Shown: positions 1 to 64,000, numbered from the stretch's first letter. The stretch: DNA of 64,000 nucleotides from Nitrosophilus kaiyonis (GCF_027943725.1 NZ_AP025696.1:1465501-1529500); one strand, 5' to 3'. The notes: generated by a model not told the origin, from the letters alone. Made by a program: numbers and translations.

Positions 1-279
1 TATTTTACACCTTTGATTGCACCAATATTTTTTATAAGTTTTACATTTGGAGTAGGGGGAGCAATATTGAGCGAATCAGGCCTTAGTTTTTTAGGCCTTG
101 GTGTTTTGCCACCTCAAATGAGCTGGGGTTCAATCTTAAGTGAAGGGAAAGAGGTTATAGATATTGCTTGGTGGGTTAGCTTTTTCCCTGGTCTTATGAT
201 ATTTTTAGTCACTTTTTCACTTATAAATATTTCCGATTTTTTACAAACAATTACAAATAAAAAAGAGAGAGTTTTATGA
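1..279 (+). CDS. Peptide/nickel ABC transporter permease, DppC-like (3' end only)
   Basis: The reading frame is open from the first base, so the N-terminal two thirds lie outside the window. The visible 92 residues carry the C-terminal signature of DppC/OppC permeases: a short ESGLSFLGLG segment, then PPQMSWG and two hydrophobic stretches ending in a short basic tail. Such proteins form one half of the membrane channel of ATP-driven dipeptide, oligopeptide or nickel importers in the inner membrane. The stop overlaps the start of the aspartoacylase gene (ATGA), so the two are probably co-transcribed and translationally coupled. The substrate cannot be told from this fragment. Confidence 0.88.
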   Translation, partial: YFTPLIAPIFFISFTFGVGGAILSESGLSFLGLGVLPPQMSWGSILSEGKEVIDIAWWVSFFPGLMIFLVTFSLINISDFLQTITNKKERVL

Positions 280-1103
280 TAAAAAATATCGCCATAACAG
301 GTGGGGTACATGGAAATGAGTTAACTGGAGCATATTTGATAAAAAAGTTTCAAAAAAGACCAATAAAAACAAAAAATATTAATATTGATTACATTTTAGC
401 CAACCCTAAAGCTTTTAAAGAGTGCAAAAGATATATCGATTATGATTTAAATAGATCATTTTCAATTAATGCTTTAAAAGAAGATTCTCATTTTTATGAG
501 TTTGAAAGAGCTAAAGTAATAAAAGAGAGATTAAAAAATTGCGATTTTTTACTTGATCTTCATTCTACAACTTCAAATATGAAAATGAGTGTTGTTTTAT
601 CAAAAGATGATGAAATTTCAAATTTAATTGCAAAAGAGATAAAAAATCTTCATGAAGATGTATATATTTTAAGGTGGTTTTCAAATAGTGAAGGGGATTT
701 TATAAATTCTATTGTTCCTCATAGCATTACTTTGGAAGTAGGGCCAATATGTCAAGGTGTTCTTGATGCAGATATTTTTTTCAAAACAGAAAAAATAGTG
801 AAATCAGTAATAGAAATGTTGGATAATAACAGTTTTAAAAAAGAGTTGAATAAAACTGAAGTATATGATATTGTTGATATTGTTGATTTTCCAAGAGAAA
901 ATGGTGAAATTTCAGCTATGATTCATCCAAGCCTTATAGGAAAAGATTATTCTTTATTAAAAAAAGGCGATCCTATTTTTGTTGATTTTAATGGAAAAGA
1001 GATTTTTTATGAAAATGAGCCAATGTATGCAGTATTTATTAATGAAGCCGCATATTATGAGAAAAAAATGGCTTTTTGTCTATGTGAAAAGAGGTATATT
1101 TGA
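276..1103 (+). CDS. Aspartoacylase / AstE-AspA family zinc deacylase
   Basis: This 275-residue protein belongs to the succinylglutamate desuccinylase/aspartoacylase family, which hydrolyses N-acyl amino acids such as N-acetylaspartate in the cytoplasm. It has the zinc pair in GGVHGNE (His12, Glu15), the third zinc ligand in DLHST (His96), the substrate-binding YIDYDLNR (residues 53-60) and the catalytic Glu in LEVGP (Glu154). These stretches look more like eukaryotic aspartoacylase than AstE, which is unusual. The ATG overlaps the stop of a peptide-transporter permease, so the product may deacylate something imported by it. That link is inference; the family call is firm, the exact substrate is not. 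Confidence 0.86.
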   Translation: MIKNIAITGGVHGNELTGAYLIKKFQKRPIKTKNINIDYILANPKAFKECKRYIDYDLNRSFSINALKEDSHFYEFERAKVIKERLKNCDFLLDLHSTTSNMKMSVVLSKDDEISNLIAKEIKNLHEDVYILRWFSNSEGDFINSIVPHSITLEVGPICQGVLDADIFFKTEKIVKSVIEMLDNNSFKKELNKTEVYDIVDIVDFPRENGEISAMIHPSLIGKDYSLLKKGDPIFVDFNGKEIFYENEPMYAVFINEAAYYEKKMAFCLCEKRYI

Positions 1104-1110
1104 TATTGGA

Positions 1111-1152
1111 CATTAGTCATTAGTAATTTGGAATTTGAAATTGAGAATTAGC
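1111..1152 (+). repeat. Imperfect heptanucleotide repeat tract
   Basis: Six consecutive 7-base units lie just after the aspartoacylase stop: CATTAGT, CATTAGT, AATTTGG, AATTTGA, AATTGAG, AATTAGC. The first two are identical and the others are diverged. The last units run into a 14-base perfect palindrome, GAATTAGCTAATTC, at 1145-1158. Similar 7-base periodicity occurs at 3160-3207 and inside the E2 gene near 30.3 kb. Confidence 0.5.
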
Positions 1153-1264
1153 TAATTCATACCTTTTGTTTAAATTGGTTTAAATTTTAAAGGAGAATGG
1201 CATAACATTTTCTTATACAAATATAGCCATATTGATAAATATGAAGAAATATGAGTTTATTTGA

Positions 1265-1817
1265 ATGAAAATAACTAAACAAGAAATTATTGTAGCAGTT
1301 GAAAAAGCACAAACAAGGTATTAATAAATATCTTGAAATAATGGATTTAATTCTTTATGTTGATGTTAGTGCGATCAAAACTTTCAAACAAAGTTTAATC
1401 ACTTTTATCGCATTCGAAGAAACAAAAAAGGCGTAAAACCTATTATTCATATTTTGAAGCAAATCGTAAATAATAATATATTATTTGAAGATGTAATCGA
1501 TTATCTATTTAAGACTTTAGATCGTTACGAACCTTCATTTTCAAGCAAGTCAGTGGTAACTATCAATCCAAATGAATCAATTTGGGATCAATTTGTTCTT
1601 AAAAATACTGGGCAACAAGCTTCAAAGTATACTGATGAAAATAGAGTTAAAAAAGCAAAAAAGATTTTTCAAAATCTAAGAGATTGGTATACAAATTATC
1701 TAAAAACTTGAGGAAGGAAAACTAATTATTGAGACATTTAATCAAATGGTAAACAAAAGTGATCAAATATCAAATATTAAGAAAGTTGATTTTGTTTTAT
1801 GGCAATTAAGAAACTAA
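1265..1817 (+). pseudogene. Frameshifted gene of an uncharacterised family
   Basis: A protein can be read only by switching frames three times. It begins at ATG 1265 (MKITKQEIIVAVEKAQT), shifts near 1315-1320 (INKYLEIMDLILYVDVS), shifts again near 1380 (KFNHFYRIRRNKKGVKP, then the long 85-codon open part from about 1454 with SFSSKSVVTINPNESIWDQ), and shifts a last time at about 1709 (EEGKLIIETFNQMVNKS to VDFVLWQLRN, stop 1815-1817). The joined product would be about 183 residues and reads as one coherent soluble protein. I do not know the family's function. It sits in an accessory stretch next to a GIY-YIG-like gene. Sequencing error at homopolymers is an alternative to true decay. Confidence 0.7.
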
Positions 1818-1846
1818 CAATATAAATTTAATAATTATAATTAAAA

Positions 1847-2284
1847 TTAAATACATCTATTTAGTTTAGGCAGTTTTCTATAAGTATAAAAATAAGCTGC
1901 TAAAAGTTCTGATTCCATTAAAAATGGCAATATCCCTTTTCCATTTTCATAAGTTACGTACCATTCGAAATACAATGAATCATAATCATTTTCACTAATA
2001 ACTTTTTGAAAAAACTCTTTTCTAGACATTTTCCTTTGCTTCATTGTTAATCTTTTTTTAATGCCTTGTTTTCTAAATCCATTAGAACAAAGAGTTCCAG
2101 ATTTTCCAATATAAATAACTTCTTTTTGACCATTTTTTACACTATATATTACATATACACCATATTTATTTGGAACATTTTCTTTTTTTACTATTTCGTT
2201 GATATTTTCATTTTTATTTAAAATCAAATTTCCTTGCTCAAATGATTTTTCTTTCACTTTTTGAACAACTTCTTGAAAATCCAT
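1847..2284 (-). CDS. GIY-YIG-like domain protein
   Basis: The product is 145 residues. It contains YGVYVIY (about residues 41-47) followed by VIYIGKSG (about 56-63), matching the GIY...YIG core of GIY-YIG nucleases. A basic helix follows (GIKKRLTMKQRK), and a Glu lies in LMESELLAAYF near the C-terminus, where the family keeps its metal-binding Glu. The conserved Arg after YIG could be in GFRKQGIKKR. The family includes homing, repair and restriction nucleases; which type this is cannot be said. A weak AAGGAT lies upstream of the ATG. The flanks hold broken coding sequence, so this may be the surviving part of a mobile or defence region. Confidence 0.6.
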   Translation of the reverse strand: MDFQEVVQKVKEKSFEQGNLILNKNENINEIVKKENVPNKYGVYVIYSVKNGQKEVIYIGKSGTLCSNGFRKQGIKKRLTMKQRKMSRKEFFQKVISENDYDSLYFEWYVTYENGKGILPFLMESELLAAYFYTYRKLPKLNRCI

Positions 2285-2567
2285 ATTTTAATCCTTTGCC
2301 ATTTTTTAGCAATTTGATTATTTTTGAAGCATACATTAAAGCAGTTTTATCTTTATATTTATGTCCATTAATATACAAACCTTTTTATTAAATGCTTTTC
2401 AATATCTAAATGGCCTTTCTCACTAAAGTATATAAAAATCTGTTTTATTTTTCTCAAAATTGGAAGAATAATTAATATCTATTCACAGGTAAATAAAGTA
2501 TTTTGCAATATATAATTGGCTATATTTGTAAGCTATTAATACAAATCTTTATCCAAAATATAAATTG
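2285..2567 (-). other. Non-coding gap with coding remnants
   Basis: No intact gene is visible. On the minus strand two protein-like pieces in different frames follow each other: EKGHLDIEKHLIKR (about 2430-2390) and NGHKYKDKTALMYASKI continuing to KNGKG (about 2370-2290). They run directly into the GIY-YIG-like gene and could be an eroded upstream gene or an eroded N-terminal part of it. The rest, towards 2567, is AT-rich with no recognised structure. Confidence 0.3.
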
Positions 2568-2921
2568 CTAATCATCTATATCTTTTTTCGCTTTCAAAAG
2601 CCAACTTTCTGCTTCTTTATAAGCCCATTTTTTAAAATCTTCAAGTGACATGTTAGGATCAGCTGACTTAATAGTAAAATGTTTATTCCTTGTAAAAGCC
2701 CCTAAAAAGACAGTATCAAACATTAATCCAATTTCGAGGTTCAATGATAATGTAGGTATTTTTTCTCCGTGTTTGAAGAAAAAAAGGCGATAGGGATATA
2801 AAAAAGTGCCTATTGGCTGATTATTTTCAATAAGCACTGTGTCATAATCTTTAAATATTCCTTTTTCAACCAGTGTTCCTGTTCTAAAACTATCAGTCCA
2901 GAATGGATCTGCAAAACGCAT
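2568..2921 (-). CDS. Hypothetical protein, 117 residues
   Basis: I do not recognise this family. The product is soluble with no signal peptide or membrane helix. It begins MRFADPFWTDSFRTG, has a Phe/Tyr-rich middle (FLYPYRLFFFKHG) and ends in an acidic/basic amphipathic helix (EDFKKWAYKEAESWLLKAKK). An AGG-containing ribosome site precedes the ATG. It stands alone between the remnant-bearing gap and kdsB, which it does not appear to be co-transcribed with. The reading frame has ordinary codon use for this genome, so it is probably real, but it is an orphan in this context. Confidence 0.5.
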   Translation of the reverse strand: MRFADPFWTDSFRTGTLVEKGIFKDYDTVLIENNQPIGTFLYPYRLFFFKHGEKIPTLSLNLEIGLMFDTVFLGAFTRNKHFTIKSADPNMSLEDFKKWAYKEAESWLLKAKKDIDD

Positions 2922-3159
2922 CCTAATTCCTAATTTAATAAATATATACTTATATTTTCATACTCTATTTATTTAAACCAGAAAAAAATAAATTATGTAA
3001 TATTCAGAATTTTATTATATATTTTTTTTTATGTTATACATAAAATTTCATATAAGATTAAGAGGTTTGCCTATTCCCTACAATATTGCTATTTGTAATA
3101 TCTTAATAAAAATTAAAAAAGTATATTCTCATTTCCTTTACCAATTTTTATATTTTTTA
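2922..3159. other. Intergenic gap, AT-rich
   Basis: Very AT-rich sequence between the orphan gene and the 3' end of kdsB. I see no tRNA, clear terminator or convincing gene in it. A 64-codon open frame from 3031 is Leu/Phe/Tyr-rich, runs into the repeat tract and kdsB, and is not convincing. Confidence 0.4.
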
Positions 3160-3207
3160 CTCATCTTACTCAACTATCACTTTTTACTATCACTTATGAC
3201 TTTTCAC
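3160..3207 (-). repeat. Imperfect heptanucleotide repeat tract abutting kdsB
   Basis: Read on the minus strand from 3207 down, the tract splits into 7-base units: GTGAAAA, GTCATAA, GTGATAG, a 6-base TAAAAA, then GTGATAG, TTGAGTA, AGATGAG. Units mostly begin with GT and are purine-rich. The tract starts immediately after the kdsB stop codon. It resembles the tract at 1111-1152 and the one in the E2 linker in unit length and in its diverged copies. Confidence 0.45.
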
Positions 3208-3921
3208 CTAACTAAACATTTTTAACGCTTTTTCAAGGTCCATAGGAGTATCGATTCCAAAACTTTTTGTTTTTACTTCTACCATAGCAACTTTAAAGCC
3301 ATGAGATAAAGCTCTTAATTGTTCAAGTTTTTCAGTCTCTTCCAAGATTGAAGGTGAGAGTTTGCAAAATTTTTCAAGATTTTTTCTTGTATATCCATAT
3401 ATTCCAAGATGACCTTTAAAATGAAAATATTCATCTCTTGGAAAAGGTATCAAACTTCTTGAAAAATATATTGCAATGTCTGAATTATCTGTTACAACTT
3501 TTACTAAATTTTCATCATTTGCCTCTTCTTTTGTAACTATTTTATATGCACTATTCATTAATATATCTTCACTATGTCTATTTTTTTTGGTAAGTTCATA
3601 TACTTTTTCTACAACCTCTTTTTCAATAAATGGCTCATCTGCTTGTACATTTATAATTATCTCTTCTTTATCAATTCCTAAAATAGCTGCTGCTTCATTT
3701 ATCCTATCAGTTCCACTTTTATGATTTTTATTTGTCAAAACTGCTTCAAAACCATAATTTTTTACAATATATGCTACTTTTTTAGAATCTGTCGCAATAA
3801 CAATCTCATCAATATCTTTTACACTTTGAGCAGTTTTGATAACCATTGGAATACCATCAATTTTTTCTAATATTTTTTCAGGAAATCTTGTTGAAGCAAG
3901 TCTAGCAGGAATAATAATCAT
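3208..3921 (-). CDS. kdsB: 3-deoxy-manno-octulosonate cytidylyltransferase (CMP-Kdo synthetase)
   Basis: KdsB transfers CMP from CTP to Kdo in the cytoplasm, activating it for lipid A-core assembly. The 237-residue product has the usual family length and begins with the nucleotide-binding IIIPARLASTRFPEK. It also carries ATDSKKV, SGTDRINEAA and the NVQADEPFI motif, all typical of KdsB. It shows that the organism makes Kdo-containing lipopolysaccharide or lipooligosaccharide. The gene is divergent from the TrmN6-like gene across a 70-base intergenic region with a TATAAT box for this direction. It ends at a repeat tract, with no other gene following on its strand nearby. Confidence 0.95.
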   Translation of the reverse strand: MIIIPARLASTRFPEKILEKIDGIPMVIKTAQSVKDIDEIVIATDSKKVAYIVKNYGFEAVLTNKNHKSGTDRINEAAAILGIDKEEIIINVQADEPFIEKEVVEKVYELTKKNRHSEDILMNSAYKIVTKEEANDENLVKVVTDNSDIAIYFSRSLIPFPRDEYFHFKGHLGIYGYTRKNLEKFCKLSPSILEETEKLEQLRALSHGFKVAMVEVKTKSFGIDTPMDLEKALKMFS

Positions 3922-3948
3922 TTTCTTCCTTCTTCTAAGTTTGGTACA

Positions 3949-3970
3949 ATTATAACCAAAATAAGGTTAT
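3949..3970. promoter_or_regulatory. Divergent promoter region with inverted repeat
   Basis: Between kdsB and the TrmN6-like gene there is a TATAAT box on the minus strand (complement of 3949-3954), 28 bases upstream of the kdsB ATG. It overlaps a 6-base inverted repeat, ATAACC (3952-3957) and GGTTAT (3965-3970), separated by seven bases. The repeat could be an operator for one or both genes; that is inference. Confidence 0.35.
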
Positions 3971-3991
3971 TTTTTATTTTAAAGGTAAAAA

Positions 3992-4684
3992 ATGATAATT
4001 TATCAACCAATTGATGGTTATTGTTATAATAGTGATACAATTTTTTTGTATGATTTTTTGACAAATTTCAATATTAAAGGGAATGTTTTAGATATAGGTT
4101 CTGGATCAGGAATACTTGGACTTTTAGTTGCAAAAGATAAAAAAATCAATTTAAGTGCAGTTGAAATTCAAGAATTTATGGCAAATTATACAAAAATTAA
4201 TGCAAAAGCTAATAAAATAGAGATTGATTTAAAAGTTGGAAATTTTTTAGATTTAGAGTTTGATAAGAAATTTGATTTTTTAATATCAAATCCACCTTTT
4301 TATCATGAAAATGTATTAAGAAGTAAGAAAAAAGAGCTTGATATAAGTAGATTTTCAAAAAATCTTCCATTTGAAGAAATATTAAAAAAAGCAAATAGGA
4401 TCTTAAAGCCAAGAGGCTCTTTTATTTTTTGTTATGATGCAAAACAGATTCAAAAAATTGTATATTTTTTGACAAATTATAAATATAATATTGAAGCTAT
4501 AAAATTTGTTCATCCAAAAAAAGAGAAAGAGGCAAATTTAGTAATGATTTATGCAAAAAAAGGTTCAAAAACTTTAACAAAAATTTTTCCACCATTGATA
4601 GTTTTTGAAGATTCAAAATATACTAAAGAGGCTTTAGAAGCCTTTAAAAAAGCAGGAGTTCATAGTATAAAATGTGCAATATAA
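3992..4684 (+). CDS. TrmN6-like tRNA1(Val) (adenine37-N6)-methyltransferase family protein
   Basis: A 230-residue class I SAM-dependent methyltransferase. It has the SAM-binding LDIGSGSGILGLLVA (about residues 35-49), the acidic AVEIQ loop and the catalytic NPPF motif typical of N6-adenine methylases (ISNPPFYHEN, about residues 98-107). This arrangement matches the TrmN6/YfiC family that methylates A37 of a valine tRNA. The ATG has an AAAGG site six bases upstream. The 3' end overlaps the YkgJ-family gene by 13 bases, so the two are translated as a pair. The exact RNA target is not proven by sequence. Confidence 0.8.
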   Translation: MIIYQPIDGYCYNSDTIFLYDFLTNFNIKGNVLDIGSGSGILGLLVAKDKKINLSAVEIQEFMANYTKINAKANKIEIDLKVGNFLDLEFDKKFDFLISNPPFYHENVLRSKKKELDISRFSKNLPFEEILKKANRILKPRGSFIFCYDAKQIQKIVYFLTNYKYNIEAIKFVHPKKEKEANLVMIYAKKGSKTLTKIFPPLIVFEDSKYTKEALEAFKKAGVHSIKCAI

Positions 4685-5058
4685 TTAAAAAAGAGGGGTT
4701 TGATTTTTCATTTGATCAAAATGCATGTTATAGTTGTGATGGAAATTGCTGTACAGGAGAGAGTGGGTATATATGGCTAAATAGTGATGAAATCGAAAGT
4801 ATTGCAAAATTTTTAAAAATAAAAAGTGAAGATTTTATAAGAAATTACCTAAAAAAAGTTAGATACAGATATACAATAAAAGAAGTTGTAATAGAGGGTA
4901 AATATAACTGTTTATTTTTTGATCCAAAAACAAAAAGATGCGAAATATATCCAGTTAGACCAAAACAGTGTAGAACTTTTCCTTTTTGGGAAAAGTACAG
5001 AAATCCTAAAAATATTGAAGAGGTAAAAAGAGAATGTCCAGGTATAATTACAAAATAG
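4672..5058 (+). CDS. YkgJ-family cysteine cluster protein
   Basis: A 128-residue protein of the YkgJ (UPF0153) family, thought to bind zinc or an iron-sulfur cluster through conserved cysteines. The pattern is visible: CYSCDGNCC near residues 16-24, then CLFFDPKTKRCEIYPVRPKQ with a further Cys (CRTFPFW). Its biochemical role is unknown in the family. It overlaps the preceding methyltransferase by 13 bases and the following lipoprotein gene by 25 bases, so the three genes and trpC behind them probably form one transcription unit. Confidence 0.85.
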   Translation: MCNIIKKEGFDFSFDQNACYSCDGNCCTGESGYIWLNSDEIESIAKFLKIKSEDFIRNYLKKVRYRYTIKEVVIEGKYNCLFFDPKTKRCEIYPVRPKQCRTFPFWEKYRNPKNIEEVKRECPGIITK

Positions 5059-6326
5059 TTCTTCTGTTTTTATTATTTATTTCTGTTTTATTTACAGGAT
5101 GCTCTATAAAAAAGTTAGAACCTAAATCAAAACAGTGCTGCCCAAAACTTTTTGAAGATGAAGATAGATATATAATGACAGCTCTGTATTTTAAACAGAT
5201 TGGTGCTTATAAACAATCAGCTGAGCTTTTTAGAATTCTTTATAAAAAAACTAAAAGATTAGAGTATAAAATTGAAGAGATTAAAAATTATATAACTTTA
5301 AAAGATTATCAAAAAGCAAAAAAAGAAGTTTTAAAAATGCTTAAAAAATATCCAGATAATGTTAAACTTCTAAGACTTGCTTCAGTTATATATTTTCATT
5401 TAAAAGATATAAAAAATGCTCAAGATTATATTTTAAAAGCTATAAAGATTGCAAAAAAGGTAGAAGATTATGAATTTTTAGCATCTCTTTATTTAATGCA
5501 AAAAAAGTATGAATTAGCACTTAAATATTTTCAAGCAGCGTATGCTATAAAACCTGATGATAAAATTGTAGATCAAATGGCTACTATTATGTTTTTATAT
5601 CTTGATAAGAAAAATGATGCCATAGCATATTTAGAAACTCACAGCAGAATGTATGGATGTTCAAAAACTGTGTGTCATAAGCTTGCAAGTTTTTATAGTG
5701 TAGTAAATGATATTGATGGACTTTTGTCAGTTTATAAAAGATTATATGACAAATATAAAGAAGATATTTACGCAAATAAGATAGTCGAAATATATATATT
5801 TAACAAAAATTATAGTGAAGCTATAAAGTTTTTAGAAAAAAATAGAACAAATGATGAACTTTTATTTGAACTATATAAATATAAAAAGATGTATGATAAG
5901 GCATCAAAAATAGCTTATTCATTGTATATAAAAAGTGGTGATTTAAATTACTTAGCTCAAAATGCAATGTTTGAATATGAATCAGCTAAAGAAAAAACAC
6001 CAGAACTTTTAAAAGATGTTGCAAATAAACTTGAAAAAGTAGTTGCTAAAATAAAAGATAGTCTTTATCTAAACTATCTTGGTTATTTATATATTGATCA
6101 TGATATTAATATAAAAAGAGGTATAAAACTTGTAAAAGAGGCATTAAAACAAAATCCTGAATCACCTTATTATATTGATTCATTAGCTTGGGGCTATTAT
6201 AAACTAAAAAAATGCAAAGAAGCTTTTGAATTGATGAAAAAAGTGGTAAAGAAGCTTGGTTTAAAAGATGAAGAGGTAAAATTGCATTTTGAAAAAATAA
6301 AAGAGTGCGCAAAAGGAGAGAAGTGA
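5034..6326 (+). CDS. TPR-repeat lipoprotein
   Basis: A 430-residue exported lipoprotein. A basic N-terminus and hydrophobic segment ([13 protein letters not shown]) lead to the lipobox FTGC, with Cys23 as the lipidated residue. The mature part is a chain of tetratricopeptide-like helical hairpins, for example [17 protein letters not shown] and [20 protein letters not shown]. Such solenoids usually bind protein partners in the periplasm or outer membrane; none can be named here. The start lies inside the YkgJ gene and the stop overlaps the GTG start of trpC, pointing to translational coupling. Confidence 0.85.
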
Positions 6327-7111
6327 TATTAGATAAAATAATTAAAAAAACTAAAGAGGATTTAGAAAAGAGAAAAAAAGAGTTTCCACTTGAATGGCTT
6401 GGAAGAAGTTTGGCATATAATCCTTTTGTTCCAAGACCAGTTGAGCCAGCCCTAAGGTCAACAGAAGATAATCCATATAGAATAATTGCTGAGATAAAAA
6501 AAGCAAGTCCAAGTAAAGGAATAATAAGAGAGGATTTTGATCCTATAGCAATAGCAAAAGAGTATGAAAAGGGTGGGGCAGATGCAATTTCAGTATTAAC
6601 TGAGCCCCATTTTTTTAAAGGAGATATTGAATATCTCACTCAAGTTAGAAGATATGTCCCAATGCCTCTACTTAGAAAAGATTTTATAATTGATAAATAT
6701 CAACTTGTAGAAGCATTGGTTTATGGTGCTGATTTTGTTTTGTTGATTGCAAAAGCATTAAGTAGAAAAGAGTTAAAAGAGCTTTTGGAATATACCTGGC
6801 ATTTAGGAATGGAGGCTTTGGTTGAGATACATGATAAAAAAGATTTAGTAAAAGCTATATTTGCTGGAGCAAATATTATTGGCATAAATCATAGAAATTT
6901 AGAAACCTTTGAAATAGATTTAAGTTTAAGTGAAAAACTAGTTCCTTTAATTCCTAACAGTAAAATAATTGTAGCTGAGAGTGGAATAAATTCTCATGAA
7001 CAGATAGTAGAGCTTCATAAAATTGGTGTTGATGCATTTTTGATAGGTGAATATTTTATGAGACAAAATGATATAGCCAAAGCAGTCAAAGAGATAAAAG
7101 GGGTAGAATAA
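6323..7111 (+). CDS. trpC: Indole-3-glycerol phosphate synthase
   Basis: TrpC closes the indole ring in tryptophan synthesis, converting CdRP to indole-3-glycerol phosphate in the cytoplasm. The (beta/alpha)8 barrel shows the family motifs [29 protein letters not shown] and ESGI. The start is taken as the GTG at 6323, because AAAGGAGAG sits just before it and it overlaps the upstream stop. An in-frame GTG at 6305 would place that ribosome site inside the gene. It stands apart from other trp genes, downstream of a lipoprotein gene. It nearly abuts the converging yqeY gene with one base between them. Confidence 0.95.
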
Positions 7112-7112
7112 A

Positions 7113-7559
7113 CTACCCTAAAATCTTTTTAACCATTTGGTTTATTCTTTTTCCATCAGCAATGCCAGCCAATTTTTTTGTAGCCACTCCCATTATTTTT
7201 CCCATATCTTTTAATGAAGTTGCACCAACTTCTTCTATTATTTTTTTTATCTCAGTTTCTAACTCTTCATCGCTTAGCTGTTTTGGCAAATAGCTTTTGA
7301 GAATCTCTGCTTCTTTCATCTCTTTTTCATAAAGATCTTCTCTACCTGCCTCTTTGTATTGATTTGCAGACTCTTCTCTTTGTTTTATACTTTTTTGAAT
7401 TATTTTAATAATATCTGCATCATTTAACTCTTTTCTTGTATCAACTTCAACCTGTTTTATAGCGCTCATTAAAAATCTAATAGTATCTCTTTTGAAATTA
7501 TCTTTTTCTCTCATAGCATTTTTAAGATCTTCTTGAAGCCTTTTTTTCAAATCACTCAT
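7113..7559 (-). CDS. yqeY: GatB/YqeY domain-containing protein
   Basis: A 148-residue protein of the YqeY family, which resembles the tRNA-binding tail domain of the amidotransferase subunit GatB. It is almost all alpha-helical, with the typical YLPKQLSDEELE, MGKIMGVATKKLAG and C-terminal VKKILG. The role may be in tRNA-dependent amidation or translation quality, but it is not well established for the family. The start is placed at 7559 because AGGAGT precedes that ATG. The longer upstream frame begins with a hydrophobic stretch with no ribosome site and is not family-like. Confidence 0.9.
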   Translation of the reverse strand: MSDLKKRLQEDLKNAMREKDNFKRDTIRFLMSAIKQVEVDTRKELNDADIIKIIQKSIKQREESANQYKEAGREDLYEKEMKEAEILKSYLPKQLSDEELETEIKKIIEEVGATSLKDMGKIMGVATKKLAGIADGKRINQMVKKILG

Positions 7560-7678
7560 ATTAACTCCTATATTTAAATTATAAAAAATTATAACAAATA
7601 TAATATTAAAGGAATATCTATTAATTTTTAAAAAAGAATAATTTGATATCATTACGCAAAAAATTTTTGGGGGATATA

Positions 7679-8023
7679 ATGGAATTAGAATATTTTAAAA
7701 ATTTACTGCTTGATAGAAAAAAACAGATTGAAAAAAATATTTTAGAGACAAGTTCAGAACTTGAAGAACTTAAAAATATTGAAGTTAATGATGATGGTGA
7801 TTATGCTTCTATTTGTACAGATAATATGATAGATAATGCAATAAATGAAAAGCAGATAAAAGAGCTAAATGAAATAGAAGAAGCATTAAAAAAGATTGAA
7901 GATGGAACATATGGTGTATGTGAAATGTGTGGCGAGCCTATAAGAAAACTTAGATTAAAAGTAAAACCATATGCAAAATATTGCATTGTTTGTAGAGAAA
8001 TAATGGAAAAAGAACCAAAATAA
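7679..8023 (+). CDS. DksA/TraR-family zinc finger protein
   Basis: A 114-residue protein with an N-terminal coiled coil (residues 1-75, rich in Glu/Lys/Leu) and a C-terminal four-cysteine zinc finger, CEMCGEPI then YCIVC. This is the DksA/TraR architecture; such proteins enter the secondary channel of RNA polymerase and work with ppGpp. The coiled-coil tip carries acidic residues (NDDGDYAS), as in active DksA-like proteins. The start at 7679 follows a GGGGGAT site; a longer frame from 7643 is less likely. A DJ-1 family gene follows after four bases. Confidence 0.88.
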   Translation: MELEYFKNLLLDRKKQIEKNILETSSELEELKNIEVNDDGDYASICTDNMIDNAINEKQIKELNEIEEALKKIEDGTYGVCEMCGEPIRKLRLKVKPYAKYCIVCREIMEKEPK

Positions 8024-8027
8024 TAAT

Positions 8028-8528
8028 ATGAATGTAGCAATACTTGTAGAAGATCTTTTTGATGAGAGAGAATTAATTTATCCTTTTTATAGATTTAAAG
8101 AAGAGGGATATAAAGTTTTAACTATTTCTACAATAAAAAATGAGATTGTTTCAAAACATGGATATAAACTAAAAACAGATTTTAAAATAGATGAGATTGA
8201 AAACAAAGAGTTTGATATTATTTTTATTCCAGGAGGCTTTTCTCCCGATAAATTAAGGTCAAATAATAAAATATTGAATTTTGTAAAAGAACATTTTTAT
8301 CAAAATGCTTTAATATGTGCTATATGTCATGGACCATGGGTTTTGATTTCTGCAGGAATTTTAAAAGGGAAAAAAGCTACAGGCTATTTTTCTATAAAAG
8401 ATGATATTATCAATAGTAGAGCAATTTATATAAATACAAAAGTTGTAAAAGATAATAACATTATAACAGCGACTGATCCTTCAGCGCTCCCAGAAATGAT
8501 GAAGAAAATATTTACTCATTTTCAATAA
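8028..8528 (+). CDS. DJ-1/PfpI family protein
   Basis: A 166-residue DJ-1/PfpI superfamily protein with the nucleophile elbow AICHGPW (Cys at about residue 100). An acidic pocket residue lies in FDERELIYP near the N-terminus. Family members act as deglycases, proteases or redox sensors; the one here could be a PfpI-like stress protein. It follows the DksA-like gene by four bases with only a weak ribosome site, so it is probably translated from the same mRNA. Its 3' end overlaps the converging small gene by 17 bases. Confidence 0.85.
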   Translation: MNVAILVEDLFDERELIYPFYRFKEEGYKVLTISTIKNEIVSKHGYKLKTDFKIDEIENKEFDIIFIPGGFSPDKLRSNNKILNFVKEHFYQNALICAICHGPWVLISAGILKGKKATGYFSIKDDIINSRAIYINTKVVKDNNIITATDPSALPEMMKKIFTHFQ

Positions 8529-8715
8529 AATGCACGTATCTCTCACATATAATATCGTATACAGTTTTTGCTTCATCTTTTGTATCAAATATCCATTCAA
8601 TACTTCTTTTTGAAAAATGAAACACTATTATTTCATCTTTTAATAAAAAACTTTCTACATTGTAAAGATTAATAGGCTCAAAATTGTTATAAGATATAAT
8701 TAATGGCACTTTCAT
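8512..8715 (-). CDS. Small hypothetical protein, 67 residues
   Basis: I do not recognise this protein. It starts MKVPLIISYNNFEPINLY, preceded by an AAAAGG site, so the ATG at 8715 is preferred over one six codons upstream. The sequence looks like a small alpha+beta fold (IIVFHFSK, then an amphipathic helix and VHFIENE). It overlaps the end of the DJ-1 gene on the opposite strand. The frame has normal codon use, but its small size keeps confidence moderate. Confidence 0.5.
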   Translation of the reverse strand: MKVPLIISYNNFEPINLYNVESFLLKDEIIVFHFSKRSIEWIFDTKDEAKTVYDIICERYVHFIENE

Positions 8716-8755
8716 TAAAATCCTTTTATTCATAATTTTATTTATAGGAAATTAT

Positions 8756-9016
8756 ATGACAATAAAAATAAAAGATAAAGAAATAGAAACAGAAAAAATA
8801 AAAAATATCTATCCAAGCGCAATAATAAGAACAGAAGATGGCTCAACTACTCCTATTTCTATTGAATGGGCTGAGCAAAATAAAGATAAAATTAAAATTG
8901 ATTCTTATGCAATATTAGTTGTAAAAAAAGATAATACAAAAATTGATATCTATTTTGATGATTTTAATGAAATGGTAAACGCGCTAAAATCAATATTTGA
9001 TAAATTTAAAAAATAA
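8756..9016 (+). CDS. Small hypothetical protein, 86 residues
   Basis: I do not recognise this family. The product is a soluble alpha+beta protein: short strands near the N-terminus (MTIKIKDKEIE), then IRTEDGSTTPISIEWAEQN and a C-terminal helix (FNEMVNALKSIFDKFKK). An AGGAAA site precedes the ATG. It is divergent from the 67-residue gene and 66 bases upstream of motA on the same strand, so it could share the motA transcript. No function should be assigned. Confidence 0.55.
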   Translation: MTIKIKDKEIETEKIKNIYPSAIIRTEDGSTTPISIEWAEQNKDKIKIDSYAILVVKKDNTKIDIYFDDFNEMVNALKSIFDKFKK

Positions 9017-9082
9017 AATTAAAAAATTCAAAATTATTTCCGATAATTAAGCTGAAAAATATAAATTTTTTAGGGAAGATAA

Positions 9083-9841
9083 ATGGATATAGCTACATTA
9101 GTAGGTATGGGTGGTGCCTGGCTTTTAATTATTGTTTCTATAATTATTGGCGGAAGCCCTATGGCTTTTGTGAATGCTCCATCACTTTTAATTGTTGTTG
9201 GTGGAGGAATGGCTGCTGCACTTTCAAGTTTTCCTATGAAAGATTTTATAAATGGAGTTAAAGCAGTTGGCAAAGTTTTTAAACCTGGAATGCCTGACCC
9301 AATGGAAACAATTGAATTTTTAGTAGAAACTATGAAAAAAGCAAGAAAAGAGGGTATTTTATCATTAGAGTCTGATATAGATAAATATTATGAAAAAGAT
9401 AGATTACTTGGTGATATTATGAGAATGCTTATTGATGGCCAAGATATTGAAGAGATAGAGAGCAATGTAGATAATGCTTTAGCTCAAATAGATCAAAAAC
9501 TATCAACGGAAGTAAATGTATGGGATTCATTAGGTGAGCTTTTTCCAGCTCTTGGTATGATTGGTACACTAATTGGACTTATTCAAATGCTTCAAAATCT
9601 ATCAGATCCTGCAGCACTTGGTCCTGGTATGGCAGTGGCAATGATTACAACACTATATGGTGCAGTACTTGCAAATGTTGTATGTATTCCTATTGTTAAA
9701 AAATTGAAATATTATAAAGATGTAGAATTGATGTTTAAAGAGTCTTATCTGATTACTGCTAAAGCAATAGAAAAAGGTTTAAATCCAAACTCATTACAAC
9801 AAAAATTGGCTGCTCTTTATGGAGTAGAAGTTGGTGAATAA
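9083..9841 (+). CDS. motA: Flagellar motor stator protein MotA
   Basis: MotA forms, with MotB, the proton-driven stator of the flagellar motor in the inner membrane. The 252-residue product has the expected four membrane segments: two near the N-terminus (LLIIVSIIIGG; FVNAPSLLIVVGG) and two after a cytoplasmic loop of about 110 residues. The conserved channel region LFPALGMIGTLIGL and the GPGMAVAMITTLYGAVLAN segment hold the prolines and small residues of the ion path. An AGGGAAG site precedes the ATG. Two motB genes follow at 2 and 8 bases, a compact stator operon. Confidence 0.95.
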   Translation: MDIATLVGMGGAWLLIIVSIIIGGSPMAFVNAPSLLIVVGGGMAAALSSFPMKDFINGVKAVGKVFKPGMPDPMETIEFLVETMKKARKEGILSLESDIDKYYEKDRLLGDIMRMLIDGQDIEEIESNVDNALAQIDQKLSTEVNVWDSLGELFPALGMIGTLIGLIQMLQNLSDPAALGPGMAVAMITTLYGAVLANVVCIPIVKKLKYYKDVELMFKESYLITAKAIEKGLNPNSLQQKLAALYGVEVGE

Positions 9842-9843
9842 AA

Positions 9844-10542
9844 ATGGCAAGAAAAAAGAAAGAAGAGTGTCCTAGTGTTCCTGGATGGTTAGTTAGTTTT
9901 GGTGACTTAATGTCACTTCTTCTTACCTTTTTCATTCTTCTTTACTCTATGAGTACAATATCTTTAGAAAAGTTTTATCAATCTATCAGAGGACTAACTG
10001 AAGCTTTTGGCGGAAGAACATTACAAAATAAAGAGACTATTATTCAAGGGAAAAAGGTTAATTTAAATTTTCCTATGTATCCAAAAATAAAAAAGAAAAA
10101 AGCAGTACAAAAAAAATTAAATGATATAAAACAGATGCTAGAAAATGCAGGATTTAAAGCAGAAGTAGTATCTCATGGAAGTACAATAACTTTAAGACTA
10201 TTTTCTGATAAAATTTTTCCTCCAGGTAAAGATATTCCATATAAAGATGTAATTCCATATATTATGACATTTTGTGAAAAATTAAAAGATAGCTCTTTGC
10301 CTTTAATAATTGTAGGTCATACTGATAATACACCAATAAAATCAAAAAGGTTTAGTAACAATTTAGAGCTGTCTGCTTCAAGAGCGGTAAATATACTTAG
10401 AATGTTTATAAAATGTGGTTACGATGAAAAGGCTTTGGCTGCAGAGGGAAGAGGGGAGTTTGAACCTATTGTTCCAAATGACACACCTCAAAATAGAGCC
10501 AAAAATAGAAGAATAGAATTTGTAATAGATCTATCAGTTTAG
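9844..10542 (+). CDS. motB: Flagellar motor stator protein MotB (first copy)
   Basis: A 232-residue MotB. A short basic N-terminus leads into one membrane helix with the proton-carrying aspartate in VSFGDLMSLLLTFF (Asp21). A plug/linker region follows, then a C-terminal OmpA-like peptidoglycan-binding domain (IIVGHTDNTPI, NLELSASRAVNILR, EGRGEFEP, NRRIEFVI). It anchors the stator to the cell wall. It begins two bases after motA. A second MotB-like gene follows eight bases later with a nearly identical N-terminus, so this is one of two possible partners for the single MotA. Confidence 0.93.
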   Translation: MARKKKEECPSVPGWLVSFGDLMSLLLTFFILLYSMSTISLEKFYQSIRGLTEAFGGRTLQNKETIIQGKKVNLNFPMYPKIKKKKAVQKKLNDIKQMLENAGFKAEVVSHGSTITLRLFSDKIFPPGKDIPYKDVIPYIMTFCEKLKDSSLPLIIVGHTDNTPIKSKRFSNNLELSASRAVNILRMFIKCGYDEKALAAEGRGEFEPIVPNDTPQNRAKNRRIEFVIDLSV

Positions 10543-10550
10543 GATATATT

Positions 10551-11255
10551 ATGGCTAGAAAAAAAGAAGAAGAGTGCAAAAGCATACCAGGTTGGCTTGT
10601 TAGCTTTAGTGATTTGATGTCTCTTCTTTTGACATTTTTTATTTTATTATATGCAATGAGTACAGTTGATGTAACAAAAGCAATGAAATTTTTATCATAT
10701 TTCCAAGGAGAAAACCCAAAATTTGCTCCAGAACAAACTTCAGTAATACCACCAATAGTTCCTTTTTCAACTAATGTTGTATTAAAAGTCAAAAAAAGAA
10801 TAAAAAAGCTTTTACCTGTTTCAGCTTTTCAGATAGTTGCAACAAAAGAGTATGCTTTAATTAGACTTTTTGATGATATAATTTTTGAGCCAAACTCTTA
10901 TAAATTAACTCCTAAAGCAAAAAAAGCTCTAAAAGAGATAAGTAAAACATTAATCACAATAAAAAAGAGTCTCAAAAAAAATGAAAAAATTAAAATCAAA
11001 GTAGTAGGCCATACAGATATTTCTACACCAAATAAAAAGATTCCAGGCGTAAAAGATTCATGGGATCTTTCTATAAAAAGAGCTACAGCAGTTGCTGAAT
11101 TTTTAATATCAAATGGAGTAGATCCATCTATGATTTCTGTTACAGGATATGGAAATACAAAACCATTATATAAATGGAGACATCCTATGCTCCAAAGAAG
11201 AAATAGCAGAGTAGAGATATTTATAAAAGTTGAAGCAGAGAAGAAAACTCAATAA
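10551..11255 (+). CDS. Second MotB-like stator protein
   Basis: A 234-residue paralogue of the preceding gene. The N-terminal 36 residues are almost the same, including the aspartate in VSFSDLMSLLLTFF (Asp21). The linker then diverges (a Pro-rich QTSVIPPIVPF region) and the OmpA-like domain is more distant (KVVGHTDIST, DLSIKRATAVAEFLIS, RRNSRVEIFI). All residues needed for proton conduction and wall binding appear intact, so it is probably a working alternative or mixed stator subunit. It could instead be a structural disc protein like those of polar motors; the intact Asp argues against that. It overlaps the converging chorismate mutase gene by seven bases. Confidence 0.85.
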   Translation: MARKKEEECKSIPGWLVSFSDLMSLLLTFFILLYAMSTVDVTKAMKFLSYFQGENPKFAPEQTSVIPPIVPFSTNVVLKVKKRIKKLLPVSAFQIVATKEYALIRLFDDIIFEPNSYKLTPKAKKALKEISKTLITIKKSLKKNEKIKIKVVGHTDISTPNKKIPGVKDSWDLSIKRATAVAEFLISNGVDPSMISVTGYGNTKPLYKWRHPMLQRRNSRVEIFIKVEAEKKTQ

Positions 11256-11542
11256 GCTCCTCCATGCTTAAACTCTTCAATCTCCATCTCAACCATTTTG
11301 TCAATCAATATTTTAAAAATATCAGCCACTAAATTTGGAGAAATTCCAAGAGTGCCTGCTAAATGTCTTACATGATTTAAAACATCATTAATTCTTTCAT
11401 CACTTTTTATCTCATCTACACTAACTTTGAATTTTGCAGCCTGTTTTACATATTTACTTCTTTGAGCTATAAGTTTTACTATCTCTTCATCAATTTTATC
11501 TATCTCTTTTCTAACTTCCTCAAGTGTTTTGCATTCTTTCAT
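11249..11542 (-). CDS. Chorismate mutase, AroQ type
   Basis: A 97-residue all-helical protein of the AroQ chorismate mutase family, which rearranges chorismate to prephenate for phenylalanine and tyrosine synthesis. The signature is visible in LEEVRKEIDKIDEEIVKLIA, with Arg15 as the conserved active-site Arg, then AQRSKYVKQAAKFK and DERINDVLNHV. As a single-domain enzyme it lacks the prephenate dehydratase fused to it in many bacteria. Isochorismate pyruvate lyase (PchB) has the same fold and is a less likely alternative. It lies 15 bases downstream of xerH on the same strand. Confidence 0.82.
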   Translation of the reverse strand: MKECKTLEEVRKEIDKIDEEIVKLIAQRSKYVKQAAKFKVSVDEIKSDERINDVLNHVRHLAGTLGISPNLVADIFKILIDKMVEMEIEEFKHGGAY

Positions 11543-11557
11543 TTTTTTTCCTCCATA

Positions 11558-12622
11558 TTATTTAATATCATCCATAACACTAGCAGCTTTTTTTAATCTC
11601 TCTTTATCAAAATGTGTATAAATTCTTGAAGTATCTAAACTTGCATGACCAAGAGCTTCTTGTACTAATACAAGATCTTTACTTTTTATATAAAGAAGCG
11701 TAGCAAAAGTATGCCTTAGCATATGTGCTCCATTTTTCTCTTTTCTAATGCCTGCATTTATCAATATCTTTTCAACAATTCTACTAACATAAGCTTGGGT
11801 TAGGGGAGTGCCTTTTTTATTGCAAAATAGAAAATCATTTTCGCATCTTCTAAACAAAAGCCACTCTTGTAAATCCTTATTTATATGTTTAGATTTTATC
11901 ATAACAATTCTTGATTTATTTCCTTTTCCTACAATTTTTAATAAATATACATCTTTTTCATCTATTATATCTTTTATTTTTAGATTAATTGCCTCAGATA
12001 CACGTATTCCAGTATATAAAATTATTTTTATCAAAAGCCTGTTTCTTGCTGCTATATCTTGTTTAAAAGGATAATTTTCAATAGAATTTAAAAATTTTGA
12101 TATTTCATCTTCAGTCATATATACAGGTAGTTTAACACCAGCTTTCCCTCTTAAACCTCCCCAATTTTTCAATTCAATTCCATATACATGAGATTTTCCA
12201 TCATTTTCAATATTTTGTTTATCAATATATTTAAAGAAGTTTATCATAGAGATTCTATAATTTTTTTTTGTTGCATCGCTTAGACCACCGGTAGAAGAGG
12301 TTAGAAAGTCTATAATCATCTCTTCATCAATCTCTTTCATAGATGCTAGACCCAGATATGTAAGATAGTTATAAAGCTTTTCTAAAGGTTTATAGTATGT
12401 ATTTATTCCAATTATTCCTGCATTTCTTGCTTTTTTTGAAAGATTTGATAACTCTTCAATATTTTGAACACCTTTTGTTAATTTTTCAATAACTTCTGCA
12501 ATAGTTTTTTGATCTTTTACCTGTCTATTTGACAGAGAAGTTAATTTATATCTTATATATCTTTCTATCCAAAATAGAAGCGTATCATTAAAATTCTCTT
12601 TAAAATCCAATGGATATTTCAT
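11558..12622 (-). CDS. xerH: Tyrosine recombinase XerH
   Basis: A 354-residue tyrosine recombinase. The catalytic residues are in place: Arg207 (TGIRVSEAI), Lys in VGKGNKSR (about 233-236), HMLRH (His300, Arg303), LGHAS (His326) and Tyr335 (RIYTHF). The N-terminal 165 residues form the core-binding domain. Length and sequence fit XerH, the single Xer recombinase that resolves chromosome dimers in Helicobacter and Campylobacter, instead of the XerC/XerD pair. A dif-like inverted repeat lies 22 bases upstream of the start, as is usual for xerH. AGGATG precedes the ATG. Confidence 0.9.
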   Translation of the reverse strand: MKYPLDFKENFNDTLLFWIERYIRYKLTSLSNRQVKDQKTIAEVIEKLTKGVQNIEELSNLSKKARNAGIIGINTYYKPLEKLYNYLTYLGLASMKEIDEEMIIDFLTSSTGGLSDATKKNYRISMINFFKYIDKQNIENDGKSHVYGIELKNWGGLRGKAGVKLPVYMTEDEISKFLNSIENYPFKQDIAARNRLLIKIILYTGIRVSEAINLKIKDIIDEKDVYLLKIVGKGNKSRIVMIKSKHINKDLQEWLLFRRCENDFLFCNKKGTPLTQAYVSRIVEKILINAGIRKEKNGAHMLRHTFATLLYIKSKDLVLVQEALGHASLDTSRIYTHFDKERLKKAASVMDDIK

Positions 12623-12644
12623 TAATTCATCCTAATATATTGTA

Positions 12645-12672
12645 AGTATTGAAAACTATAATTTTCAAACTT
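12645..12672. other. Candidate dif (difH) recombination site
   Basis: A 28-base site directly upstream of xerH. The left arm is AGTATTGAAAA (12645-12655), the 6-base centre CTATAA (12656-12661), and the right arm TTTTCAAACTT (12662-12672). The inner seven bases of each arm, TTGAAAA and TTTTCAA, are perfect inverted copies. Two 11-base arms around a 6-base centre is the layout of Xer sites, and TGAAAA/TTTTCA inner arms fit difH. If right, this marks the replication terminus region and the place where XerH acts. Confidence 0.65.
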
Positions 12673-12744
12673 TTATCTTTTTTGTTTCACACTATTTTAC
12701 TAAAAAAAGAATTAGATAAATTTTTAATCAAATTTTTTATTAAG

Positions 12745-12855
12745 TTAACAGATGTTAATATTACTCCCAAGTTAATATGAACATTTGTTAATATTTATAA
12801 AAATAAATGTGAACAATTGTTAATTTATGGAATTTTTATTATGAACAATTGTTAA
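12745..12855 (+). promoter_or_regulatory. Four phased TetR-type operators upstream of the TetR gene
   Basis: Four 14-base inverted repeats fit T(G/T)AACA-NN-TGTTAA: 12745-12758 (TTAACA-GA-TGTTAA, perfect), 12778-12791 (TGAACA-TT-TGTTAA), 12810-12823 and 12842-12855 (both TGAACA-AT-TGTTAA). Their centres are 33, 32 and 32 bases apart, close to three turns of DNA, so all four face the same side of the helix. The last ends 19 bases before the tetR ATG. They are most simply autoregulatory operators of the adjacent TetR protein. Confidence 0.75.
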
Positions 12856-12874
12856 TAATATAGAAAGGAATGCC

Positions 12875-13504
12875 ATGAATTCGGGAAAACAAGATGTAAA
12901 AAATAAAAAGACAACAAAAGAGAAAATTTTAGATGCTGCATTGGAGCTAATTTCTGTTTATGGATATAAAGGTGCATCAGTTAGAAAAATTGCAAAAGTT
13001 GTTGGCATTAGAGAAAGTGCCATTTATAACCATTTTAAAAATAAAGAAGAGATTTTTAAAGAGATAATGAAAACTCTTTTTACTACCCCTTTTGATGAGT
13101 ATTTTGAAAAAAAACCTATAGAAACAAATGCTTTAAGAGGAAAAAGATTTTTATCTGAGTATGCTGCAACAATTAAATTAATTACATTTGATGTTAAAAA
13201 TGAGAAATTTTTTAAAATTATATTGATTGAATTAATGCAAAATAAAAATGTTAGAGATATGTTTTTGAAATATTTTTATGAGGATAATATAAAAAATCTC
13301 TCAAAAGCTTTTTTTATTATGATGCAAGAAGGTATGATTAGAACATCTGATCCAATGCTTATGGCTCAAGAATTTTTTGCTCCCCTTTTTTATTATAGAT
13401 TGCAAGTTACATTGCTTAGACTTGATGGTAAGCATACAACAATGCTTTCAACAATATTTGAAAAACATGTTGATTTCTTTTGGGAAAGCATCTCTATTGG
13501 TTGA
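12875..13504 (+). CDS. TetR/AcrR family transcriptional regulator
   Basis: A 209-residue TetR-family repressor. The helix-turn-helix spans about residues 14-62 (TKEKILDAALELISVYGYKG, then VRKIAKVVGIRESAIYNHFKNK). The larger C-terminal half is the ligand-binding and dimer domain and is not family-specific. An AAAGGAATG site precedes the ATG. Four phased inverted repeats lie in the 130 bases upstream, so it very likely controls itself. No efflux or transport gene lies beside it, since the next gene, rnz, converges and overlaps by 11 bases. Other targets must therefore be elsewhere in the genome. The inducer is unknown. Confidence 0.9.
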   Translation: MNSGKQDVKNKKTTKEKILDAALELISVYGYKGASVRKIAKVVGIRESAIYNHFKNKEEIFKEIMKTLFTTPFDEYFEKKPIETNALRGKRFLSEYAATIKLITFDVKNEKFFKIILIELMQNKNVRDMFLKYFYEDNIKNLSKAFFIMMQEGMIRTSDPMLMAQEFFAPLFYYRLQVTLLRLDGKHTTMLSTIFEKHVDFFWESISIG

Positions 13505-14474
13505 TATTTTTTAATATTAGATTTTTATCGATAGTTAACTCATAAATATCAAAATCATTTGCAAGAAAAAGTCTATTTTTATAATATTTTTTTGCCTCTT
13601 CTAAAATTTCTTTGATATTATGTTTTTGTTTATCATGAGATTCAGTATATCTTGGACTAAAATGTGTAAGAATAAGATTTTTAATATTTAAATTTTCAGC
13701 AGCAATAGCTACATTTTTTGCTGTTGAATGTTTTATTTTAACTCCTAAAGAGTCATATACATCTTGGGTATAAGTTGCCTCATGAATTAAAAGATCTATA
13801 TATTTAAATCTTCTTTTAATTTCATCGAATAAAAAAGGATTATCATTATCTCCAGCAATAATAACCACCCTTCCCTTTTTTGGTTTTTCAAGATAATCTT
13901 TTGATTCAATAACTTTTCCCTCATAGTAAACTTTACTTCTATTTTTAATCTCTTTATAAATTGGTCCAGGCTTTATTCCATCTTGAAGTAATTTTTCTAC
14001 ATTTAATTTTCCTACATGATCTTTTTCAATTATTGTATATGAAAAAGTAGGAATAGAATGAGACAATAATAGAGTATAAATAGAAAAATTATCAAATTTA
14101 TACAGTTTATTATTTTCAACCTCAATAATATCTAATTCAAAAGAGAGATTTAGCTGAGTATATTTTAATACAGAATCTATAAGCTCTTTTATATTTTTGG
14201 GTCCAAAAATTGTAAGTTTTGAGCACTCTTCAATCATGCTCCTTGATGCAAGCAATCCAAAAATTCCATAAATATGATCACCATGAAGATGGGTTATAAA
14301 TATATTTTTTAATTTCGCCAAAGATAGATTGGTTTTTAAAATTTGGTGCTGGGTTGCTTCACCACAATCAAAAAGCATCCAATCTTTTCTGTTTTTAAAT
14401 TTTAAAGATAGAGCGGAAACATTTCTATTTTTTGTTGGTTTTCCAGCACTTGTTCCTAAAAAAATTATCTGCAT
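13494..14474 (-). CDS. rnz: Ribonuclease Z (tRNA 3' endonuclease)
   Basis: A 326-residue metallo-beta-lactamase-fold nuclease that cuts tRNA precursors at the 3' end. The start MQIIFLGTSAGKPTKNRN and the zinc motif THLHGDHIYGIFGLL (His62, His64, Asp66, His67) are those of RNase Z. Further ligands lie in AGDNDNPF, HEATY and LTHFSPRY. The central LQDGIKPGPIYKEIKN region fits the exosite arm of short-form RNase Z. It overlaps the upstream methyltransferase by 10 bases and the converging tetR by 11. The start in the overlap is the ATG at 14474. Confidence 0.93.
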   Translation of the reverse strand: MQIIFLGTSAGKPTKNRNVSALSLKFKNRKDWMLFDCGEATQHQILKTNLSLAKLKNIFITHLHGDHIYGIFGLLASRSMIEECSKLTIFGPKNIKELIDSVLKYTQLNLSFELDIIEVENNKLYKFDNFSIYTLLLSHSIPTFSYTIIEKDHVGKLNVEKLLQDGIKPGPIYKEIKNRSKVYYEGKVIESKDYLEKPKKGRVVIIAGDNDNPFLFDEIKRRFKYIDLLIHEATYTQDVYDSLGVKIKHSTAKNVAIAAENLNIKNLILTHFSPRYTESHDKQKHNIKEILEEAKKYYKNRLFLANDFDIYELTIDKNLILKNINQ

Positions 14475-15025
14475 GATATTTTCTTACATACAAGATTTGC
14501 TTTTTTAGCTTTCTCATTTTTATGTGTTAATATATCTTTTTCTTCATAATAGATAATCTCATATTTTATAAAATTGTGAAGTAGCTCATTTGAATTTAGC
14601 AGATACTCTCTTTTCATACTATTTTTTAAATTTTTATCGTATACAAAGGTCTCATAAATTAATATACCATCTTTTTTTAGAGCTTCATCTATTTTATAAA
14701 AAAGATTTCTATTTAGATAATTTACACATATAATCAAATCATAACAGTTTTTTTTAAAATCAAAATTATCAAGGTCTGCCTCTATTGGATTGATATTTTT
14801 TGTATTTTTTAAATATTTTAGTGCCTCGCTTGATATATCTATAGCATCTACAATAAATCCTTTATTGGCTAAAAATTTGCTATTTCTACCATTTCCACAA
14901 GCAATATCTAATGCTTTTGATTTTTTAGCTAAATTATAATAATTTTTAACAATGTCAGAAGGAAGAGTTGGTATGTCAACCAAATTTTTGTATTTTTTAT
15001 CCCATTTAATTTTATCTTCAAACAT
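14465..15025 (-). CDS. Class I SAM-dependent methyltransferase (TehB-like)
   Basis: A 186-residue Rossmann-fold methyltransferase. SAM-binding motifs are clear: ALDIACGNGRNSKFLA (about 38-53), then VDAIDISSEAL and YDLIICVNYLNR. The small single-domain form resembles TehB/UbiE-like enzymes acting on small molecules. The substrate cannot be deduced. AGAGGAAAA precedes the ATG. It is the middle gene of a three-gene minus-strand set, overlapping the unknown 140-residue gene by 8 bases and rnz by 10. Confidence 0.85.
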   Translation of the reverse strand: MFEDKIKWDKKYKNLVDIPTLPSDIVKNYYNLAKKSKALDIACGNGRNSKFLANKGFIVDAIDISSEALKYLKNTKNINPIEADLDNFDFKKNCYDLIICVNYLNRNLFYKIDEALKKDGILIYETFVYDKNLKNSMKREYLLNSNELLHNFIKYEIIYYEEKDILTHKNEKAKKANLVCKKISCR

Positions 15026-15440
15026 TTTTTTCCTCTAACTTTTTTAAAAAGTTTTTATAATGTTCAACTTGCAAAAAACTTTTTTCAAGTCTCCATCTTA
15101 TAACAAATTCAACTATTTTTTCTAATTGCTCCTTTTCTATTTTTTCAGCTCTACCAAAATATCTTAGATTAATATTTTTTAATTTTTTATCCTCTTTTTT
15201 AATTCCTATAATTTGAACATATTTTCCCTCTTGTATTTTTGCAAATTCATTTTCATTTAGAGAAATTCCACTTAAATTCATAGCTTTAAATAAAAATATT
15301 TCATCAAAATTTTTAACTTTCTCATCAATTTTTAAATCATTATAAATTTTTTTTAATTTCTCAATGTTATTTTTTCTAATAACTTCTAAAGAGATTAATT
15401 TATCTGTAAGTTTTTTTAATTTTTCGATTTTTGAATCCAT
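15018..15440 (-). CDS. Conserved-looking hypothetical protein, 140 residues
   Basis: I do not recognise the family. The first 40 residues form a Lys/Leu-rich helix or coiled coil (KIEKLKKLTDKLISLEVIRK). A mixed middle (KYVQIIGIKKEDKKLKN) follows, and the C-terminal helix (EFVIRWRLEKSFLQVEHYKN) is amphipathic. There is no signal peptide or membrane helix. AAGGAT precedes the ATG. It heads the operon with the TehB-like methyltransferase and rnz, overlapping the former by 8 bases, and is divergent from murA. No function is offered. Confidence 0.65.
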   Translation of the reverse strand: MDSKIEKLKKLTDKLISLEVIRKNNIEKLKKIYNDLKIDEKVKNFDEIFLFKAMNLSGISLNENEFAKIQEGKYVQIIGIKKEDKKLKNINLRYFGRAEKIEKEQLEKIVEFVIRWRLEKSFLQVEHYKNFLKKLEEKNV

Positions 15441-15540
15441 TTTTATCCTTTTGAAAAATACATATTAAATAATATAACAAATATCTTTAATTATGTTTTA
15501 GTATAATTGCAAATGTATTATAAAAACTTAAAGGTTATCT

Positions 15541-16803
15541 ATGGATTATCTTCAAATAGAAGGTGGTAAAAAATTAAGTGGAACTGTTGAAATATCTGGA
15601 GCTAAAAATGCTGCACTTCCTCTTATAGCATCAACAATTCTATCAAAAAATGTAGTAAATATTTCCAATATTCCTAATGTTAAAGATATAAGAACTCTTT
15701 TAAATCTACTCAATATTTTAGGTGCAAACTTTTGGTATGAAAAAAATAGAGCAAAAATTGATACCTCCTTTATAACTAGCACCACAGCAGTTTATGATAT
15801 TGTTAGAACAATGAGAGCCTCTATTCTTGTTCTTGGGCCTTTGCTTGCAAGGTTTGGTCATTGTGAAGTAAGTTTGCCTGGCGGTTGCGCAATAGGCCAA
15901 AGACCAATAGATCTACATTTGAAAGCTTTGAGTTTAATGGGTGCTGAAATAGAGATAAAAAATGGTTATGTATTAACAAAAGCAAAAAAAGCTCTTAAAG
16001 GGACACATATAATATTTGACAAAATAACAGTTACAGGAACTGAAAATATTGTAATGGCCGCAGCTTTGGCAAAAGGAACTACAACTATTGTAAATGCTGC
16101 TAAAGAGCCAGAAGTTATTCAACTTTGTGAAGTTTTAAAAAAGAGCGGAGTTGATATAGAAGGAATTGGTACAGATGAGCTAAAAATTGTTGGGACTGAC
16201 AGAGAACTTCTTAATTTTGAAGATTTTAGTGTTATACCAGATAGAATTGAGGCTGGAACTTATCTTTGTGCTGGAGCGATAACAAATTCTAAGATAACAA
16301 TAAAAAAATGTGATCCAAATCATATGGATGCAATATTAACAAAATTTACCCAGATGGGCTTTGATTTAAAAATAAAAGATAATGAAATTACAATATTGCC
16401 TGCAAAAAAAATTTATCCTATAGAGATAATAACATCTGAATATCCAGGCTTTCCAACTGATATGCAAGCTCAATTTATGGCTCTATCCCTAAAAGCAGAT
16501 GGTACATCAATAATTGAAGAGAGACTTTTTGAAAATAGATTTATGCATGTTAGTGAACTTATGAGATTTGGAGCAAATATACATCTAAAGGGAAATATTG
16601 CAACAATTAATGGTCCTTGTAAGCTTTATGGGGCTGATGTGATGGCAACTGATTTAAGAGCTAGTAGTGCTTTAGTATTAGCTGGATTAACAGCTAAAGG
16701 AACAACAAAAGTGCATAGGATTTATCATCTTGATAGAGGTTATGAAAATCTTGAGAAAAAACTTAAAAATCTTGGAGCATCTATAGAGAGATTAAAAGAA
16801 TAG
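15541..16803 (+). CDS. murA: UDP-N-acetylglucosamine 1-carboxyvinyltransferase
   Basis: MurA transfers enolpyruvate from PEP to UDP-GlcNAc, the first committed step of peptidoglycan synthesis, in the cytoplasm. The 420-residue length is standard. The active-site loop [13 protein letters not shown] has the nucleophile Cys116, so the enzyme should be fosfomycin-sensitive by family knowledge. Lys22 in [10 protein letters not shown] and the late [13 protein letters not shown] motif are present. AAAGG precedes the ATG. The gene is transcribed alone and overlaps the converging GGDEF-EAL gene by 12 bases. Confidence 0.96.
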
Positions 16804-19029
16804 TCTAACAAACTTTTCAAATTCAACAGGTTTACTAAAATGGTATCCTTGAAAATAATCAATTCCCATCTTTTTTAGAGCATTAAATTGCTCTTTTGTT
16901 TCAACTCCCTCTGCAATAGTTTTTAAATTCATACTTTTTGCCATATTTACTATGGTATTAACAATAACATAATCATTATTATCTATTAGCATATCTCTAA
17001 TAAAACTTCTATCTATCTTTAAATAATTAACATTAAGTTTTTTTAGATATTGCAAAGAGGAATAACCTGTACCAAAATCATCTATACTTAGTTCTATTCC
17101 ATATTTTTTATTTAATATTGAAATTATCTCAACTGCTTTATCTATATTTTTTATAAATACCTGTTCTGTAATTTCAAGATTTAGATATTTATAAAAATCT
17201 GAACTATTTATAATTTTTATCAATCTATCTATCAATTGATCGCTGTAAATATCATATCCAGATATATTTACACCAATTGGAATTTTTTTAGGAATTTTAT
17301 GAAAAGCATTTTTTGCTAATCTTAATACTTCGTTGGTTATATCTTGAAGCATATTAAACTCAGTAGCAACATCTAAAAATTCATTTGGATATATAAGCCC
17401 TTTTTTTGGATGTTTCCATCTTATCAGAGCTTCTGCTCCAACAATTTTTTTATTTTTATCAAATTGAGGCTGAAAATATAGAATAAACTGTTTTTCTTTT
17501 AAAGCAATCTCTAAATCTTTTTTTATTTCATAAATTCTATCTATCTCTTCTTTCAATTTCAAATCGTAAACTTTGATACTGTTTTTAGACTCTTTTTTTA
17601 TTTTATACATTGCACTATCTGCAAACTTTAAAATATCATAAACATTTTTTATATGTTCATCTATTACTACAATTCCAATACTTACAGTTGAATTTACAAT
17701 GTGTCCTTTTATTTCAATTGATTTTGATATCTCTTTAGAGATTCTACTTGCAATTTCAACAGCTTCTTTTAAAGCTATATGTTTATTATCGGAAATATTT
17801 TGCAACAATATACCAAATTCATCTCCACCAATTCTTGATGCAATATCTATATCTCTTATAGATTTTTTTAAAATATCGGCTACACTTTTTAGATAAATAT
17901 CTCCAATATTGTGACCTAAAGAATCATTTATATCTTTAAAATTATCAATATCTATATATAAAAAAACACTATAAACTTTTTCTCTTTTTAATCTATTAAT
18001 AGCTAATTTTATATTTTCAAATAGAATTGCTCTTTTGGTAAGTTTTGTAAGTTCATCATAATAAGCAAGCCTTTCTATCTGTTTTTGTGACTTTTTTAAT
18101 TTTGTTAAGTCAATAACTACCCCTACCCCTTCGATAACTTTATTGTTTAACTCAACAAAAGAGGTGTAAAGTTCAATAAAAAAATCTTTTTTTGAAAATG
18201 TTGATTTATACTCTCCTCTATAAAAGCCATTTTTCTTTCTAAAAACATATTTAAGTGCAGGAATAATCCTTTTATCTATTAATTTGTTCATATTTAAACC
18301 GATTAATGTATTCTTATTTACATTAAGAGTTTGTGAAAAATAGTTATTACAATCAATTAAATTTAATTTATCATTATAAAAAAATATACCTATTGGAATA
18401 TTATTAAACAGGTGAAAGAAACGCTGATTTTGAACATTTAACTCTTTTGATTTATTTAAATAATCTATTTTCAATTTAATTACCTCTAAATAATGCTTAT
18501 AAGTTTTTAAAGAAATTTTTAAAATCATTAAAAGATACATTATTAAAATAATAGCCATTAATTTATATATTTCATTGCTTAAAATAAAAAATTTAATTGC
18601 AGGGGGCAAAATTAGCCCTATTTGAAAAAGAGTAAGAGCAACTCTTGAATATGAAAGTGAAGATATTCCACCAGCACTAATTCCAGCAATTAAAAATATT
18701 AAAAAAGATTGTAAAATCTCACTTTTTGGAAATGCGATAAAAAATATTGAAGAAAATACTATTGAAGATAAAAAAGTCAAAAATATAAAAGACTTAAAAA
18801 ATTTAGTGTAATTTTTAGAGTGAAAATATTCTTTTTTTAATAAAAGTCTTATTATGTTAATAATTAAAATTAAAAAAAACCAATAAATTACAATCTCTTT
18901 TTTTTCGTAAAAATATAAAACTATAGCAGCAATAAAAGATAAGATAACAAGAGAAGGCAGAGAATATTTTAAATTTAGAAAAAGCTCATCTAATTGCTCT
19001 TTAAAAATTTTTTCTTTAAACAAAATCAA
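16792..19029 (-). CDS. Membrane PAS-GGDEF-EAL c-di-GMP protein
   Basis: A 745-residue sensor of cyclic di-GMP metabolism. About six membrane helices fill residues 20-175. A PAS-like domain follows (about 200-310), then GGDEF (315-490) with an intact GGDEF at 401-405 and an RDID inhibitory site at 392-395, then EAL (505-745) with EAL at 533-535 and [10 protein letters not shown]. Both enzymatic halves look intact, so it could make and break c-di-GMP. The membrane region is not one I can assign to a named MASE type. The likely start is TTG 19029 with an AAAGAG close by; a TTG two codons later has better spacing. Confidence 0.88.
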
Positions 19030-19051
19030 ACTCTTTTATTTTAAATTAAAT

Positions 19052-19078
19052 CATAATTCTTACGAAGCTTGAATTATG
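19052..19078 (-). terminator. Possible terminator after hspR
   Basis: CATAATTC (19052-19059) and GAATTATG (19071-19078) can form an 8-bp stem with an 11-base loop, just after the hspR stop. On the minus strand it is followed by ATTTAATTT. The stem is AT-rich, so as a terminator it is weak; it could also be part of the promoter region of the GGDEF-EAL gene that follows. Confidence 0.35.
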
Positions 19079-19087
19079 CCAAAATTT

Positions 19088-19465
19088 TTAATCTTCATCA
19101 AAAATAATTATTTCATAATTGTTTTTTCTTTGAACAACTGCCCTATTCTTTGGTACATAACCTTGAGATTTGCACTCATTTAATTCTTCTCTTAACTCTT
19201 CTATCTCTTTTTCCATCTCATTAATCTGCTCTTTTAATCTTAAAATTATATCTACTCCTGCTAAGTTAACGCCAAGCTCTCTTGTAAGTCTTAATATCAT
19301 TTTAATTCTATCTATGTCTCTTTGAGAATAGAGTCTCATTTTCCCTTCGGTTCTTGAAGGAGCAATTAATCCTTCTCTCTCATATTGTCTAAGAGTTTGT
19401 GGATGTATATTTAAAACTTTTGCAACAACACTTATCAAAAACACTGGTTCATCATATCCGTACAT
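19088..19465 (-). CDS. hspR: Heat shock repressor HspR (MerR family)
   Basis: A 125-residue MerR-type regulator. The winged helix-turn-helix is clear: FLISVVAKVLNIHPQTLRQY, REGLIAPSRTEGKMRLYSQR, then a coiled coil (EQINEMEKEIEELREELN). This is HspR, which represses chaperone genes and in Helicobacter works with DnaK/CbpA-type partners. It follows cbpA in the classic order and its start overlaps the cbpA stop (TAATG), with AGGAGGTGA as ribosome site. A canonical HAIR operator (CTTGAGT-N7-ACTCAAG) was not found upstream of cbpA here. Confidence 0.93.
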   Translation of the reverse strand: MYGYDEPVFLISVVAKVLNIHPQTLRQYEREGLIAPSRTEGKMRLYSQRDIDRIKMILRLTRELGVNLAGVDIILRLKEQINEMEKEIEELREELNECKSQGYVPKNRAVVQRKNNYEIIIFDED

Positions 19466-20337
19466 TATTCACCTCCTGGTAGTCTCTCTTCCATCAATTT
19501 TGCAAGCTCTGGATCAAGCTCTTCTACTTTTGGCAAAATAATATTAGCTTTTAAATAAAGGTCTCCTTTTAATTTTGTTTTTCTGTTTAATACTCCAAGC
19601 CCTTTCACTCTAAATTTTTGTCCACATTTGGTATTTTTTGGAACCTTTAAGGTGATCTCTTTTTCTAAAGTATTTACTTTTATTTTACCACCAAAAAGAG
19701 CAGTTTTTAAAGGAATATCAATTGTTTTATAAAGATTATCTCCTACTCTTTCATATTCTGGATCTGGAGCAACTTCAACTTTTAATAACAGGTCTCCTCG
19801 TCTACCTTGATAAGCTTTACCTTTTCCTCTAATTCTTAGAGTATCGCCATCTTTTAAACCAGCCGGAATTCTCACATCAAAAGTTTCACCATTTATTGTT
19901 ATTGAATGAACTCCTCCCAAAATTGCAGTTCTAAAAGGAATAGTTATTTTTGCATGAATATCTAAATCTGGCTGTGCAAACTCTTCAAATCCACCAAATC
20001 CAAATCCACCTGCTCTTTCAAAACCACCAAAACCACCACCAAAAATATTTCTTAATATCTCATCTAAATCCACGCCACCTTGAAAATTTTGTTGTGCAAA
20101 ATCGTGGAAATTTTGGCCACCAAACATTGAGTCACCAAATTGATCATACTGCTTTCTCTTCTCAGGATCACTTAAAATCTCATAAGCTGCATTTATCTCT
20201 TTAAATTTCTCTTCGCATTCAGGATCTTTACAAATATCTGGATGATATTTTCTTGCTAGTTTTCTATAAGCTTTTTTTATCTCATCAGCAGAAGCATTAG
20301 GGCTTACTCCTAAAGTATCATATAAACTTTTACTCAA
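19465..20337 (-). CDS. cbpA: Curved-DNA-binding/DnaJ-like co-chaperone CbpA
   Basis: A 290-residue J-domain protein. The J domain (residues 1-70) holds the DnaK-stimulating HPD in [12 protein letters not shown] Gly/Phe-rich stretch follows (about 75-125), then the two-part DnaJ C-terminal substrate-binding domain (from about 130), without the cysteine zinc-finger of full DnaJ. This is the CbpA architecture. The start is the TTG at 20337 after GGAGGG. It is the first gene of the cbpA-hspR pair, under a good sigma70-type promoter at 20369-20398, and is expected to be heat-induced through HspR. Confidence 0.92.
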
Positions 20338-20368
20338 TTTTGCCCTCCATAATCTTTTTGTTACAATA

Positions 20369-20398
20369 ATTATATCACAAAAGTTTAGTCTTAGTCAA
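20369..20398 (-). promoter_or_regulatory. Sigma70-type promoter of cbpA-hspR
   Basis: On the minus strand TTGACT (complement of 20393-20398) and TATAAT (complement of 20369-20374) are 18 bases apart, a near-consensus housekeeping promoter 32 bases upstream of the cbpA start. An imperfect inverted repeat, CTTTTTGT (20354-20361) and ACAAAAG (20377-20383), surrounds the -10 box and could be a repressor site. No perfect HspR HAIR site is seen. Confidence 0.6.
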
Positions 20399-20749
20399 TC
20401 AACTATTTTTATAAAAATATACCCAACTATTAACTATTTTTCTATTTATATTTACACAATATTTTTCTCTTTTATATTCATAATTTTTTAGATTAAATTT
20501 TGATGCATCTTCATATTTATCAAGAATTTTAAAAACCTTTTTAGGATTTTTTATCAGATATAACTCTCCCTTTACTCTATTTTTGAAATATAAAGATTTT
20601 TTAACCCCAGGATACCATGAAATTTGAAAAATTTCTCCTTTTATATAGCCAGGACCGATAAATTTAGAATATTTTCTTAGAAATTTTGAGTATCTATTAT
20701 TAAATTTACTCATTAAAGTACCATAAACAAAAAGATACTCATATCTCAT
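20399..20749 (-). CDS. Gamma-glutamylcyclotransferase (GGCT/AIG2-like) family protein
   Basis: A 116-residue protein with the fold-defining YLFVYGTLMS at residues 5-14 and a conserved Glu in LDKYED (about residue 81), the catalytic acid of gamma-glutamylcyclotransferases. The family cyclises gamma-glutamyl amines or amino acids to 5-oxoproline; bacterial members are often of unknown substrate. It starts 11 bases inside the end of the upstream amidohydrolase gene, so the two are translated together. Confidence 0.85.
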   Translation of the reverse strand: MRYEYLFVYGTLMSKFNNRYSKFLRKYSKFIGPGYIKGEIFQISWYPGVKKSLYFKNRVKGELYLIKNPKKVFKILDKYEDASKFNLKNYEYKREKYCVNINRKIVNSWVYFYKNS

Positions 20750-21947
20750 TTTTTAATATCTCACCTTCCCCTATTACAACTTTTGGAAATGCACCAAGAT
20801 AATATGGGTCTTTATTCCAAACGAGTAAACTTGCCCATTTGCCAACTTCTATACTGCCTAAAATATTTTCTATTTTTAATATTTTTGCACTATTAATTGT
20901 AATAAGCTTTAAAGCCTCTACTTCATCCATTCCTTGAATTAAAAAATATTTGAGTAAATCTCTTAAATTATGGATATTTATAACTGGATGGTCAGTCATA
21001 AGAGCAAAGTTTGCATTTGATTTTATAAGAGATTTTACATTTTTGTAGCTGTAATTTTTAAGCTCTGTTTTATAACCTAAACTTCCAATAGGTCCATAAA
21101 TTATATCTATATCATTTTTTCTTAATAAATTAAAAATCTCTATATCATTTACATCAATGGTATGTTCAGCTGTAACTCTTAAATTGTATCTTTTTTTCAA
21201 ATTTATTAGATATATAATATCATCAATTTTGTGAACATGAACCTTTGCAATTTTTTCACCTTTTAAAAGCTTTAAAAACTCTCTATCTTCTTTAGAGAAT
21301 GTTAACTCATACTCTTTTTTTATAAAATCTTTTTCGATTTTTTTCTCTTTTTGGGATATATTTTTTTTATTTAATTCGTATAAAGATTTTTCATATTTTA
21401 ATTTAGCATCTTTTTCTTTTTTTAAAATCTCATCAAATTTTTTTTCAAGAAGGGCATAAGCGCCCATTCTTGTATTGGGTCTTTCTCCTCTCCAAGAAGT
21501 TGTAGACCTTGGATTAAAACCAAGAGCCATTTTATAGCCATAATCTTTTATCTCGATATCTTTTATATTTTTTGAAAAATTTCTAATTATTTTTGCTTTT
21601 CCACCTATTAAGTTTCCACTTCCTGGAACAACGCAGCTATATAAAACTCCAAAATCAACAGCATTTTTAAAAGATTCATCATCAGTATAGATTGAGTTTA
21701 TAGGATCATTTAAAATTTGAAATTGACTAAGCTGCTCATTTCCTTCGCTCTCACTTGAGGGCTCCCCTTCTCTAAACATCCCGATATGGTTATGAGCATC
21801 AATAAATGCAGGGGTAACAACCCCTTCAAAATCATATTTTGATTTTTTACTTTTAAATATATCAACTATTTTATTATCTTCTATTTTTATAAATAAATTT
21901 TTGTTTTTTGTAAAACCATCATATAAAGTTGTTGCCTTTATTATCAT
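20739..21947 (-). CDS. Amidohydrolase family protein (imidazolonepropionase-like)
   Basis: A 402-residue metal-dependent amidohydrolase. The metal-binding HxH is in FIDAHNHIGM (His52, His54). Further His residues fall in KVHVHKID and TAEHTID, and the late metal/catalytic Asp in LMTDHPVIN. The C-terminal beta domain ends GKWASLLVWNKDP, typical of imidazolonepropionase-like members. A charged Lys/Glu-rich insertion (about residues 175-215) is unusual. The substrate cannot be named. GGAGAAATA precedes the ATG, which shares one base with the htpG stop. Confidence 0.82.
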   Translation of the reverse strand: MIIKATTLYDGFTKNKNLFIKIEDNKIVDIFKSKKSKYDFEGVVTPAFIDAHNHIGMFREGEPSSESEGNEQLSQFQILNDPINSIYTDDESFKNAVDFGVLYSCVVPGSGNLIGGKAKIIRNFSKNIKDIEIKDYGYKMALGFNPRSTTSWRGERPNTRMGAYALLEKKFDEILKKEKDAKLKYEKSLYELNKKNISQKEKKIEKDFIKKEYELTFSKEDREFLKLLKGEKIAKVHVHKIDDIIYLINLKKRYNLRVTAEHTIDVNDIEIFNLLRKNDIDIIYGPIGSLGYKTELKNYSYKNVKSLIKSNANFALMTDHPVINIHNLRDLLKYFLIQGMDEVEALKLITINSAKILKIENILGSIEVGKWASLLVWNKDPYYLGAFPKVVIGEGEILKNEI

Positions 21948-23761
21948 TATTTCTCCAAAGCTTTCTTAATTAATTTATTTAGTGAATTACTAAATTCACT
22001 AATATTTTTTATATCCATACCTTCTAACATTCTTGCTTCGTTAAAAATTACAATAGCTATATCTTTAGCCAAACTAAAATCATTTTTCAAAACCATTTTT
22101 GAAAAAATCTCATGATTTGGATTGATTTCAAGTATCGCTTTTGGCTCTGGTATATCAAAATTTCCCACCTGTCTCATCATTTGATATGTCTGAAATTCTG
22201 GATCATTTTTATCAAAAACTAAACATGCTGGATTTTCTGTTAATCTTGAAGTAATTTTTACATCTTTGACTTCATCTTTTAAACTATCTTTTATTGCTTT
22301 TACTAAATCTTTGTATTTTTCCTCATCAATTTTAATTTCACCAAAATCCTCATCAACTTCTGTACTACTAATTGATTTTAATTTTTTATCTTTATATTCA
22401 TTAATTGATGGAATAACAAAACTATCTATTTCATCATTAAATAATATTACTTCAAAATCCTCTTTTTTAAATCTATCAAGAAGCGGAGAGTTTTTAAGCT
22501 CCTTTTCTCCCACTAAATAATAGATAGATTTTTGATTATCTTTCATCCTATTTATATATGTTTTAAAATCGATATATTCATCGCTTTTCGATGTTTTAAA
22601 CATGATTAGATCAAGCAGTAAATCTTTATTTTCATAATCGCTTAAAAGCCCCTCTTTTAAGACTTTTCCAAAAAGCTCCCAAAATTTTATATATTTATCT
22701 TTATCTTTTTCTTTAAGTTTTTTTAGCTCATTTAATATTTTCTTTACAGAAGCTTTTTTTATTTTTGATAAAACTATATTGTGTTGTAGCATCTCTCTAC
22801 TAATATTTAATGGAAGATCTTCTGAATCTATAATACCTCTTATAAATCGCAAATATATTGGAATTAACTCTTTATCCTCCATTATAAAAACATTTTTTAC
22901 ATACAGTTTAACTCCCGGTTCAAAATCCGCTCTAAAAAGATCAAATGGTCTAACTGATGGGATATAAAATAGAGTGGTATATTCTAAAGTTCCTTCTGCT
23001 TTTGTATGAATCCAATATAGTGGATCACTATTATCATGAGATATTGTTTTATAAAACTCTATATACTCTTCATCTTTTATCTCTGATTTATTAAGTTTCC
23101 AAAGGGCACTTGCTTTGTTTATCTGCTCCTCTTTGTCACCCTTTTTTAAAAATATCTTATATGGAATATGGTCGCTATATTTTTTTACTATATCTTTTAT
23201 TCTCCACTCATCTAAAAACTCTTTGTTTTCATCATTTACATATAAAATTACATCTGTCCCTTGAGAATCTTTTTTAGCTTCATCAATTTCAAACTCATCT
23301 TTTGCACTACTCCTCCAAATCCATGCCTTTTCATCACCAGCTTTTTTTGATACTACTTCTACCCTATCTGCAACCATAAATGCACTATAAAAACCTACAC
23401 CAAATTGACCGATAAGTTTTGCATCCTTTTTAGCATCCCCACTTAAATTTTCTAAAAACTTTTTTGTTCCGCTTTTTGCTATTGTTCCAAGATTTTCAAC
23501 CAAATCAACATCATCCATTCCTATTCCATTATCACTTATAATCAATCTTTTTTCTATCTCATCGATAGTTATTGTGATTTTTGGCTCAAATACAAAATCT
23601 TTAAATTTTTCATCCTTTAATCTTAAAAGATTTAATTTATCAATAGCATCATTTGCATTTGAAATAAGCTCTCTTAAAAAAATCTCTTTATTTGAATATA
23701 ATGAGTGGATCATTAAATGTAATAACTTACTTACCTCTGCTTCAAAATGGTGTTTAGCCAT
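21947..23761 (-). CDS. htpG: Chaperone protein HtpG (Hsp90)
   Basis: A 604-residue bacterial Hsp90, a dimeric ATP-dependent chaperone of the cytoplasm. The N-terminal ATPase has ELISNANDAIDKL, DNGIGMD and GQFGVGFYSAFMVAD. The middle domain follows from about residue 220 with PLNISREMLQ. The C-terminal dimerisation domain is present with NPNHEIF. The start has a strong site (AAGGAGG). It lies 97 bases downstream of the nitrite/sulfite reductase gene and overlaps the amidohydrolase start by one base, an unusual operon mix. Confidence 0.96.
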   Translation of the reverse strand: MAKHHFEAEVSKLLHLMIHSLYSNKEIFLRELISNANDAIDKLNLLRLKDEKFKDFVFEPKITITIDEIEKRLIISDNGIGMDDVDLVENLGTIAKSGTKKFLENLSGDAKKDAKLIGQFGVGFYSAFMVADRVEVVSKKAGDEKAWIWRSSAKDEFEIDEAKKDSQGTDVILYVNDENKEFLDEWRIKDIVKKYSDHIPYKIFLKKGDKEEQINKASALWKLNKSEIKDEEYIEFYKTISHDNSDPLYWIHTKAEGTLEYTTLFYIPSVRPFDLFRADFEPGVKLYVKNVFIMEDKELIPIYLRFIRGIIDSEDLPLNISREMLQHNIVLSKIKKASVKKILNELKKLKEKDKDKYIKFWELFGKVLKEGLLSDYENKDLLLDLIMFKTSKSDEYIDFKTYINRMKDNQKSIYYLVGEKELKNSPLLDRFKKEDFEVILFNDEIDSFVIPSINEYKDKKLKSISSTEVDEDFGEIKIDEEKYKDLVKAIKDSLKDEVKDVKITSRLTENPACLVFDKNDPEFQTYQMMRQVGNFDIPEPKAILEINPNHEIFSKMVLKNDFSLAKDIAIVIFNEARMLEGMDIKNISEFSNSLNKLIKKALEK

Positions 23762-23857
23762 TTTGCCTCCTTGAAAATTTTTTTATTATTATAGCAAAAT
23801 AGTTAATAAAGTTGAGTTTATTTATGTAAGATTTAATGAGTTTAGAAGAATAAAAAT

Positions 23858-25423
23858 TTATTGAGAAAAAGCCTCTTTTTCCAAATTTTTCAATTTTTCA
23901 AAAATCTTTTCATCATCTGGTAGTTTTTCTATTTTTTCATTTCTTAGTTTAGATAAAATCATATAAGCAATTTCTTGCTCATTAAATTTCAAAAGAATAT
24001 TTTTACTATACTCTTCAAATCTTTTATATCCGCTATTTTTAAAATCATCAATTATTATTTTTAAAACATCATTTAATTTTCTAAGTGGTACAGCCCAAAA
24101 AATAAGTCTTGCTGGGATTTCTCCTTTTGTATATAATCCTCCAAGATATAATCTTACTCCTCTTTCTACTTTGCCAAAAAGATTTGTTCTAATTCCAACA
24201 AATCCAATATCAGCCAATATATGTCTTCCACATCCTTTCAAACAGCCACTGTAGCCAACTTTTATCCTGTATCTATTAATTTCTTTTAATATTAAATTAT
24301 GAGACTCCTTTTTTGTATCAAAAAGAGAATAGATACAGTATCTACTTCCTGCGCATACAGTTATATTTTGATTATTTGATAAAGGTTTTATAGAAAAATT
24401 TTTATCACTAAAGCCAATTATATAGATATTTTGATCAACACCTAATCTTATCTCTTTATCTTTTGCTTCTTTTATTAAATTTTCAAATGTTTCAATATCT
24501 ATTTCACCAAAATCTGTTTTAAATCTATATGCAAATTTTTTGTTCTTTAATTCAAACCAATCATCATCTGTTTTAAAATCTTCTGATATTAACTCTCCAC
24601 TACTTTGCAATTTTTTATTATAAAACTCTTCAATCTTTTCTTTAAATCCCTCCATAGATATTTTTTCAATTAAATGAAAAAGTCTAGCTTTTGTTCTATT
24701 TTCTCTTAGACCATATTTTTTATATGCTTTTATTATTGCATCATACATAGGAATGACTTCCTCTTTTTTAACAAAAATATCAGCAGATTTTGCAAACTCT
24801 GTATTTTTCCCGCCCAAATAGATATTAAATCCAAAAACTCCATTCTTTTTAGCTAAAGCAAAGTAGCAATCATTTCCAAAAAAAGAGGAGATATTCTTTA
24901 TATTTGCACTTATTGCAGTATTAAATTTTCTAGGAATCATTCCTATAAATTCAGGGTTTTTTAAAAATAGAGACTGCATTTTCAAAATAATAGGATAAAC
25001 TTCAAAAACACTCTCTTTACCTATTCCATCAAGTGGGTCAGTAATGATATTTCTAAAATTATCGGTTAATGTTTGAAATGTGGTAATTTTATTTTCTTCT
25101 AAATTTTTATGTATTTTTATCACATTTTCTAAAGATAGATTATGAAGCTCAATCTGCGCTCTTGCTGTGATTAAAATCTTTGCTTCATACTTTTTTGCTA
25201 AATGAATAATTTTTAAAAGTGATTCATTTTTTACTCTTCCCCCTGCTATTCTGATTCTTAACATAAATTTTTCAGGATTTAGCTTTGTATTATAGATACC
25301 AAAATTTTTTAAATAAAATCTATCGCTCTCTTTAATATTTTCAATTTTTAAATTATTTATATTTTTGTAATATTCAAAAGGCGATAGCTCTATTTTTAAT
25401 TTTTCAATTTTATTTAATTTCAT
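23858..25423 (-). CDS. Siroheme nitrite/sulfite reductase (assimilatory type)
   Basis: A 521-residue member of the ferredoxin-dependent nitrite/sulfite reductase family. Four cysteines bind the [4Fe-4S]-siroheme pair: VCAGSRYC (about 357 and 363) and SGCLKGCGRH (about 394 and 398). Two ferredoxin-like half-domains precede each core half (ILITARAQIELHNL; RLGVDQNIYIIGF). This enzyme makes six-electron reductions of nitrite to ammonia or sulfite to sulfide. Which one is not clear, because no cys or nir partner genes are adjacent. The ATG at 25423 is preferred over a TTG one codon earlier. It overlaps the DUF72 gene by 14 bases. Confidence 0.85.
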   Translation of the reverse strand: MKLNKIEKLKIELSPFEYYKNINNLKIENIKESDRFYLKNFGIYNTKLNPEKFMLRIRIAGGRVKNESLLKIIHLAKKYEAKILITARAQIELHNLSLENVIKIHKNLEENKITTFQTLTDNFRNIITDPLDGIGKESVFEVYPIILKMQSLFLKNPEFIGMIPRKFNTAISANIKNISSFFGNDCYFALAKKNGVFGFNIYLGGKNTEFAKSADIFVKKEEVIPMYDAIIKAYKKYGLRENRTKARLFHLIEKISMEGFKEKIEEFYNKKLQSSGELISEDFKTDDDWFELKNKKFAYRFKTDFGEIDIETFENLIKEAKDKEIRLGVDQNIYIIGFSDKNFSIKPLSNNQNITVCAGSRYCIYSLFDTKKESHNLILKEINRYRIKVGYSGCLKGCGRHILADIGFVGIRTNLFGKVERGVRLYLGGLYTKGEIPARLIFWAVPLRKLNDVLKIIIDDFKNSGYKRFEEYSKNILLKFNEQEIAYMILSKLRNEKIEKLPDDEKIFEKLKNLEKEAFSQ

Positions 25424-26123
25424 CAAATAGCTCTTTTAATTCTAAAGCGTTTTTTATTGCTGCTCCGCTAGCAGTATTATCAAATATTATAACTGTATCT
25501 TTTGCTTTTGATTTTTTAACAGTTTTTGCAATATTTAAAAGAAAATTTTTATCATATTCACTATAGTAAATTTTTGGAGAGCCGTGTAATCTATAATAAG
25601 AAAAATCTTTCCAACCTCCTGGCTTTTTGTCAAAATCAAATCTACTAGGATCTGCTGCTACAGTAGAAATTTTATAGAATTTCAATAGTTCTTCAGCTTC
25701 TATCCAAGAACTGCTTCTTGCTTCTAATGCTATATAACCATTATATGATTTTCTAAAATTAGAAAAAAATTTTTCAGCAATATTTTCTTCATATTTTAAA
25801 GATGGAGGCAGTTGAACTAAAATAGAAAGAAGCTTGTTATCTAAAATAGATATATATGATAAAAAATCTTGTAAAGAATCAATATCTTGAATCTTTGAAA
25901 TATGTGTTATTTTTTTTGGCATTTTTACACTAAATTTAAAATTTTCTGGTGTGGAGTTAAACCACTTTTCCAAAGTACTTTTTTTAGGCAAAGAGTAAAA
26001 AGTTCTGTTTATCTCTGTTATATTAAAAATTTTTGAATATCTTTCAAGATGAGTTCCCTCATTTGGGAAAAAATTTTTATATTCTTTAGGTATATTCCAT
26101 CCTGCAATGCCAATATATATCAT
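25410..26123 (-). CDS. DUF72 domain-containing protein
   Basis: A 237-residue protein of the DUF72 (YecE-like) family with a TIM-barrel-like fold. Family motifs are visible: IGIAGWNIP at the N-terminus, EINRTFYSLPKKSTLEKW, FKFSVKMPKKITH, LVQLPPSL, ALEARSSSW and FSYYRLHGSP. The biochemical function is unknown for the family. It precedes and overlaps the nitrite/sulfite reductase gene, and follows purH by 38 bases on the same strand. Confidence 0.9.
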   Translation of the reverse strand: MIYIGIAGWNIPKEYKNFFPNEGTHLERYSKIFNITEINRTFYSLPKKSTLEKWFNSTPENFKFSVKMPKKITHISKIQDIDSLQDFLSYISILDNKLLSILVQLPPSLKYEENIAEKFFSNFRKSYNGYIALEARSSSWIEAEELLKFYKISTVAADPSRFDFDKKPGGWKDFSYYRLHGSPKIYYSEYDKNFLLNIAKTVKKSKAKDTVIIFDNTASGAAIKNALELKELFDEIK

Positions 26124-26161
26124 GTTAACTCTTTTTGGCCAAAGAGTAAATCTTTGGCTTT

Positions 26162-27682
26162 TTAATGAAGAAAGTGTCTTACTCCTGTAAAATAAAGCGC
26201 AATTCCATGCTCATTTGCTGCTTTAATAACTTCATCATCTCTTATACTTCCGCCTGGCTCAATTACAGCTTTTACTCCAGCTTTTGCTGCAGCATCAATG
26301 CTATCTCTAAATGGGAAAAATGCCTCACTTGCCATAGATGAGCCTCTTACATCTAGTCCCAATTCATTTGCTTTTCTTAAAGCACATATTGCAGCATCAA
26401 CTCTGCTTGTCATTCCCATACCTATTGCTACCAAAGCTCCATCTTTTACATATGTAACACAGTTAGATTTTGTTAATGCAGCAATTTTGTATGCCATTAA
26501 AAGATCTTTTTTATCTTCAACTCCAATATTGCTAACCTGTTTTGCATTTAATACCTCTTCATCTTTAACAATATCTGCATCTTGATATACAAATCCACCT
26601 TCAACATGTTTAAAATCGAAAAGGTCTCCACTAATCTCAAGTCTTGCCTGTCCCAAATCAAAAAGTTTAATCCTTTTTTTATTAGCAAAAACCTCTTTAG
26701 CCTCATCAGTTATTTTTCCAGCAATCAATACTTCAACAAATATTTTATTCATCTCTTGAGCCAACTCTTTATCTACTACTCCATTTACTGCAACAACTCC
26801 ACCAAAAGCACTTACTGGGTCACACTCAAGTGCTTTTTGCCAAGAAGTTATTAAATCCTCTTTCATAGCAGCACCACATGGATTTCCATGCTTTACTATA
26901 ACTACACTCCCCTCTCCTAAACTTACTGCTATTTTCATAGCTGAATTGATATCTGTTAAATTGTTAAAACTTGGCTCACCTTTTAAAATATTTAAGTTGC
27001 TATAAAAATCTTCAAACTGATAAAGTGCCCCTTTTTGATGAGGATTTTCTCCATATCTTGTATTAAAAACTTTACTTCCTACAATAAATTGTTTATTTCC
27101 AAATCCTTCATGAAATCTTTTATTCATATAATTTGCAATCATAGAGTCATAATTTGCAGTATGCTCAAAAGCTTTAATCATAAGTTCTCTTCTAAATTCA
27201 ATACTGTTTTTATCATTTTTTAATGCATCAATTACATTTTCATAATCGTTTGGGTCAGTTACAATAATAACACTTTCAAAATTTTTAGCAGCACTTCTAA
27301 CCATTGTAGGTCCGCCAATATCAATATTTTCTATTATCTCTTCAAAATCATCAGTTCTCTCAATAGTCTCTTTAAAAGGATATAGATTAACACAAACCAA
27401 ATCTATCGGTTCAATTCCAAGTTTTTTTGCCTCATCTACATGGTCAGGTTTTTCTCTTCTAAATAGAATTCCTCCATGAATATATGGATTTAATGTTTTT
27501 ACTCTTCCATTAAAACACTCTGGGAAATTTGTCACTTCACTAATCTCAATAACATCAATACCTGCATCTTTCAAAACTCTCCAGGTTCCGCCTGTGCTTA
27601 TTATCTCATATCCAAGAGCTTTTAACTCTTTAGCAAATTCTACAATTCCTGTTTTATCACTAACGCTTAAAAGAGCTCTCAT
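26162..27682 (-). CDS. purH: Bifunctional AICAR formyltransferase / IMP cyclohydrolase
   Basis: PurH performs the last two steps of de novo IMP synthesis. The 506-residue product has the N-terminal cyclohydrolase ([38 protein letters not shown]) and the C-terminal formyltransferase, with [11 protein letters not shown] and AFGGVVAVN. The terminal [10 protein letters not shown] segment is intact. An AAAGGATAGG site precedes the ATG, with a minus-strand TATAAT at 27708-27713. It is divergent from the PDH operon. DUF72, the siroheme reductase and htpG genes follow it on the same strand. Confidence 0.96.
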
Positions 27683-27768
27683 TCCTATCCTTTAAAATTT
27701 TTTTCAAATTATAACTAATTTAAGTTAAATAGATGTAAAATTGATTAATAAAGCTAAAGGAGGCTAAA

Positions 27769-28110
27769 ATGGGAAGAATGAGTGAAAAATTAGAACAAAT
27801 TAAAAGATTGATTGGAAAACTTCAAAAGCAGCAACCTGAAAATATAAAAAATTTCCTAACCTTTATGACAAGTGTTGAGAAAGAGGGAGCTCTTACAACA
27901 AAACAAAAAGAGCTTGTGAATGTTGGTTTAGCTGTTGCAGCTCAGTGTGAATGGTGCATTGCTTTGCATGTAAAAGGTGCTTTAGATGCAGGAGCAACTA
28001 AAGATGAGATTTTAGAAGCTGCAATGCAGGCTGTTTTAATGCATGGAGGACCAGCTTTAATGTATATGACTCCAGTTGAAGAAGCTTTAGAGGAGTTTGG
28101 CAATGAATAG
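27769..28110 (+). CDS. Carboxymuconolactone decarboxylase / AhpD-like protein
   Basis: A 113-residue all-helical protein of the carboxymuconolactone decarboxylase family. It carries the AhpD-type redox motif CEWCIALH (Cys60, Cys63, His67), suggesting thiol-based peroxidase or reductase activity rather than decarboxylation. AhpD-like proteins can draw electrons from the lipoyl domain of E2 and from E3, which makes its place as first gene of a pyruvate dehydrogenase operon suggestive. AAAGGAGG precedes the ATG. The end overlaps the E1 alpha start by eight bases. Confidence 0.88.
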   Translation: MGRMSEKLEQIKRLIGKLQKQQPENIKNFLTFMTSVEKEGALTTKQKELVNVGLAVAAQCEWCIALHVKGALDAGATKDEILEAAMQAVLMHGGPALMYMTPVEEALEEFGNE

Positions 28111-29074
28111 TGCGCTTGCGAAAAAATTTTATTATCTAATGAAGCTTGGCCGCGAATTTGAGCTTGCGGCCAAAGAGGAGTATATGAAGGGAAACATTGC
28201 AGGGTTTTTGCATCTTGATATTGGACAGGAAGCCTGCAGTGTTGGAAGTATGGTAGCTTTTGATAAAGGTGATGTTTTTACCCATTATCGTGAGCATGTT
28301 TTGGCAATTGCAAGAGGAATGGATATTAAACTAATTATGGCTGAGCTTTTTGGAAAAGTAAGCGGAGTTAGTAAAGGAAAAGGCGGCTCAATGCATCTAT
28401 TTGATCCAAGTTTGAATTTTTATGGTGGAGATGCAATTGTGGGAGGCCATTTGCCAATTGCAGCAGGTTGTGCTTATGCAAGAAAGATTCAAGGTGAAAA
28501 TGCCGGAGTTTTTGCAATATTTGGAGATGGTGGAACAAATGGGGGAGCATTTTTTGAGACAGTAAATATTGCAAGTGCTTGGAAACTGCCTTTGATTTTA
28601 TTTATTGAAAATAACTATTATGCTATTGGAACAAGGATTAATTGGGTAAGCCCATTTGTAGAACTTTATAACAAAACAAAAAATTATATGCCAAGTATAA
28701 GAATTGATGGAATGGATGTTTTTGAAGTTTATGATGCAGTTTTAAAAGCAAAAGAGCATATTGAAAATGGTCTTGGACCATATTTAATAGAGGCTGAAAC
28801 ATATAGATATGAGGGACACTCTATGAGTGATAGCGGTAAATATAGAAGCGAAGAGGAGATGGAGATATTTAAATCTCGTGATCCAATAAAAAAATTAAAA
28901 GAAAAAGCCTTAGAGTTAAACATAGTAGATGAAGAGTTTTTTGAATTGATTGATAAAAAGATCCAAAAAGAGATAAAAGATGCAGTAGATTTTGCAACAA
29001 ATGCAGATGAGCCAGAAATTAAAGAGCTGTATAAAGATGTATATTGCAAGGAGTGTGCTAATGTTGTACCGTGA
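28103..29074 (+). CDS. pdhA: Pyruvate (or acetoin) dehydrogenase E1 component, alpha subunit
   Basis: A 323-residue thiamine-diphosphate enzyme subunit. The ThDP/Mg motif GDGGTNGGAFFETVNIAS ending in IENN is complete (about 138-170). GKGGSMHLF and the phosphorylation-loop-like TYRYEGHSMSDSGKY region follow the PdhA/AcoA pattern. With E1 beta it decarboxylates pyruvate and passes the acetyl group to E2. Acetoin dehydrogenase is the alternative, since AcoA is similar. Neighbours (LDH, PEP synthase, Acs, LipAB) favour pyruvate. The start ATG 28103 has AGGAG seven bases before it. Confidence 0.9.
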   Translation: MNSALAKKFYYLMKLGREFELAAKEEYMKGNIAGFLHLDIGQEACSVGSMVAFDKGDVFTHYREHVLAIARGMDIKLIMAELFGKVSGVSKGKGGSMHLFDPSLNFYGGDAIVGGHLPIAAGCAYARKIQGENAGVFAIFGDGGTNGGAFFETVNIASAWKLPLILFIENNYYAIGTRINWVSPFVELYNKTKNYMPSIRIDGMDVFEVYDAVLKAKEHIENGLGPYLIEAETYRYEGHSMSDSGKYRSEEEMEIFKSRDPIKKLKEKALELNIVDEEFFELIDKKIQKEIKDAVDFATNADEPEIKELYKDVYCKECANVVP

Positions 29075-30038
29075 AGCGTTAAATAGAGCTATTGATGAAT
29101 CAATGGCAGCTGATGAGAGTGTTGTGATTTTAGGCGAAGATGTTGGAAGATATGGAGGAAGCTATAGGGTAAGTGAGGGTCTTTTTGCAAAATATGGAGA
29201 AAAAAGAGTAATTGATACCCCAATAGCTGAACTTAGCATTGTTGGAAATGCAATAGGTATGGCAATAGCTGGTCTAAGACCAATAGCTGAGATTATGACA
29301 GTAAATTTTAGCCTCCTTGCTATGGATCAAATTGTCAACCATGCAGCAAAATTTAGATATATGAGTGGTGGAAAAATGACTATTCCTTTGACTGTTAGAA
29401 TGCCAGGCGGAGTTTCAAGACAGCTTGCTGCTCAACATAGTGAAAGTTATGAGACTTTATACTCAAGTATTCCTGGTCTTATAGTATTAGCTGCAAGTAA
29501 TGCAACGTATGCTTATCATGCTTTGAAAAAGGCTATTTTTATAAATGATCCAGTAATTTTTTTAGAGCATGAACTTTTATATCCAATTGATATGGATTTT
29601 AAAGAGATAAAAGATTTTGATCCATTTAAGGCTGAGGTTATAAAAGAGGGAAAAGATTTGACAATTCTCACCTATCTTAAAATGAGATATGATGTTTTAG
29701 AAGCGCTCCCAAGAATAGAAAAAGATTTGGGAATTAGTATTGAAGTAATTGATCTAAATTCACTTAGACCTTTAGATACTGAGACTATTTTTAATTCAAT
29801 AAAAAAGACAAAAAGAGTTGTTTTGGTTGAAGAGGATCATAAAACTGGGGGATATGGAGCTGAAGTTATTTCAAAAATCTCAGAAGAGATGTTTTACGAG
29901 CTTGATGCACCGCCTCTTAGAATTGCAGGAGAGGATGTTCCGGTTCCATATAACAGAAGATTAGAACTTGCTTCTATTCCAACTCCAGAAAAAATTATCT
30001 CAAAAATAAAAGATTGGGGAAGAGAAAATGGATTATGA
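29061..30038 (+). CDS. pdhB: Pyruvate (or acetoin) dehydrogenase E1 component, beta subunit
   Basis: A 325-residue E1 beta subunit. It begins MLYREALNRAIDESMAADES and shows GEDVGRYGGSY, RVIDTPIAE, the AEIMTVNFSLLAMDQIVNHA segment and HKTGGYGAEV typical of PdhB/AcoB. It pairs with the E1 alpha subunit to form the ThDP site. The start is set at ATG 29061 because AAGGAG lies seven bases upstream and the alignment begins there; longer in-frame starts lie inside the E1 alpha gene. It overlaps E1 alpha by 14 bases and E2 by 11. Confidence 0.93.
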   Translation: MLYREALNRAIDESMAADESVVILGEDVGRYGGSYRVSEGLFAKYGEKRVIDTPIAELSIVGNAIGMAIAGLRPIAEIMTVNFSLLAMDQIVNHAAKFRYMSGGKMTIPLTVRMPGGVSRQLAAQHSESYETLYSSIPGLIVLAASNATYAYHALKKAIFINDPVIFLEHELLYPIDMDFKEIKDFDPFKAEVIKEGKDLTILTYLKMRYDVLEALPRIEKDLGISIEVIDLNSLRPLDTETIFNSIKKTKRVVLVEEDHKTGGYGAEVISKISEEMFYELDAPPLRIAGEDVPVPYNRRLELASIPTPEKIISKIKDWGRENGL

Positions 30039-31254
30039 GATAAAAATGCCAATACTTTCAGATACTATGGATAAGGGAAAACTTATAAAATGGCATGTAA
30101 AAGAGGGAGATTTTGTAAAAAAAGGTGATGTTATAGCTGATGTTGAAAGTGATAAAGCTATTATGGAGGTTCAAACATTTAAAAATGGAGTAGTTAAAAA
30201 ACTTTTAGCAAAAGAGGGAGATGAAATCCCTGTAAAAAATCCAATTGCCATTATCGAGACAGGTATTGAAGAGGTAGAAGGTAGAAGGGAGAAGGTTGAG
30301 GAAAAAAAAGAGGAAGAGGAAGAAGGTAGAAGGCTGAAGGTAGAAGGAAAGAAAGAGAAGAAAAAAGAGGAGATTCCTCCAGTTATAGAAGAGATATTAG
30401 AAAAACCAAAAAAAGAGCCTCTTCCAAAGGGAAGCGCATCACCTGCAGCTAAAATATTGGCGCAAAAAGAAAATATTGATATTTTAAAACTTCAAAAAGA
30501 AAAAATACTACCAACTCCAGCCCATTTAAAAGATATTCAAGAGGAAGTTTTAAAAAGATATTTCACTCCAAAAGCTTTAAAACTTTTAAAAGAGTATCAT
30601 TTGAATATAGAAAATTTTGAGTTAAATCATAAAATAGATTCAGATGAAATTGAAGAATACATATTAAAAAATAATATTCCAAAAATAATTTATCTATCTA
30701 AAAATGAAAAAGCCGTTAAAAAGAGTGTAGAAGAATCTGCAAAAAAACCTGTATATTTTATTTATGAGACATTTGATATTAAAAAATATGAGGGATTAAA
30801 GTTAACTACAATTATTTTAAAAAAGATTGGTGATGTTATGCAAAAGCATCCAAAAACAAGAGCTATTATAGAAAATGATACTTACAAAATCTACCCACAT
30901 TCAAATATTAGTGTTGCTGTAGCAAAAAATAGTGAATTATATATGGTTGTATGTAAAAATGTTGAGGAAAAGAGTTTAGAGGAGATTGATAGTTGGGTAA
31001 GAGGAATTAAAAAAAGAGAATATAGTGCTGATGAACTTGTTGGTTCAACTTTTGGCATTAGTAATCTTGGAATGTTTGGAATTGAAAGATTTAGTGCTAT
31101 GATTTATCAAAATGACTCAGCAATTGCGGCATTTGGAGCATTAAAAAATAACAAAATAGATGTAACTTTTACATTTGATCATAGAATATTAAATGGTATA
31201 GAGGCTGCGAAGTTTGTCAATGATTTAAAAGAGGAGTTTAAAAAAGATGTATGA
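30028..31254 (+). CDS. pdhC: Dihydrolipoamide acyltransferase (E2)
   Basis: A 408-residue E2 core enzyme. A single lipoyl domain (residues 1-77) has the lipoylation site in VESDKAIMEV (Lys43). A highly charged linker follows (about 80-130), then a subunit-binding domain with ASPAAKILAQKENID (about 138-152), and a catalytic domain with FTFDHRILNG (His385). The linker DNA is made of 7-base repeats such as GTAGAAG, unlike normal coding sequence. The catalytic core is shorter than in enteric E2. Its Lys43 would be modified by the LipB and LipA encoded downstream. Confidence 0.92.
   Translation: MDYEIKMPILSDTMDKGKLIKWHVKEGDFVKKGDVIADVESDKAIMEVQTFKNGVVKKLLAKEGDEIPVKNPIAIIETGIEEVEGRREKVEEKKEEEEEGRRLKVEGKKEKKKEEIPPVIEEILEKPKKEPLPKGSASPAAKILAQKENIDILKLQKEKILPTPAHLKDIQEEVLKRYFTPKALKLLKEYHLNIENFELNHKIDSDEIEEYILKNNIPKIIYLSKNEKAVKKSVEESAKKPVYFIYETFDIKKYEGLKLTTIILKKIGDVMQKHPKTRAIIENDTYKIYPHSNISVAVAKNSELYMVVCKNVEEKSLEEIDSWVRGIKKREYSADELVGSTFGISNLGMFGIERFSAMIYQNDSAIAAFGALKNNKIDVTFTFDHRILNGIEAAKFVNDLKEEFKKDV
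30274..30353 (+). repeat. Heptanucleotide repeats within the E2 linker
   Basis: Two clusters of 7-base units lie in frame within the E2 gene. The first is GTAGAAG, GTAGAAG, GGAGAAG, GTTGAGG (30274-30301). After a purine-only spacer comes the second: GTAGAAG, GCTGAAG, GTAGAAG, GAAAGAA (30326-30353). Three units equal seven codons, so copy changes in threes keep the frame. The product is a Glu/Lys/Arg linker. Confidence 0.6.
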
Positions 31255-32566
31255 TATTATTTTTATTGGTGGTGGATTAAATTATGCCGGAGCAGTTGTT
31301 GCAGCAAAAAAAGGTTTAAAAGTTGCATTGATTGAAAAAGATCTTTTTCATCTTGGTGGAACATGTCTGCATGAAGGATGTATACCTTCAAAATATCTTT
31401 TGCATCTTGCAGATATTAATTGTGAGCTAAAAAATGAGGCTTTTAGAATAAAAAATGACAAAATAAAACTTGAAATTGCTCAAAAACATATAGATGAAGT
31501 TTTAAGAAAATCTACAAAATCTATAAAAATTCAGTGTAGTTCTACTGGAGTGGAATTAATAGAGGGAGAGGGATATTTAATAGATAAAAAACAAGTTCAA
31601 ATAGATAAAGATATATATGAGGCAAAATATATAGTAATAGGTACTGGCTCACACCCTTTTATTCCAGATGGAATTGAATATAATAAAGAAAGCATTGTAA
31701 CAAGTGATGAGATTTTAAAATTAAAAAATTTTCCAAAAAATATTGCAATTTATGGAAGCGGTGCAATTGGGCTTGAATTTGCCTCATTTTTTGCTGCAAA
31801 TAGAGTTGATGTCACATTAATATATAGACACGAGCATATATCAAACAAAATTCATCCTCAAATTATTCAAAAAATAGAAGAAAATCTTAAAAAACTTGGT
31901 GTAAAACTTATGCCAAATACAACAATTTTAGAAGCACGTGATTTTGAAAAAAGTGCAAGAGTTACCACAAATGAGGGTGTTTTTGATTTTGAAAAACTAC
32001 TTGTTGCTACAGGAAGAGTTCCTAATATTGATGTAATAAAAACAGATCTTATTAAAACGTCAAAAGGAGTTGTTACAGATGATTTTTTTGAAACAAGTTT
32101 GAAAAATCATTTTGCAATAGGAGATTGTAATGCTAAACTAATGCTTGCTCATGCTGCAAGAGCACAAGTTTTAAATGTTGTTGAAAATATAACAGGAAAT
32201 AAAAAAATATTAAATTTAATGAATATTCCAAAATTTATCTATACCCTGCCCCTACAATATGCTGCTGTGGGATTAACTAAGACATATCTTGATAAAAATA
32301 GTATACATTATAAAGAGTCACTTTTTCCACTAAAAGCTCTTGCTATTTCACATCTATTAGATACAACTGAAGGAGTTGTTATTCTTTATGCAGATGAAAA
32401 TGATTTTATAATTGGAGCTGAACTTTTTATGCCAAATGCTCAAGAGTTGATAGGAATTATTTCAACAGCCCTAAATGCAGAGCTTGATAAAAACAGCTTT
32501 TTAGAAACTGTTTTTGCTCATCCAACATTTAGTGAGAGTATTGATAGAGTAGTTAGAAGATTATAA
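31247..32566 (+). CDS. lpd: Dihydrolipoamide dehydrogenase (E3)
   Basis: A 439-residue FAD disulfide oxidoreductase that reoxidises the E2 lipoyl group and reduces NAD. The redox disulfide is in GGTCLHEGCIPSK (Cys40, Cys45), the NAD site in IYGSGAIGLEFASFF and the active-site base in AHPTFSE near the C-terminus. At 439 residues it is shorter than typical Lpd (about 470). Its first FAD glycine motif is altered: GGGLNYAG has Tyr where a Gly or Ala is usual. It overlaps E2 by eight bases. Activity as E3 of this complex is very likely from the context. Confidence 0.9.
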   Translation: MYDIIFIGGGLNYAGAVVAAKKGLKVALIEKDLFHLGGTCLHEGCIPSKYLLHLADINCELKNEAFRIKNDKIKLEIAQKHIDEVLRKSTKSIKIQCSSTGVELIEGEGYLIDKKQVQIDKDIYEAKYIVIGTGSHPFIPDGIEYNKESIVTSDEILKLKNFPKNIAIYGSGAIGLEFASFFAANRVDVTLIYRHEHISNKIHPQIIQKIEENLKKLGVKLMPNTTILEARDFEKSARVTTNEGVFDFEKLLVATGRVPNIDVIKTDLIKTSKGVVTDDFFETSLKNHFAIGDCNAKLMLAHAARAQVLNVVENITGNKKILNLMNIPKFIYTLPLQYAAVGLTKTYLDKNSIHYKESLFPLKALAISHLLDTTEGVVILYADENDFIIGAELFMPNAQELIGIISTALNAELDKNSFLETVFAHPTFSESIDRVVRRL

Positions 32567-32575
32567 GGAAAAATT

Positions 32576-33517
32576 ATGCATATAGGAATCATCGGAGCTG
32601 GAAATGTAGGAGTTGGAATCGCTGATGCATTAACATATCTTGGAATAGGTAAAAAAATTACACTATTTAATAGACATATAGATAAAGCATTAGGCGAAAT
32701 ATGGGATTTAAGCGATTGTATTCCACTATTGGAAAATAATATAGAATTTCATGCTACAGATGATTTAAAAGATTTAAAAGATTGTAATATTATAGCTATA
32801 ACTGCAGGAATAAAACAAAAGCCTGGACAAAGCAGAATGGATCTTTTAAATGAAAATTTAAAAATTATTAAAAATATAGTTGAAAATCTTGATGAAATAA
32901 ATGAAAAAGCAATTATTATAATGGTTACAAATCCTGTAGATATTTTAACTAGAGTAGCTATAAATATATCAAAAAGAGATAAAAATTTAATTTTTGGTAG
33001 TGGAACAGTTTTAGACAGTATAAGATTTAGAGAAGCAATAGGAGAAAAAATAGATATAAATAGAAAAAATATACATGCATATATTATAGGCGAGCATGGA
33101 GATAGTGAATTTCCACTCTGGTCTGCAACGCATATTGGCCCCTTAAAACTTGAAGATTTTAATATCAAAAATTTTGATAATTTCAAAAAAGAGATAGCTT
33201 TAAGAGTTAAGAAAAGGGCTTATAAAATAATAGAAAAAAAGGGTTTTACAAAACAAGCAATTGGAGTAAGTGTTGCTAATATTATTAAATCAATTATATT
33301 AGATGAGAAAAAGATATTCACAGTTTCGGTACCTATTGAAAAATCATGTGGATGTATAAGAAAAGATGTTTGTTTATCTATCCCATGTGTATTAGGGGAA
33401 AAAGGTATAGAAAAAAAACTTTTAATGGAGTGTAGTGAATTAGAATTTGAGCTTTTAAAACAAAGTGCAGAAAAACTTGACAAAATTTATGCAGAAATTG
33501 CAAAGGAAACAGAATGA
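32576..33517 (+). CDS. L-lactate/malate dehydrogenase family, LDH-type
   Basis: A 313-residue 2-hydroxyacid dehydrogenase. The substrate-selecting residue is Gln81 in TAGIKQKPGQSR, the LDH-type choice (MDH has Arg). The catalytic loop Arg87, Asp and Arg in LDSIRFR and the His in GEHGDSE are present. The acidic residue that ends the second strand and holds NAD ribose is replaced: TLFNRH has Asn32 followed by Arg, which may allow NADP(H). The C-terminal part is Cys-rich (KSCGCIRKDVCLSIPC). It lies ten bases after lpd, so it shares pyruvate with the PDH complex. Confidence 0.88.
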   Translation: MHIGIIGAGNVGVGIADALTYLGIGKKITLFNRHIDKALGEIWDLSDCIPLLENNIEFHATDDLKDLKDCNIIAITAGIKQKPGQSRMDLLNENLKIIKNIVENLDEINEKAIIIMVTNPVDILTRVAINISKRDKNLIFGSGTVLDSIRFREAIGEKIDINRKNIHAYIIGEHGDSEFPLWSATHIGPLKLEDFNIKNFDNFKKEIALRVKKRAYKIIEKKGFTKQAIGVSVANIIKSIILDEKKIFTVSVPIEKSCGCIRKDVCLSIPCVLGEKGIEKKLLMECSELEFELLKQSAEKLDKIYAEIAKETE

Positions 33518-34452
33518 AAAAAAAGATATTTAAAAGAAGATTTCCTTGGCAAAGACCAAAATTAAAATCAGAAGAACCAAGAGTTCATTCATTAATAAAA
33601 GAGCTTATGAATAGTCCAAACTACAAATTAGCTGAAGAAGATGTAGATTTTTTACAATCAGATGAAACAAGAGGTGTTAGACTTCAGCTTGATTATTTAA
33701 AAGCTGAACTTAAAATGAAAGAAATGGGTATAGAACACACTATAGTAGTGTTTGGAAGTGCCAGAATCATGGAGCAAAAAACAGCTATAAAAAAATTAAA
33801 AGAGATTCAAAAAGAGGTTGAAAAAAATCCAACTGATAAAATTCTTTTGCATAAACTCTTAGTTGCTGAGAGAATGGTTGAAAAAAGTAAATATTATGAT
33901 GATGCAAGAGAATTTGGAAGACTTGTTGGAAAAAGTGGTAAAGGACCAGAGGATTGTAGAGTAGTTATAATGACAGGTGGAGGCCCAGGAATAATGGAAG
34001 CAGCCAATAGAGGCTCTTTTGATGTTGGAGCAAAATCTATTGGTCTAAATATTGACCTTCCGCATGAACAGTATCCAAATCCATATATCTCACCTGAACT
34101 TTGTTTTAGATTTCACTATTTTGCTATTAGAAAACTTCATTTTCTGCATCGCGCCAAAGCTTTAGTTATCTATCCAGGAGGTTTTGGTACTTTTGATGAA
34201 CTTTTTGAGACTCTAACATTAGTTCAGACTCAAAAAACAGAAGCTATTCCTATAGTTTTAATTGGAAAAGAGTATTGGCAAAAAGCAGTTGATTTTGATT
34301 TTTTAAAAGATGAAGGTGTTATAGATTGTTATGATATTGAAATTTTTACAATTAAAGAGAATGCAAAAGATGCATGGGAATATATTTTAAATTGGCACAA
34401 AAAGAAAAAAAGACCTCTTTTTAAAAATAGTGAAAAGGAAAGAAATGAGTAG
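33514..34452 (+). CDS. LOG family (TIGR00730-type) nucleotide hydrolase
   Basis: A 312-residue protein of the LOG/'lysine decarboxylase-like' family. The nucleotide-binding TGGGPGIMEAANRG and the catalytic PGGFGTFDELFE are both present. Related enzymes are 5'-monophosphate phosphoribohydrolases that release a base from AMP-type nucleotides; they are not lysine decarboxylases. The protein has an N-terminal extension of about 85 residues and a helical insertion (about 85-125), longer than the minimal family. It overlaps ldh by four bases and ppsA by eight, so it belongs firmly to this carbon operon. Confidence 0.87.
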   Translation: MKKKIFKRRFPWQRPKLKSEEPRVHSLIKELMNSPNYKLAEEDVDFLQSDETRGVRLQLDYLKAELKMKEMGIEHTIVVFGSARIMEQKTAIKKLKEIQKEVEKNPTDKILLHKLLVAERMVEKSKYYDDAREFGRLVGKSGKGPEDCRVVIMTGGGPGIMEAANRGSFDVGAKSIGLNIDLPHEQYPNPYISPELCFRFHYFAIRKLHFLHRAKALVIYPGGFGTFDELFETLTLVQTQKTEAIPIVLIGKEYWQKAVDFDFLKDEGVIDCYDIEIFTIKENAKDAWEYILNWHKKKKRPLFKNSEKERNE

Positions 34453-36841
34453 ATATATTAAATGGTTTAAAGAGATAAGCATAAAAGATGTTGATGAGGT
34501 TGGCGGCAAAAATGCAAGTCTTGGTGAAATGTATTCTCATCTTGCACCACTTGGTGTAAATGTGCCAAATGGTTTTGCAGTAACTGCAACAGCATATAAA
34601 CATTATTTGGATTTTAACAATTTGTGGGAACCTCTTAAAAAACTTTTTGAAAATTTTAATCCAGATGATATAGATAGACTCAAATTTGTTGGAAAAAGTG
34701 CAAGAGATTTGATAATGAAAAGTGAAGTTCCAGATGATTTGAAAAAAGAGATTTTAAATGGATATAAGCAACTAAAAAAAGAGTATGGTGAAGATATTAG
34801 CCTTGCTGTTAGAAGTTCTGCAACTGCTGAAGATTCCCCTACTGCCTCGTTTGCAGGACAAAATGAAACATATCTAAATATTAAAGGTGAAGATAATCTA
34901 ATCTGGGCATATAAAATGTGTTTAGCTTCAAATTTTACTGATAGAAGTATTAGTTATAAATATACTCATAAATTTGATCCTTTAAAAGTTTATCTATCAG
35001 TTGTAATTATGAAAATGGTTAGAAGTGATAAAGGCAGTAGCGGGGTTATGTTTAGCATAGATACAGAAACAGGTTTTAGAGATGTTGTCTTTATCAATGC
35101 AGCGTGGGGGCTTGGAGAAAACGTCGTTCAAGGAACAATAGATCCAGATGCTTTTTATGTTCATAAACCAACATTTAAAAAAGGTTATCGTGCAGTATTA
35201 AAAAGAAAAAGAGGCGATAAAAATAAAATGATGGTTTTTAGCGAAGAATTAGAAAAGGCAAATTTGGCTGAGCAATTTACAAAAAATATAAAAACCCCTA
35301 TAGAAAAAAGAATGAAATTTTCTATAACAGATAAAGAGATTTTACAGCTTGCAGATTGGGCTATAAAAATTGAAGAGCATTACAGTAAAGTTAATAACAG
35401 ATATACTCCAATGGATATGGAATGGGCAAAAGATGGAATAGATGGTAATTTATATATGGTTCAGGCAAGACCTGAAACTGTTCATTCACAAGAAAAATCA
35501 ACCCAGTTTGAGATATATAGACTAAAAGAGAAAGGCAAAGTGATTTTAACAGGTAATGCTGTTGGAGAAAAGATTGGAGCTGGAAAAGTAAAGATAATGT
35601 TTTCAATGGCTGAAGCTGACAAATTTAAAGATGGTGATATTTTAGTTGCTCCGACAACCAGTCCAGACTGGGAACCTGTTATGAAAAAAGCAAGTGCTAT
35701 TATAACTGAAACTGGCGGTAGAACCTGTCATGCTGCAATAGTTAGCAGAGAGCTTGGAAAACCAGCAGTTGTTGGAGCAAAAAATGCTACAAAGATACTT
35801 CATGATAATCAAGGAGTTACTGTTAGCTGTGCTGAAGGTGAAATAGGAAAGATTTATGATGGAATACTTAAATATGAGATAGAAAAAGTTGATATCTCAA
35901 AACTTCCCCGCCCAAAAACAAAAATAATGATGAATCTTGGAAATCCAGATATCGCCTTTTCATTAGCAAAACTTCCTGTTGATGGTATAGGTTTAGCAAG
36001 AATGGAATTTATCATAAATAACTATATTAAAGCTCATCCTATGGCTATAAGACATCCAGAACTACTAAGTGAAACAGAAAGAGCATTAATTGATGAACTT
36101 GCTTTTGCTTATGAGGGTGATGCAAAAGATTTTTTTATAAAAACATTAAGCGAAGGTGTTGCTACTATAGCAAGTAGTGTTTATCCTAAAAAATGTATTG
36201 TTAGAATGAGCGATTTTAAATCAAATGAGTATGCAAATCTTCTTGGAGGAAGACACTTTGAACCAATTGAAGATAATCCTATGATTGGATTTAGAGGAGC
36301 AGCAAGATATACACATCCAAATTACGCAGATGGATTTGCTCTTGAATGTCAAGCGATGAAAAGAGCTATTTTTGAGATGGGATTTGATAATATAGTTTTA
36401 ATGATTCCATTTTGTAGAAGAGTTGAAGAGGCAAAAAGAGTAAAAGCGGCAATGATAGAAAATGGGCTTGAAAATGTAAAAATATATATGATGTGTGAAA
36501 TACCAAATAATGTTATTTTGATAGATGAATTTTTAAAAATATATGATGGAATAAGTATAGGAACAAATGATTTGACCCAATTAACTCTAGGAGTTGATAG
36601 GGATAGCGAAATTGTTTCATTTGATTATGATGAAAGAGATGAAGGTGTTAAAAAAATGGTAAAAATGGCTGTTGAAGGTGCAAAAAAAAATAATAAATAT
36701 TCTGGACTTTGTGGTCAAGCCCCATCTGATTATCCAGAATTTGCCGAGTTTTTGGTTAAAATAGGAATAGAAAGTATGAGTCTAAATCCAGATAGTGTAT
36801 TAAAAATAATCAAAGATATTTCAAAAATGGAGGAGAAATGA
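34445..36841 (+). CDS. ppsA: Phosphoenolpyruvate synthase
   Basis: A 798-residue enzyme that makes PEP, AMP and phosphate from pyruvate and ATP, opening gluconeogenesis. The N-terminal ATP-grasp-like domain has VGGKNASLGEMY and AVRSSATAEDSPTASFAGQ. The swivelling phosphohistidine domain has ETGGRTCHAAIVSRE. The C-terminal PEP-binding barrel has IGTNDLTQLTLGVDRDS and CGQAPSD. The ATG at 34445 has an AAAAGGAAAG site and fits the family start; an upstream GTG does not. The stop overlaps gpmA (ATGA). Confidence 0.96.
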   Translation: MSRYIKWFKEISIKDVDEVGGKNASLGEMYSHLAPLGVNVPNGFAVTATAYKHYLDFNNLWEPLKKLFENFNPDDIDRLKFVGKSARDLIMKSEVPDDLKKEILNGYKQLKKEYGEDISLAVRSSATAEDSPTASFAGQNETYLNIKGEDNLIWAYKMCLASNFTDRSISYKYTHKFDPLKVYLSVVIMKMVRSDKGSSGVMFSIDTETGFRDVVFINAAWGLGENVVQGTIDPDAFYVHKPTFKKGYRAVLKRKRGDKNKMMVFSEELEKANLAEQFTKNIKTPIEKRMKFSITDKEILQLADWAIKIEEHYSKVNNRYTPMDMEWAKDGIDGNLYMVQARPETVHSQEKSTQFEIYRLKEKGKVILTGNAVGEKIGAGKVKIMFSMAEADKFKDGDILVAPTTSPDWEPVMKKASAIITETGGRTCHAAIVSRELGKPAVVGAKNATKILHDNQGVTVSCAEGEIGKIYDGILKYEIEKVDISKLPRPKTKIMMNLGNPDIAFSLAKLPVDGIGLARMEFIINNYIKAHPMAIRHPELLSETERALIDELAFAYEGDAKDFFIKTLSEGVATIASSVYPKKCIVRMSDFKSNEYANLLGGRHFEPIEDNPMIGFRGAARYTHPNYADGFALECQAMKRAIFEMGFDNIVLMIPFCRRVEEAKRVKAAMIENGLENVKIYMMCEIPNNVILIDEFLKIYDGISIGTNDLTQLTLGVDRDSEIVSFDYDERDEGVKKMVKMAVEGAKKNNKYSGLCGQAPSDYPEFAEFLVKIGIESMSLNPDSVLKIIKDISKMEEK

Positions 36842-37527
36842 AACTAATACTTCTTAGACACGGACAAAGTATCTGGAATGCTAAAAATCTTTTCACTGGC
36901 TGGATAGATGTTGAATTAAGTGAGAAAGGAAAAGAGGAAGCTAAAAAAGCTGGAGAGCTTTTAAAAGAGGCAAATCTTTATCCAAATATCTGCTTTACTT
37001 CTTTTTTAAAAAGAGCAATCCATACTGCACAAATTGCTTTAAATACTCTAAATTGGGAGCATATTGATGTTATTAGAAGTTGGAAACTAAATGAGAGACA
37101 TTATGGAAATTGGCAAGGTAAAAATAAAGACGAAGTAAAAGCTGAATATGGTGAGGAGCTTTTTATGGCAGTTAGACGAGGTTATGATACCCCTCCTCCA
37201 CCAATTGAACCTACAGATGAAGATTTTGAAAAAAGACTCCCTGTTGATAAAAAATTTGAAAATATTGAAATGCCAAAAAGTGAATCACTAAAAGATACAA
37301 GAGAAAGAGTTGTTGAGTATTTCTTTGAAGAGATTTTTCCATCGATGATTGTTTATGATACAGTTTTAATAGCAGCTCATGGAAATTCTCTAAGAGCTTT
37401 GATTATGTTTTTAGAAAAAGTATCCCCCAAAGATGTAAATAAGATAGAGATTCCTACAGGAACACCTATAGTTTATGAAATGGATCAAGAATTAAATATT
37501 AAAAACAAAAAAATTTATAAACATTAA
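36838..37527 (+). CDS. gpmA: 2,3-bisphosphoglycerate-dependent phosphoglycerate mutase
   Basis: A 229-residue phosphoglycerate mutase interconverting 3- and 2-phosphoglycerate. The phosphohistidine motif LILLRHGQSIWNAKNLFTGW is at the N-terminus (His8). LNERHYGNWQGKNK and the second catalytic His in LIAAHGNSLRAL match GpmA rather than the cofactor-independent GpmI. GGAGGAG lies before the ATG, which overlaps ppsA by four bases. It connects PEP synthase to the triose part of gluconeogenesis within this operon. Confidence 0.95.
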   Translation: MKLILLRHGQSIWNAKNLFTGWIDVELSEKGKEEAKKAGELLKEANLYPNICFTSFLKRAIHTAQIALNTLNWEHIDVIRSWKLNERHYGNWQGKNKDEVKAEYGEELFMAVRRGYDTPPPPIEPTDEDFEKRLPVDKKFENIEMPKSESLKDTRERVVEYFFEEIFPSMIVYDTVLIAAHGNSLRALIMFLEKVSPKDVNKIEIPTGTPIVYEMDQELNIKNKKIYKH

Positions 37528-37536
37528 AGGCTTACA

Positions 37537-38925
37537 ATGGTAACTGTAACCTCTCATGGAGCTGCTAAAACAGTAACTGGCTCCTGTCATTTGATAGAAT
37601 TTGAAAATGGTTTAAAAATTTTAGTTGATTGTGGTATGTTTCAAGGCTTAGAAGAAGATAGAAATTTTGAGCCTTTTGGTTTTAATCCAAAAGAGATTGA
37701 TTATCTTTTATTAACTCATGGCCATTTAGACCATGTTGGAAGAGTTCCTCTGCTTGTAAAACAGGGATTTAAAGGTACTATTGTAGCAACACCTGCTACA
37801 TTTGATATTATGAAAATAGTTCTTTTAGATAGTGCAAAGCTTATGAAAGAAGAGTATGAGACAAGATATAGAAAAGCTCAAAGAAAAGGAAAAGAAAAAG
37901 AGGTAAGAAAACCTCTTTATACAGATGAAGATGTAAAAAAAATATACAAACTTAAAAAAATAAAAGTTAAATATAATCAGAAAATAAAACTATCAAAGAA
38001 AATCAATGCTGTTTTTAAAGATGCAGGACACATAATTGGTTCAGCTTTTATTGAAATTTCATATCCAGAATTTCATACAAAAAATAGTGTTATATTTAGC
38101 GGTGATTTAGGAAACAGAAATAATGGTGTTCTCCCTCCTCCTAAAAAGCCAGATGCTGCTCAAAATCTTTTTATAGAATCAACATATGGGGATAGAGTTC
38201 ATAAATCTTATGAAGATAGTGTAGTAGAATTTAAAAAAGCCATAATTGAAACTCTTCTAAATAGAGGAAATGTATTAATTCCATCTTTTGCGATAGAGAG
38301 AACACAACAGATTTTATGTATCTTAAAAGAGATGGATGAAAGAAGAGAACTATCAAGAGATGTAAAAGTTTTTTTAGATAGTCCTATGGCTATAAAAACT
38401 ACTAAAGTTTACAAAAAATATAAAAATCTTCTCTCAAAACATTGCAAAAGTTTTGGAAATCCTTTTAATTTTCCACAGTTAAGACTTGTTACAAAAGTTG
38501 AAGACTCTAAAAAAATCAATGATTTATGGTCTGGTAATATTATTATAGCTGGTAGTGGTATGTGTAATGGAGGAAGAATTCTTCACCATTTTAAACATAG
38601 GCTATGGAATAGAAGAAATAGTGTTATTTTTGTTGGATTTCAAGCTAAAGGAACTCTTGGAAGAGAGATAGTAGATGGGGCAAAATTTGTAAAAATTTTT
38701 GATGAAGATATTATTGTTAGAGCAAAAATTTATACAATAAATGGATTTTCTGCACATGCAGACCAAAGAGAGTTGTTAGAATGGATGGAAGAGATTCAAG
38801 ATTTAAAAAAGATATTTTTAATTCATGGTGAAGAGGATAAACAGTTAATATTTAAAGAGGTGATTAAAAATTATATGAAAATAAGAGCTCATATTGTTGA
38901 GCCAAAAGAGAAAATTTATATATGA
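37537..38925 (+). CDS. MBL-fold/beta-CASP RNA-processing exonuclease-like protein
   Basis: A 462-residue metallo-beta-lactamase protein with a beta-CASP cap. Zinc ligands lie in LLTHGHLDHVGR, DAGHIIGSA and SGDLGNR. Motifs A-C of the beta-CASP group follow, with IPSFAIERTQ and GFSAHADQ late, and a C-terminal LIHGEE. The arrangement resembles CPSF73-like/YsgC-type nucleases rather than RNase J. The substrate is presumably RNA, but no target is known. It sits between gpmA and lipB and overlaps lipB by four bases, an odd place for a nuclease. Confidence 0.88.
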   Translation: MVTVTSHGAAKTVTGSCHLIEFENGLKILVDCGMFQGLEEDRNFEPFGFNPKEIDYLLLTHGHLDHVGRVPLLVKQGFKGTIVATPATFDIMKIVLLDSAKLMKEEYETRYRKAQRKGKEKEVRKPLYTDEDVKKIYKLKKIKVKYNQKIKLSKKINAVFKDAGHIIGSAFIEISYPEFHTKNSVIFSGDLGNRNNGVLPPPKKPDAAQNLFIESTYGDRVHKSYEDSVVEFKKAIIETLLNRGNVLIPSFAIERTQQILCILKEMDERRELSRDVKVFLDSPMAIKTTKVYKKYKNLLSKHCKSFGNPFNFPQLRLVTKVEDSKKINDLWSGNIIIAGSGMCNGGRILHHFKHRLWNRRNSVIFVGFQAKGTLGREIVDGAKFVKIFDEDIIVRAKIYTINGFSAHADQRELLEWMEEIQDLKKIFLIHGEEDKQLIFKEVIKNYMKIRAHIVEPKEKIYI

Positions 38926-39497
38926 AAATAGTAGATTTAGATTTGATTGAATATAAAAAAGCTTTAAATTTGATGGATAAATATATAGATGATGTTGAAA
39001 AAAATAGAGAAAATATACTGTTTTTTTGCAGGCACTATCCAGTTTATACAGTTGGAAGTGATAAAATTGATATAGATGTAGATGTTTTAAAAACTGATAG
39101 AGGAGGTTCTATAACATATCATGATGAGGGGACTTTAATGGTCTATTTTATATTTAAGATAAATTCCCCTGCTCTATTTTATAAAAAAGTTGTCAAATCA
39201 TTTAAAAAATTTTTTGAAAAAGTTGATAAAAATATATTTTATGATTATAAAAGACCAGGTTTTTATATAGAAAATAGAAAAATTGCTTCACTTGGGTTTA
39301 GATATAAAAAAGGTATTTCAAAACATGGAGTAGCTATACATATAAATTCAAATCTTGAAAATTTTAATAAAATAAAGCCCTGTAATTTAGAAGGAGTTGT
39401 TGCAACATCTTTTAGAAAAGAAAATATTCATATAACTTTTGAAGAAGTAAAAAAAGAGTTGATTGAGATAATAAAATATGAATTTTCAAAAGCCTAA
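38922..39497 (+). CDS. lipB: Octanoyl-(acyl carrier protein):protein N-octanoyltransferase
   Basis: LipB attaches octanoate to lipoyl domains, the first step of de novo lipoylation. The 191-residue product shows FFCRHYPVYTVGS, RGGSITYHDEG, the catalytic Lys in RKIASLGFR and the acyl-thioester Cys in IKPCNLEGV (usually PCG, here PCN). It starts within the stop of the nuclease gene and overlaps lipA by 20 bases. Its natural client in this operon is the E2 encoded by pdhC. Confidence 0.9.
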   Translation: MKIVDLDLIEYKKALNLMDKYIDDVEKNRENILFFCRHYPVYTVGSDKIDIDVDVLKTDRGGSITYHDEGTLMVYFIFKINSPALFYKKVVKSFKKFFEKVDKNIFYDYKRPGFYIENRKIASLGFRYKKGISKHGVAIHINSNLENFNKIKPCNLEGVVATSFRKENIHITFEEVKKELIEIIKYEFSKA

Positions 39498-40305
39498 AGT
39501 TAAAGCCCCATCTTATGAGCTTATTCATAAAACAAAAAATATAATTGATAAATATAGTGTTAATACAATCTGTATAGAATCAGCTTGTCCAAATATTAGT
39601 GAATGTTTTTCAAGAAATAGTGCAACTTTTTTAATTCTTGGAGATATTTGTACAAGAAAATGCAAATTTTGCAACGTTAAACATGGAAAGCCTAATATTG
39701 TTGATAGTAGTGAACCAAAAAGAGTTGCTAATGCTATAAATGAACTTGGTTTAAAATATGTGGTTATAACTTCAGTAGATAGAGATGATTTATCAGATTA
39801 TGGAGTAAGTCAGTATGTAAAAGTTACTAAAGAGATAAAAAAAATCAACAAAAATATAAAAATTGAGCTTTTAACTCCAGATTTTCATGCAAAAAAAGAG
39901 CTAATGGATAAAATAATCAATTCAAATCCTTATAAATTATCTCACAATATTGAAACAGTAGAATCTTTATATAAAAATATTATGCCAGGATGTAGTTATA
40001 AAAGAAGCTTGAAAGTTTTGGAATATTACGCAAAAACCGGTATTTTAACTAAATCATCTATAATGGTTGGACTTGGTGAAAAAAAAGAAGAACTTATAAA
40101 AACTTTTTATGATTTATTCAATTGTGGAGTAAAACAAATAAGTATAGGACAATATCTATCCCCTTCTTTTAAGCACCATTTAGTAATTAAATATTATAAT
40201 AAAAAAGAGTTTGATGAATTAAAAGAAATTGCCTTAGATATCGGATTTGATTCAGTTCAAAGTGGTATATTAGTTAGAAGCAGTTATTATGCAGATAAAA
40301 TGTAA
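39478..40305 (+). CDS. lipA: Lipoyl synthase (radical SAM)
   Basis: LipA inserts two sulfurs into octanoyl-E2 to make the lipoyl group. Two [4Fe-4S] sites are visible: the auxiliary cluster in CIESACPNISEC (CX4CX5C) and the radical-SAM cluster in CTRKCKFC (CX3CX2C). The C-terminal Ser ligand of the auxiliary cluster is in LVRSSYYADKM. At 275 residues it is a short but complete LipA. It overlaps lipB by 20 bases, so the two lipoylation genes are translated as a unit. Confidence 0.95.
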   Translation: MNFQKPKVKAPSYELIHKTKNIIDKYSVNTICIESACPNISECFSRNSATFLILGDICTRKCKFCNVKHGKPNIVDSSEPKRVANAINELGLKYVVITSVDRDDLSDYGVSQYVKVTKEIKKINKNIKIELLTPDFHAKKELMDKIINSNPYKLSHNIETVESLYKNIMPGCSYKRSLKVLEYYAKTGILTKSSIMVGLGEKKEELIKTFYDLFNCGVKQISIGQYLSPSFKHHLVIKYYNKKEFDELKEIALDIGFDSVQSGILVRSSYYADKM

Positions 40306-40317
40306 AAGGAGAAAAAT

Positions 40318-42264
40318 ATGATTGAGTCAGTATTAAAGGAAAAAAGAGTTTTTTATCCAAATCCAGAACTTTCAAAAGAGGCAAGAATAAAAAGTATGGA
40401 TGAATATGAAAAGTTAGTTGAATGGGCAAAAAATGATTTTGAAGGATTTTGGGATCATTTTGCAAAAGAGAAAATAGATTGGATAAAGCCTTATAAAAAA
40501 GTTTTAGATGATAGCAAAGCTCCTCATTATAAATGGTTTGTTGATGGAAAATTAAATATAACTCAACACTGCATAGATAGACATTTACCTCAAAAAAAAG
40601 ATAAAGTCGCAATTTTGTTTGAAGATGAGATGGGAAATGTTGAAGAGATTACATATGGTGAGTTATATGAAAGAGTAAATCAATTTGCAAATCTTTTAAA
40701 AGCATATGGAGTCAAAAAAGGAGATAGAGTTGTTTTATATATGTCAATGATACCTGAACTTGCTATTGCTATGCTTGCTTGTGCAAGAATTGGAGCTATT
40801 CATTCAGTTGTATTTGCAGGATTTTCAGCAAATGCTTTAAGAGATAGGATAGAAGATGCAAATGCAAAGCTTGTAATTACTTGTGATGGAGGATATAGAA
40901 AAGGAAAAGTTCACAATATCAAATCTGTTGTTGATGAAGCTCTAAAAGAACCACTTGATAGTGTAGAAAAAGTTTTGATTTATGATAGAGGTATTCAAAA
41001 ATTTGAATTAATAGATAATAGAGATGTAGTTATAAATAGTGAACTAAAAGAGATGGAAAAAGAGTGTGAGCCTGTGATACTTGATAGTGAAGATATCGCA
41101 TTTATTTTATACACTTCAGGTAGTACAGGAAAACCAAAAGGTGTACAACATGCAGTTGGAGGATATCTACTTTGGGCAATTTTAACAATGGAGTGGGTAT
41201 TTGATATTAAAGATGATGATATGTTTTGGTGTACTGCTGATATTGGCTGGATAACTGGACACACTTATATAGTATATGGTCCATTGGCTGTTGGAACTAC
41301 ATCTATTATGTATGAAGGTGTTCCAGTTTATCCAGATGCTGGTAGATGGTGGAAAATGGTAGAAAAATATAAAGTTACAAAATTTTACACTGCACCTACC
41401 GCTATTAGAATCTTAAAAAAAGTTGCTCCAGATGAGCCAAAAAAATATGATTTAAGTTCACTTAGAATATTAGGTACTGTTGGTGAGCCAATAGATCCAG
41501 AGTCTTGGCTTTGGTATTATGAAAATGTTGGAAATAAAAAATGTTCAATCGTTGATACATGGTGGCAAACTGAAACTGGTGGCCACATGATAAGTCCTCT
41601 TCCAGGAGCTACTCCAATGAAACCAGGCTCAGCAACAAAACCTCTTCCTGGAATTTTTGCTGAAGTTTTCTTAGAAGATGGAAGTAAAGCGGGTGTAAAT
41701 GAGGGTGGATTTTTATGTATTACAAAACCTTGGCCAAGTATGATAAGAGATGTATGGGGAAATCCACAAAGGTATAAAAAGACATATTTTAGTTTCAAAG
41801 GAAATATATATTTAACAGGTGATGATGCAAGAGTTGATGAAGATGGATATATTTGGATAATGGGAAGAGCAGATGATGTAATAAATGTTAGTGGACATAG
41901 ACTTGGGACTATGGAGATAGAATCAGCAATAAATAAACATCCAAATGTTGCTGAATCAGCAGTAGTTGGAAAACACCATGAAATAAAAGGTGAAGGGATT
42001 TTTGCTTTTATAGTGCCAAGAGAGTGGCCAGAAAATTTAGAAGAGTTTAAAAATAGCATTAATGAAGTAGTAACTAATGAAATTGGACCTATTGCAAAAC
42101 CTGATTGGATTGTTTTAACTGAAGCTTTACCTAAAACAAGAAGTGGTAAAATTATGAGAAGGATTTTAAGAGCAATAGCTGCAGGCGAAGAGATAAAACA
42201 GGATATCTCGACTCTTGAAAATCCTGAAATTGTTGAGAAATTAAAAGAAGCAAAACCGATATAA
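40318..42264 (+). CDS. acs: Acetyl-coenzyme A synthetase
   Basis: A 648-residue AMP-forming acetyl-CoA synthetase, activating acetate via acetyl-AMP. The P-loop-like [16 protein letters not shown], the acetate-pocket [26 protein letters not shown] and the C-terminal [11 protein letters not shown] with the acetylation-prone Lys are all present. AAAAGGAG precedes the ATG. It gives a second entry to acetyl-CoA besides PDH, or reclaims acetate; both PEP synthase and LDH are encoded upstream in the same operon. Confidence 0.96.
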
Positions 42265-42275
42265 TAGGAGCATAA

Positions 42276-43289
42276 ATGAAAAAAGTTGCGATTAATGGTC
42301 TTGGTAGAATTGGAAAAATGGTTCTTTGGCACTATATTACAAATAGGCCAAAAAATGTTGAGATAGTTATAGCAAATGGTGGCAGTGGGACTCCTGAAGA
42401 TTTAGCATATATGCTTGAGTTTGACTCAGTTCATGGAAAATTTCCTACTAAGATTAGCTATGATGAAAACTCTTTAACAGTTGGAGATCAAAAAATAGAG
42501 ATTGTTGATGAAAGAGATCCTTTAAAACTTCCTTGGGCTGAAAAAGGCATAGATATAGTTTTAGAATGTACTGGTAAATTTACAAAGGGACCTGATGCTG
42601 CAAAACATATAGAAGCTGGAGCAAAAAAAGTTTTAATATCTGCTCCTGGAAAAGATGTTGATTTAACTGTAGTAATGGGAGTAAATGATAGCTGGTATGA
42701 TCCAAATAAACATAATATCATCTCTAATGCAAGCTGTACAACAAACTCTTTAGCTCCTGCTATGAAAGTATTGGAGGAAAATTTTGGAGTAGAATTTGCA
42801 TCAGTTACAACAGTTCACGCATATACTTCAAGCCAAGTTACTATAGATAGAAAAAAACCAGGTAAACATAGACGTGGTCGTGCAGCTGCAGTAAATATTA
42901 TACCAACAACAACAGGAGCTGCCAAAGCTACTACAGAGGTTTTACCTGAACTTAAAGGCAAAATGAATGCAATGGCTCTAAGAGTTCCTGTTCCTGATGG
43001 TGCAGTAACAGAAATAGTTGCAAATATTAAAAAAGAGGCAACTGAAGAAGAAGTTAATAAAGCTTTTGAAAATGCTATGAACAGTGAATTAAAAGGTATT
43101 TTAGAGATAACTTATAAAGAGGTTGTCTCTTCTGATATTCTTGGAAATCCTCACTCTTCTATTATTGATGGTTTATCTACTCAAGTAATTGGCGGAAAAT
43201 TGGTAAAAGTTTTAGCTTGGTATGATAATGAGTTTGGATATGCAGGCAGACTTTTAGAACTTGCTGATATGGTTGCTTCAAAGATGTAA
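42276..43289 (+). CDS. gap: Glyceraldehyde-3-phosphate dehydrogenase, type I
   Basis: A 337-residue GAPDH. The N-terminal VAINGLGRIGKMVL binds the coenzyme, SNASCTTNSLAP carries the catalytic Cys, and VHAYTSSQ and the late WYDNEFGYAGRLLELA are standard. GGPASE-like specificity residues near position 32 read ANGG rather than the NAD-type ND, so NADP use is possible; this is a weak inference. ATAGGAG precedes the ATG. pfkA follows after one base. Confidence 0.95.
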   Translation: MKKVAINGLGRIGKMVLWHYITNRPKNVEIVIANGGSGTPEDLAYMLEFDSVHGKFPTKISYDENSLTVGDQKIEIVDERDPLKLPWAEKGIDIVLECTGKFTKGPDAAKHIEAGAKKVLISAPGKDVDLTVVMGVNDSWYDPNKHNIISNASCTTNSLAPAMKVLEENFGVEFASVTTVHAYTSSQVTIDRKKPGKHRRGRAAAVNIIPTTTGAAKATTEVLPELKGKMNAMALRVPVPDGAVTEIVANIKKEATEEEVNKAFENAMNSELKGILEITYKEVVSSDILGNPHSSIIDGLSTQVIGGKLVKVLAWYDNEFGYAGRLLELADMVASKM

Positions 43290-43290
43290 A

Positions 43291-44250
43291 ATGAATATAG
43301 CTTTAATGGCAAGTGGCGGGGATTGTTCTGGCATGAACCCCGCTACAAAAAGATTTGTTGAGTACTCTTTAGAAAAAAATATAACCCCATATTTCATTTA
43401 TGAAGGCTTAGAAGGTCTAATTGATGGAAAAATAAAAAAGGCTTCTTATACTGATGTATCAGGAATCATCTATCGTGGTGGTACCATAATTCGCTCTTCA
43501 AGATCTAAAAGATTTTATGAAAAAAAGTATAGAAAAAAAGCATATGAAAATCTTTTAAAATATAACATTGATACGGTAGTAGTAATGGGAGGAGATGGAA
43601 GTTTTAGAGCACTTGAGATACTATCAGATGAGTTTGGAATAAATTTTATAGGTATTCCAGCTACCATAGATAATGATATTTATGGAACTGAATATTGTCT
43701 TGGAGTTGATACAGCTTTGAATGTTATAAGAAGTGCTGTTGATGATATTAGAGATACTGCAAGTAGTTTCAATAGGGCTTTTGTTATTGAGACTATGGGC
43801 AGAGAGTGTGGTTATTTAGCGCTTATTACTGCTTTAACAAGTGGTGCTGAGATGTGTTTGATACCTGAAGCTAGTTATAATCTTGATAGTTTGAAAAAGA
43901 AGTTTTTAAAACAGATTAATGAAGGTAGAAAATATTTTATAGCAATAGTTGCAGAAGGGCTGAAAATAAGTAAAGAGATAAAAGAGTGGTTTGAAAGAGA
44001 GATTGGATTTGAGAGCCGCATGACAGTTCTTGGCCATATTCAAAGAGGAGGAAATCCTACAGTTTTTGATAGACTTGCAGCATTTGAATTTGTTTCATGT
44101 GCTATAGATTTAGCAATAAAAGGAGAAAAAAGAAAAATTGTAGTTTATAAAAACTCAAAATTTAATAGTATTGATTCAAAAATTGTCACTTCTAATACCT
44201 ATAAAATTGATGAAAGATTGATTCATTTAGCAAAAGATATGATGGAATAA
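43291..44250 (+). CDS. pfkA: 6-phosphofructokinase
   Basis: A 319-residue phosphofructokinase. ATASGGD-type N-terminus reads MASGGDCSGMNP. The nucleotide loop GGDGS (100-104) has the Gly typical of ATP-using enzymes. The catalytic IPATIDND has Asp127 at the same number as in E. coli PfkA. ETMGRECGYLAL and GHIQRGG bind sugar phosphate. The length equals E. coli PfkA. Many Campylobacterota lack PFK, so its presence implies a complete glycolytic route. The ATG at 43291 follows the gap stop by one base; a longer upstream frame lies within gap. Confidence 0.93.
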   Translation: MNIALMASGGDCSGMNPATKRFVEYSLEKNITPYFIYEGLEGLIDGKIKKASYTDVSGIIYRGGTIIRSSRSKRFYEKKYRKKAYENLLKYNIDTVVVMGGDGSFRALEILSDEFGINFIGIPATIDNDIYGTEYCLGVDTALNVIRSAVDDIRDTASSFNRAFVIETMGRECGYLALITALTSGAEMCLIPEASYNLDSLKKKFLKQINEGRKYFIAIVAEGLKISKEIKEWFEREIGFESRMTVLGHIQRGGNPTVFDRLAAFEFVSCAIDLAIKGEKRKIVVYKNSKFNSIDSKIVTSNTYKIDERLIHLAKDMME

Positions 44251-44288
44251 AGATAAATAATGCAGAAAATTTAGTTAGAATAAGTAAC

Positions 44289-44314
44289 CGCAAGGGTAGC
44301 AAAATCTCCTTGCG
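44289..44314. terminator. Hairpin terminator between pfkA and purL
   Basis: CGCAAGG (44289-44295) and CCTTGCG (44308-44314) form a 7-bp GC-rich stem with a 12-base loop. Flanking TAAGTAAC and ATTATTTA can extend it with two mismatches. It is one of few GC-rich palindromes in the window and sits in the only gap between converging pfkA and purL, so it probably ends both transcripts. Confidence 0.7.
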
Positions 44315-44328
44315 ATTATTTATAAGTT

Positions 44329-46536
44329 TTATAAATCTCTTTCTATCTCTTTTTTAAATGTATTAAAATAGATATCTTTTAATTTTTCAATATCCATCTC
44401 AATATCACAAAGAGTAAATTTATTGCCACCTATAGTTCCAAGAGGAATAGCACTAATACCTATCTCATTTGCAAGCTCTTCAATAGCATGCATATTTTTT
44501 GGTTCAATCTCAACTAAAGCTCTAGAAAAAGTCTCGCTAAAAATTTCTCTGCTATCTTCAAAGCAGAAATTTCCTAAAAATCCATATCCACTTATTGCAG
44601 ACATTTTTGCTAAAGAGATTGCAATCCCCCCTACTCCAACATCTTTTGCAGCTTTTAATAATCCTTTTTCATTTGCTTTTAAAACAAATTGCCAAAGTTT
44701 TAACTCTTTTTCATAATCAATTTTTGGTAAAACTCCTGCAACTTTTCCAAATAGCTCTTTTAAATAAAGACTTCCTCCAAACTCTTTTTCGGTATCTCCT
44801 ATTATATAAACGATATCTTCTTCTTTCTGAAATATAGAAGGCAATACTTTTTCTTGATAGTCATTTACTCCAACCATTGCTATTGTTGGTGTTGGATAGA
44901 CACTTACACCATTTGTTTCATTATAAAGTGACACATTTCCACTAACAACTGGAGTATTCAAAGCTTTACAAGCCTCTTTAATACCTTCTGTTCCTTGAGC
45001 AAATTGCCACATAACTTCAGGATTTTCTGGATTTCCATAATTTAGACAATCTGTTATAGCAAGTGGTTTTGCTCCACTCATTGCAACATTTCTACCAGCT
45101 GCCATTACAGCTGCAGCTGCACCACCTTTTGGATCGATATAACAATATCTTGGATTACATTTACTGCTCATTGCTATAGCTTTTTTATTCTCTTTAACTC
45201 TTATAACACTTGCATCTAAACTTCCTGGATGTTTTACAGTGTTTGTTTGAACCATAGAGTCATACTGCTCATAAATCCAAGCTTTATTAACAACTTCTAA
45301 AGAGCTAAAAAGTTTTTCAAATGCTTCTTGATTATCAATATGAGGTACTGTATCAATAGATACCTCTTTAATATATTCAAGATACTCCGGTTTTTTTGTT
45401 GGACGATCAAGTTCTGGAGCCTCTTCACTAACTGGAACAACTGGTACTTCTGCCACTTTTTCTCCATGCCAAAAAAGCTCCATTAAACCAGTATCAGTAA
45501 CCTCTCCAATAACTTCAGCATCTAAATCCCATTTTCTAAAAATCTCTAAAACTTTTTCTTCTGTTCCTTTTTTAGCACAAATTAACATTCTCTCTTGAGA
45601 TTCAGACAGCATAAGTTCATAAGGAGTCATCCCCTCTTCTCTCATAGGGACCCTGTCAAGATACATCTTCATTCCACTTCCAGCACGACCAGCCATTTCA
45701 AAACTGCTTGAAGTAAGACCGGCTGCTCCCATATCCTGGATACCAACAACGAAATCAGTCTTAAATAGCTCTAAACATGCTTCAAGTAAAAGTTTTTCTG
45801 TAAAAGGATCTCCTACTTGAACTGTTGGACGAAGAGATTTTGACTCTTCAGTAAAACTATCACTACTCATAACAGCTCCACCAAGCCCATCACGCCCAGT
45901 TTTACTTCCAACATAGATAACTGGGTTTCCAACACCTTCCGCTCTTCCATAAAAAATCTCATCTTTTTTACAGATTCCAAGAGTAAAAGCATTTACTAAA
46001 ATATTGCCATTATAACACTCATCAAATGTAGTTTCCCCTCCAATGGTTGGTACTCCCATACAGTTGCCATAACCGCCAATTCCTTCAACTACACCTCTTA
46101 CTAAATATCTTTGATGAGCTCCAATTTTATCATCTCTTTTTACATCGCCAAATCTTAGAGCATTTAGATTTGCAACAGGTCTTGCTCCCATTGTAAAAAC
46201 ATCTCTTAAAATTCCACCAACTCCAGTTGCAGCCCCTTGATATGGCTCAATAAAACTTGGATGGTTGTGGCTCTCCATCTTAAAAACTGCAGCTATTCCA
46301 TCACCTATATCAATAACACCTGCATTTTCTCCCGGTCCTTGGATGACCCAAGGAGCTTTGGTAGGAAAACCTTTTAGATATTTTTTGCTAGATTTGTATG
46401 AGCAGTGTTCACTCCACATTGCGCTAAATATACCAATCTCTACAAGATTTGGCTCTCTACCTAATATATCTTTTATATGTTTGTAATCCTCTTTTGTTAA
46501 TTTATGGGCTTTTAAAATCTCATCAATATTTTCCAT
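44329..46536 (-). CDS. purL: Phosphoribosylformylglycinamidine synthase subunit PurL
   Basis: The 735-residue small-type PurL, which works with PurS and PurQ (not in this window) in the fourth step of purine synthesis. Family motifs are present: [46 protein letters not shown] and [23 protein letters not shown] precedes the ATG. It is transcribed alone towards pfkA and shares its terminator region. purH lies 19 kb away, so the purine genes are scattered. Confidence 0.96.
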
Positions 46537-46602
46537 CTTTATCCCTTAAAAATTTTTCTATATTTTACAAAAATATATATTTAGTTAAGCTAAACATACA
46601 AT

Positions 46603-49179
46603 TTAAGGCTCATAATATAAAATCACTGGCTCAGAAAAGTTAGGCACATCATCATATGTAAAAACTGCATAATATTTTGCTATTTTTGTATTTCCAAATT
46701 TATCATATGTATAATTATCACGTCCAGCATAAAGTTTTACACCATCATATGGATTACGCGGTGGATGAAATCTATTTCTTACAACATAAGCTCCAACAAA
46801 ATCTTCATCTTTTGGATTTTCCCAAGTTAATTTCACCATATTTTTTTCAATTTTTGCTTTTAGATTTTTAATTTTATCTACAGGATTTTTTCTCTTTTTA
46901 ATATATTTTATAACCAGTTTTACAACATTTGGACTATTCTTATCAAACCAGTTTATAATATGATTTTTTGTAAAGGATGCTTTTGTTGGTCTTATTATAG
47001 ATGATGCAACTTGGTTTTTTTTATGTAGGTTTTCAAGCTCTATTTTGCTTGCACTATCAAAAAGAAAGTAACTTGTACTCTCTTTTTGTAACTCCTCTTC
47101 ACTTACTTCATAATCAATAAATCCCAAAGATTTTCTTTTTTGAATATTTTCATAATTTATATCTTTTAGATCCACAAACTCTATCAAATATCTTATATCT
47201 TCACCACTTTTTTTAATTCCTATATTGTGTATTTTTATATAAGACTCAGTTATAACTGTTTTATCAGCTTCAGGAAGAGTTGATAGGTCAAACTCCATAT
47301 ATCCATATACAACTTTTCCATCTTTATCAAATCCACAAGATAGGTTATCTACAACTATCTCTTTTTCATAAACTGTTGATAGATTGAGTGGTTCTATTTC
47401 AAGGGTTGTAGAAGGAATTGTATATTTTATATCAAGATGTGGCCTATAATGTATTCCTCCGCCAAAAGGACCATATCCCAAATCAAACATCATCATTTGA
47501 GAATCAGCTCCAAGAGGCAGCTTTTTTGGTCCTTGCATTCTAAAAATTACTTCGCCTTTTTTTATCTGCTCTTGTAATAGTTTTCTCTCATATTCATTAA
47601 AATTCCAAGTATTCCATATTCCTTGAGTTAGTTTTTGTGATGGAACAGTTTCGCCAAGTGTTTGGATAATTTTTGCATTATGAATAGATTCAAAATCGCT
47701 TAAATTTTTTATATCTTCTATAAAACTTATACTCCACTCTCCATACTTTTCTATTTTTACATTTACTCTATTTAATGGGTATAAACTAATTTTTGCCTCT
47801 TTAATAATTGCATTTTTTGGAATAGAGTTTAATTTGAATTTCATTACTCCATAACTAACCCCAAGCGTTTTATTTACTCCAACAAATAAAGAGTTTTTTC
47901 CAAAATGTTCAGGATTTTTAGTAGAGTTTTGAGCAACATAACCAATATCGTTTGGATTTGGAAAAATGTTTCTAAAAAACTCATCTCTTTCTAAATTTGT
48001 CATAACTTTTATTTGAGGAGCAAAAGGGCCTTTGATTTTAGTTAAGCTATCAACTGCTCTAATATAATAAAAATATAGTTTTCCACTCTCTCTATCTCTG
48101 TCTAAAAACTCCAAATTTTTTGTTGTTGCTATCAATGAGTGCTCACGGCATGATTCTTTATGCTCATCTGTTCTATATATTTCAAAATATACATCAGGAT
48201 AATTTTGTAAATCATAATCCCATTTTAAATGAACACAGTTGCTAATTACCTCTTTTATTGAAAAATTTTCTACTCTGGGTGGAGCGTTTTTTGAGTAGTT
48301 GTGAGCCTCATTTAATGCATATAAAAGTGCAGGAATATTCTCATCAATCGATTCACTCATATTTTGTAAGAAATCTGGAATATTTCTTGTTCCAACCTCT
48401 ACAACACTAGCTAAAATCCCTTTTGAATAGTAATACTCTCTTCCACTTCCACTTATAAGTTTTGCAGGAGGTTTTCCTCTGTGGATACCATATTTTCTTT
48501 TAGTAACTTTGCTTATTTCAAAATTCATATTTGCACATAAAACATTTAAATCTGTCCCTTCAATTTCTGCTTCGTGGTTAAATTTATGAGCTGGGAAAAA
48601 CACATTTCCTTGAGAGTGGTAATCAAGAGCAATAGTAATATTTGGATGAGAATCAACAAACTTTTTTATAGCTTTTGTTTCAGGCTCACTAAAAGGCTCA
48701 GGTCCTCCATAGATATTTGATGAATAGTTTGTGCTTTTTACCCATCCTACACTAAAATTTCTATTTAAATCCACACCATAACTTCCATCAGGATTTTTTC
48801 TTCTATTTTTTCTCCAAAATGAATAATGATTTCTTGAATACTCAAATCCATCTGGATTTAATACAGGAACGATATATAGAGTGTTTTTAGATAGAGCACT
48901 TATTACTCTTGGGTCTTTTTTATGATTTTTTAAAATATAATCTATAAAAGCAACCGCCAATTCATTTCCTATCCACTCTCTTGCATGAATTGTTCCTGTA
49001 TATAAAAGGGCTGGTTTTAAATCTGCAAACTCAACATCTAAGCTAATAGTTGCTAAAATAATATCTCTATTTTCCCAAGTTTTTCCTATACTTTGAATTT
49101 TTATAAGGTGTGGATACTCTTTTACTTTTTTTTCTAAAAAATCAATAGTGTCTTGGTATGATTTATATTGATGTTTCAA
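46603..49179 (-). CDS. M14 zinc carboxypeptidase with DNRLRE-like and Fn3-like domains
   Basis: An 858-residue protein. The M14 carboxypeptidase domain (1-300) has the zinc motif HARE (His65, Glu68), GVDLNRNF (Arg140), DYHSQG (His188) and the catalytic Glu261 in VVEVGT. A hand alignment puts Arg247 at the S1' pocket position, which would favour acidic C-terminal residues. Then come an Fn3-like domain (about 305-400), two DNRLRE-like beta domains (about 415-760) and a last Fn3-like domain (770-858). No signal peptide is seen, which is odd for such an architecture. The start is TTG with AAAAGGAG before it, inside the end of the ATP-grasp gene. Confidence 0.82.
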   Translation of the reverse strand: MKHQYKSYQDTIDFLEKKVKEYPHLIKIQSIGKTWENRDIILATISLDVEFADLKPALLYTGTIHAREWIGNELAVAFIDYILKNHKKDPRVISALSKNTLYIVPVLNPDGFEYSRNHYSFWRKNRRKNPDGSYGVDLNRNFSVGWVKSTNYSSNIYGGPEPFSEPETKAIKKFVDSHPNITIALDYHSQGNVFFPAHKFNHEAEIEGTDLNVLCANMNFEISKVTKRKYGIHRGKPPAKLISGSGREYYYSKGILASVVEVGTRNIPDFLQNMSESIDENIPALLYALNEAHNYSKNAPPRVENFSIKEVISNCVHLKWDYDLQNYPDVYFEIYRTDEHKESCREHSLIATTKNLEFLDRDRESGKLYFYYIRAVDSLTKIKGPFAPQIKVMTNLERDEFFRNIFPNPNDIGYVAQNSTKNPEHFGKNSLFVGVNKTLGVSYGVMKFKLNSIPKNAIIKEAKISLYPLNRVNVKIEKYGEWSISFIEDIKNLSDFESIHNAKIIQTLGETVPSQKLTQGIWNTWNFNEYERKLLQEQIKKGEVIFRMQGPKKLPLGADSQMMMFDLGYGPFGGGIHYRPHLDIKYTIPSTTLEIEPLNLSTVYEKEIVVDNLSCGFDKDGKVVYGYMEFDLSTLPEADKTVITESYIKIHNIGIKKSGEDIRYLIEFVDLKDINYENIQKRKSLGFIDYEVSEEELQKESTSYFLFDSASKIELENLHKKNQVASSIIRPTKASFTKNHIINWFDKNSPNVVKLVIKYIKKRKNPVDKIKNLKAKIEKNMVKLTWENPKDEDFVGAYVVRNRFHPPRNPYDGVKLYAGRDNYTYDKFGNTKIAKYYAVFTYDDVPNFSEPVILYYEP

Positions 49180-50590
49180 TTTTCTCCTTTTTAAATTCTT
49201 CCCAGGCTTTTAAAAGTTTTGAGAGAGTTTTATCCTTTATACCTTTAATCTCTAATAAACTATCTGGATTATTATCAAGTTCAAAAGCTATATTAAAAGC
49301 ATCAATTTGCTCTAAAATTTTTTTATATTTTTTCTTACCAAGACTCTCTTTCAAAAACTCTTTAATATCTTCTTCAGTATAGTTTATAGGCTCCTCATCA
49401 CTTACCTCTTCAAAAATATGCTCTTCGCTAGATTGCAGTCTTGCTTTTTTTTCTTTTTTTGGTTTTTCATTCCAAAAGCCTTTGCATTTTTTTGTAAAAT
49501 CATACTTTTCACTTGGCCACTCTTCATAATCTCTATCTTCAGTATTGAGCATAGGATACTCTTCATCAAGCTCCCATATTTTATGAGTCTCTCCGCTCTC
49601 ATCCATTTTTTGTTTATTTAAAAAGTATGCTCCATCAAAACTTGGCGTATATCTTCCAAAAGTTATATATCTCATTGTTCTAAGAAGCGAGCTATCTATC
49701 TTTCCAAGCTCTTCCCAGTTATAAACAGGAATATTTGGCTTTGGAAATCTACCATTACTTAGTTTCCACATCAAATATTGCCCTATCCAATCTCTAATAT
49801 ATGGAAATGCAGCAAATGCAGTAGCACACTCAAGTATTCTATATTTACCATCCTCTTTTCCAACGGCTATATCACAAGCCCAATACTCTGCATTTGCAGC
49901 TTTGCTAACCTTTACAGCCAGATCCAAAACCCCTTTTGGAACATCCATATAATCCATACTGCCGCCTTGGCTTGTATTTGTCAGCCAGTGCCCTTTTGGA
50001 GGTCTTCTCCAAAATGCGCAAACCGGTTTATGTCCGATTAACATCACTCTAATATCTGCACTCATAGGAACAAAATCTTGAACATAAATTGGACAATATT
50101 TTTTACTCTCTAAAAGCTCTTTAGCCTCTTCAAAACTGTCAACCTTATGTACATAATATCCACCATAGTTGCTTGGACCATAACTTCTTTTTATAATTTT
50201 TGGATATGTTGTATTTTTTAAAAACTCCATCCCCTCTTTTTTATCATAAAAGATATAGGTTTTTGGCACCGGAATATCATATTTCCAACAAAATCTTGTA
50301 ACATTTTCTTTACTTTTATTGGCAAACTGTGCATCAAGGCTTGGGATAAATCTTACGTTTGGAAGCTCTCTAGCAATTTTTCTAAAGGTCTCATATGCCG
50401 TTGCTGGAATATTTCCAATTAAAACATCAATCTTTTTCTTCTTCACCTCTTTTATAAATCGCTCTTCATCACCTTTCCAGTGATAGACAACTGTCTCTAT
50501 TTTATCCGGCCAACCTCTAAAGTTGCTCCTATCAAAAAATCTAAGCACATAATCTAGATATAATAGCCCTATTTTAGGAAGCTTTTTCAT
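49163..50590 (-). CDS. RimK-like ATP-grasp protein fused to a helix-hairpin-helix
   Basis: A 475-residue ATP-grasp protein. The N-terminal Rossmann-like part (1-95) precedes the ATP-grasp fold: YPKIIKRSYGPSNYGG, VQDFVPMSADIRVM, the RimK-like HWLTNTSQGGS and metal residues Asp240 (ACDIAV) and Glu254 (ILECATAF). The usual ExN metal Asn is absent (Glu-Cys-Ala). A linker rich in Lys/Glu leads to a helix-hairpin-helix (DSLLEIKGIKDKTLSKLL, 444-461), normally a DNA-binding or protein-docking unit. It overlaps the second ATP-grasp gene (ATGA) upstream and the M14 gene by 17 bases. The ligated substrates are unknown. Confidence 0.8.
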   Translation of the reverse strand: MKKLPKIGLLYLDYVLRFFDRSNFRGWPDKIETVVYHWKGDEERFIKEVKKKKIDVLIGNIPATAYETFRKIARELPNVRFIPSLDAQFANKSKENVTRFCWKYDIPVPKTYIFYDKKEGMEFLKNTTYPKIIKRSYGPSNYGGYYVHKVDSFEEAKELLESKKYCPIYVQDFVPMSADIRVMLIGHKPVCAFWRRPPKGHWLTNTSQGGSMDYMDVPKGVLDLAVKVSKAANAEYWACDIAVGKEDGKYRILECATAFAAFPYIRDWIGQYLMWKLSNGRFPKPNIPVYNWEELGKIDSSLLRTMRYITFGRYTPSFDGAYFLNKQKMDESGETHKIWELDEEYPMLNTEDRDYEEWPSEKYDFTKKCKGFWNEKPKKEKKARLQSSEEHIFEEVSDEEPINYTEEDIKEFLKESLGKKKYKKILEQIDAFNIAFELDNNPDSLLEIKGIKDKTLSKLLKAWEEFKKEKIETSI

Positions 50591-51489
50591 TTTTTATCCT
50601 TTATTTTTTTATTTATCAATTCAACTATTTTTTCTATTTTTTTATCATTAAAATTTAAACCCAATTTTTCTTGTTCTGGAGTTGCAAATGCAGGAATTCC
50701 ATTTACCTCTAAAACAACATACTCTTCATGCTCTCTATCATAAATAATATCTACCCCTGCAATTTCGATATTTAGCGCTTTTGCAGCTCTTTTTGCTAAA
50801 TTAATTACCTCTTCATCGCAATCTCTTACAATAACACTTCCTCCACTTGTAACATTGGTTCTCCAATCACCTTTTTTTGCTTTTCTTCCATAACAAGCAA
50901 TAAATTCTCCATCAACTAAATCTACTCTAAAATCACTACCATCATAATCAATAAACTTTTCTATATAGAAAAATCTCAAATCTGTCTGATTTAAAAAAGG
51001 TAAAATCATATCAAGTTTATCTTTACTATCAACAAGAGCCATTCCTAAACCGCCCCATCCGTCAACAGTTTTAAAAACAGCTTTTCCCCATTCTAAAACT
51101 TTGTTTCGAATAGTTTCTATATCTTCTCTATGGCATAAAAAATAGTCTGCTGTTTTAATACCATTTTTTCTTAATATATCATTTGTTTTAAATTTATCTT
51201 CACTGATACTAAATGCACTAAAATTATTAATACATGTGATATGCTTATCTAACTGTTCATACATGTATACTTGATATTTTGTCTGCTCACCTGCGTTATA
51301 ACTAAAAAAGCAGTCAAGCTCATACATATTTATTCCATTTAATAATATTTTTCCATTTTCCGCTATGGCATATCGTAAATTTAATCCTGTAAATACTTTA
51401 TGAGAATAATCTTGGAGTCTATTTACAAGCTTTTTTTGAATAATATCTCCTCCCCCATTTTGATACATCCATATGCCAACATTTGCCAT
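50587..51489 (-). CDS. RimK-like ATP-grasp ligase
   Basis: A 300-residue ATP-grasp enzyme of the RimK/glutathione-synthetase-like group, which joins a carboxylate to an amine with ATP. ATP-binding Lys and Gly loop are in AVFKTVDGWGGLGM (137-150). DFRVDLVDGEF, KGDWRTNVTSGGS and the metal triad Asp247 (AGVDII), Glu261 and Asn263 (LEVNGIPAF) are all intact. It looks fully active, unlike its larger neighbour. It heads the operon with the ATP-grasp-HhH and M14 genes. AAAGGAT precedes the ATG. Substrate unknown; glutamate is a guess from the family and the peptidases beside it. Confidence 0.85.
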   Translation of the reverse strand: MANVGIWMYQNGGGDIIQKKLVNRLQDYSHKVFTGLNLRYAIAENGKILLNGINMYELDCFFSYNAGEQTKYQVYMYEQLDKHITCINNFSAFSISEDKFKTNDILRKNGIKTADYFLCHREDIETIRNKVLEWGKAVFKTVDGWGGLGMALVDSKDKLDMILPFLNQTDLRFFYIEKFIDYDGSDFRVDLVDGEFIACYGRKAKKGDWRTNVTSGGSVIVRDCDEEVINLAKRAAKALNIEIAGVDIIYDREHEEYVVLEVNGIPAFATPEQEKLGLNFNDKKIEKIVELINKKIKDKK

Positions 51490-51513
51490 ATAAATCCTTT
51501 AAGATTTTTTTCT

Positions 51514-51520
51514 TATAATA
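51514..51520. promoter_or_regulatory. Divergent promoter core between ATP-grasp operon and M20 gene
   Basis: TATAAT at 51514-51519 on the plus strand lies 31 bases upstream of the M20 ATG and follows a T-rich run, a common form of Campylobacterota sigma70 promoter. The same bases read TATTAT on the minus strand, 25 bases from the ATP-grasp ATG. With only 61 bases between the two genes, the promoters must overlap, so the two sides are probably regulated together. Confidence 0.45.
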
Positions 51521-51550
51521 CTTAAAATGATATTTAAAAAGGTTTAAAGT

Positions 51551-52630
51551 ATGTATGATTTTAGTGAATTAGCTGAACTTATAAATATAAACTCATATAC
51601 AAAAAATAAAGATGGAGTTGATAAAAATGGACAAATAATGAGAGAAAAGTTTGAAAAACTTGGATTTAAAACAACTGTTTATAAAAGAGAAAATATTGGA
51701 AATCATCTTCTTTTTCAATCTCCAAAAAAAGATGGAAAAAAAATGCTTTTACTTGGTCATTTAGATACTGTATTTCCGCTTGGAAGTTTTGAAGAGTTTA
51801 GTGAAGATGAAGAGTGGATTTATGGGCCTGGGGTTTGCGATATGAAAGGCGGAAATATGGTTATGGTTGAAGCGTTAAGAAGGCAGAAGGAAATTTTTAA
51901 TATAGATGTTTTGCTTGTTAGTGATGAAGAGACAGGAAGTGAGGATTCAAAAAATCTTACATATAATTTAGCGAAAAATTACGATTACTGTTTAGTTTTT
52001 GAAGCTGCTGGAAAGAATGATGAGATAGTTACCGCAAGAAAAGGAATAGCAACATTTTATATAGATATAATTGGAAAAGCTGCTCATGCTGGAAACTGCT
52101 ATACTCAAGGAGCAGATGCAAATCAAGAAGCAGCTCATAAGATTTTAGCACTTTCTCATTTAACAGATTTAAATAATCATACAACTGTAAATGTTGGGAA
52201 AATTGAGGGTGGAATTGGAGCAAATACTATAAGTCCATATGCAAAATTGATTTGTGAAGCAAGATTTGTAAGTGCTAAAGAGAGAGATAGAGTCTTTGAT
52301 GAGATAAATGAGATAGTTAACACATCTTTTATTAAAGATACAAATTCTACATTAAGTGGCGGACTTCAAAGAGATGTTATGGAAGAAACTAGTGAGCAGT
52401 TAAATTTTATAAAAAAGTTAGAAAAATGGAGTGGAAAGAAACTACTCACAGAAAAAAGAGGCGGAGGAAGTGATGCAAACATTGCAGCCAGTGCTGGATG
52501 TATTACTTTAGATGGATTTGGTCCATATGGAGATGGAGATCATACTATTCATGAAAGAGCAAGCAAAAAAAGTTATATTGATAGAATAGAATTAGTTAGT
52601 AAAATATTTTCAGAATTTATAAAAAATTAA
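51551..52630 (+). CDS. M20 family carboxypeptidase, glutamate carboxypeptidase-like
   Basis: A 359-residue M20 metallopeptidase closest by eye to carboxypeptidase G2. Metal ligands and base are in LLGHLDTVFP, GPGVCDMKGGN and SDEETGSED. The dimer/lid domain follows with TARKGIATF, GKAAHAGN and ANTISP. The final RGGGSDANIAA and DGDHTIHERA complete the active site. CPG2-type enzymes remove C-terminal glutamate from folates or peptides. No signal peptide is seen, so it acts in the cytoplasm. It is divergent from the two ATP-grasp and M14 genes over a shared 61-base promoter region. Confidence 0.87.
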   Translation: MYDFSELAELININSYTKNKDGVDKNGQIMREKFEKLGFKTTVYKRENIGNHLLFQSPKKDGKKMLLLGHLDTVFPLGSFEEFSEDEEWIYGPGVCDMKGGNMVMVEALRRQKEIFNIDVLLVSDEETGSEDSKNLTYNLAKNYDYCLVFEAAGKNDEIVTARKGIATFYIDIIGKAAHAGNCYTQGADANQEAAHKILALSHLTDLNNHTTVNVGKIEGGIGANTISPYAKLICEARFVSAKERDRVFDEINEIVNTSFIKDTNSTLSGGLQRDVMEETSEQLNFIKKLEKWSGKKLLTEKRGGGSDANIAASAGCITLDGFGPYGDGDHTIHERASKKSYIDRIELVSKIFSEFIKN

Positions 52631-52701
52631 TAATATAGAATATATTATTAAAATTTATATTTAAATAATTTTGTATTAGTCTTTTTTCGTGGAAGGACAG
52701 A

Positions 52702-54564
52702 ATGGGGGTTGATATTAAAGGTTTTATAAAAAAAGAGATAAAAAAAGAGTATTTTAGATTTTGGATAGTAAAGAAAAATTGGAAATTTCTTTATAAAGGG
52801 TTAAAATCACTTCTTAAAAATAAGCCAAAAGCAGGTGAACTGGAAGAATTTGGTAAAGAGTGTTATGAAAACTCTATTCCTTTTGGAGAGATTTCAATTT
52901 TTTTAGATATTTTTTCCAAAAAGCTAAGTGAAAATGAGAAAAAAAATCTTGATAAAAACAAAAATAGTTTTGCAAAAGGGTATATTGATGCAAGACTTCC
53001 AAATGAAATAATAAATTTTACAAATCAAGTTCACAATAATGGAATTTTTGTATCAAAAGATAAAATTATTATCTCAAAATATTTGACTTTCTGGCTTATA
53101 GAGTTTATAGAGCATATTTTATATCATACACCTGCTCCAGAAACTTCGGAAAAGAAAAGCGATTTTGGCAAATGGCTAAAAGAGTATAAAGGTGTATATT
53201 TTGATGATGAAAAGATAAAAAAACATTTTATAACTCTTAGCTCGTCAATGCATCATACAGCTGCGGATGCAATATTTTTTTATCATGAAAAAGAATATTT
53301 TTATTTTGTTTTGTTATATCTTGATATGCTCTCTTTTGCGCTTCAATTGCAAGGACTTTTAAGTTCACTGTTTCTTGAGGAAAAACTTCTATCTTTATAT
53401 ATTGATCCAGTTACTGAAATTCCAAATAGATTTCAACTTCAAAAAGATTTTAAAATTTTTAAAAATCCAACTCTGCTTTTGGTAAATATTAGAGATTTTT
53501 CTAAAATAAATGCAATTTATGGAAATAGATTTGGAGATAGTGTATTAAAAATAGTTGCTAAATTTATTGAAACATTAGATATTATAAAAGTTTATAGAAT
53601 TTTTGCAGATGAGTTTGCTATTCTTGTAGACAGTGATAAACTCGCAAAAAAAGTATTTAATGATCTTGATGAGAAAATTGTTTTAAAAGAGATAGGATAT
53701 ACAGTCTCTTTTTATGGTGCATATAAAAAATTGAGTGAAACTGCTCTTGAAGAGTGTGAATATGCTCTAATTAATGCTAAAGAGAAAAAACTTGTTAATG
53801 CTGATGAGATAAAAGATTTGATAAACCAATACAAAAATGAACTCTCTTTAACTAATATTTTAAAAGCATCTTTAACAACCGATTCAGTTGTCCCATTTTT
53901 TCAGCCGATATTTGATTATAAAAAAGGTAAGATTAATAAATATGAGTGTTTAATGAGAGTTATTGAAAAAGATAAAATATTAAATCCAGGCCAATTTTTA
54001 GATGATTTAAAAAAGATGCCAATCTATTCAGAATATACTAAAACAATATTAAATAAAAGTTTTGAAACATTTAAAAATACAAAATATGAATTTTCAGTAA
54101 ATTTTTCTGTTTTAGATATAGAAAATATGTACACTGTTTCTTATTTAAAAGCTTTAATAAAGCAGTATCCAGAAGTTGCAAATAGATTAACAATTGAGAT
54201 AACTGAATCAGAAGCCATTAAAAACTATAAAACTATTAACAATTTTATAAAAGAGATTAAAAATTACGGAGTAAAAATTTCTTTGGATGATTTTGGTACA
54301 GGATTTTCAAATTTTTCACAGATATCAAAGCTTGATTTAGATTATGTAAAAATTGATGGGTCTATAATTTCAAATATTTTAAATGATGATAAAGTGAAAA
54401 AAATATTTTATTCTATTTTAGATCTTGCAAAAAGTATGAATTTAAAAACGGTTGCTGAATTTGTATCTGATAAAGAGATTTTTGAATTTTTAAAAGATAG
54501 TGATGTTGATTTGGCTCAAGGATATTTTATAGGAAAACCTGAGCCAAAATTACAAGAGAATTAG
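52702..54564 (+). CDS. Degenerate-GGDEF/EAL protein, probable c-di-GMP phosphodiesterase
   Basis: A 620-residue soluble protein. Residues 1-230 are helical. About 120-195 resembles a CZB zinc-sensor domain (SDFGKWLKEY, SMHHTAADAI), but the usual Cys is Ser153. The GGDEF domain (232-380) has FADEF at 301-305, so it should not make c-di-GMP. The EAL domain (385-620) keeps its catalytic set: Glu415 in YECLMR, Asn in SVNFSV, EITES, DDFGTG and the Lys in VKIDGS. It therefore probably degrades c-di-GMP. A GGAAGGA site precedes the ATG. Confidence 0.86.
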   Translation: MGVDIKGFIKKEIKKEYFRFWIVKKNWKFLYKGLKSLLKNKPKAGELEEFGKECYENSIPFGEISIFLDIFSKKLSENEKKNLDKNKNSFAKGYIDARLPNEIINFTNQVHNNGIFVSKDKIIISKYLTFWLIEFIEHILYHTPAPETSEKKSDFGKWLKEYKGVYFDDEKIKKHFITLSSSMHHTAADAIFFYHEKEYFYFVLLYLDMLSFALQLQGLLSSLFLEEKLLSLYIDPVTEIPNRFQLQKDFKIFKNPTLLLVNIRDFSKINAIYGNRFGDSVLKIVAKFIETLDIIKVYRIFADEFAILVDSDKLAKKVFNDLDEKIVLKEIGYTVSFYGAYKKLSETALEECEYALINAKEKKLVNADEIKDLINQYKNELSLTNILKASLTTDSVVPFFQPIFDYKKGKINKYECLMRVIEKDKILNPGQFLDDLKKMPIYSEYTKTILNKSFETFKNTKYEFSVNFSVLDIENMYTVSYLKALIKQYPEVANRLTIEITESEAIKNYKTINNFIKEIKNYGVKISLDDFGTGFSNFSQISKLDLDYVKIDGSIISNILNDDKVKKIFYSILDLAKSMNLKTVAEFVSDKEIFEFLKDSDVDLAQGYFIGKPEPKLQEN

Positions 54565-55439
54565 ATTTTATAGCCTAATTCTCTTGCATATCTTTTTATA
54601 TTTTCAAGCCTCTTTTCAATAGGTGGATGAGAAGCAAAAAGATCTAAAAATCCAACAATCCCAAATGCTTTCATATTAGCTGGAAGAGCAACCTGCTCTT
54701 TTGGGATTTGTCCAAGTTTAGCAAGAGCATAATATATCCCTTGAGGACCATCGAGTTTAACAGCTCCCTCATCTGCTCTATACTCTCTATATCTGCTAAA
54801 CCACATAGCAAGCATAGTTGCAAAAATTGTTAAAACTATCTCAAGAGCAAAACTTATAGCCATATATGCCATTGGTGAAACATTACCTTCTTCATCTTTT
54901 GGTGCAATAATTTGTGCAATGAGTCTTGAGAAGAAAAATACAAATGTATTCAAAACTCCTTGTAATAGCGTCATTGTTATCATATCGCCATTTTTAACAT
55001 GGCTAATCTCGTGAGCCAAAACTCCTTCAATCTCCTCTTTTTCCATCAGATCAAACATAGAACTTGATACTGCTACAAGTGCATCATTTCTATTCCATCC
55101 AGTTGCAAATGCATTTGGTGGACCATCAAAAATACCAACTTCTGGCATTCCAATACCAGCCTCTTTTGCAAGTTTTTCAACAGTTTTTACAAGCCAGCCT
55201 TCTATTGGATTTGCAGGCTCATCTATAACTCTAACTCCCATTCCCATTTTAGCCATAGTTTTAGACATAAATAGGCTTATCAAAGCTCCGCTAAATCCCA
55301 CTATAAAAGATAGTATCAATAAGCCACTAATAGTTTGTTGATCAAGCCTTAAGCCAAAAACAGCTTCAAGTATAAAAATAGTTAAATAAATTGATGCCAT
55401 TACGGCAATATTCATCAGCAAAAATAGGACTATACCCAT
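54561..55439 (-). CDS. htpX: Membrane zinc protease HtpX (M48)
   Basis: A 292-residue inner-membrane protease that degrades damaged membrane proteins. Two N-terminal membrane segments (about 5-25 and 38-58), the zinc motif LAHEISHVKNGD (His143, Glu144, His147), two more hydrophobic segments and the third ligand region in FSRYREYRADEGA are all as expected. GGAGGGGA precedes the ATG. It overlaps the converging EAL gene by four bases. It is transcribed alone. Confidence 0.94.
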   Translation of the reverse strand: MGIVLFLLMNIAVMASIYLTIFILEAVFGLRLDQQTISGLLILSFIVGFSGALISLFMSKTMAKMGMGVRVIDEPANPIEGWLVKTVEKLAKEAGIGMPEVGIFDGPPNAFATGWNRNDALVAVSSSMFDLMEKEEIEGVLAHEISHVKNGDMITMTLLQGVLNTFVFFFSRLIAQIIAPKDEEGNVSPMAYMAISFALEIVLTIFATMLAMWFSRYREYRADEGAVKLDGPQGIYYALAKLGQIPKEQVALPANMKAFGIVGFLDLFASHPPIEKRLENIKRYARELGYKI

Positions 55440-55537
55440 ATCCCCTCCTAATTTTTTTATAATTTTATCGAAAAAAATGGTTAATTTTTACAACAAATGT
55501 AGTATTAATAAAAAGTATTAAAAGAGTTTTTAGTCAT

Positions 55538-55558
55538 CAAAGGGGAAAATCCCCTTTG
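55538..55558 (-). terminator. Terminator hairpin downstream of metE
   Basis: CAAAGGGGA (55538-55546) and TCCCCTTTG (55550-55558) form a perfect 9-bp stem with a 3-base loop, four bases after the metE stop. The T-run is weak on the minus strand (ATGACTAAAA), but the stem is strong for such an AT-rich genome. It separates metE from the htpX promoter. Confidence 0.7.
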
Positions 55559-55562
55559 TTAT

Positions 55563-57821
55563 TTAAATTTTAAAGATTTTATCTCTTATCTCTTTTGTAG
55601 CTTCTACCATATTTTTAAGAGATGGAATGACTTCTTCCCACTTTCTTGTTTTTAAGCCACAATCTGGATTTATCCAAAGCTGCTTAGCTGGTAAAACTTT
55701 TAATCTATCTTCAATCTCTTTTACAATCTCCTCTTTTGTTGGGACTCTTGGTGAATGAATATCATATACACCTGCTCCAATCTCTTTTTTATAATTATAT
55801 TTTCTAAAAGCTTCAAGGAGTCTATTGCCATTTCTTGCAGTTTCTATTGATATTACATCTGCATCCATAGCATCAATTGTAGGCATAATATCATTAAAAT
55901 CGCTATAACACATGTGAGTATGAATCTGTGTTTGAGGTTTTGTAGGAGCTGTTGCAATTTTAAAGCTTGTAACTGCCACTTTTTCATAATTTTCTCTATT
56001 TTCTTTTCTTAGGGGATAGCCCTCTTTAAAAGCTGCTTCATCTACCTGAATTATTTTTATTCCTGCTTCTTGAAGATCTTTTACTTCATCAGAAATTGCC
56101 AATGCCATCTGTTTATAAACATCTTCTTTATCTAAATCATCTCTTACAAATGACCAATTTAGCATTGTAACTGGACCTGTTAACATTCCTTTCACAATTT
56201 TTGAAGTTAAACTTTGTGCAAATTTGATCCATTTAACTGTCATAGGTTTTGGCCTACTTATATCACCAAATATAATTGGAGGCTTAACGCATCTACTTCC
56301 ATAACTTTGTACCCATCCATTTTCACTAAAAGTAACACCATTTAACATTTCTCCAAAATATTCAACCATATCATTTCTCTCAAACTCTCCATGTACAAGT
56401 ATATCAAGCCCTATCTCTTCTTGAATTTTTACACAATACTCAATAAACTCTTTAATTTTATTCTCATACTCCTCTTTAGAGATAATGCCCTCTTTATAAT
56501 CTTTTCTTACCTTCCTTACATCATGAGTTTGTGGAAAACTTCCTATTGTAGTTGTAGGTAATATTGGATATTTTAATATTTCATGCTGAATTTTTAATCT
56601 ATCTAAAGCTGGCATTGAACGTTCAAGTTGCTCTTTTGTTAAATTTTTTAAACGATCTTGAACCTCTTTATTGTGGATTTGAGTAGAAGTGACTCTTTTT
56701 GCATTTGCTATTTTATTTTTTTCATAAAGCTCTTTATCCTCTTTAAGTTCTATTTCTCTATATAGTTTATCAATAATTCTAATTTCATCAAGCTTTTCAT
56801 TTGCAAAAGCAAGCCAGCTTTTTATATTTTTATCTATCTTTTTTTCATATTTTAATGTATATGGCACATGCAATAGTGAACAACTTGTTGAAACTATCAC
56901 TCTATCTTTTTCTATTGGTAGAGTATTTAAAAAAGCAATTTTCTTATCAATATCACTTATCCAGACATTTCTGCCATCAACAACACCAGCAATCAGTATC
57001 TTATTGCTTTTTGCAATATTTTCAACACTATCAATATTTTTTGGACCATGAACAAAATCAAGACCTATTCCATATATTGAACTATTTAGCAGAATTTCCA
57101 CTGCTTCATTTGCTCTTTCAAAGTAAGTTATAACAAAACTTTTTATTTCATTAAAATTAAGTTTATTATAAGCAATTTTTAAAGCCTCAAGCTGTTTAGG
57201 AGTTGGATCTTTTACAAGTGCTGGCTCTTCAAATTGAATATATTCTACACCATTTTCTTTAAGTTTAATAATGGCTTCATTATATATATCAACAAGTTTT
57301 TCAATGAGATCTAATGGATCGCTTCCATCAATAGTCCTTGAAAAGCTAAGAAATGTAACTGGACCTATTAAGTTAACTTTAGTCTCAATTCCCTGCTCTT
57401 TTGCTTCAAAATATTCATTTAAAACTTTTTTTAGATTTAGTTTAAAAGTTTGATTTTTTTGAAGCTGTGGCACAAAATAGTGATAATTGGTATTGAGCCA
57501 TTTAGTCATAGGAAGAGCTTTATGATTTTTATCTCCTCTTGCCATTGCAAAATATCTATCTATTCCATCAATATCTTTATACTCATCTGGTTCACAACCA
57601 AGCATAACAATCATATCTATCATCTGGTCATAATAGCTAAAATCGTTTGAACTAATATATTTTATGCCTGCTTTTTTTTGATAATTCCAGTGGCGAGTTT
57701 TTAACTCTTTTGCAACTTTTTCAACTTCACTAAAATCTACTTCTCCTCTCCAATACTTTTCTAAAACAAATTTTAATTCTCTCTTTTCACCAATTCTTGG
57801 GTATCCAATAACATAACTCAT
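55563..57821 (-). CDS. metE: Cobalamin-independent methionine synthase
   Basis: A 752-residue MetE, which methylates homocysteine from methyltetrahydropteroyl-triglutamate without B12. The two homologous barrels are present: the N-terminal half starts SYVIGYPRIGEKRELK, and the C-terminal catalytic half holds the zinc ligands in THMCYSDF, IETAR and NPDCGLKTRKW. The ATG at 57821 has GGAGGAG at good spacing; five codons upstream another ATG lacks one. A 13-base palindrome (57867-57879) lies 46 bases upstream and may be regulatory. Confidence 0.95.
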   Translation of the reverse strand: MSYVIGYPRIGEKRELKFVLEKYWRGEVDFSEVEKVAKELKTRHWNYQKKAGIKYISSNDFSYYDQMIDMIVMLGCEPDEYKDIDGIDRYFAMARGDKNHKALPMTKWLNTNYHYFVPQLQKNQTFKLNLKKVLNEYFEAKEQGIETKVNLIGPVTFLSFSRTIDGSDPLDLIEKLVDIYNEAIIKLKENGVEYIQFEEPALVKDPTPKQLEALKIAYNKLNFNEIKSFVITYFERANEAVEILLNSSIYGIGLDFVHGPKNIDSVENIAKSNKILIAGVVDGRNVWISDIDKKIAFLNTLPIEKDRVIVSTSCSLLHVPYTLKYEKKIDKNIKSWLAFANEKLDEIRIIDKLYREIELKEDKELYEKNKIANAKRVTSTQIHNKEVQDRLKNLTKEQLERSMPALDRLKIQHEILKYPILPTTTIGSFPQTHDVRKVRKDYKEGIISKEEYENKIKEFIEYCVKIQEEIGLDILVHGEFERNDMVEYFGEMLNGVTFSENGWVQSYGSRCVKPPIIFGDISRPKPMTVKWIKFAQSLTSKIVKGMLTGPVTMLNWSFVRDDLDKEDVYKQMALAISDEVKDLQEAGIKIIQVDEAAFKEGYPLRKENRENYEKVAVTSFKIATAPTKPQTQIHTHMCYSDFNDIMPTIDAMDADVISIETARNGNRLLEAFRKYNYKKEIGAGVYDIHSPRVPTKEEIVKEIEDRLKVLPAKQLWINPDCGLKTRKWEEVIPSLKNMVEATKEIRDKIFKI

Positions 57822-57866
57822 AATATTCTCCTCCATTATATAATTTAATTTTGTTAAAAATTGTTC

Positions 57867-57879
57867 GAGTTCGGAACTC
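57867..57879. repeat. GC-richer palindrome upstream of metE
   Basis: GAGTTCGGAACTC is a perfect palindrome with 6-base arms and a single central base. It lies between the small Cys-containing gene and metE (both minus strand). It may be an operator for metE, or a stem that ends the upstream ruvX transcript, though the loop would be too small for a good terminator. Confidence 0.4.
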
Positions 57880-57893
57880 TAAGTTAATATTTT

Positions 57894-58208
57894 TTAATAT
57901 GATATATTTGGAGGAGCAAGACCAGATTTTGTATATCTGCAAGAACAAAGTTTTGGTTTATGAATACGAGAATATGAAAGTACTCTTTTAGCTCTTACTG
58001 AAAAAAAGATATTACAATAACAAGGTTTACTATTTTCATCTAAATTTATCTCTTCACAAGGAGGTGGATCATCATTTGAAGATAATATTTTAAGCGGATT
58101 TTTATATGAACATATTATTACTTTTCTCTTTTTTTGTTTTATAAAACTTACAGTTGCTGTAATTGCCTGTAAAGAGAAATATTTTTTCTTAAATCCAGTT
58201 GCTATCAT
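57894..58208 (-). CDS. Hypothetical Cys-containing protein, 104 residues
   Basis: I do not recognise it. The N-terminal 35 residues are basic and mildly hydrophobic (QAITATVSFIKQKKRKVIIC). The C-terminal part has cysteines in PPPCEE, KPCYCN and KLCSCRY, which could bind metal. Its ATG overlaps the ruvX stop (ATGA), so it is translationally coupled to ruvX and likely real. No other frame in this stretch looks coding. Confidence 0.5.
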   Translation of the reverse strand: MIATGFKKKYFSLQAITATVSFIKQKKRKVIICSYKNPLKILSSNDDPPPCEEINLDENSKPCYCNIFFSVRAKRVLSYSRIHKPKLCSCRYTKSGLAPPNISY

Positions 58209-58597
58209 TTCTTACTCTCAAGAAATCTCTCAAGTATTAAACTTGCGGCGATTGAGTCAATTTTCCCATCTTTTTTATGACGAAACTGCCCTTTTGTCAT
58301 CTCTTTTGCTTCATAGGAAGTAAAACTCTCATCAATATAAAAAATTTCTCCTTTAAAATCTAAAAGTTTTACAAAATGTTCAATCTTTTTTTTCATTACC
58401 TCTTCACTGCTACCACCAAGGGGAACACCAACAACAAGAGTATCAATTTGCCACTCTTTTAAAAACTTTTTTACCTCATTTGCAGCTTGTTCTCTATTTT
58501 TTCTTATTATTGCATTTTGAGGTAGTACTATTTTTTTATCTAATGAGATTGCAAGTCCTATTCTTTTTTCTCCAACATCTATCGCAGCTATTTTCAT
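58205..58597 (-). CDS. ruvX: Putative pre-16S rRNA nuclease / Holliday junction resolvase-like RuvX (YqgF)
   Basis: A 130-residue RNase H-fold protein of the YqgF/RuvX family, linked to 16S rRNA 5' maturation. The N-terminal AAIDVGEKRIGLAIS holds the first catalytic Asp. VVGVPLGGSSEE, YIDESFTSYEA and the final KKDGKIDSIAASLILERFL bring the Glu and second Asp. AAGAGGAT precedes the ATG. It is divergent from gph and followed in an ATGA overlap by a small unknown gene. Confidence 0.92.
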   Translation of the reverse strand: MKIAAIDVGEKRIGLAISLDKKIVLPQNAIIRKNREQAANEVKKFLKEWQIDTLVVGVPLGGSSEEVMKKKIEHFVKLLDFKGEIFYIDESFTSYEAKEMTKGQFRHKKDGKIDSIAASLILERFLESKK

Positions 58598-58694
58598 ATT
58601 TATCCTCTTTTTAGTTGGGAAATTGTATCAAAAAATAAAACATATTTTAAGTAAATATTTGATAAAAACTTAAATCTTTTTTAATAGGAGTTAT

Positions 58695-59348
58695 ATGTTT
58701 TATAATAAAAATATTATTATATTTGATTTAGATGGAACATTAATAGATAGTGCTTTAGATTTAGCGGATTCAGTCAATTTTATGTTAAAAAAGTTAAATA
58801 GAGAGCCTTTTAGTGAAGATATTATAAGGTCATGGATAGGTAATGGTGCTCAAATTTTGGTAAAAAGAGCATTGTGTGGCAAAAAAGATTATGAAAATGT
58901 TGATGAGAAAATTTTTAAAGAGGCTTTAGAAATATTTTTAGAATATTATGAAAAAAATCTAACAAACAGAACAACTCTTTATCCAGATGTTAAAGAGACT
59001 CTTGAAATTTTAAAAGAAAAAGATAAAAAGCTATCAATTGCTACAAATAAACCTACAAGATTTATTGAGCCAATTTTAGAATATTTTGATATGAAAAGAT
59101 ATTTTGATATCTATCTTGGAGGGGATAGCGTTCAAAGGAAAAAACCAGATCCTCAAATGCTTATAAAGATATGCGATTTTTTTAAAGTAAAAAATCAAAA
59201 TACATTGATGGTTGGCGATTCTATAAATGATAAATTGGCCGCAAAAAATGCAAATATAGATTTTTTAGCCTTGACATATGGATATAATGATGAAGATCTT
59301 GGAAAATTTAAAATTGATGAATTTAAAAAGATAGGAGAATTAGTTTGA
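58695..59348 (+). CDS. gph: Phosphoglycolate phosphatase-like HAD hydrolase
   Basis: A 217-residue HAD-superfamily phosphatase. Motif I is IFDLDGTLIDSALDLADSVN, matching Gph closely. Motif II is in LSIATNKPTRF, the Lys of motif III in QRKKPDP, and motif IV in MVGDSINDKLAAKNA. Gph removes 2-phosphoglycolate formed by oxygen damage or repair of DNA ends. Other HAD substrates are possible. ATAGGAG precedes the ATG. The stop overlaps the TTG start of the FAD oxidoreductase. Confidence 0.85.
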   Translation: MFYNKNIIIFDLDGTLIDSALDLADSVNFMLKKLNREPFSEDIIRSWIGNGAQILVKRALCGKKDYENVDEKIFKEALEIFLEYYEKNLTNRTTLYPDVKETLEILKEKDKKLSIATNKPTRFIEPILEYFDMKRYFDIYLGGDSVQRKKPDPQMLIKICDFFKVKNQNTLMVGDSINDKLAAKNANIDFLALTYGYNDEDLGKFKIDEFKKIGELV

Positions 59349-60742
59349 AAAAAGTTGCCATTATTGGTGGTGGTGTTGCAGGGGTGAGTGCAGCTATTTT
59401 ACTTAAAAATGCAAAAATTACTCTTTTTGAAAAAGAAAAAAGTTTAATAAGTGGACCTCCATTTTGCCATCTACATGCAGGAGGAAACCTATATCCAGAT
59501 ATCTCTATAAATCAATGTATAAAGCTTTTAAAAGAGTCTATCGATTTTGCAAAAACATATCCATTTTGTTTAGATTTTAGACCAACTATAATTGCTTTTC
59601 CAAAAGATTATGAAAAAGAGCCAACTTTTCAGATAAAAAGATTAGAGATTTTGCAAAAAGAGTATAAAAAATTGATAAATTTAGATGAAAAAAACAGTAT
59701 TTTAGGTGATTCAAGAGAGTATTTTAAGCTATATCACAAAAAAGATTTAGAAAAATTAAGCAAAAAAGAGATCGTAAAAAATCCTAAAAATTTTGATGAT
59801 TGGATTATTCCATTTGCAAAATATGTAGATTTAGATAATTTACAATATCCAGTAATTATTGTTAATGAGTTTGGATTAAATATTTTTAGATTAGCTGCCG
59901 GTACAAAAATGATTTTAGAGAAAAAAGATAATGTAGATTTAAAATTAAATACAAAAGTAATAGATATAAAGCAAAAAGATAACAGATTTGTTGTCTCTTT
60001 TTTAAATGATGGCAGTATAAAAACTGAAACTTTTGATTTTATAATAAATGCTGCCGGATTTAGAAGTGGAGAGATTGATGATTTATTGAAACTAAAAAGA
60101 GAAAGATTTGTAGAATTCAAAGCTGCGTATGTAACAAAATGGGACAGTAGTATAAAATGGCCTGAGATTATATTTCATGGCAAAAGAGGGACGCCAAAAG
60201 GAATGGCTCAATTTACCCCATATCCTAATGGATACTTTCAATTACATGGAATGAATAAGGAGATAACTCTATTTAATGAGGGATTAGCTAAAAGCTCAGA
60301 GAGTAGTTCTCAACCAAAATTAAAAAGAGTATTTTTAGAAAAAATTGAAAAAGGGTGGGATGAAAAAATAGCAATACTAAGAGGTGAAAATGCGATTAAA
60401 CATTTTGAAAAATTTATCAAAAAATTTTCAAATGAAGCAAAAGCCACAAAAAAGCCTCTTTTTGGAGCACAGCAAATTCCAGGAAATGACCCAGAATTAA
60501 GAGCTGCAGAAGTTAGTTTTGAAAAAAATTGTGCAAGATGTGAAATAGTAAAAGTCTCATCAGCTATCCAAATGGTAAAAAATATAGCAAATGAGTTTGG
60601 ATTGGAGATTGAAAATATAGATAAATTTTTAAAAGATTTAGATTTAAAAAAACTAAAGAAAAAAGCAAAAGAGATAGCTAAAGGGAGAGGTTATCCTCAA
60701 GATTTAGGAGATATTACAACTTCAAATAGACTATTTTCCTAA
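59345..60742 (+). CDS. FAD-dependent oxidoreductase of unknown substrate
   Basis: A 465-residue FAD enzyme of the glycine/D-amino-acid oxidase-like (DAO) class. The N-terminal dinucleotide motif is VAIIGGGVAGVSAAILL, with FEKEK at the end of strand two. A second flavin contact is in FIINAAGFRSGEIDD. There is no lipid anchor or membrane helix. CHLHAGGNLYPD near residue 40 and NCARCEIVKVS near the C-terminus are Cys-containing and could be specific to the subfamily. The start is TTG, overlapping the gph stop, with AGGAGA upstream. I cannot name the substrate. It overlaps the converging mnmE by 12 bases. Confidence 0.75.
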   Translation: MKKVAIIGGGVAGVSAAILLKNAKITLFEKEKSLISGPPFCHLHAGGNLYPDISINQCIKLLKESIDFAKTYPFCLDFRPTIIAFPKDYEKEPTFQIKRLEILQKEYKKLINLDEKNSILGDSREYFKLYHKKDLEKLSKKEIVKNPKNFDDWIIPFAKYVDLDNLQYPVIIVNEFGLNIFRLAAGTKMILEKKDNVDLKLNTKVIDIKQKDNRFVVSFLNDGSIKTETFDFIINAAGFRSGEIDDLLKLKRERFVEFKAAYVTKWDSSIKWPEIIFHGKRGTPKGMAQFTPYPNGYFQLHGMNKEITLFNEGLAKSSESSSQPKLKRVFLEKIEKGWDEKIAILRGENAIKHFEKFIKKFSNEAKATKKPLFGAQQIPGNDPELRAAEVSFEKNCARCEIVKVSSAIQMVKNIANEFGLEIENIDKFLKDLDLKKLKKKAKEIAKGRGYPQDLGDITTSNRLFS

Positions 60743-62077
60743 ACAAAATTCACCAAACATTTTATCTAAAAGTTCGCTACTTTCCATTGGTCTTGTAATA
60801 GAAGAGATAGCTTTTATTGCATCATTGATATGGTATGCAAAAATTTCTAATTCACCATTTTGTAGCGGTAAAAATGCTTCTTGAATAGAAATAAGCGCAT
60901 TTTCAACAGCATCTGTTTGTCTTTTTGAAATCAGCAATACTTCATCATAAGATGAGTAAGAATTTAAAAGATTTTCTAAAACTTTTATAAGTGGAGAAAT
61001 ATCTTTTTTAACACTTAGGTTTATAGGTTTTAACTTTTCAACAGTTTCATCGAAAAATTTTTGAGGCAAATCAGATTTATTTAAAACTATAATAAAATCT
61101 TTTTCATCTTTATATTTTTTAATTAAATCTATTATTTTTTCATCTTCATCATCTTTTTCTTTACTTGCATCAAACATAGCAATAATAATATCACTATCTT
61201 CTATTGCTTTTATACTTCTCTCAATACCAATTTTTTCTATTACATCTTTTGCTTCTCTTATTCCTGCAGTATCAACCATCCTAACAAGATGGGTACCTAT
61301 CTTTACATTCTCTTCTATAGTATCTCTTGTTGTTCCTGCAATTTCACTAACAATAGCTCTCTCATAACTTAATAGCTTATTTAAAAGTGAGCTTTTACCA
61401 GTATTTGGCTTTCCTATAATTGATATCTTAAAACCCTCAATTAAACCGCTTCTTCTTTTACTTGCATTTAAAGTATTTTGTAGCTTTTTTTGTAAATCAT
61501 TTAATTGATTTTTTATAGAATCTACTAAATCTTGAGGCAAATCCTCTTCAGCATAATCAATATTTACTTCAGTATATGCAAGTATTCTAATAAGGGACTC
61601 TCGTATATCTTCTATATAATTTTTTAACTCACCTTTTATCTGTTTTGCTAAAATTTTTGCCGCATCTTCACTTTTTGCTTCGATAAGTTTTGCAATAGCT
61701 TCAGCTTCAGTTAAATCAATTTTTCCATTTAAAAATGCTCTTTTACTAAATTCTCCAGGCTCAGCTAATCTTGCTTTATTTTTTATAACAAGATCTAAAA
61801 TTTTTTTTGCAATAACTATACCGCCATGACATTGGAATTCAACTATATCTTCGCCAGTAAAAGAGAAAGGTGCTTTAAAATATATAACAATAGCCTGATC
61901 AACTATTTCATTTTTTTCATTATATAGAGTTGATAATGTAGCATATCTGGGTTTGAAGTCACTTTTTTTAGTGATTTTTTTTGCAATTTCTAAAGATTTT
62001 TTTCCACTTACTCTAACAATTGCAATTGAGCCTATTCCATGACTTGTGGCTATAGCTACTATTGTGTCATTATTCAT
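60731..62077 (-). CDS. mnmE: tRNA uridine-5-carboxymethylaminomethyl GTPase MnmE
   Basis: A 448-residue GTPase that, with MnmG, modifies the wobble uridine of certain tRNAs. The N-terminal folate-binding domain has IAIVRVSGKKSLEIA and FQCHGGIVIAKKIL. The G domain lies within the helical domain, with GKPNTGKSSLLNKL, AGTTRDTIEE, DTAGIRE and NKSD. The C-terminal FCLGK keeps the conserved Cys. It overlaps jag by eight bases and closes the yidC-jag-mnmE operon typical of this phylum. Confidence 0.95.
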   Translation of the reverse strand: MNNDTIVAIATSHGIGSIAIVRVSGKKSLEIAKKITKKSDFKPRYATLSTLYNEKNEIVDQAIVIYFKAPFSFTGEDIVEFQCHGGIVIAKKILDLVIKNKARLAEPGEFSKRAFLNGKIDLTEAEAIAKLIEAKSEDAAKILAKQIKGELKNYIEDIRESLIRILAYTEVNIDYAEEDLPQDLVDSIKNQLNDLQKKLQNTLNASKRRSGLIEGFKISIIGKPNTGKSSLLNKLLSYERAIVSEIAGTTRDTIEENVKIGTHLVRMVDTAGIREAKDVIEKIGIERSIKAIEDSDIIIAMFDASKEKDDEDEKIIDLIKKYKDEKDFIIVLNKSDLPQKFFDETVEKLKPINLSVKKDISPLIKVLENLLNSYSSYDEVLLISKRQTDAVENALISIQEAFLPLQNGELEIFAYHINDAIKAISSITRPMESSELLDKMFGEFCLGK

Positions 62078-62945
62078 TTTTTTTGTTAAACTCGTTTACT
62101 ATTATATATTTTTCTCCATTTCTTGTTGTTCTAATAGCAACATATTTGTTTGGAAATGTTTCTCTTAACTCTTTTAATGCAATTTGAACTAAAACTCCAT
62201 CAAGCACTTTTGTTTGCCCTCTGCCCTCTTTTTTTATTTTTTCTATTAACGGCTTTAAATAATTTTTAATCATCTCTTCTTGAGATTTTAAAAATTCAGC
62301 TATTTCGAGTCTAATTTGTAGATTATATTTTGAATTTATCCAATTAAAAAGCATATATGAAAGAGCTTTATATCTGTATCCCTCTTTTCCTATAAGCAGT
62401 GCTGAATCTGGTCCTTTAAATTCTATTAAAAGAGTATTTTCATCAAATGGCTTTACAATAATTTTTTCTATATCAAAACATGCTTCTTTAAAAAGGTCAT
62501 TAATCTCTTCTTCTATTTTTTGAGCAATATCTTCAATTGTCTCTTTTTCAGTATAAAACTCTTCGAATTCCTCTTTTATTTTTGGAAGTTCACTTTTTTT
62601 CTCTTCTTTTATCTTTTTTTCTATTTTTTCCTCTTTAGGAATTTTAACCTCTTCTTTTATCTCTTTTTTTTCTTCTATTGTCTGTTTTATCTCTTTTTTT
62701 ACCTCTTTTTCAATAGGCTTTTCTTCTGTTTTAATAGTTTCTTTTTCAATTTTTTCTACAGATTCTTCAACTACTTTTTCTTTACATGAAGCTAAGATAA
62801 CTGCATTTTTCTTTCCGAAACCTAAAAAACCTTTTGAGGGACGCTGTATTACTTCAATTTCCAAATCTGTTATAGAACAACCAAGCTCTTTTGAAGCTTT
62901 TTTGTAAGCTTCTTCTAAAGTAGGAGCTTCAATTCTTTTGCTCAT
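62070..62945 (-). CDS. jag: Jag/KhpB-like RNA-binding protein
   Basis: A 291-residue protein with three parts. The Jag N-terminal domain (1-55) contains VIQRPSKGFLGFGKKNA. A Lys/Glu-rich linker (60-130) follows. Then come a KH domain (about 165-215, LLIGKEGYRYKALSYML) and an R3H domain (about 225-285, with RETFPNKYVAIRTTRNGEK). Such proteins bind RNA and are linked to cell elongation and division. The ATG overlaps the yidC stop by one base. The charged linker is long but ordinary for the family. Confidence 0.92.
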   Translation of the reverse strand: MSKRIEAPTLEEAYKKASKELGCSITDLEIEVIQRPSKGFLGFGKKNAVILASCKEKVVEESVEKIEKETIKTEEKPIEKEVKKEIKQTIEEKKEIKEEVKIPKEEKIEKKIKEEKKSELPKIKEEFEEFYTEKETIEDIAQKIEEEINDLFKEACFDIEKIIVKPFDENTLLIEFKGPDSALLIGKEGYRYKALSYMLFNWINSKYNLQIRLEIAEFLKSQEEMIKNYLKPLIEKIKKEGRGQTKVLDGVLVQIALKELRETFPNKYVAIRTTRNGEKYIIVNEFNKKNE

Positions 62946-64000
62946 TAAGCTTCCTTTTTAACAACTTTTCTATTTTCAAATGCTTTGTTTACAATAAGTT
63001 GCTGAATGATTGATAATATATTATTTACAAACCAATATAAAGTTAAACCTGCTGGAAATGTAATAAAGAAAAATGTAAAAACAATCGGTAAATATTGAAA
63101 GATTTTTTGCTGCATTGGATCTGTAATAGTTGTTGGTGTTATCTTTTGATGTATAAACATTGTTGCACCCATCAAAATTGGTAAAATAAAATATGGATCC
63201 ATTGCACTTAAATCTTTTATCCACAATATCCACTCAGCACCTTTTAATTCAATAGCATTTAAAAGTACTCTATATATAGCAAAAAATACCGGAATTTGCA
63301 ATAGAAGCGGCAAACACCCTCCCATCGGGTTTGCACCATGCTTTTTATATAATTGCATCATATGAGCATTAAGTTTTTGTGGGTCACCTTTATATTTTTG
63401 CTGTAACTCTTTTATTTTAGGGGATAGCTCTTTTAATTTTTGCATAGAGACCATTCCTTTAAAAGTTAAAGGAAACAGAACAATTCTAATAAGAATAGTT
63501 AAAATAACTATTGCCCATCCCCAGTTACCAACTGCATTATATATAGCTAATAAAATTTTAAACATAGGTTTTGCAATAAATGTAAAAAATCCATACTCTA
63601 TAACTGAAGTTAATTCTGGATTGATTGAGTTTAATATTTTATAATCTTTTGGACCAACATAACCGTTTATATCAAACTCTTTTTTACCCTCAACAAATAA
63701 TATTGGATTTTCCTCTTCATCCTTGGAAACGATAACATCTAAGCCATTTTTTAAATCATAAAGAAATGTTGTATAGTATCTATCCTCAGCAGCCGCAATT
63801 TTTGCTTTTCTAAAACTTTCAGTTCCTTTTGCATCTCCATCATCTATCATTGTAATAGTATCATCAGCCTCTTTTATAAGAACACCATGAAATGTATATC
63901 CATCAACTCTAACATTTGGTCTAAATCCAGGTGAAATAAAATATTTTTTATCACTGCTTAATTTCACTTTTAAATCGTAATGGCCATCAGGATATATTTT
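62945..64000 (-). CDS. yidC: Membrane protein insertase YidC (5' end outside window)
   Basis: YidC inserts proteins into the inner membrane, alone or with SecYEG. The frame stays open to the window edge, so the N-terminus and first membrane helix are missing. Visible are part of the periplasmic P1 domain (start to about 130), then the conserved core: helix with the groove Arg in ILIRIVLFPLTFKGM, the helical hairpin (KELSPKIKELQQKYKGDPQK), NPMGGCLPLLLQIPVFFAIY and the last helices ending in TLYWFVNNILSIIQQ. It is the first gene of yidC-jag-mnmE in this window. Confidence 0.95.
   Translation of the reverse strand, partial: KIYPDGHYDLKVKLSSDKKYFISPGFRPNVRVDGYTFHGVLIKEADDTITMIDDGDAKGTESFRKAKIAAAEDRYYTTFLYDLKNGLDVIVSKDEEENPILFVEGKKEFDINGYVGPKDYKILNSINPELTSVIEYGFFTFIAKPMFKILLAIYNAVGNWGWAIVILTILIRIVLFPLTFKGMVSMQKLKELSPKIKELQQKYKGDPQKLNAHMMQLYKKHGANPMGGCLPLLLQIPVFFAIYRVLLNAIELKGAEWILWIKDLSAMDPYFILPILMGATMFIHQKITPTTITDPMQQKIFQYLPIVFTFFFITFPAGLTLYWFVNNILSIIQQLIVNKAFENRKVVKKEA

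Follow-up and report, generated by a model that had tools for sequence, protein, structure and literature searches.

A set of four genes in Nitrosophilus kaiyonis, encoding two ATP-grasp proteins of the RimK superfamily (L1 and L2) and two metallopeptidases (M14 and M20), is, as judged by sequence comparison, inherited together and transferred intact between families and phyla. We tentatively propose, at somewhat less than an even chance of being right, that this set is a cytoplasmic, self-contained and horizontally moving writer-eraser module for acidic amino acids that works as RimK and RimB do. It is the one reading to draw on every line of evidence, and its main rival is a pathway that acts on a free peptide or a cofactor.

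The set occupies positions 46603-52630 of the window, the 64,000-nucleotide stretch analyzed here, which comes from a genome represented by a single 1.77 Mb contig. Three overlapping genes lie on the minus strand, namely, M14 (46603-49179, 858 aa, with a TTG start), L2 (49163-50590, 475 aa, overlapping M14 by 17 bases) and L1 (50587-51489, 300 aa, overlapping L2 by 4 bases). M20 (51551-52630, plus strand, 359 aa) diverges from L1 across a 61-base intergenic gap (51490-51550, assigned to no strand). The ORF calls reproduce the coordinates and strands, the overlaps and the divergent gap given in the first-pass annotation of this DNA. The gene classes that it named are confirmed by Pfam, with Peptidase_M14 at 1e-55, RimK at 5e-12 and 1e-23 for the two ligases, and M20 together with M20_dimer for the M20 gene, whereas the Fn3 and DNRLRE beta domains of M14 and a missing metal-binding Asn in L2 had been overlooked. 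NCBIfam and Pfam jointly assign the expected enzyme classes to all four genes. L1, L2 and M20 fall below the curated cut-offs of the matching NCBIfam models, so that none of them receives a ready-made name; the nearest named relatives of L2 come from Nitratiruptor MAGs. The 61-base gap had also been taken for a promoter, but the number of promoter-like sites in it is no higher than chance (2 observed vs 2.1 expected), and no structured RNA was found.

Directly after M20 lies a GGDEF-EAL gene (52702-54564, plus strand). In Pseudomonas, the EAL protein RimA is a regulator of RimK. The GGDEF-EAL neighbor was considered as a RimA-like part of the set and rejected because related genes are found near only a few of the modules.

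The four genes recur together. In a census of 249 Campylobacterota genomes chosen to cover the phylum evenly, L2 is present in 23 genomes (including a fragment in G037), M14 in 22, and orthologs of L1 and M20 in 22 and 23, respectively; additional matches at about 32% identity were counted as paralogs and excluded. All four, mostly side by side, occur in 21 of the 24 genomes that carry an intact ortholog of any part, and the complete set is found in families f1, f4, f7, f8, f10 and f11. The exceptions are G218, with L2 and M14 only, G061, with M20 only, and G105, in which M20 and L1 are on a 4 kb contig. In G009 and G129, L2 resides elsewhere in the chromosome, apart from the other three genes. 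The subsets in G218 and G061 and the relocated L2 indicate that the parts are partly separable. G037 retains a broken, 100-residue L2 remnant (C1:157167-157466) with two stops in the matched stretch, and this genome yielded none of the other three genes; in its genus-mates G009 and G129, L2 is located at the place that corresponds to this remnant.

Two layouts recur at these loci, one with a divergent M20 and the other a co-directional M20-L1-L2-M14 operon in which the genes overlap or nearly touch. A scan of genome contigs yielded 80 further loci; all four genes lie within 9 kb in 76 of 107 loci (67 divergent and 9 co-directional), and the rest are mostly cut by contig ends. Clustering of all neighboring ORFs shows that the four genes are the only ones shared across families. 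Within one lineage only, 14 Sulfurovum-type loci (e.g., L067:13598-15004) share a gene just downstream of M14, and the member of this group that was scanned encodes a 468-residue repeat protein of the LRV/DUF2336 type.

The set of genome G096 is 85% identical to that of the window in L2, 83% in M14, 84% in L1 and 78% in M20, higher than the 74% identity of PurL, a protein for which the identity within family f1 is 89-92%; this excess implies that the set moves as a block. The absence of the set from close relatives, such as G029, in which PurL is 92% identical, marks it as accessory. All four genes are also found in the gammaproteobacterium Photobacterium sp. DA100, where their order and divergent arrangement are the same and identity is about 46-59%. 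The correlation of pairwise distances among L2, M14 and M20 is r=0.87-0.89, and that of pairs with L1 is 0.64-0.82, in all cases with the contribution of shared ancestry included. The first-pass annotation had named confinement of the set to the nearest relatives as an outcome that would refute its interpretation; what is found is a set present across families and in a second phylum and apparently transferred as a block. Carriage by viruses was rejected, as viral contigs gave 92 pattern matches but no relative. The only viral likeness lies in cyanophage records, among them KU594606.1 and KU686203.1, whose RimK-like proteins are distant and bear the annotation ribosomal protein S6 glutaminyl transferase.

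L1 is a RimK-superfamily ATP-grasp ligase with a complete catalytic core (K140, R188, R202, N212, D247, E261 and N263), and the ATP-grasp catalytic Lys, Arg, Asn, Asp, Glu and Asn are invariant in 99 L1 sequences. Its best matches are glutamate ligases of the RimK/MptN type, at scores below the cut-offs of the respective models (127.7 bits vs 143.4 for TIGR00768 and 64.8 bits vs 331 for NF007764). In RimK, the polyglutamate chain is held by S7, R8 and R64 (PMC10092738). Equivalents of these residues are absent from both L1 and L2 in an alignment that is weak in the N-terminal part, suggesting that the acceptor should differ from S6.

L2 is a divergent RimK-like ATP-grasp protein that combines a conserved N-terminal domain with a variable C-terminal helix-hairpin-helix (HhH) tail. 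It scores 77 bits on the RimK-family model TIGR00768 and 15.9 bits on the S6-ligase model NF007764, both below cut-off, and its best structure matches are ArgX and LysX; the structural model is of low confidence (pLDDT 65) and is used here for the ATP-grasp fold only. The first 330 residues are highly conserved across families. The third and last metal-binding Asn is replaced by Ala in 103 of 103 sequences (E-C-A in place of E-x-N), with the other RimK catalytic residues kept. L2 may be inactive as a ligase, but we do not conclude that it is a dead enzyme because a PurT-like ATP-grasp protein of the same genome reads E-V-S where L2 reads E-C-A, and PurT is an active ATP-grasp enzyme. The tail (alignment columns 400-559) varies among families, from a single HhH unit to a ComEA-like tandem. 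The window protein matches the HhH noted in the first pass only weakly (HHH_5, E=0.025), and the motif is better seen in its relatives, with HHH_5 in 14 of 21 and HHH_3 in seven (best 4e-27).

M14 is an M14A zinc carboxypeptidase (PF00246, 190 bits) without a signal or propeptide, in which the catalytic domain is followed by Fn3- and DNRLRE-like beta domains. The M14A signature is present (the HxxE...H zinc site and the equivalents of Arg127, Asn144-Arg145 and Glu270), with the zinc ligands H65, E68 and H188 and the catalytic E261; these four residues, together with R126, N139 and R140, are invariant in all readable sequences among 87. The catalytic domain stands at the very start of the protein in 22 of 22 relatives with no hydrophobic leader, so that the absence of a signal peptide, noted previously for the window, holds over this group as judged from start positions and a rough hydropathy check. 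A DNRLRE match is found in all 22 relatives and Fn3 in two, and the model and domain matches together show that the region C-terminal to the catalytic domain is a long train of beta domains. The structural model is confident overall (mean pLDDT 84.8) and weaker around residues 236-243, next to the active site.

The specificity of A/B-type carboxypeptidases is set by residue 255, which is hydrophobic in CPA, Asp in CPB and Arg in carboxypeptidase O (CPO), the latter with an acidic preference, and frog Cpo.1, with Arg at this position, cleaves a Glu-Glu substrate (PMC9925722). CPO is active without a prodomain (PMC6214572). A profile alignment with CPA4 places R247 of M14 at the position of CPA Ile255, putatively the acid-type S1' residue seen in CPO, and Arg is found there in 86 of 86 readable relatives; the S1' pocket of M14 is predicted to be acid-selective. 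Position 255 is not the sole determinant of specificity, and the equivalent of CPA Tyr248 varies among the relatives, which calls for caution.

M20 has carboxypeptidase G2 (CPG2) as its best solved-structure match (7e-41), in line with the resemblance noted in the first pass, and retains the metal-binding and catalytic residues H70, D97, E126, E127, E151 and H331. It reaches 197 bits vs the 349-bit cut-off of the NCBIfam glutamate carboxypeptidase model and matches [LysW]-lysine hydrolase weakly (1e-13). The known substrate of CPG2 is a small glutamyl compound.

The remainder of the genome was searched for partners and acceptors. Its other matches to the RimK model are, by inspection, a glutathione-synthetase-like protein, a biotin-carboxylase-like protein, PurT and PurD, and the genome yielded neither a canonical RimK nor a further ligase of this RimK-type class. 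RimB (PF05618) has no match in the genome at E<=1. A LysW-type carrier was rejected, the best genome match to TIGR01206 (E 0.06) being below cut-off. The S6 protein of N. kaiyonis ends in ...QKTQEAAS, that is, not in Glu, and S6 was dismissed as the target because its C-termini show no consistent difference between genomes that carry the set and those that do not. No short ORF conserved across families, as expected of a precursor or carrier, was found in the gaps or in the 1.5 kb flanks, which implies that the acceptor is either encoded elsewhere or a small molecule. A role in anti-phage defense was discarded as none of the four proteins matches a PADLOC model.

Under the proposed writer-eraser mechanism, L1, helped by L2, would use ATP to attach amino acids, Glu most probably and perhaps Asp, to the C-terminus of a protein or peptide acceptor that is intracellular and encoded elsewhere. 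L2, which has an N-terminal domain of its own, the HhH tail and a changed metal site, could be either a second ligase or a partner that selects the acceptor. M14, with its acid-selective S1' pocket, would trim the added residues off, and the CPG2-like M20 would remove the last residue or split the short peptides that are released. We infer that the four proteins share a substrate and that the ligases and peptidases act in these respective directions in vivo, so that the tag could be written and removed again, as with RimK and RimB. Of the make-and-trim interpretation put forward in the first pass, the conserved four-gene unit stands, and its guess of glutamate gains on the peptidase side, where the invariant Arg of M14 and the CPG2-like M20 point to acidic residues. 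S6, the classical target of RimK, is unsupported. In a bolder form, which we consider quite doubtful, the set would be a so far unrecognized, transferable protein-tagging system and a bacterial counterpart of the polyglutamylation code of eukaryotes, in which a writer of two RimK-like subunits, catalytic L1 and L2 as an HhH adaptor with an altered metal site, attaches acidic residues to a protein associated with the chromosome or the ribosome, with M14 as the CPO-like cytosolic eraser.

The principal alternative is that L1 and L2 make a short free peptide (for osmoprotection, storage or stress) or extend a cofactor, which M14 and M20 degrade or recycle, with no protein target. An acceptor protein or precursor gene never travels with the set, M20 is of the CPG2 kind, with a small glutamyl substrate, the two ligases might add two different residues, and the marine and vent distribution evident from record titles would suit an osmolyte. 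In contrast, an 858-residue M14 with binding-type beta domains and an L2 with an HhH tail look made for macromolecules, features that would favor a macromolecular partner, and we know of no metabolite that fits; on balance, we regard this alternative as somewhat unlikely. It is improbable that the genes form a loose peptide-salvage neighborhood, with unrelated substrates, kept together by chance or shared transfer. One operon need not mean one substrate, and the subsets in G061 and G218 and the relocated L2 in G009 and G129 are as expected under such looseness; however, both layouts recur in unlinked chromosomal contexts in many genera, the gene overlaps are frequent, the distances are correlated as given above and the block appears to have passed intact over families and phyla.

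Two further pathways are suggested by the ligases themselves. If the set belonged to an amino-group carrier pathway of the LysX/LysW/LysK kind, the ligase would load the C-terminal Glu of the carrier and M20 would release the product. Although the LysX model matches L1 (1e-28) and L2 (3e-21), the best structures for L2 are ArgX and LysX, and M20 bears its weak similarity to [LysW]-lysine hydrolase, all these scores are far under the curated cut-offs, LysW is missing from the genome at its own cut-off, no small conserved ORF lies beside the set and M14 has no role in such a pathway, which makes this assignment very improbable. A graspetide-like cassette, in which ligases modify a ribosomal precursor peptide and peptidases trim its end, has an equally small probability. 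ATP-grasp ligases are paired with peptidases in graspetide clusters (PMC8939145), and the set is mobile and patchy; yet the 1.5 kb flanks contain no precursor ORF shared across families, the overlap of the genes in many members leaves no room for one, a conserved exporter gene is absent from the loci and L1 and L2 fit RimK/LysX far better than the MvdC/MvdD models.

Compared with known systems, the proposed writer-eraser module is closest in logic to RimABK, which polyglutamylates ribosomal protein S6. RimK and the eraser RimB are an established, co-transcribed pair (PMC12239564). The likeness is that of a cytoplasmic RimK-superfamily ligase linked in an operon to a peptidase that removes the product of the ligase. 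Unlike RimABK, however, the set has two ligases rather than one, and its erasers are M14A and M20 metallopeptidases rather than an aspartic protease; furthermore, RimB is missing from the host genome, whose S6 has a C-terminal residue other than Glu, and the RimK acceptor residues are not kept. Given ligase scores below the curated cut-off, no match for a RimB partner and an S6 without the C-terminal acceptor Glu, we do not file the set as a member of the RimK family. On a plasmid of Salinivibrio proteolyticus (L201:1-1437), rimK has a RimB-type gene ("ATP-dependent zinc protease") on one side and a gene of the succinylglutamate desuccinylase/aspartoacylase family on the other, so that a classical rim locus, too, can flank its ligase with two hydrolases; the latter family has an M14-clan fold.

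Tubulin polyglutamylation likewise combines an ATP-dependent glutamate ligase (TTLL) with a cytosolic M14 deglutamylase (CCP) (PMC9117372, PMC3620535). That system is eukaryotic, and its CCPs fall into a different M14 subfamily, which carries an N-terminal domain of its own, whereas the M14 of the set has a catalytic domain of the CPA/CPO type that begins at residue 1. With the M14A enzyme CPO it shares the CPA/B-type domain, the Arg at 255 and the lack of a prodomain (PMC9925722, PMC6214572), and it differs in being cytoplasmic by sequence, in the added Fn3 and DNRLRE domains and in the non-conserved Tyr248. The LysX/ArgX-LysW-LysK systems also join a RimK-type ligase to an M20 hydrolase, but the set is devoid of carrier and biosynthetic genes and contains, in addition, M14 and a second ligase. 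M20 shares its metal and catalytic residues with CPG2 and, unlike CPG2, has no signal peptide and falls below the glutamate carboxypeptidase cut-off. The writer-eraser logic is thus already known; no description of the exact gene set, or of this enzyme combination, its doubled ligase and its CPO-like cytosolic eraser, was found in the open-access literature searched, outside of which lies the Iyer 2009 amidoligase survey that may mention the neighborhood.

In bacteria, RimK and RimB are the main known example of amino acids being reversibly attached to completed proteins or peptides. The strict four-gene make-up, the absence of a canonical RimK and the predicted acidic specificity make the proposal testable with four cloned genes. 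If it is correct, the existence of a mobile set that is independent and uses other erasers would show that such regulation has more than one evolutionary origin and spreads as one block.
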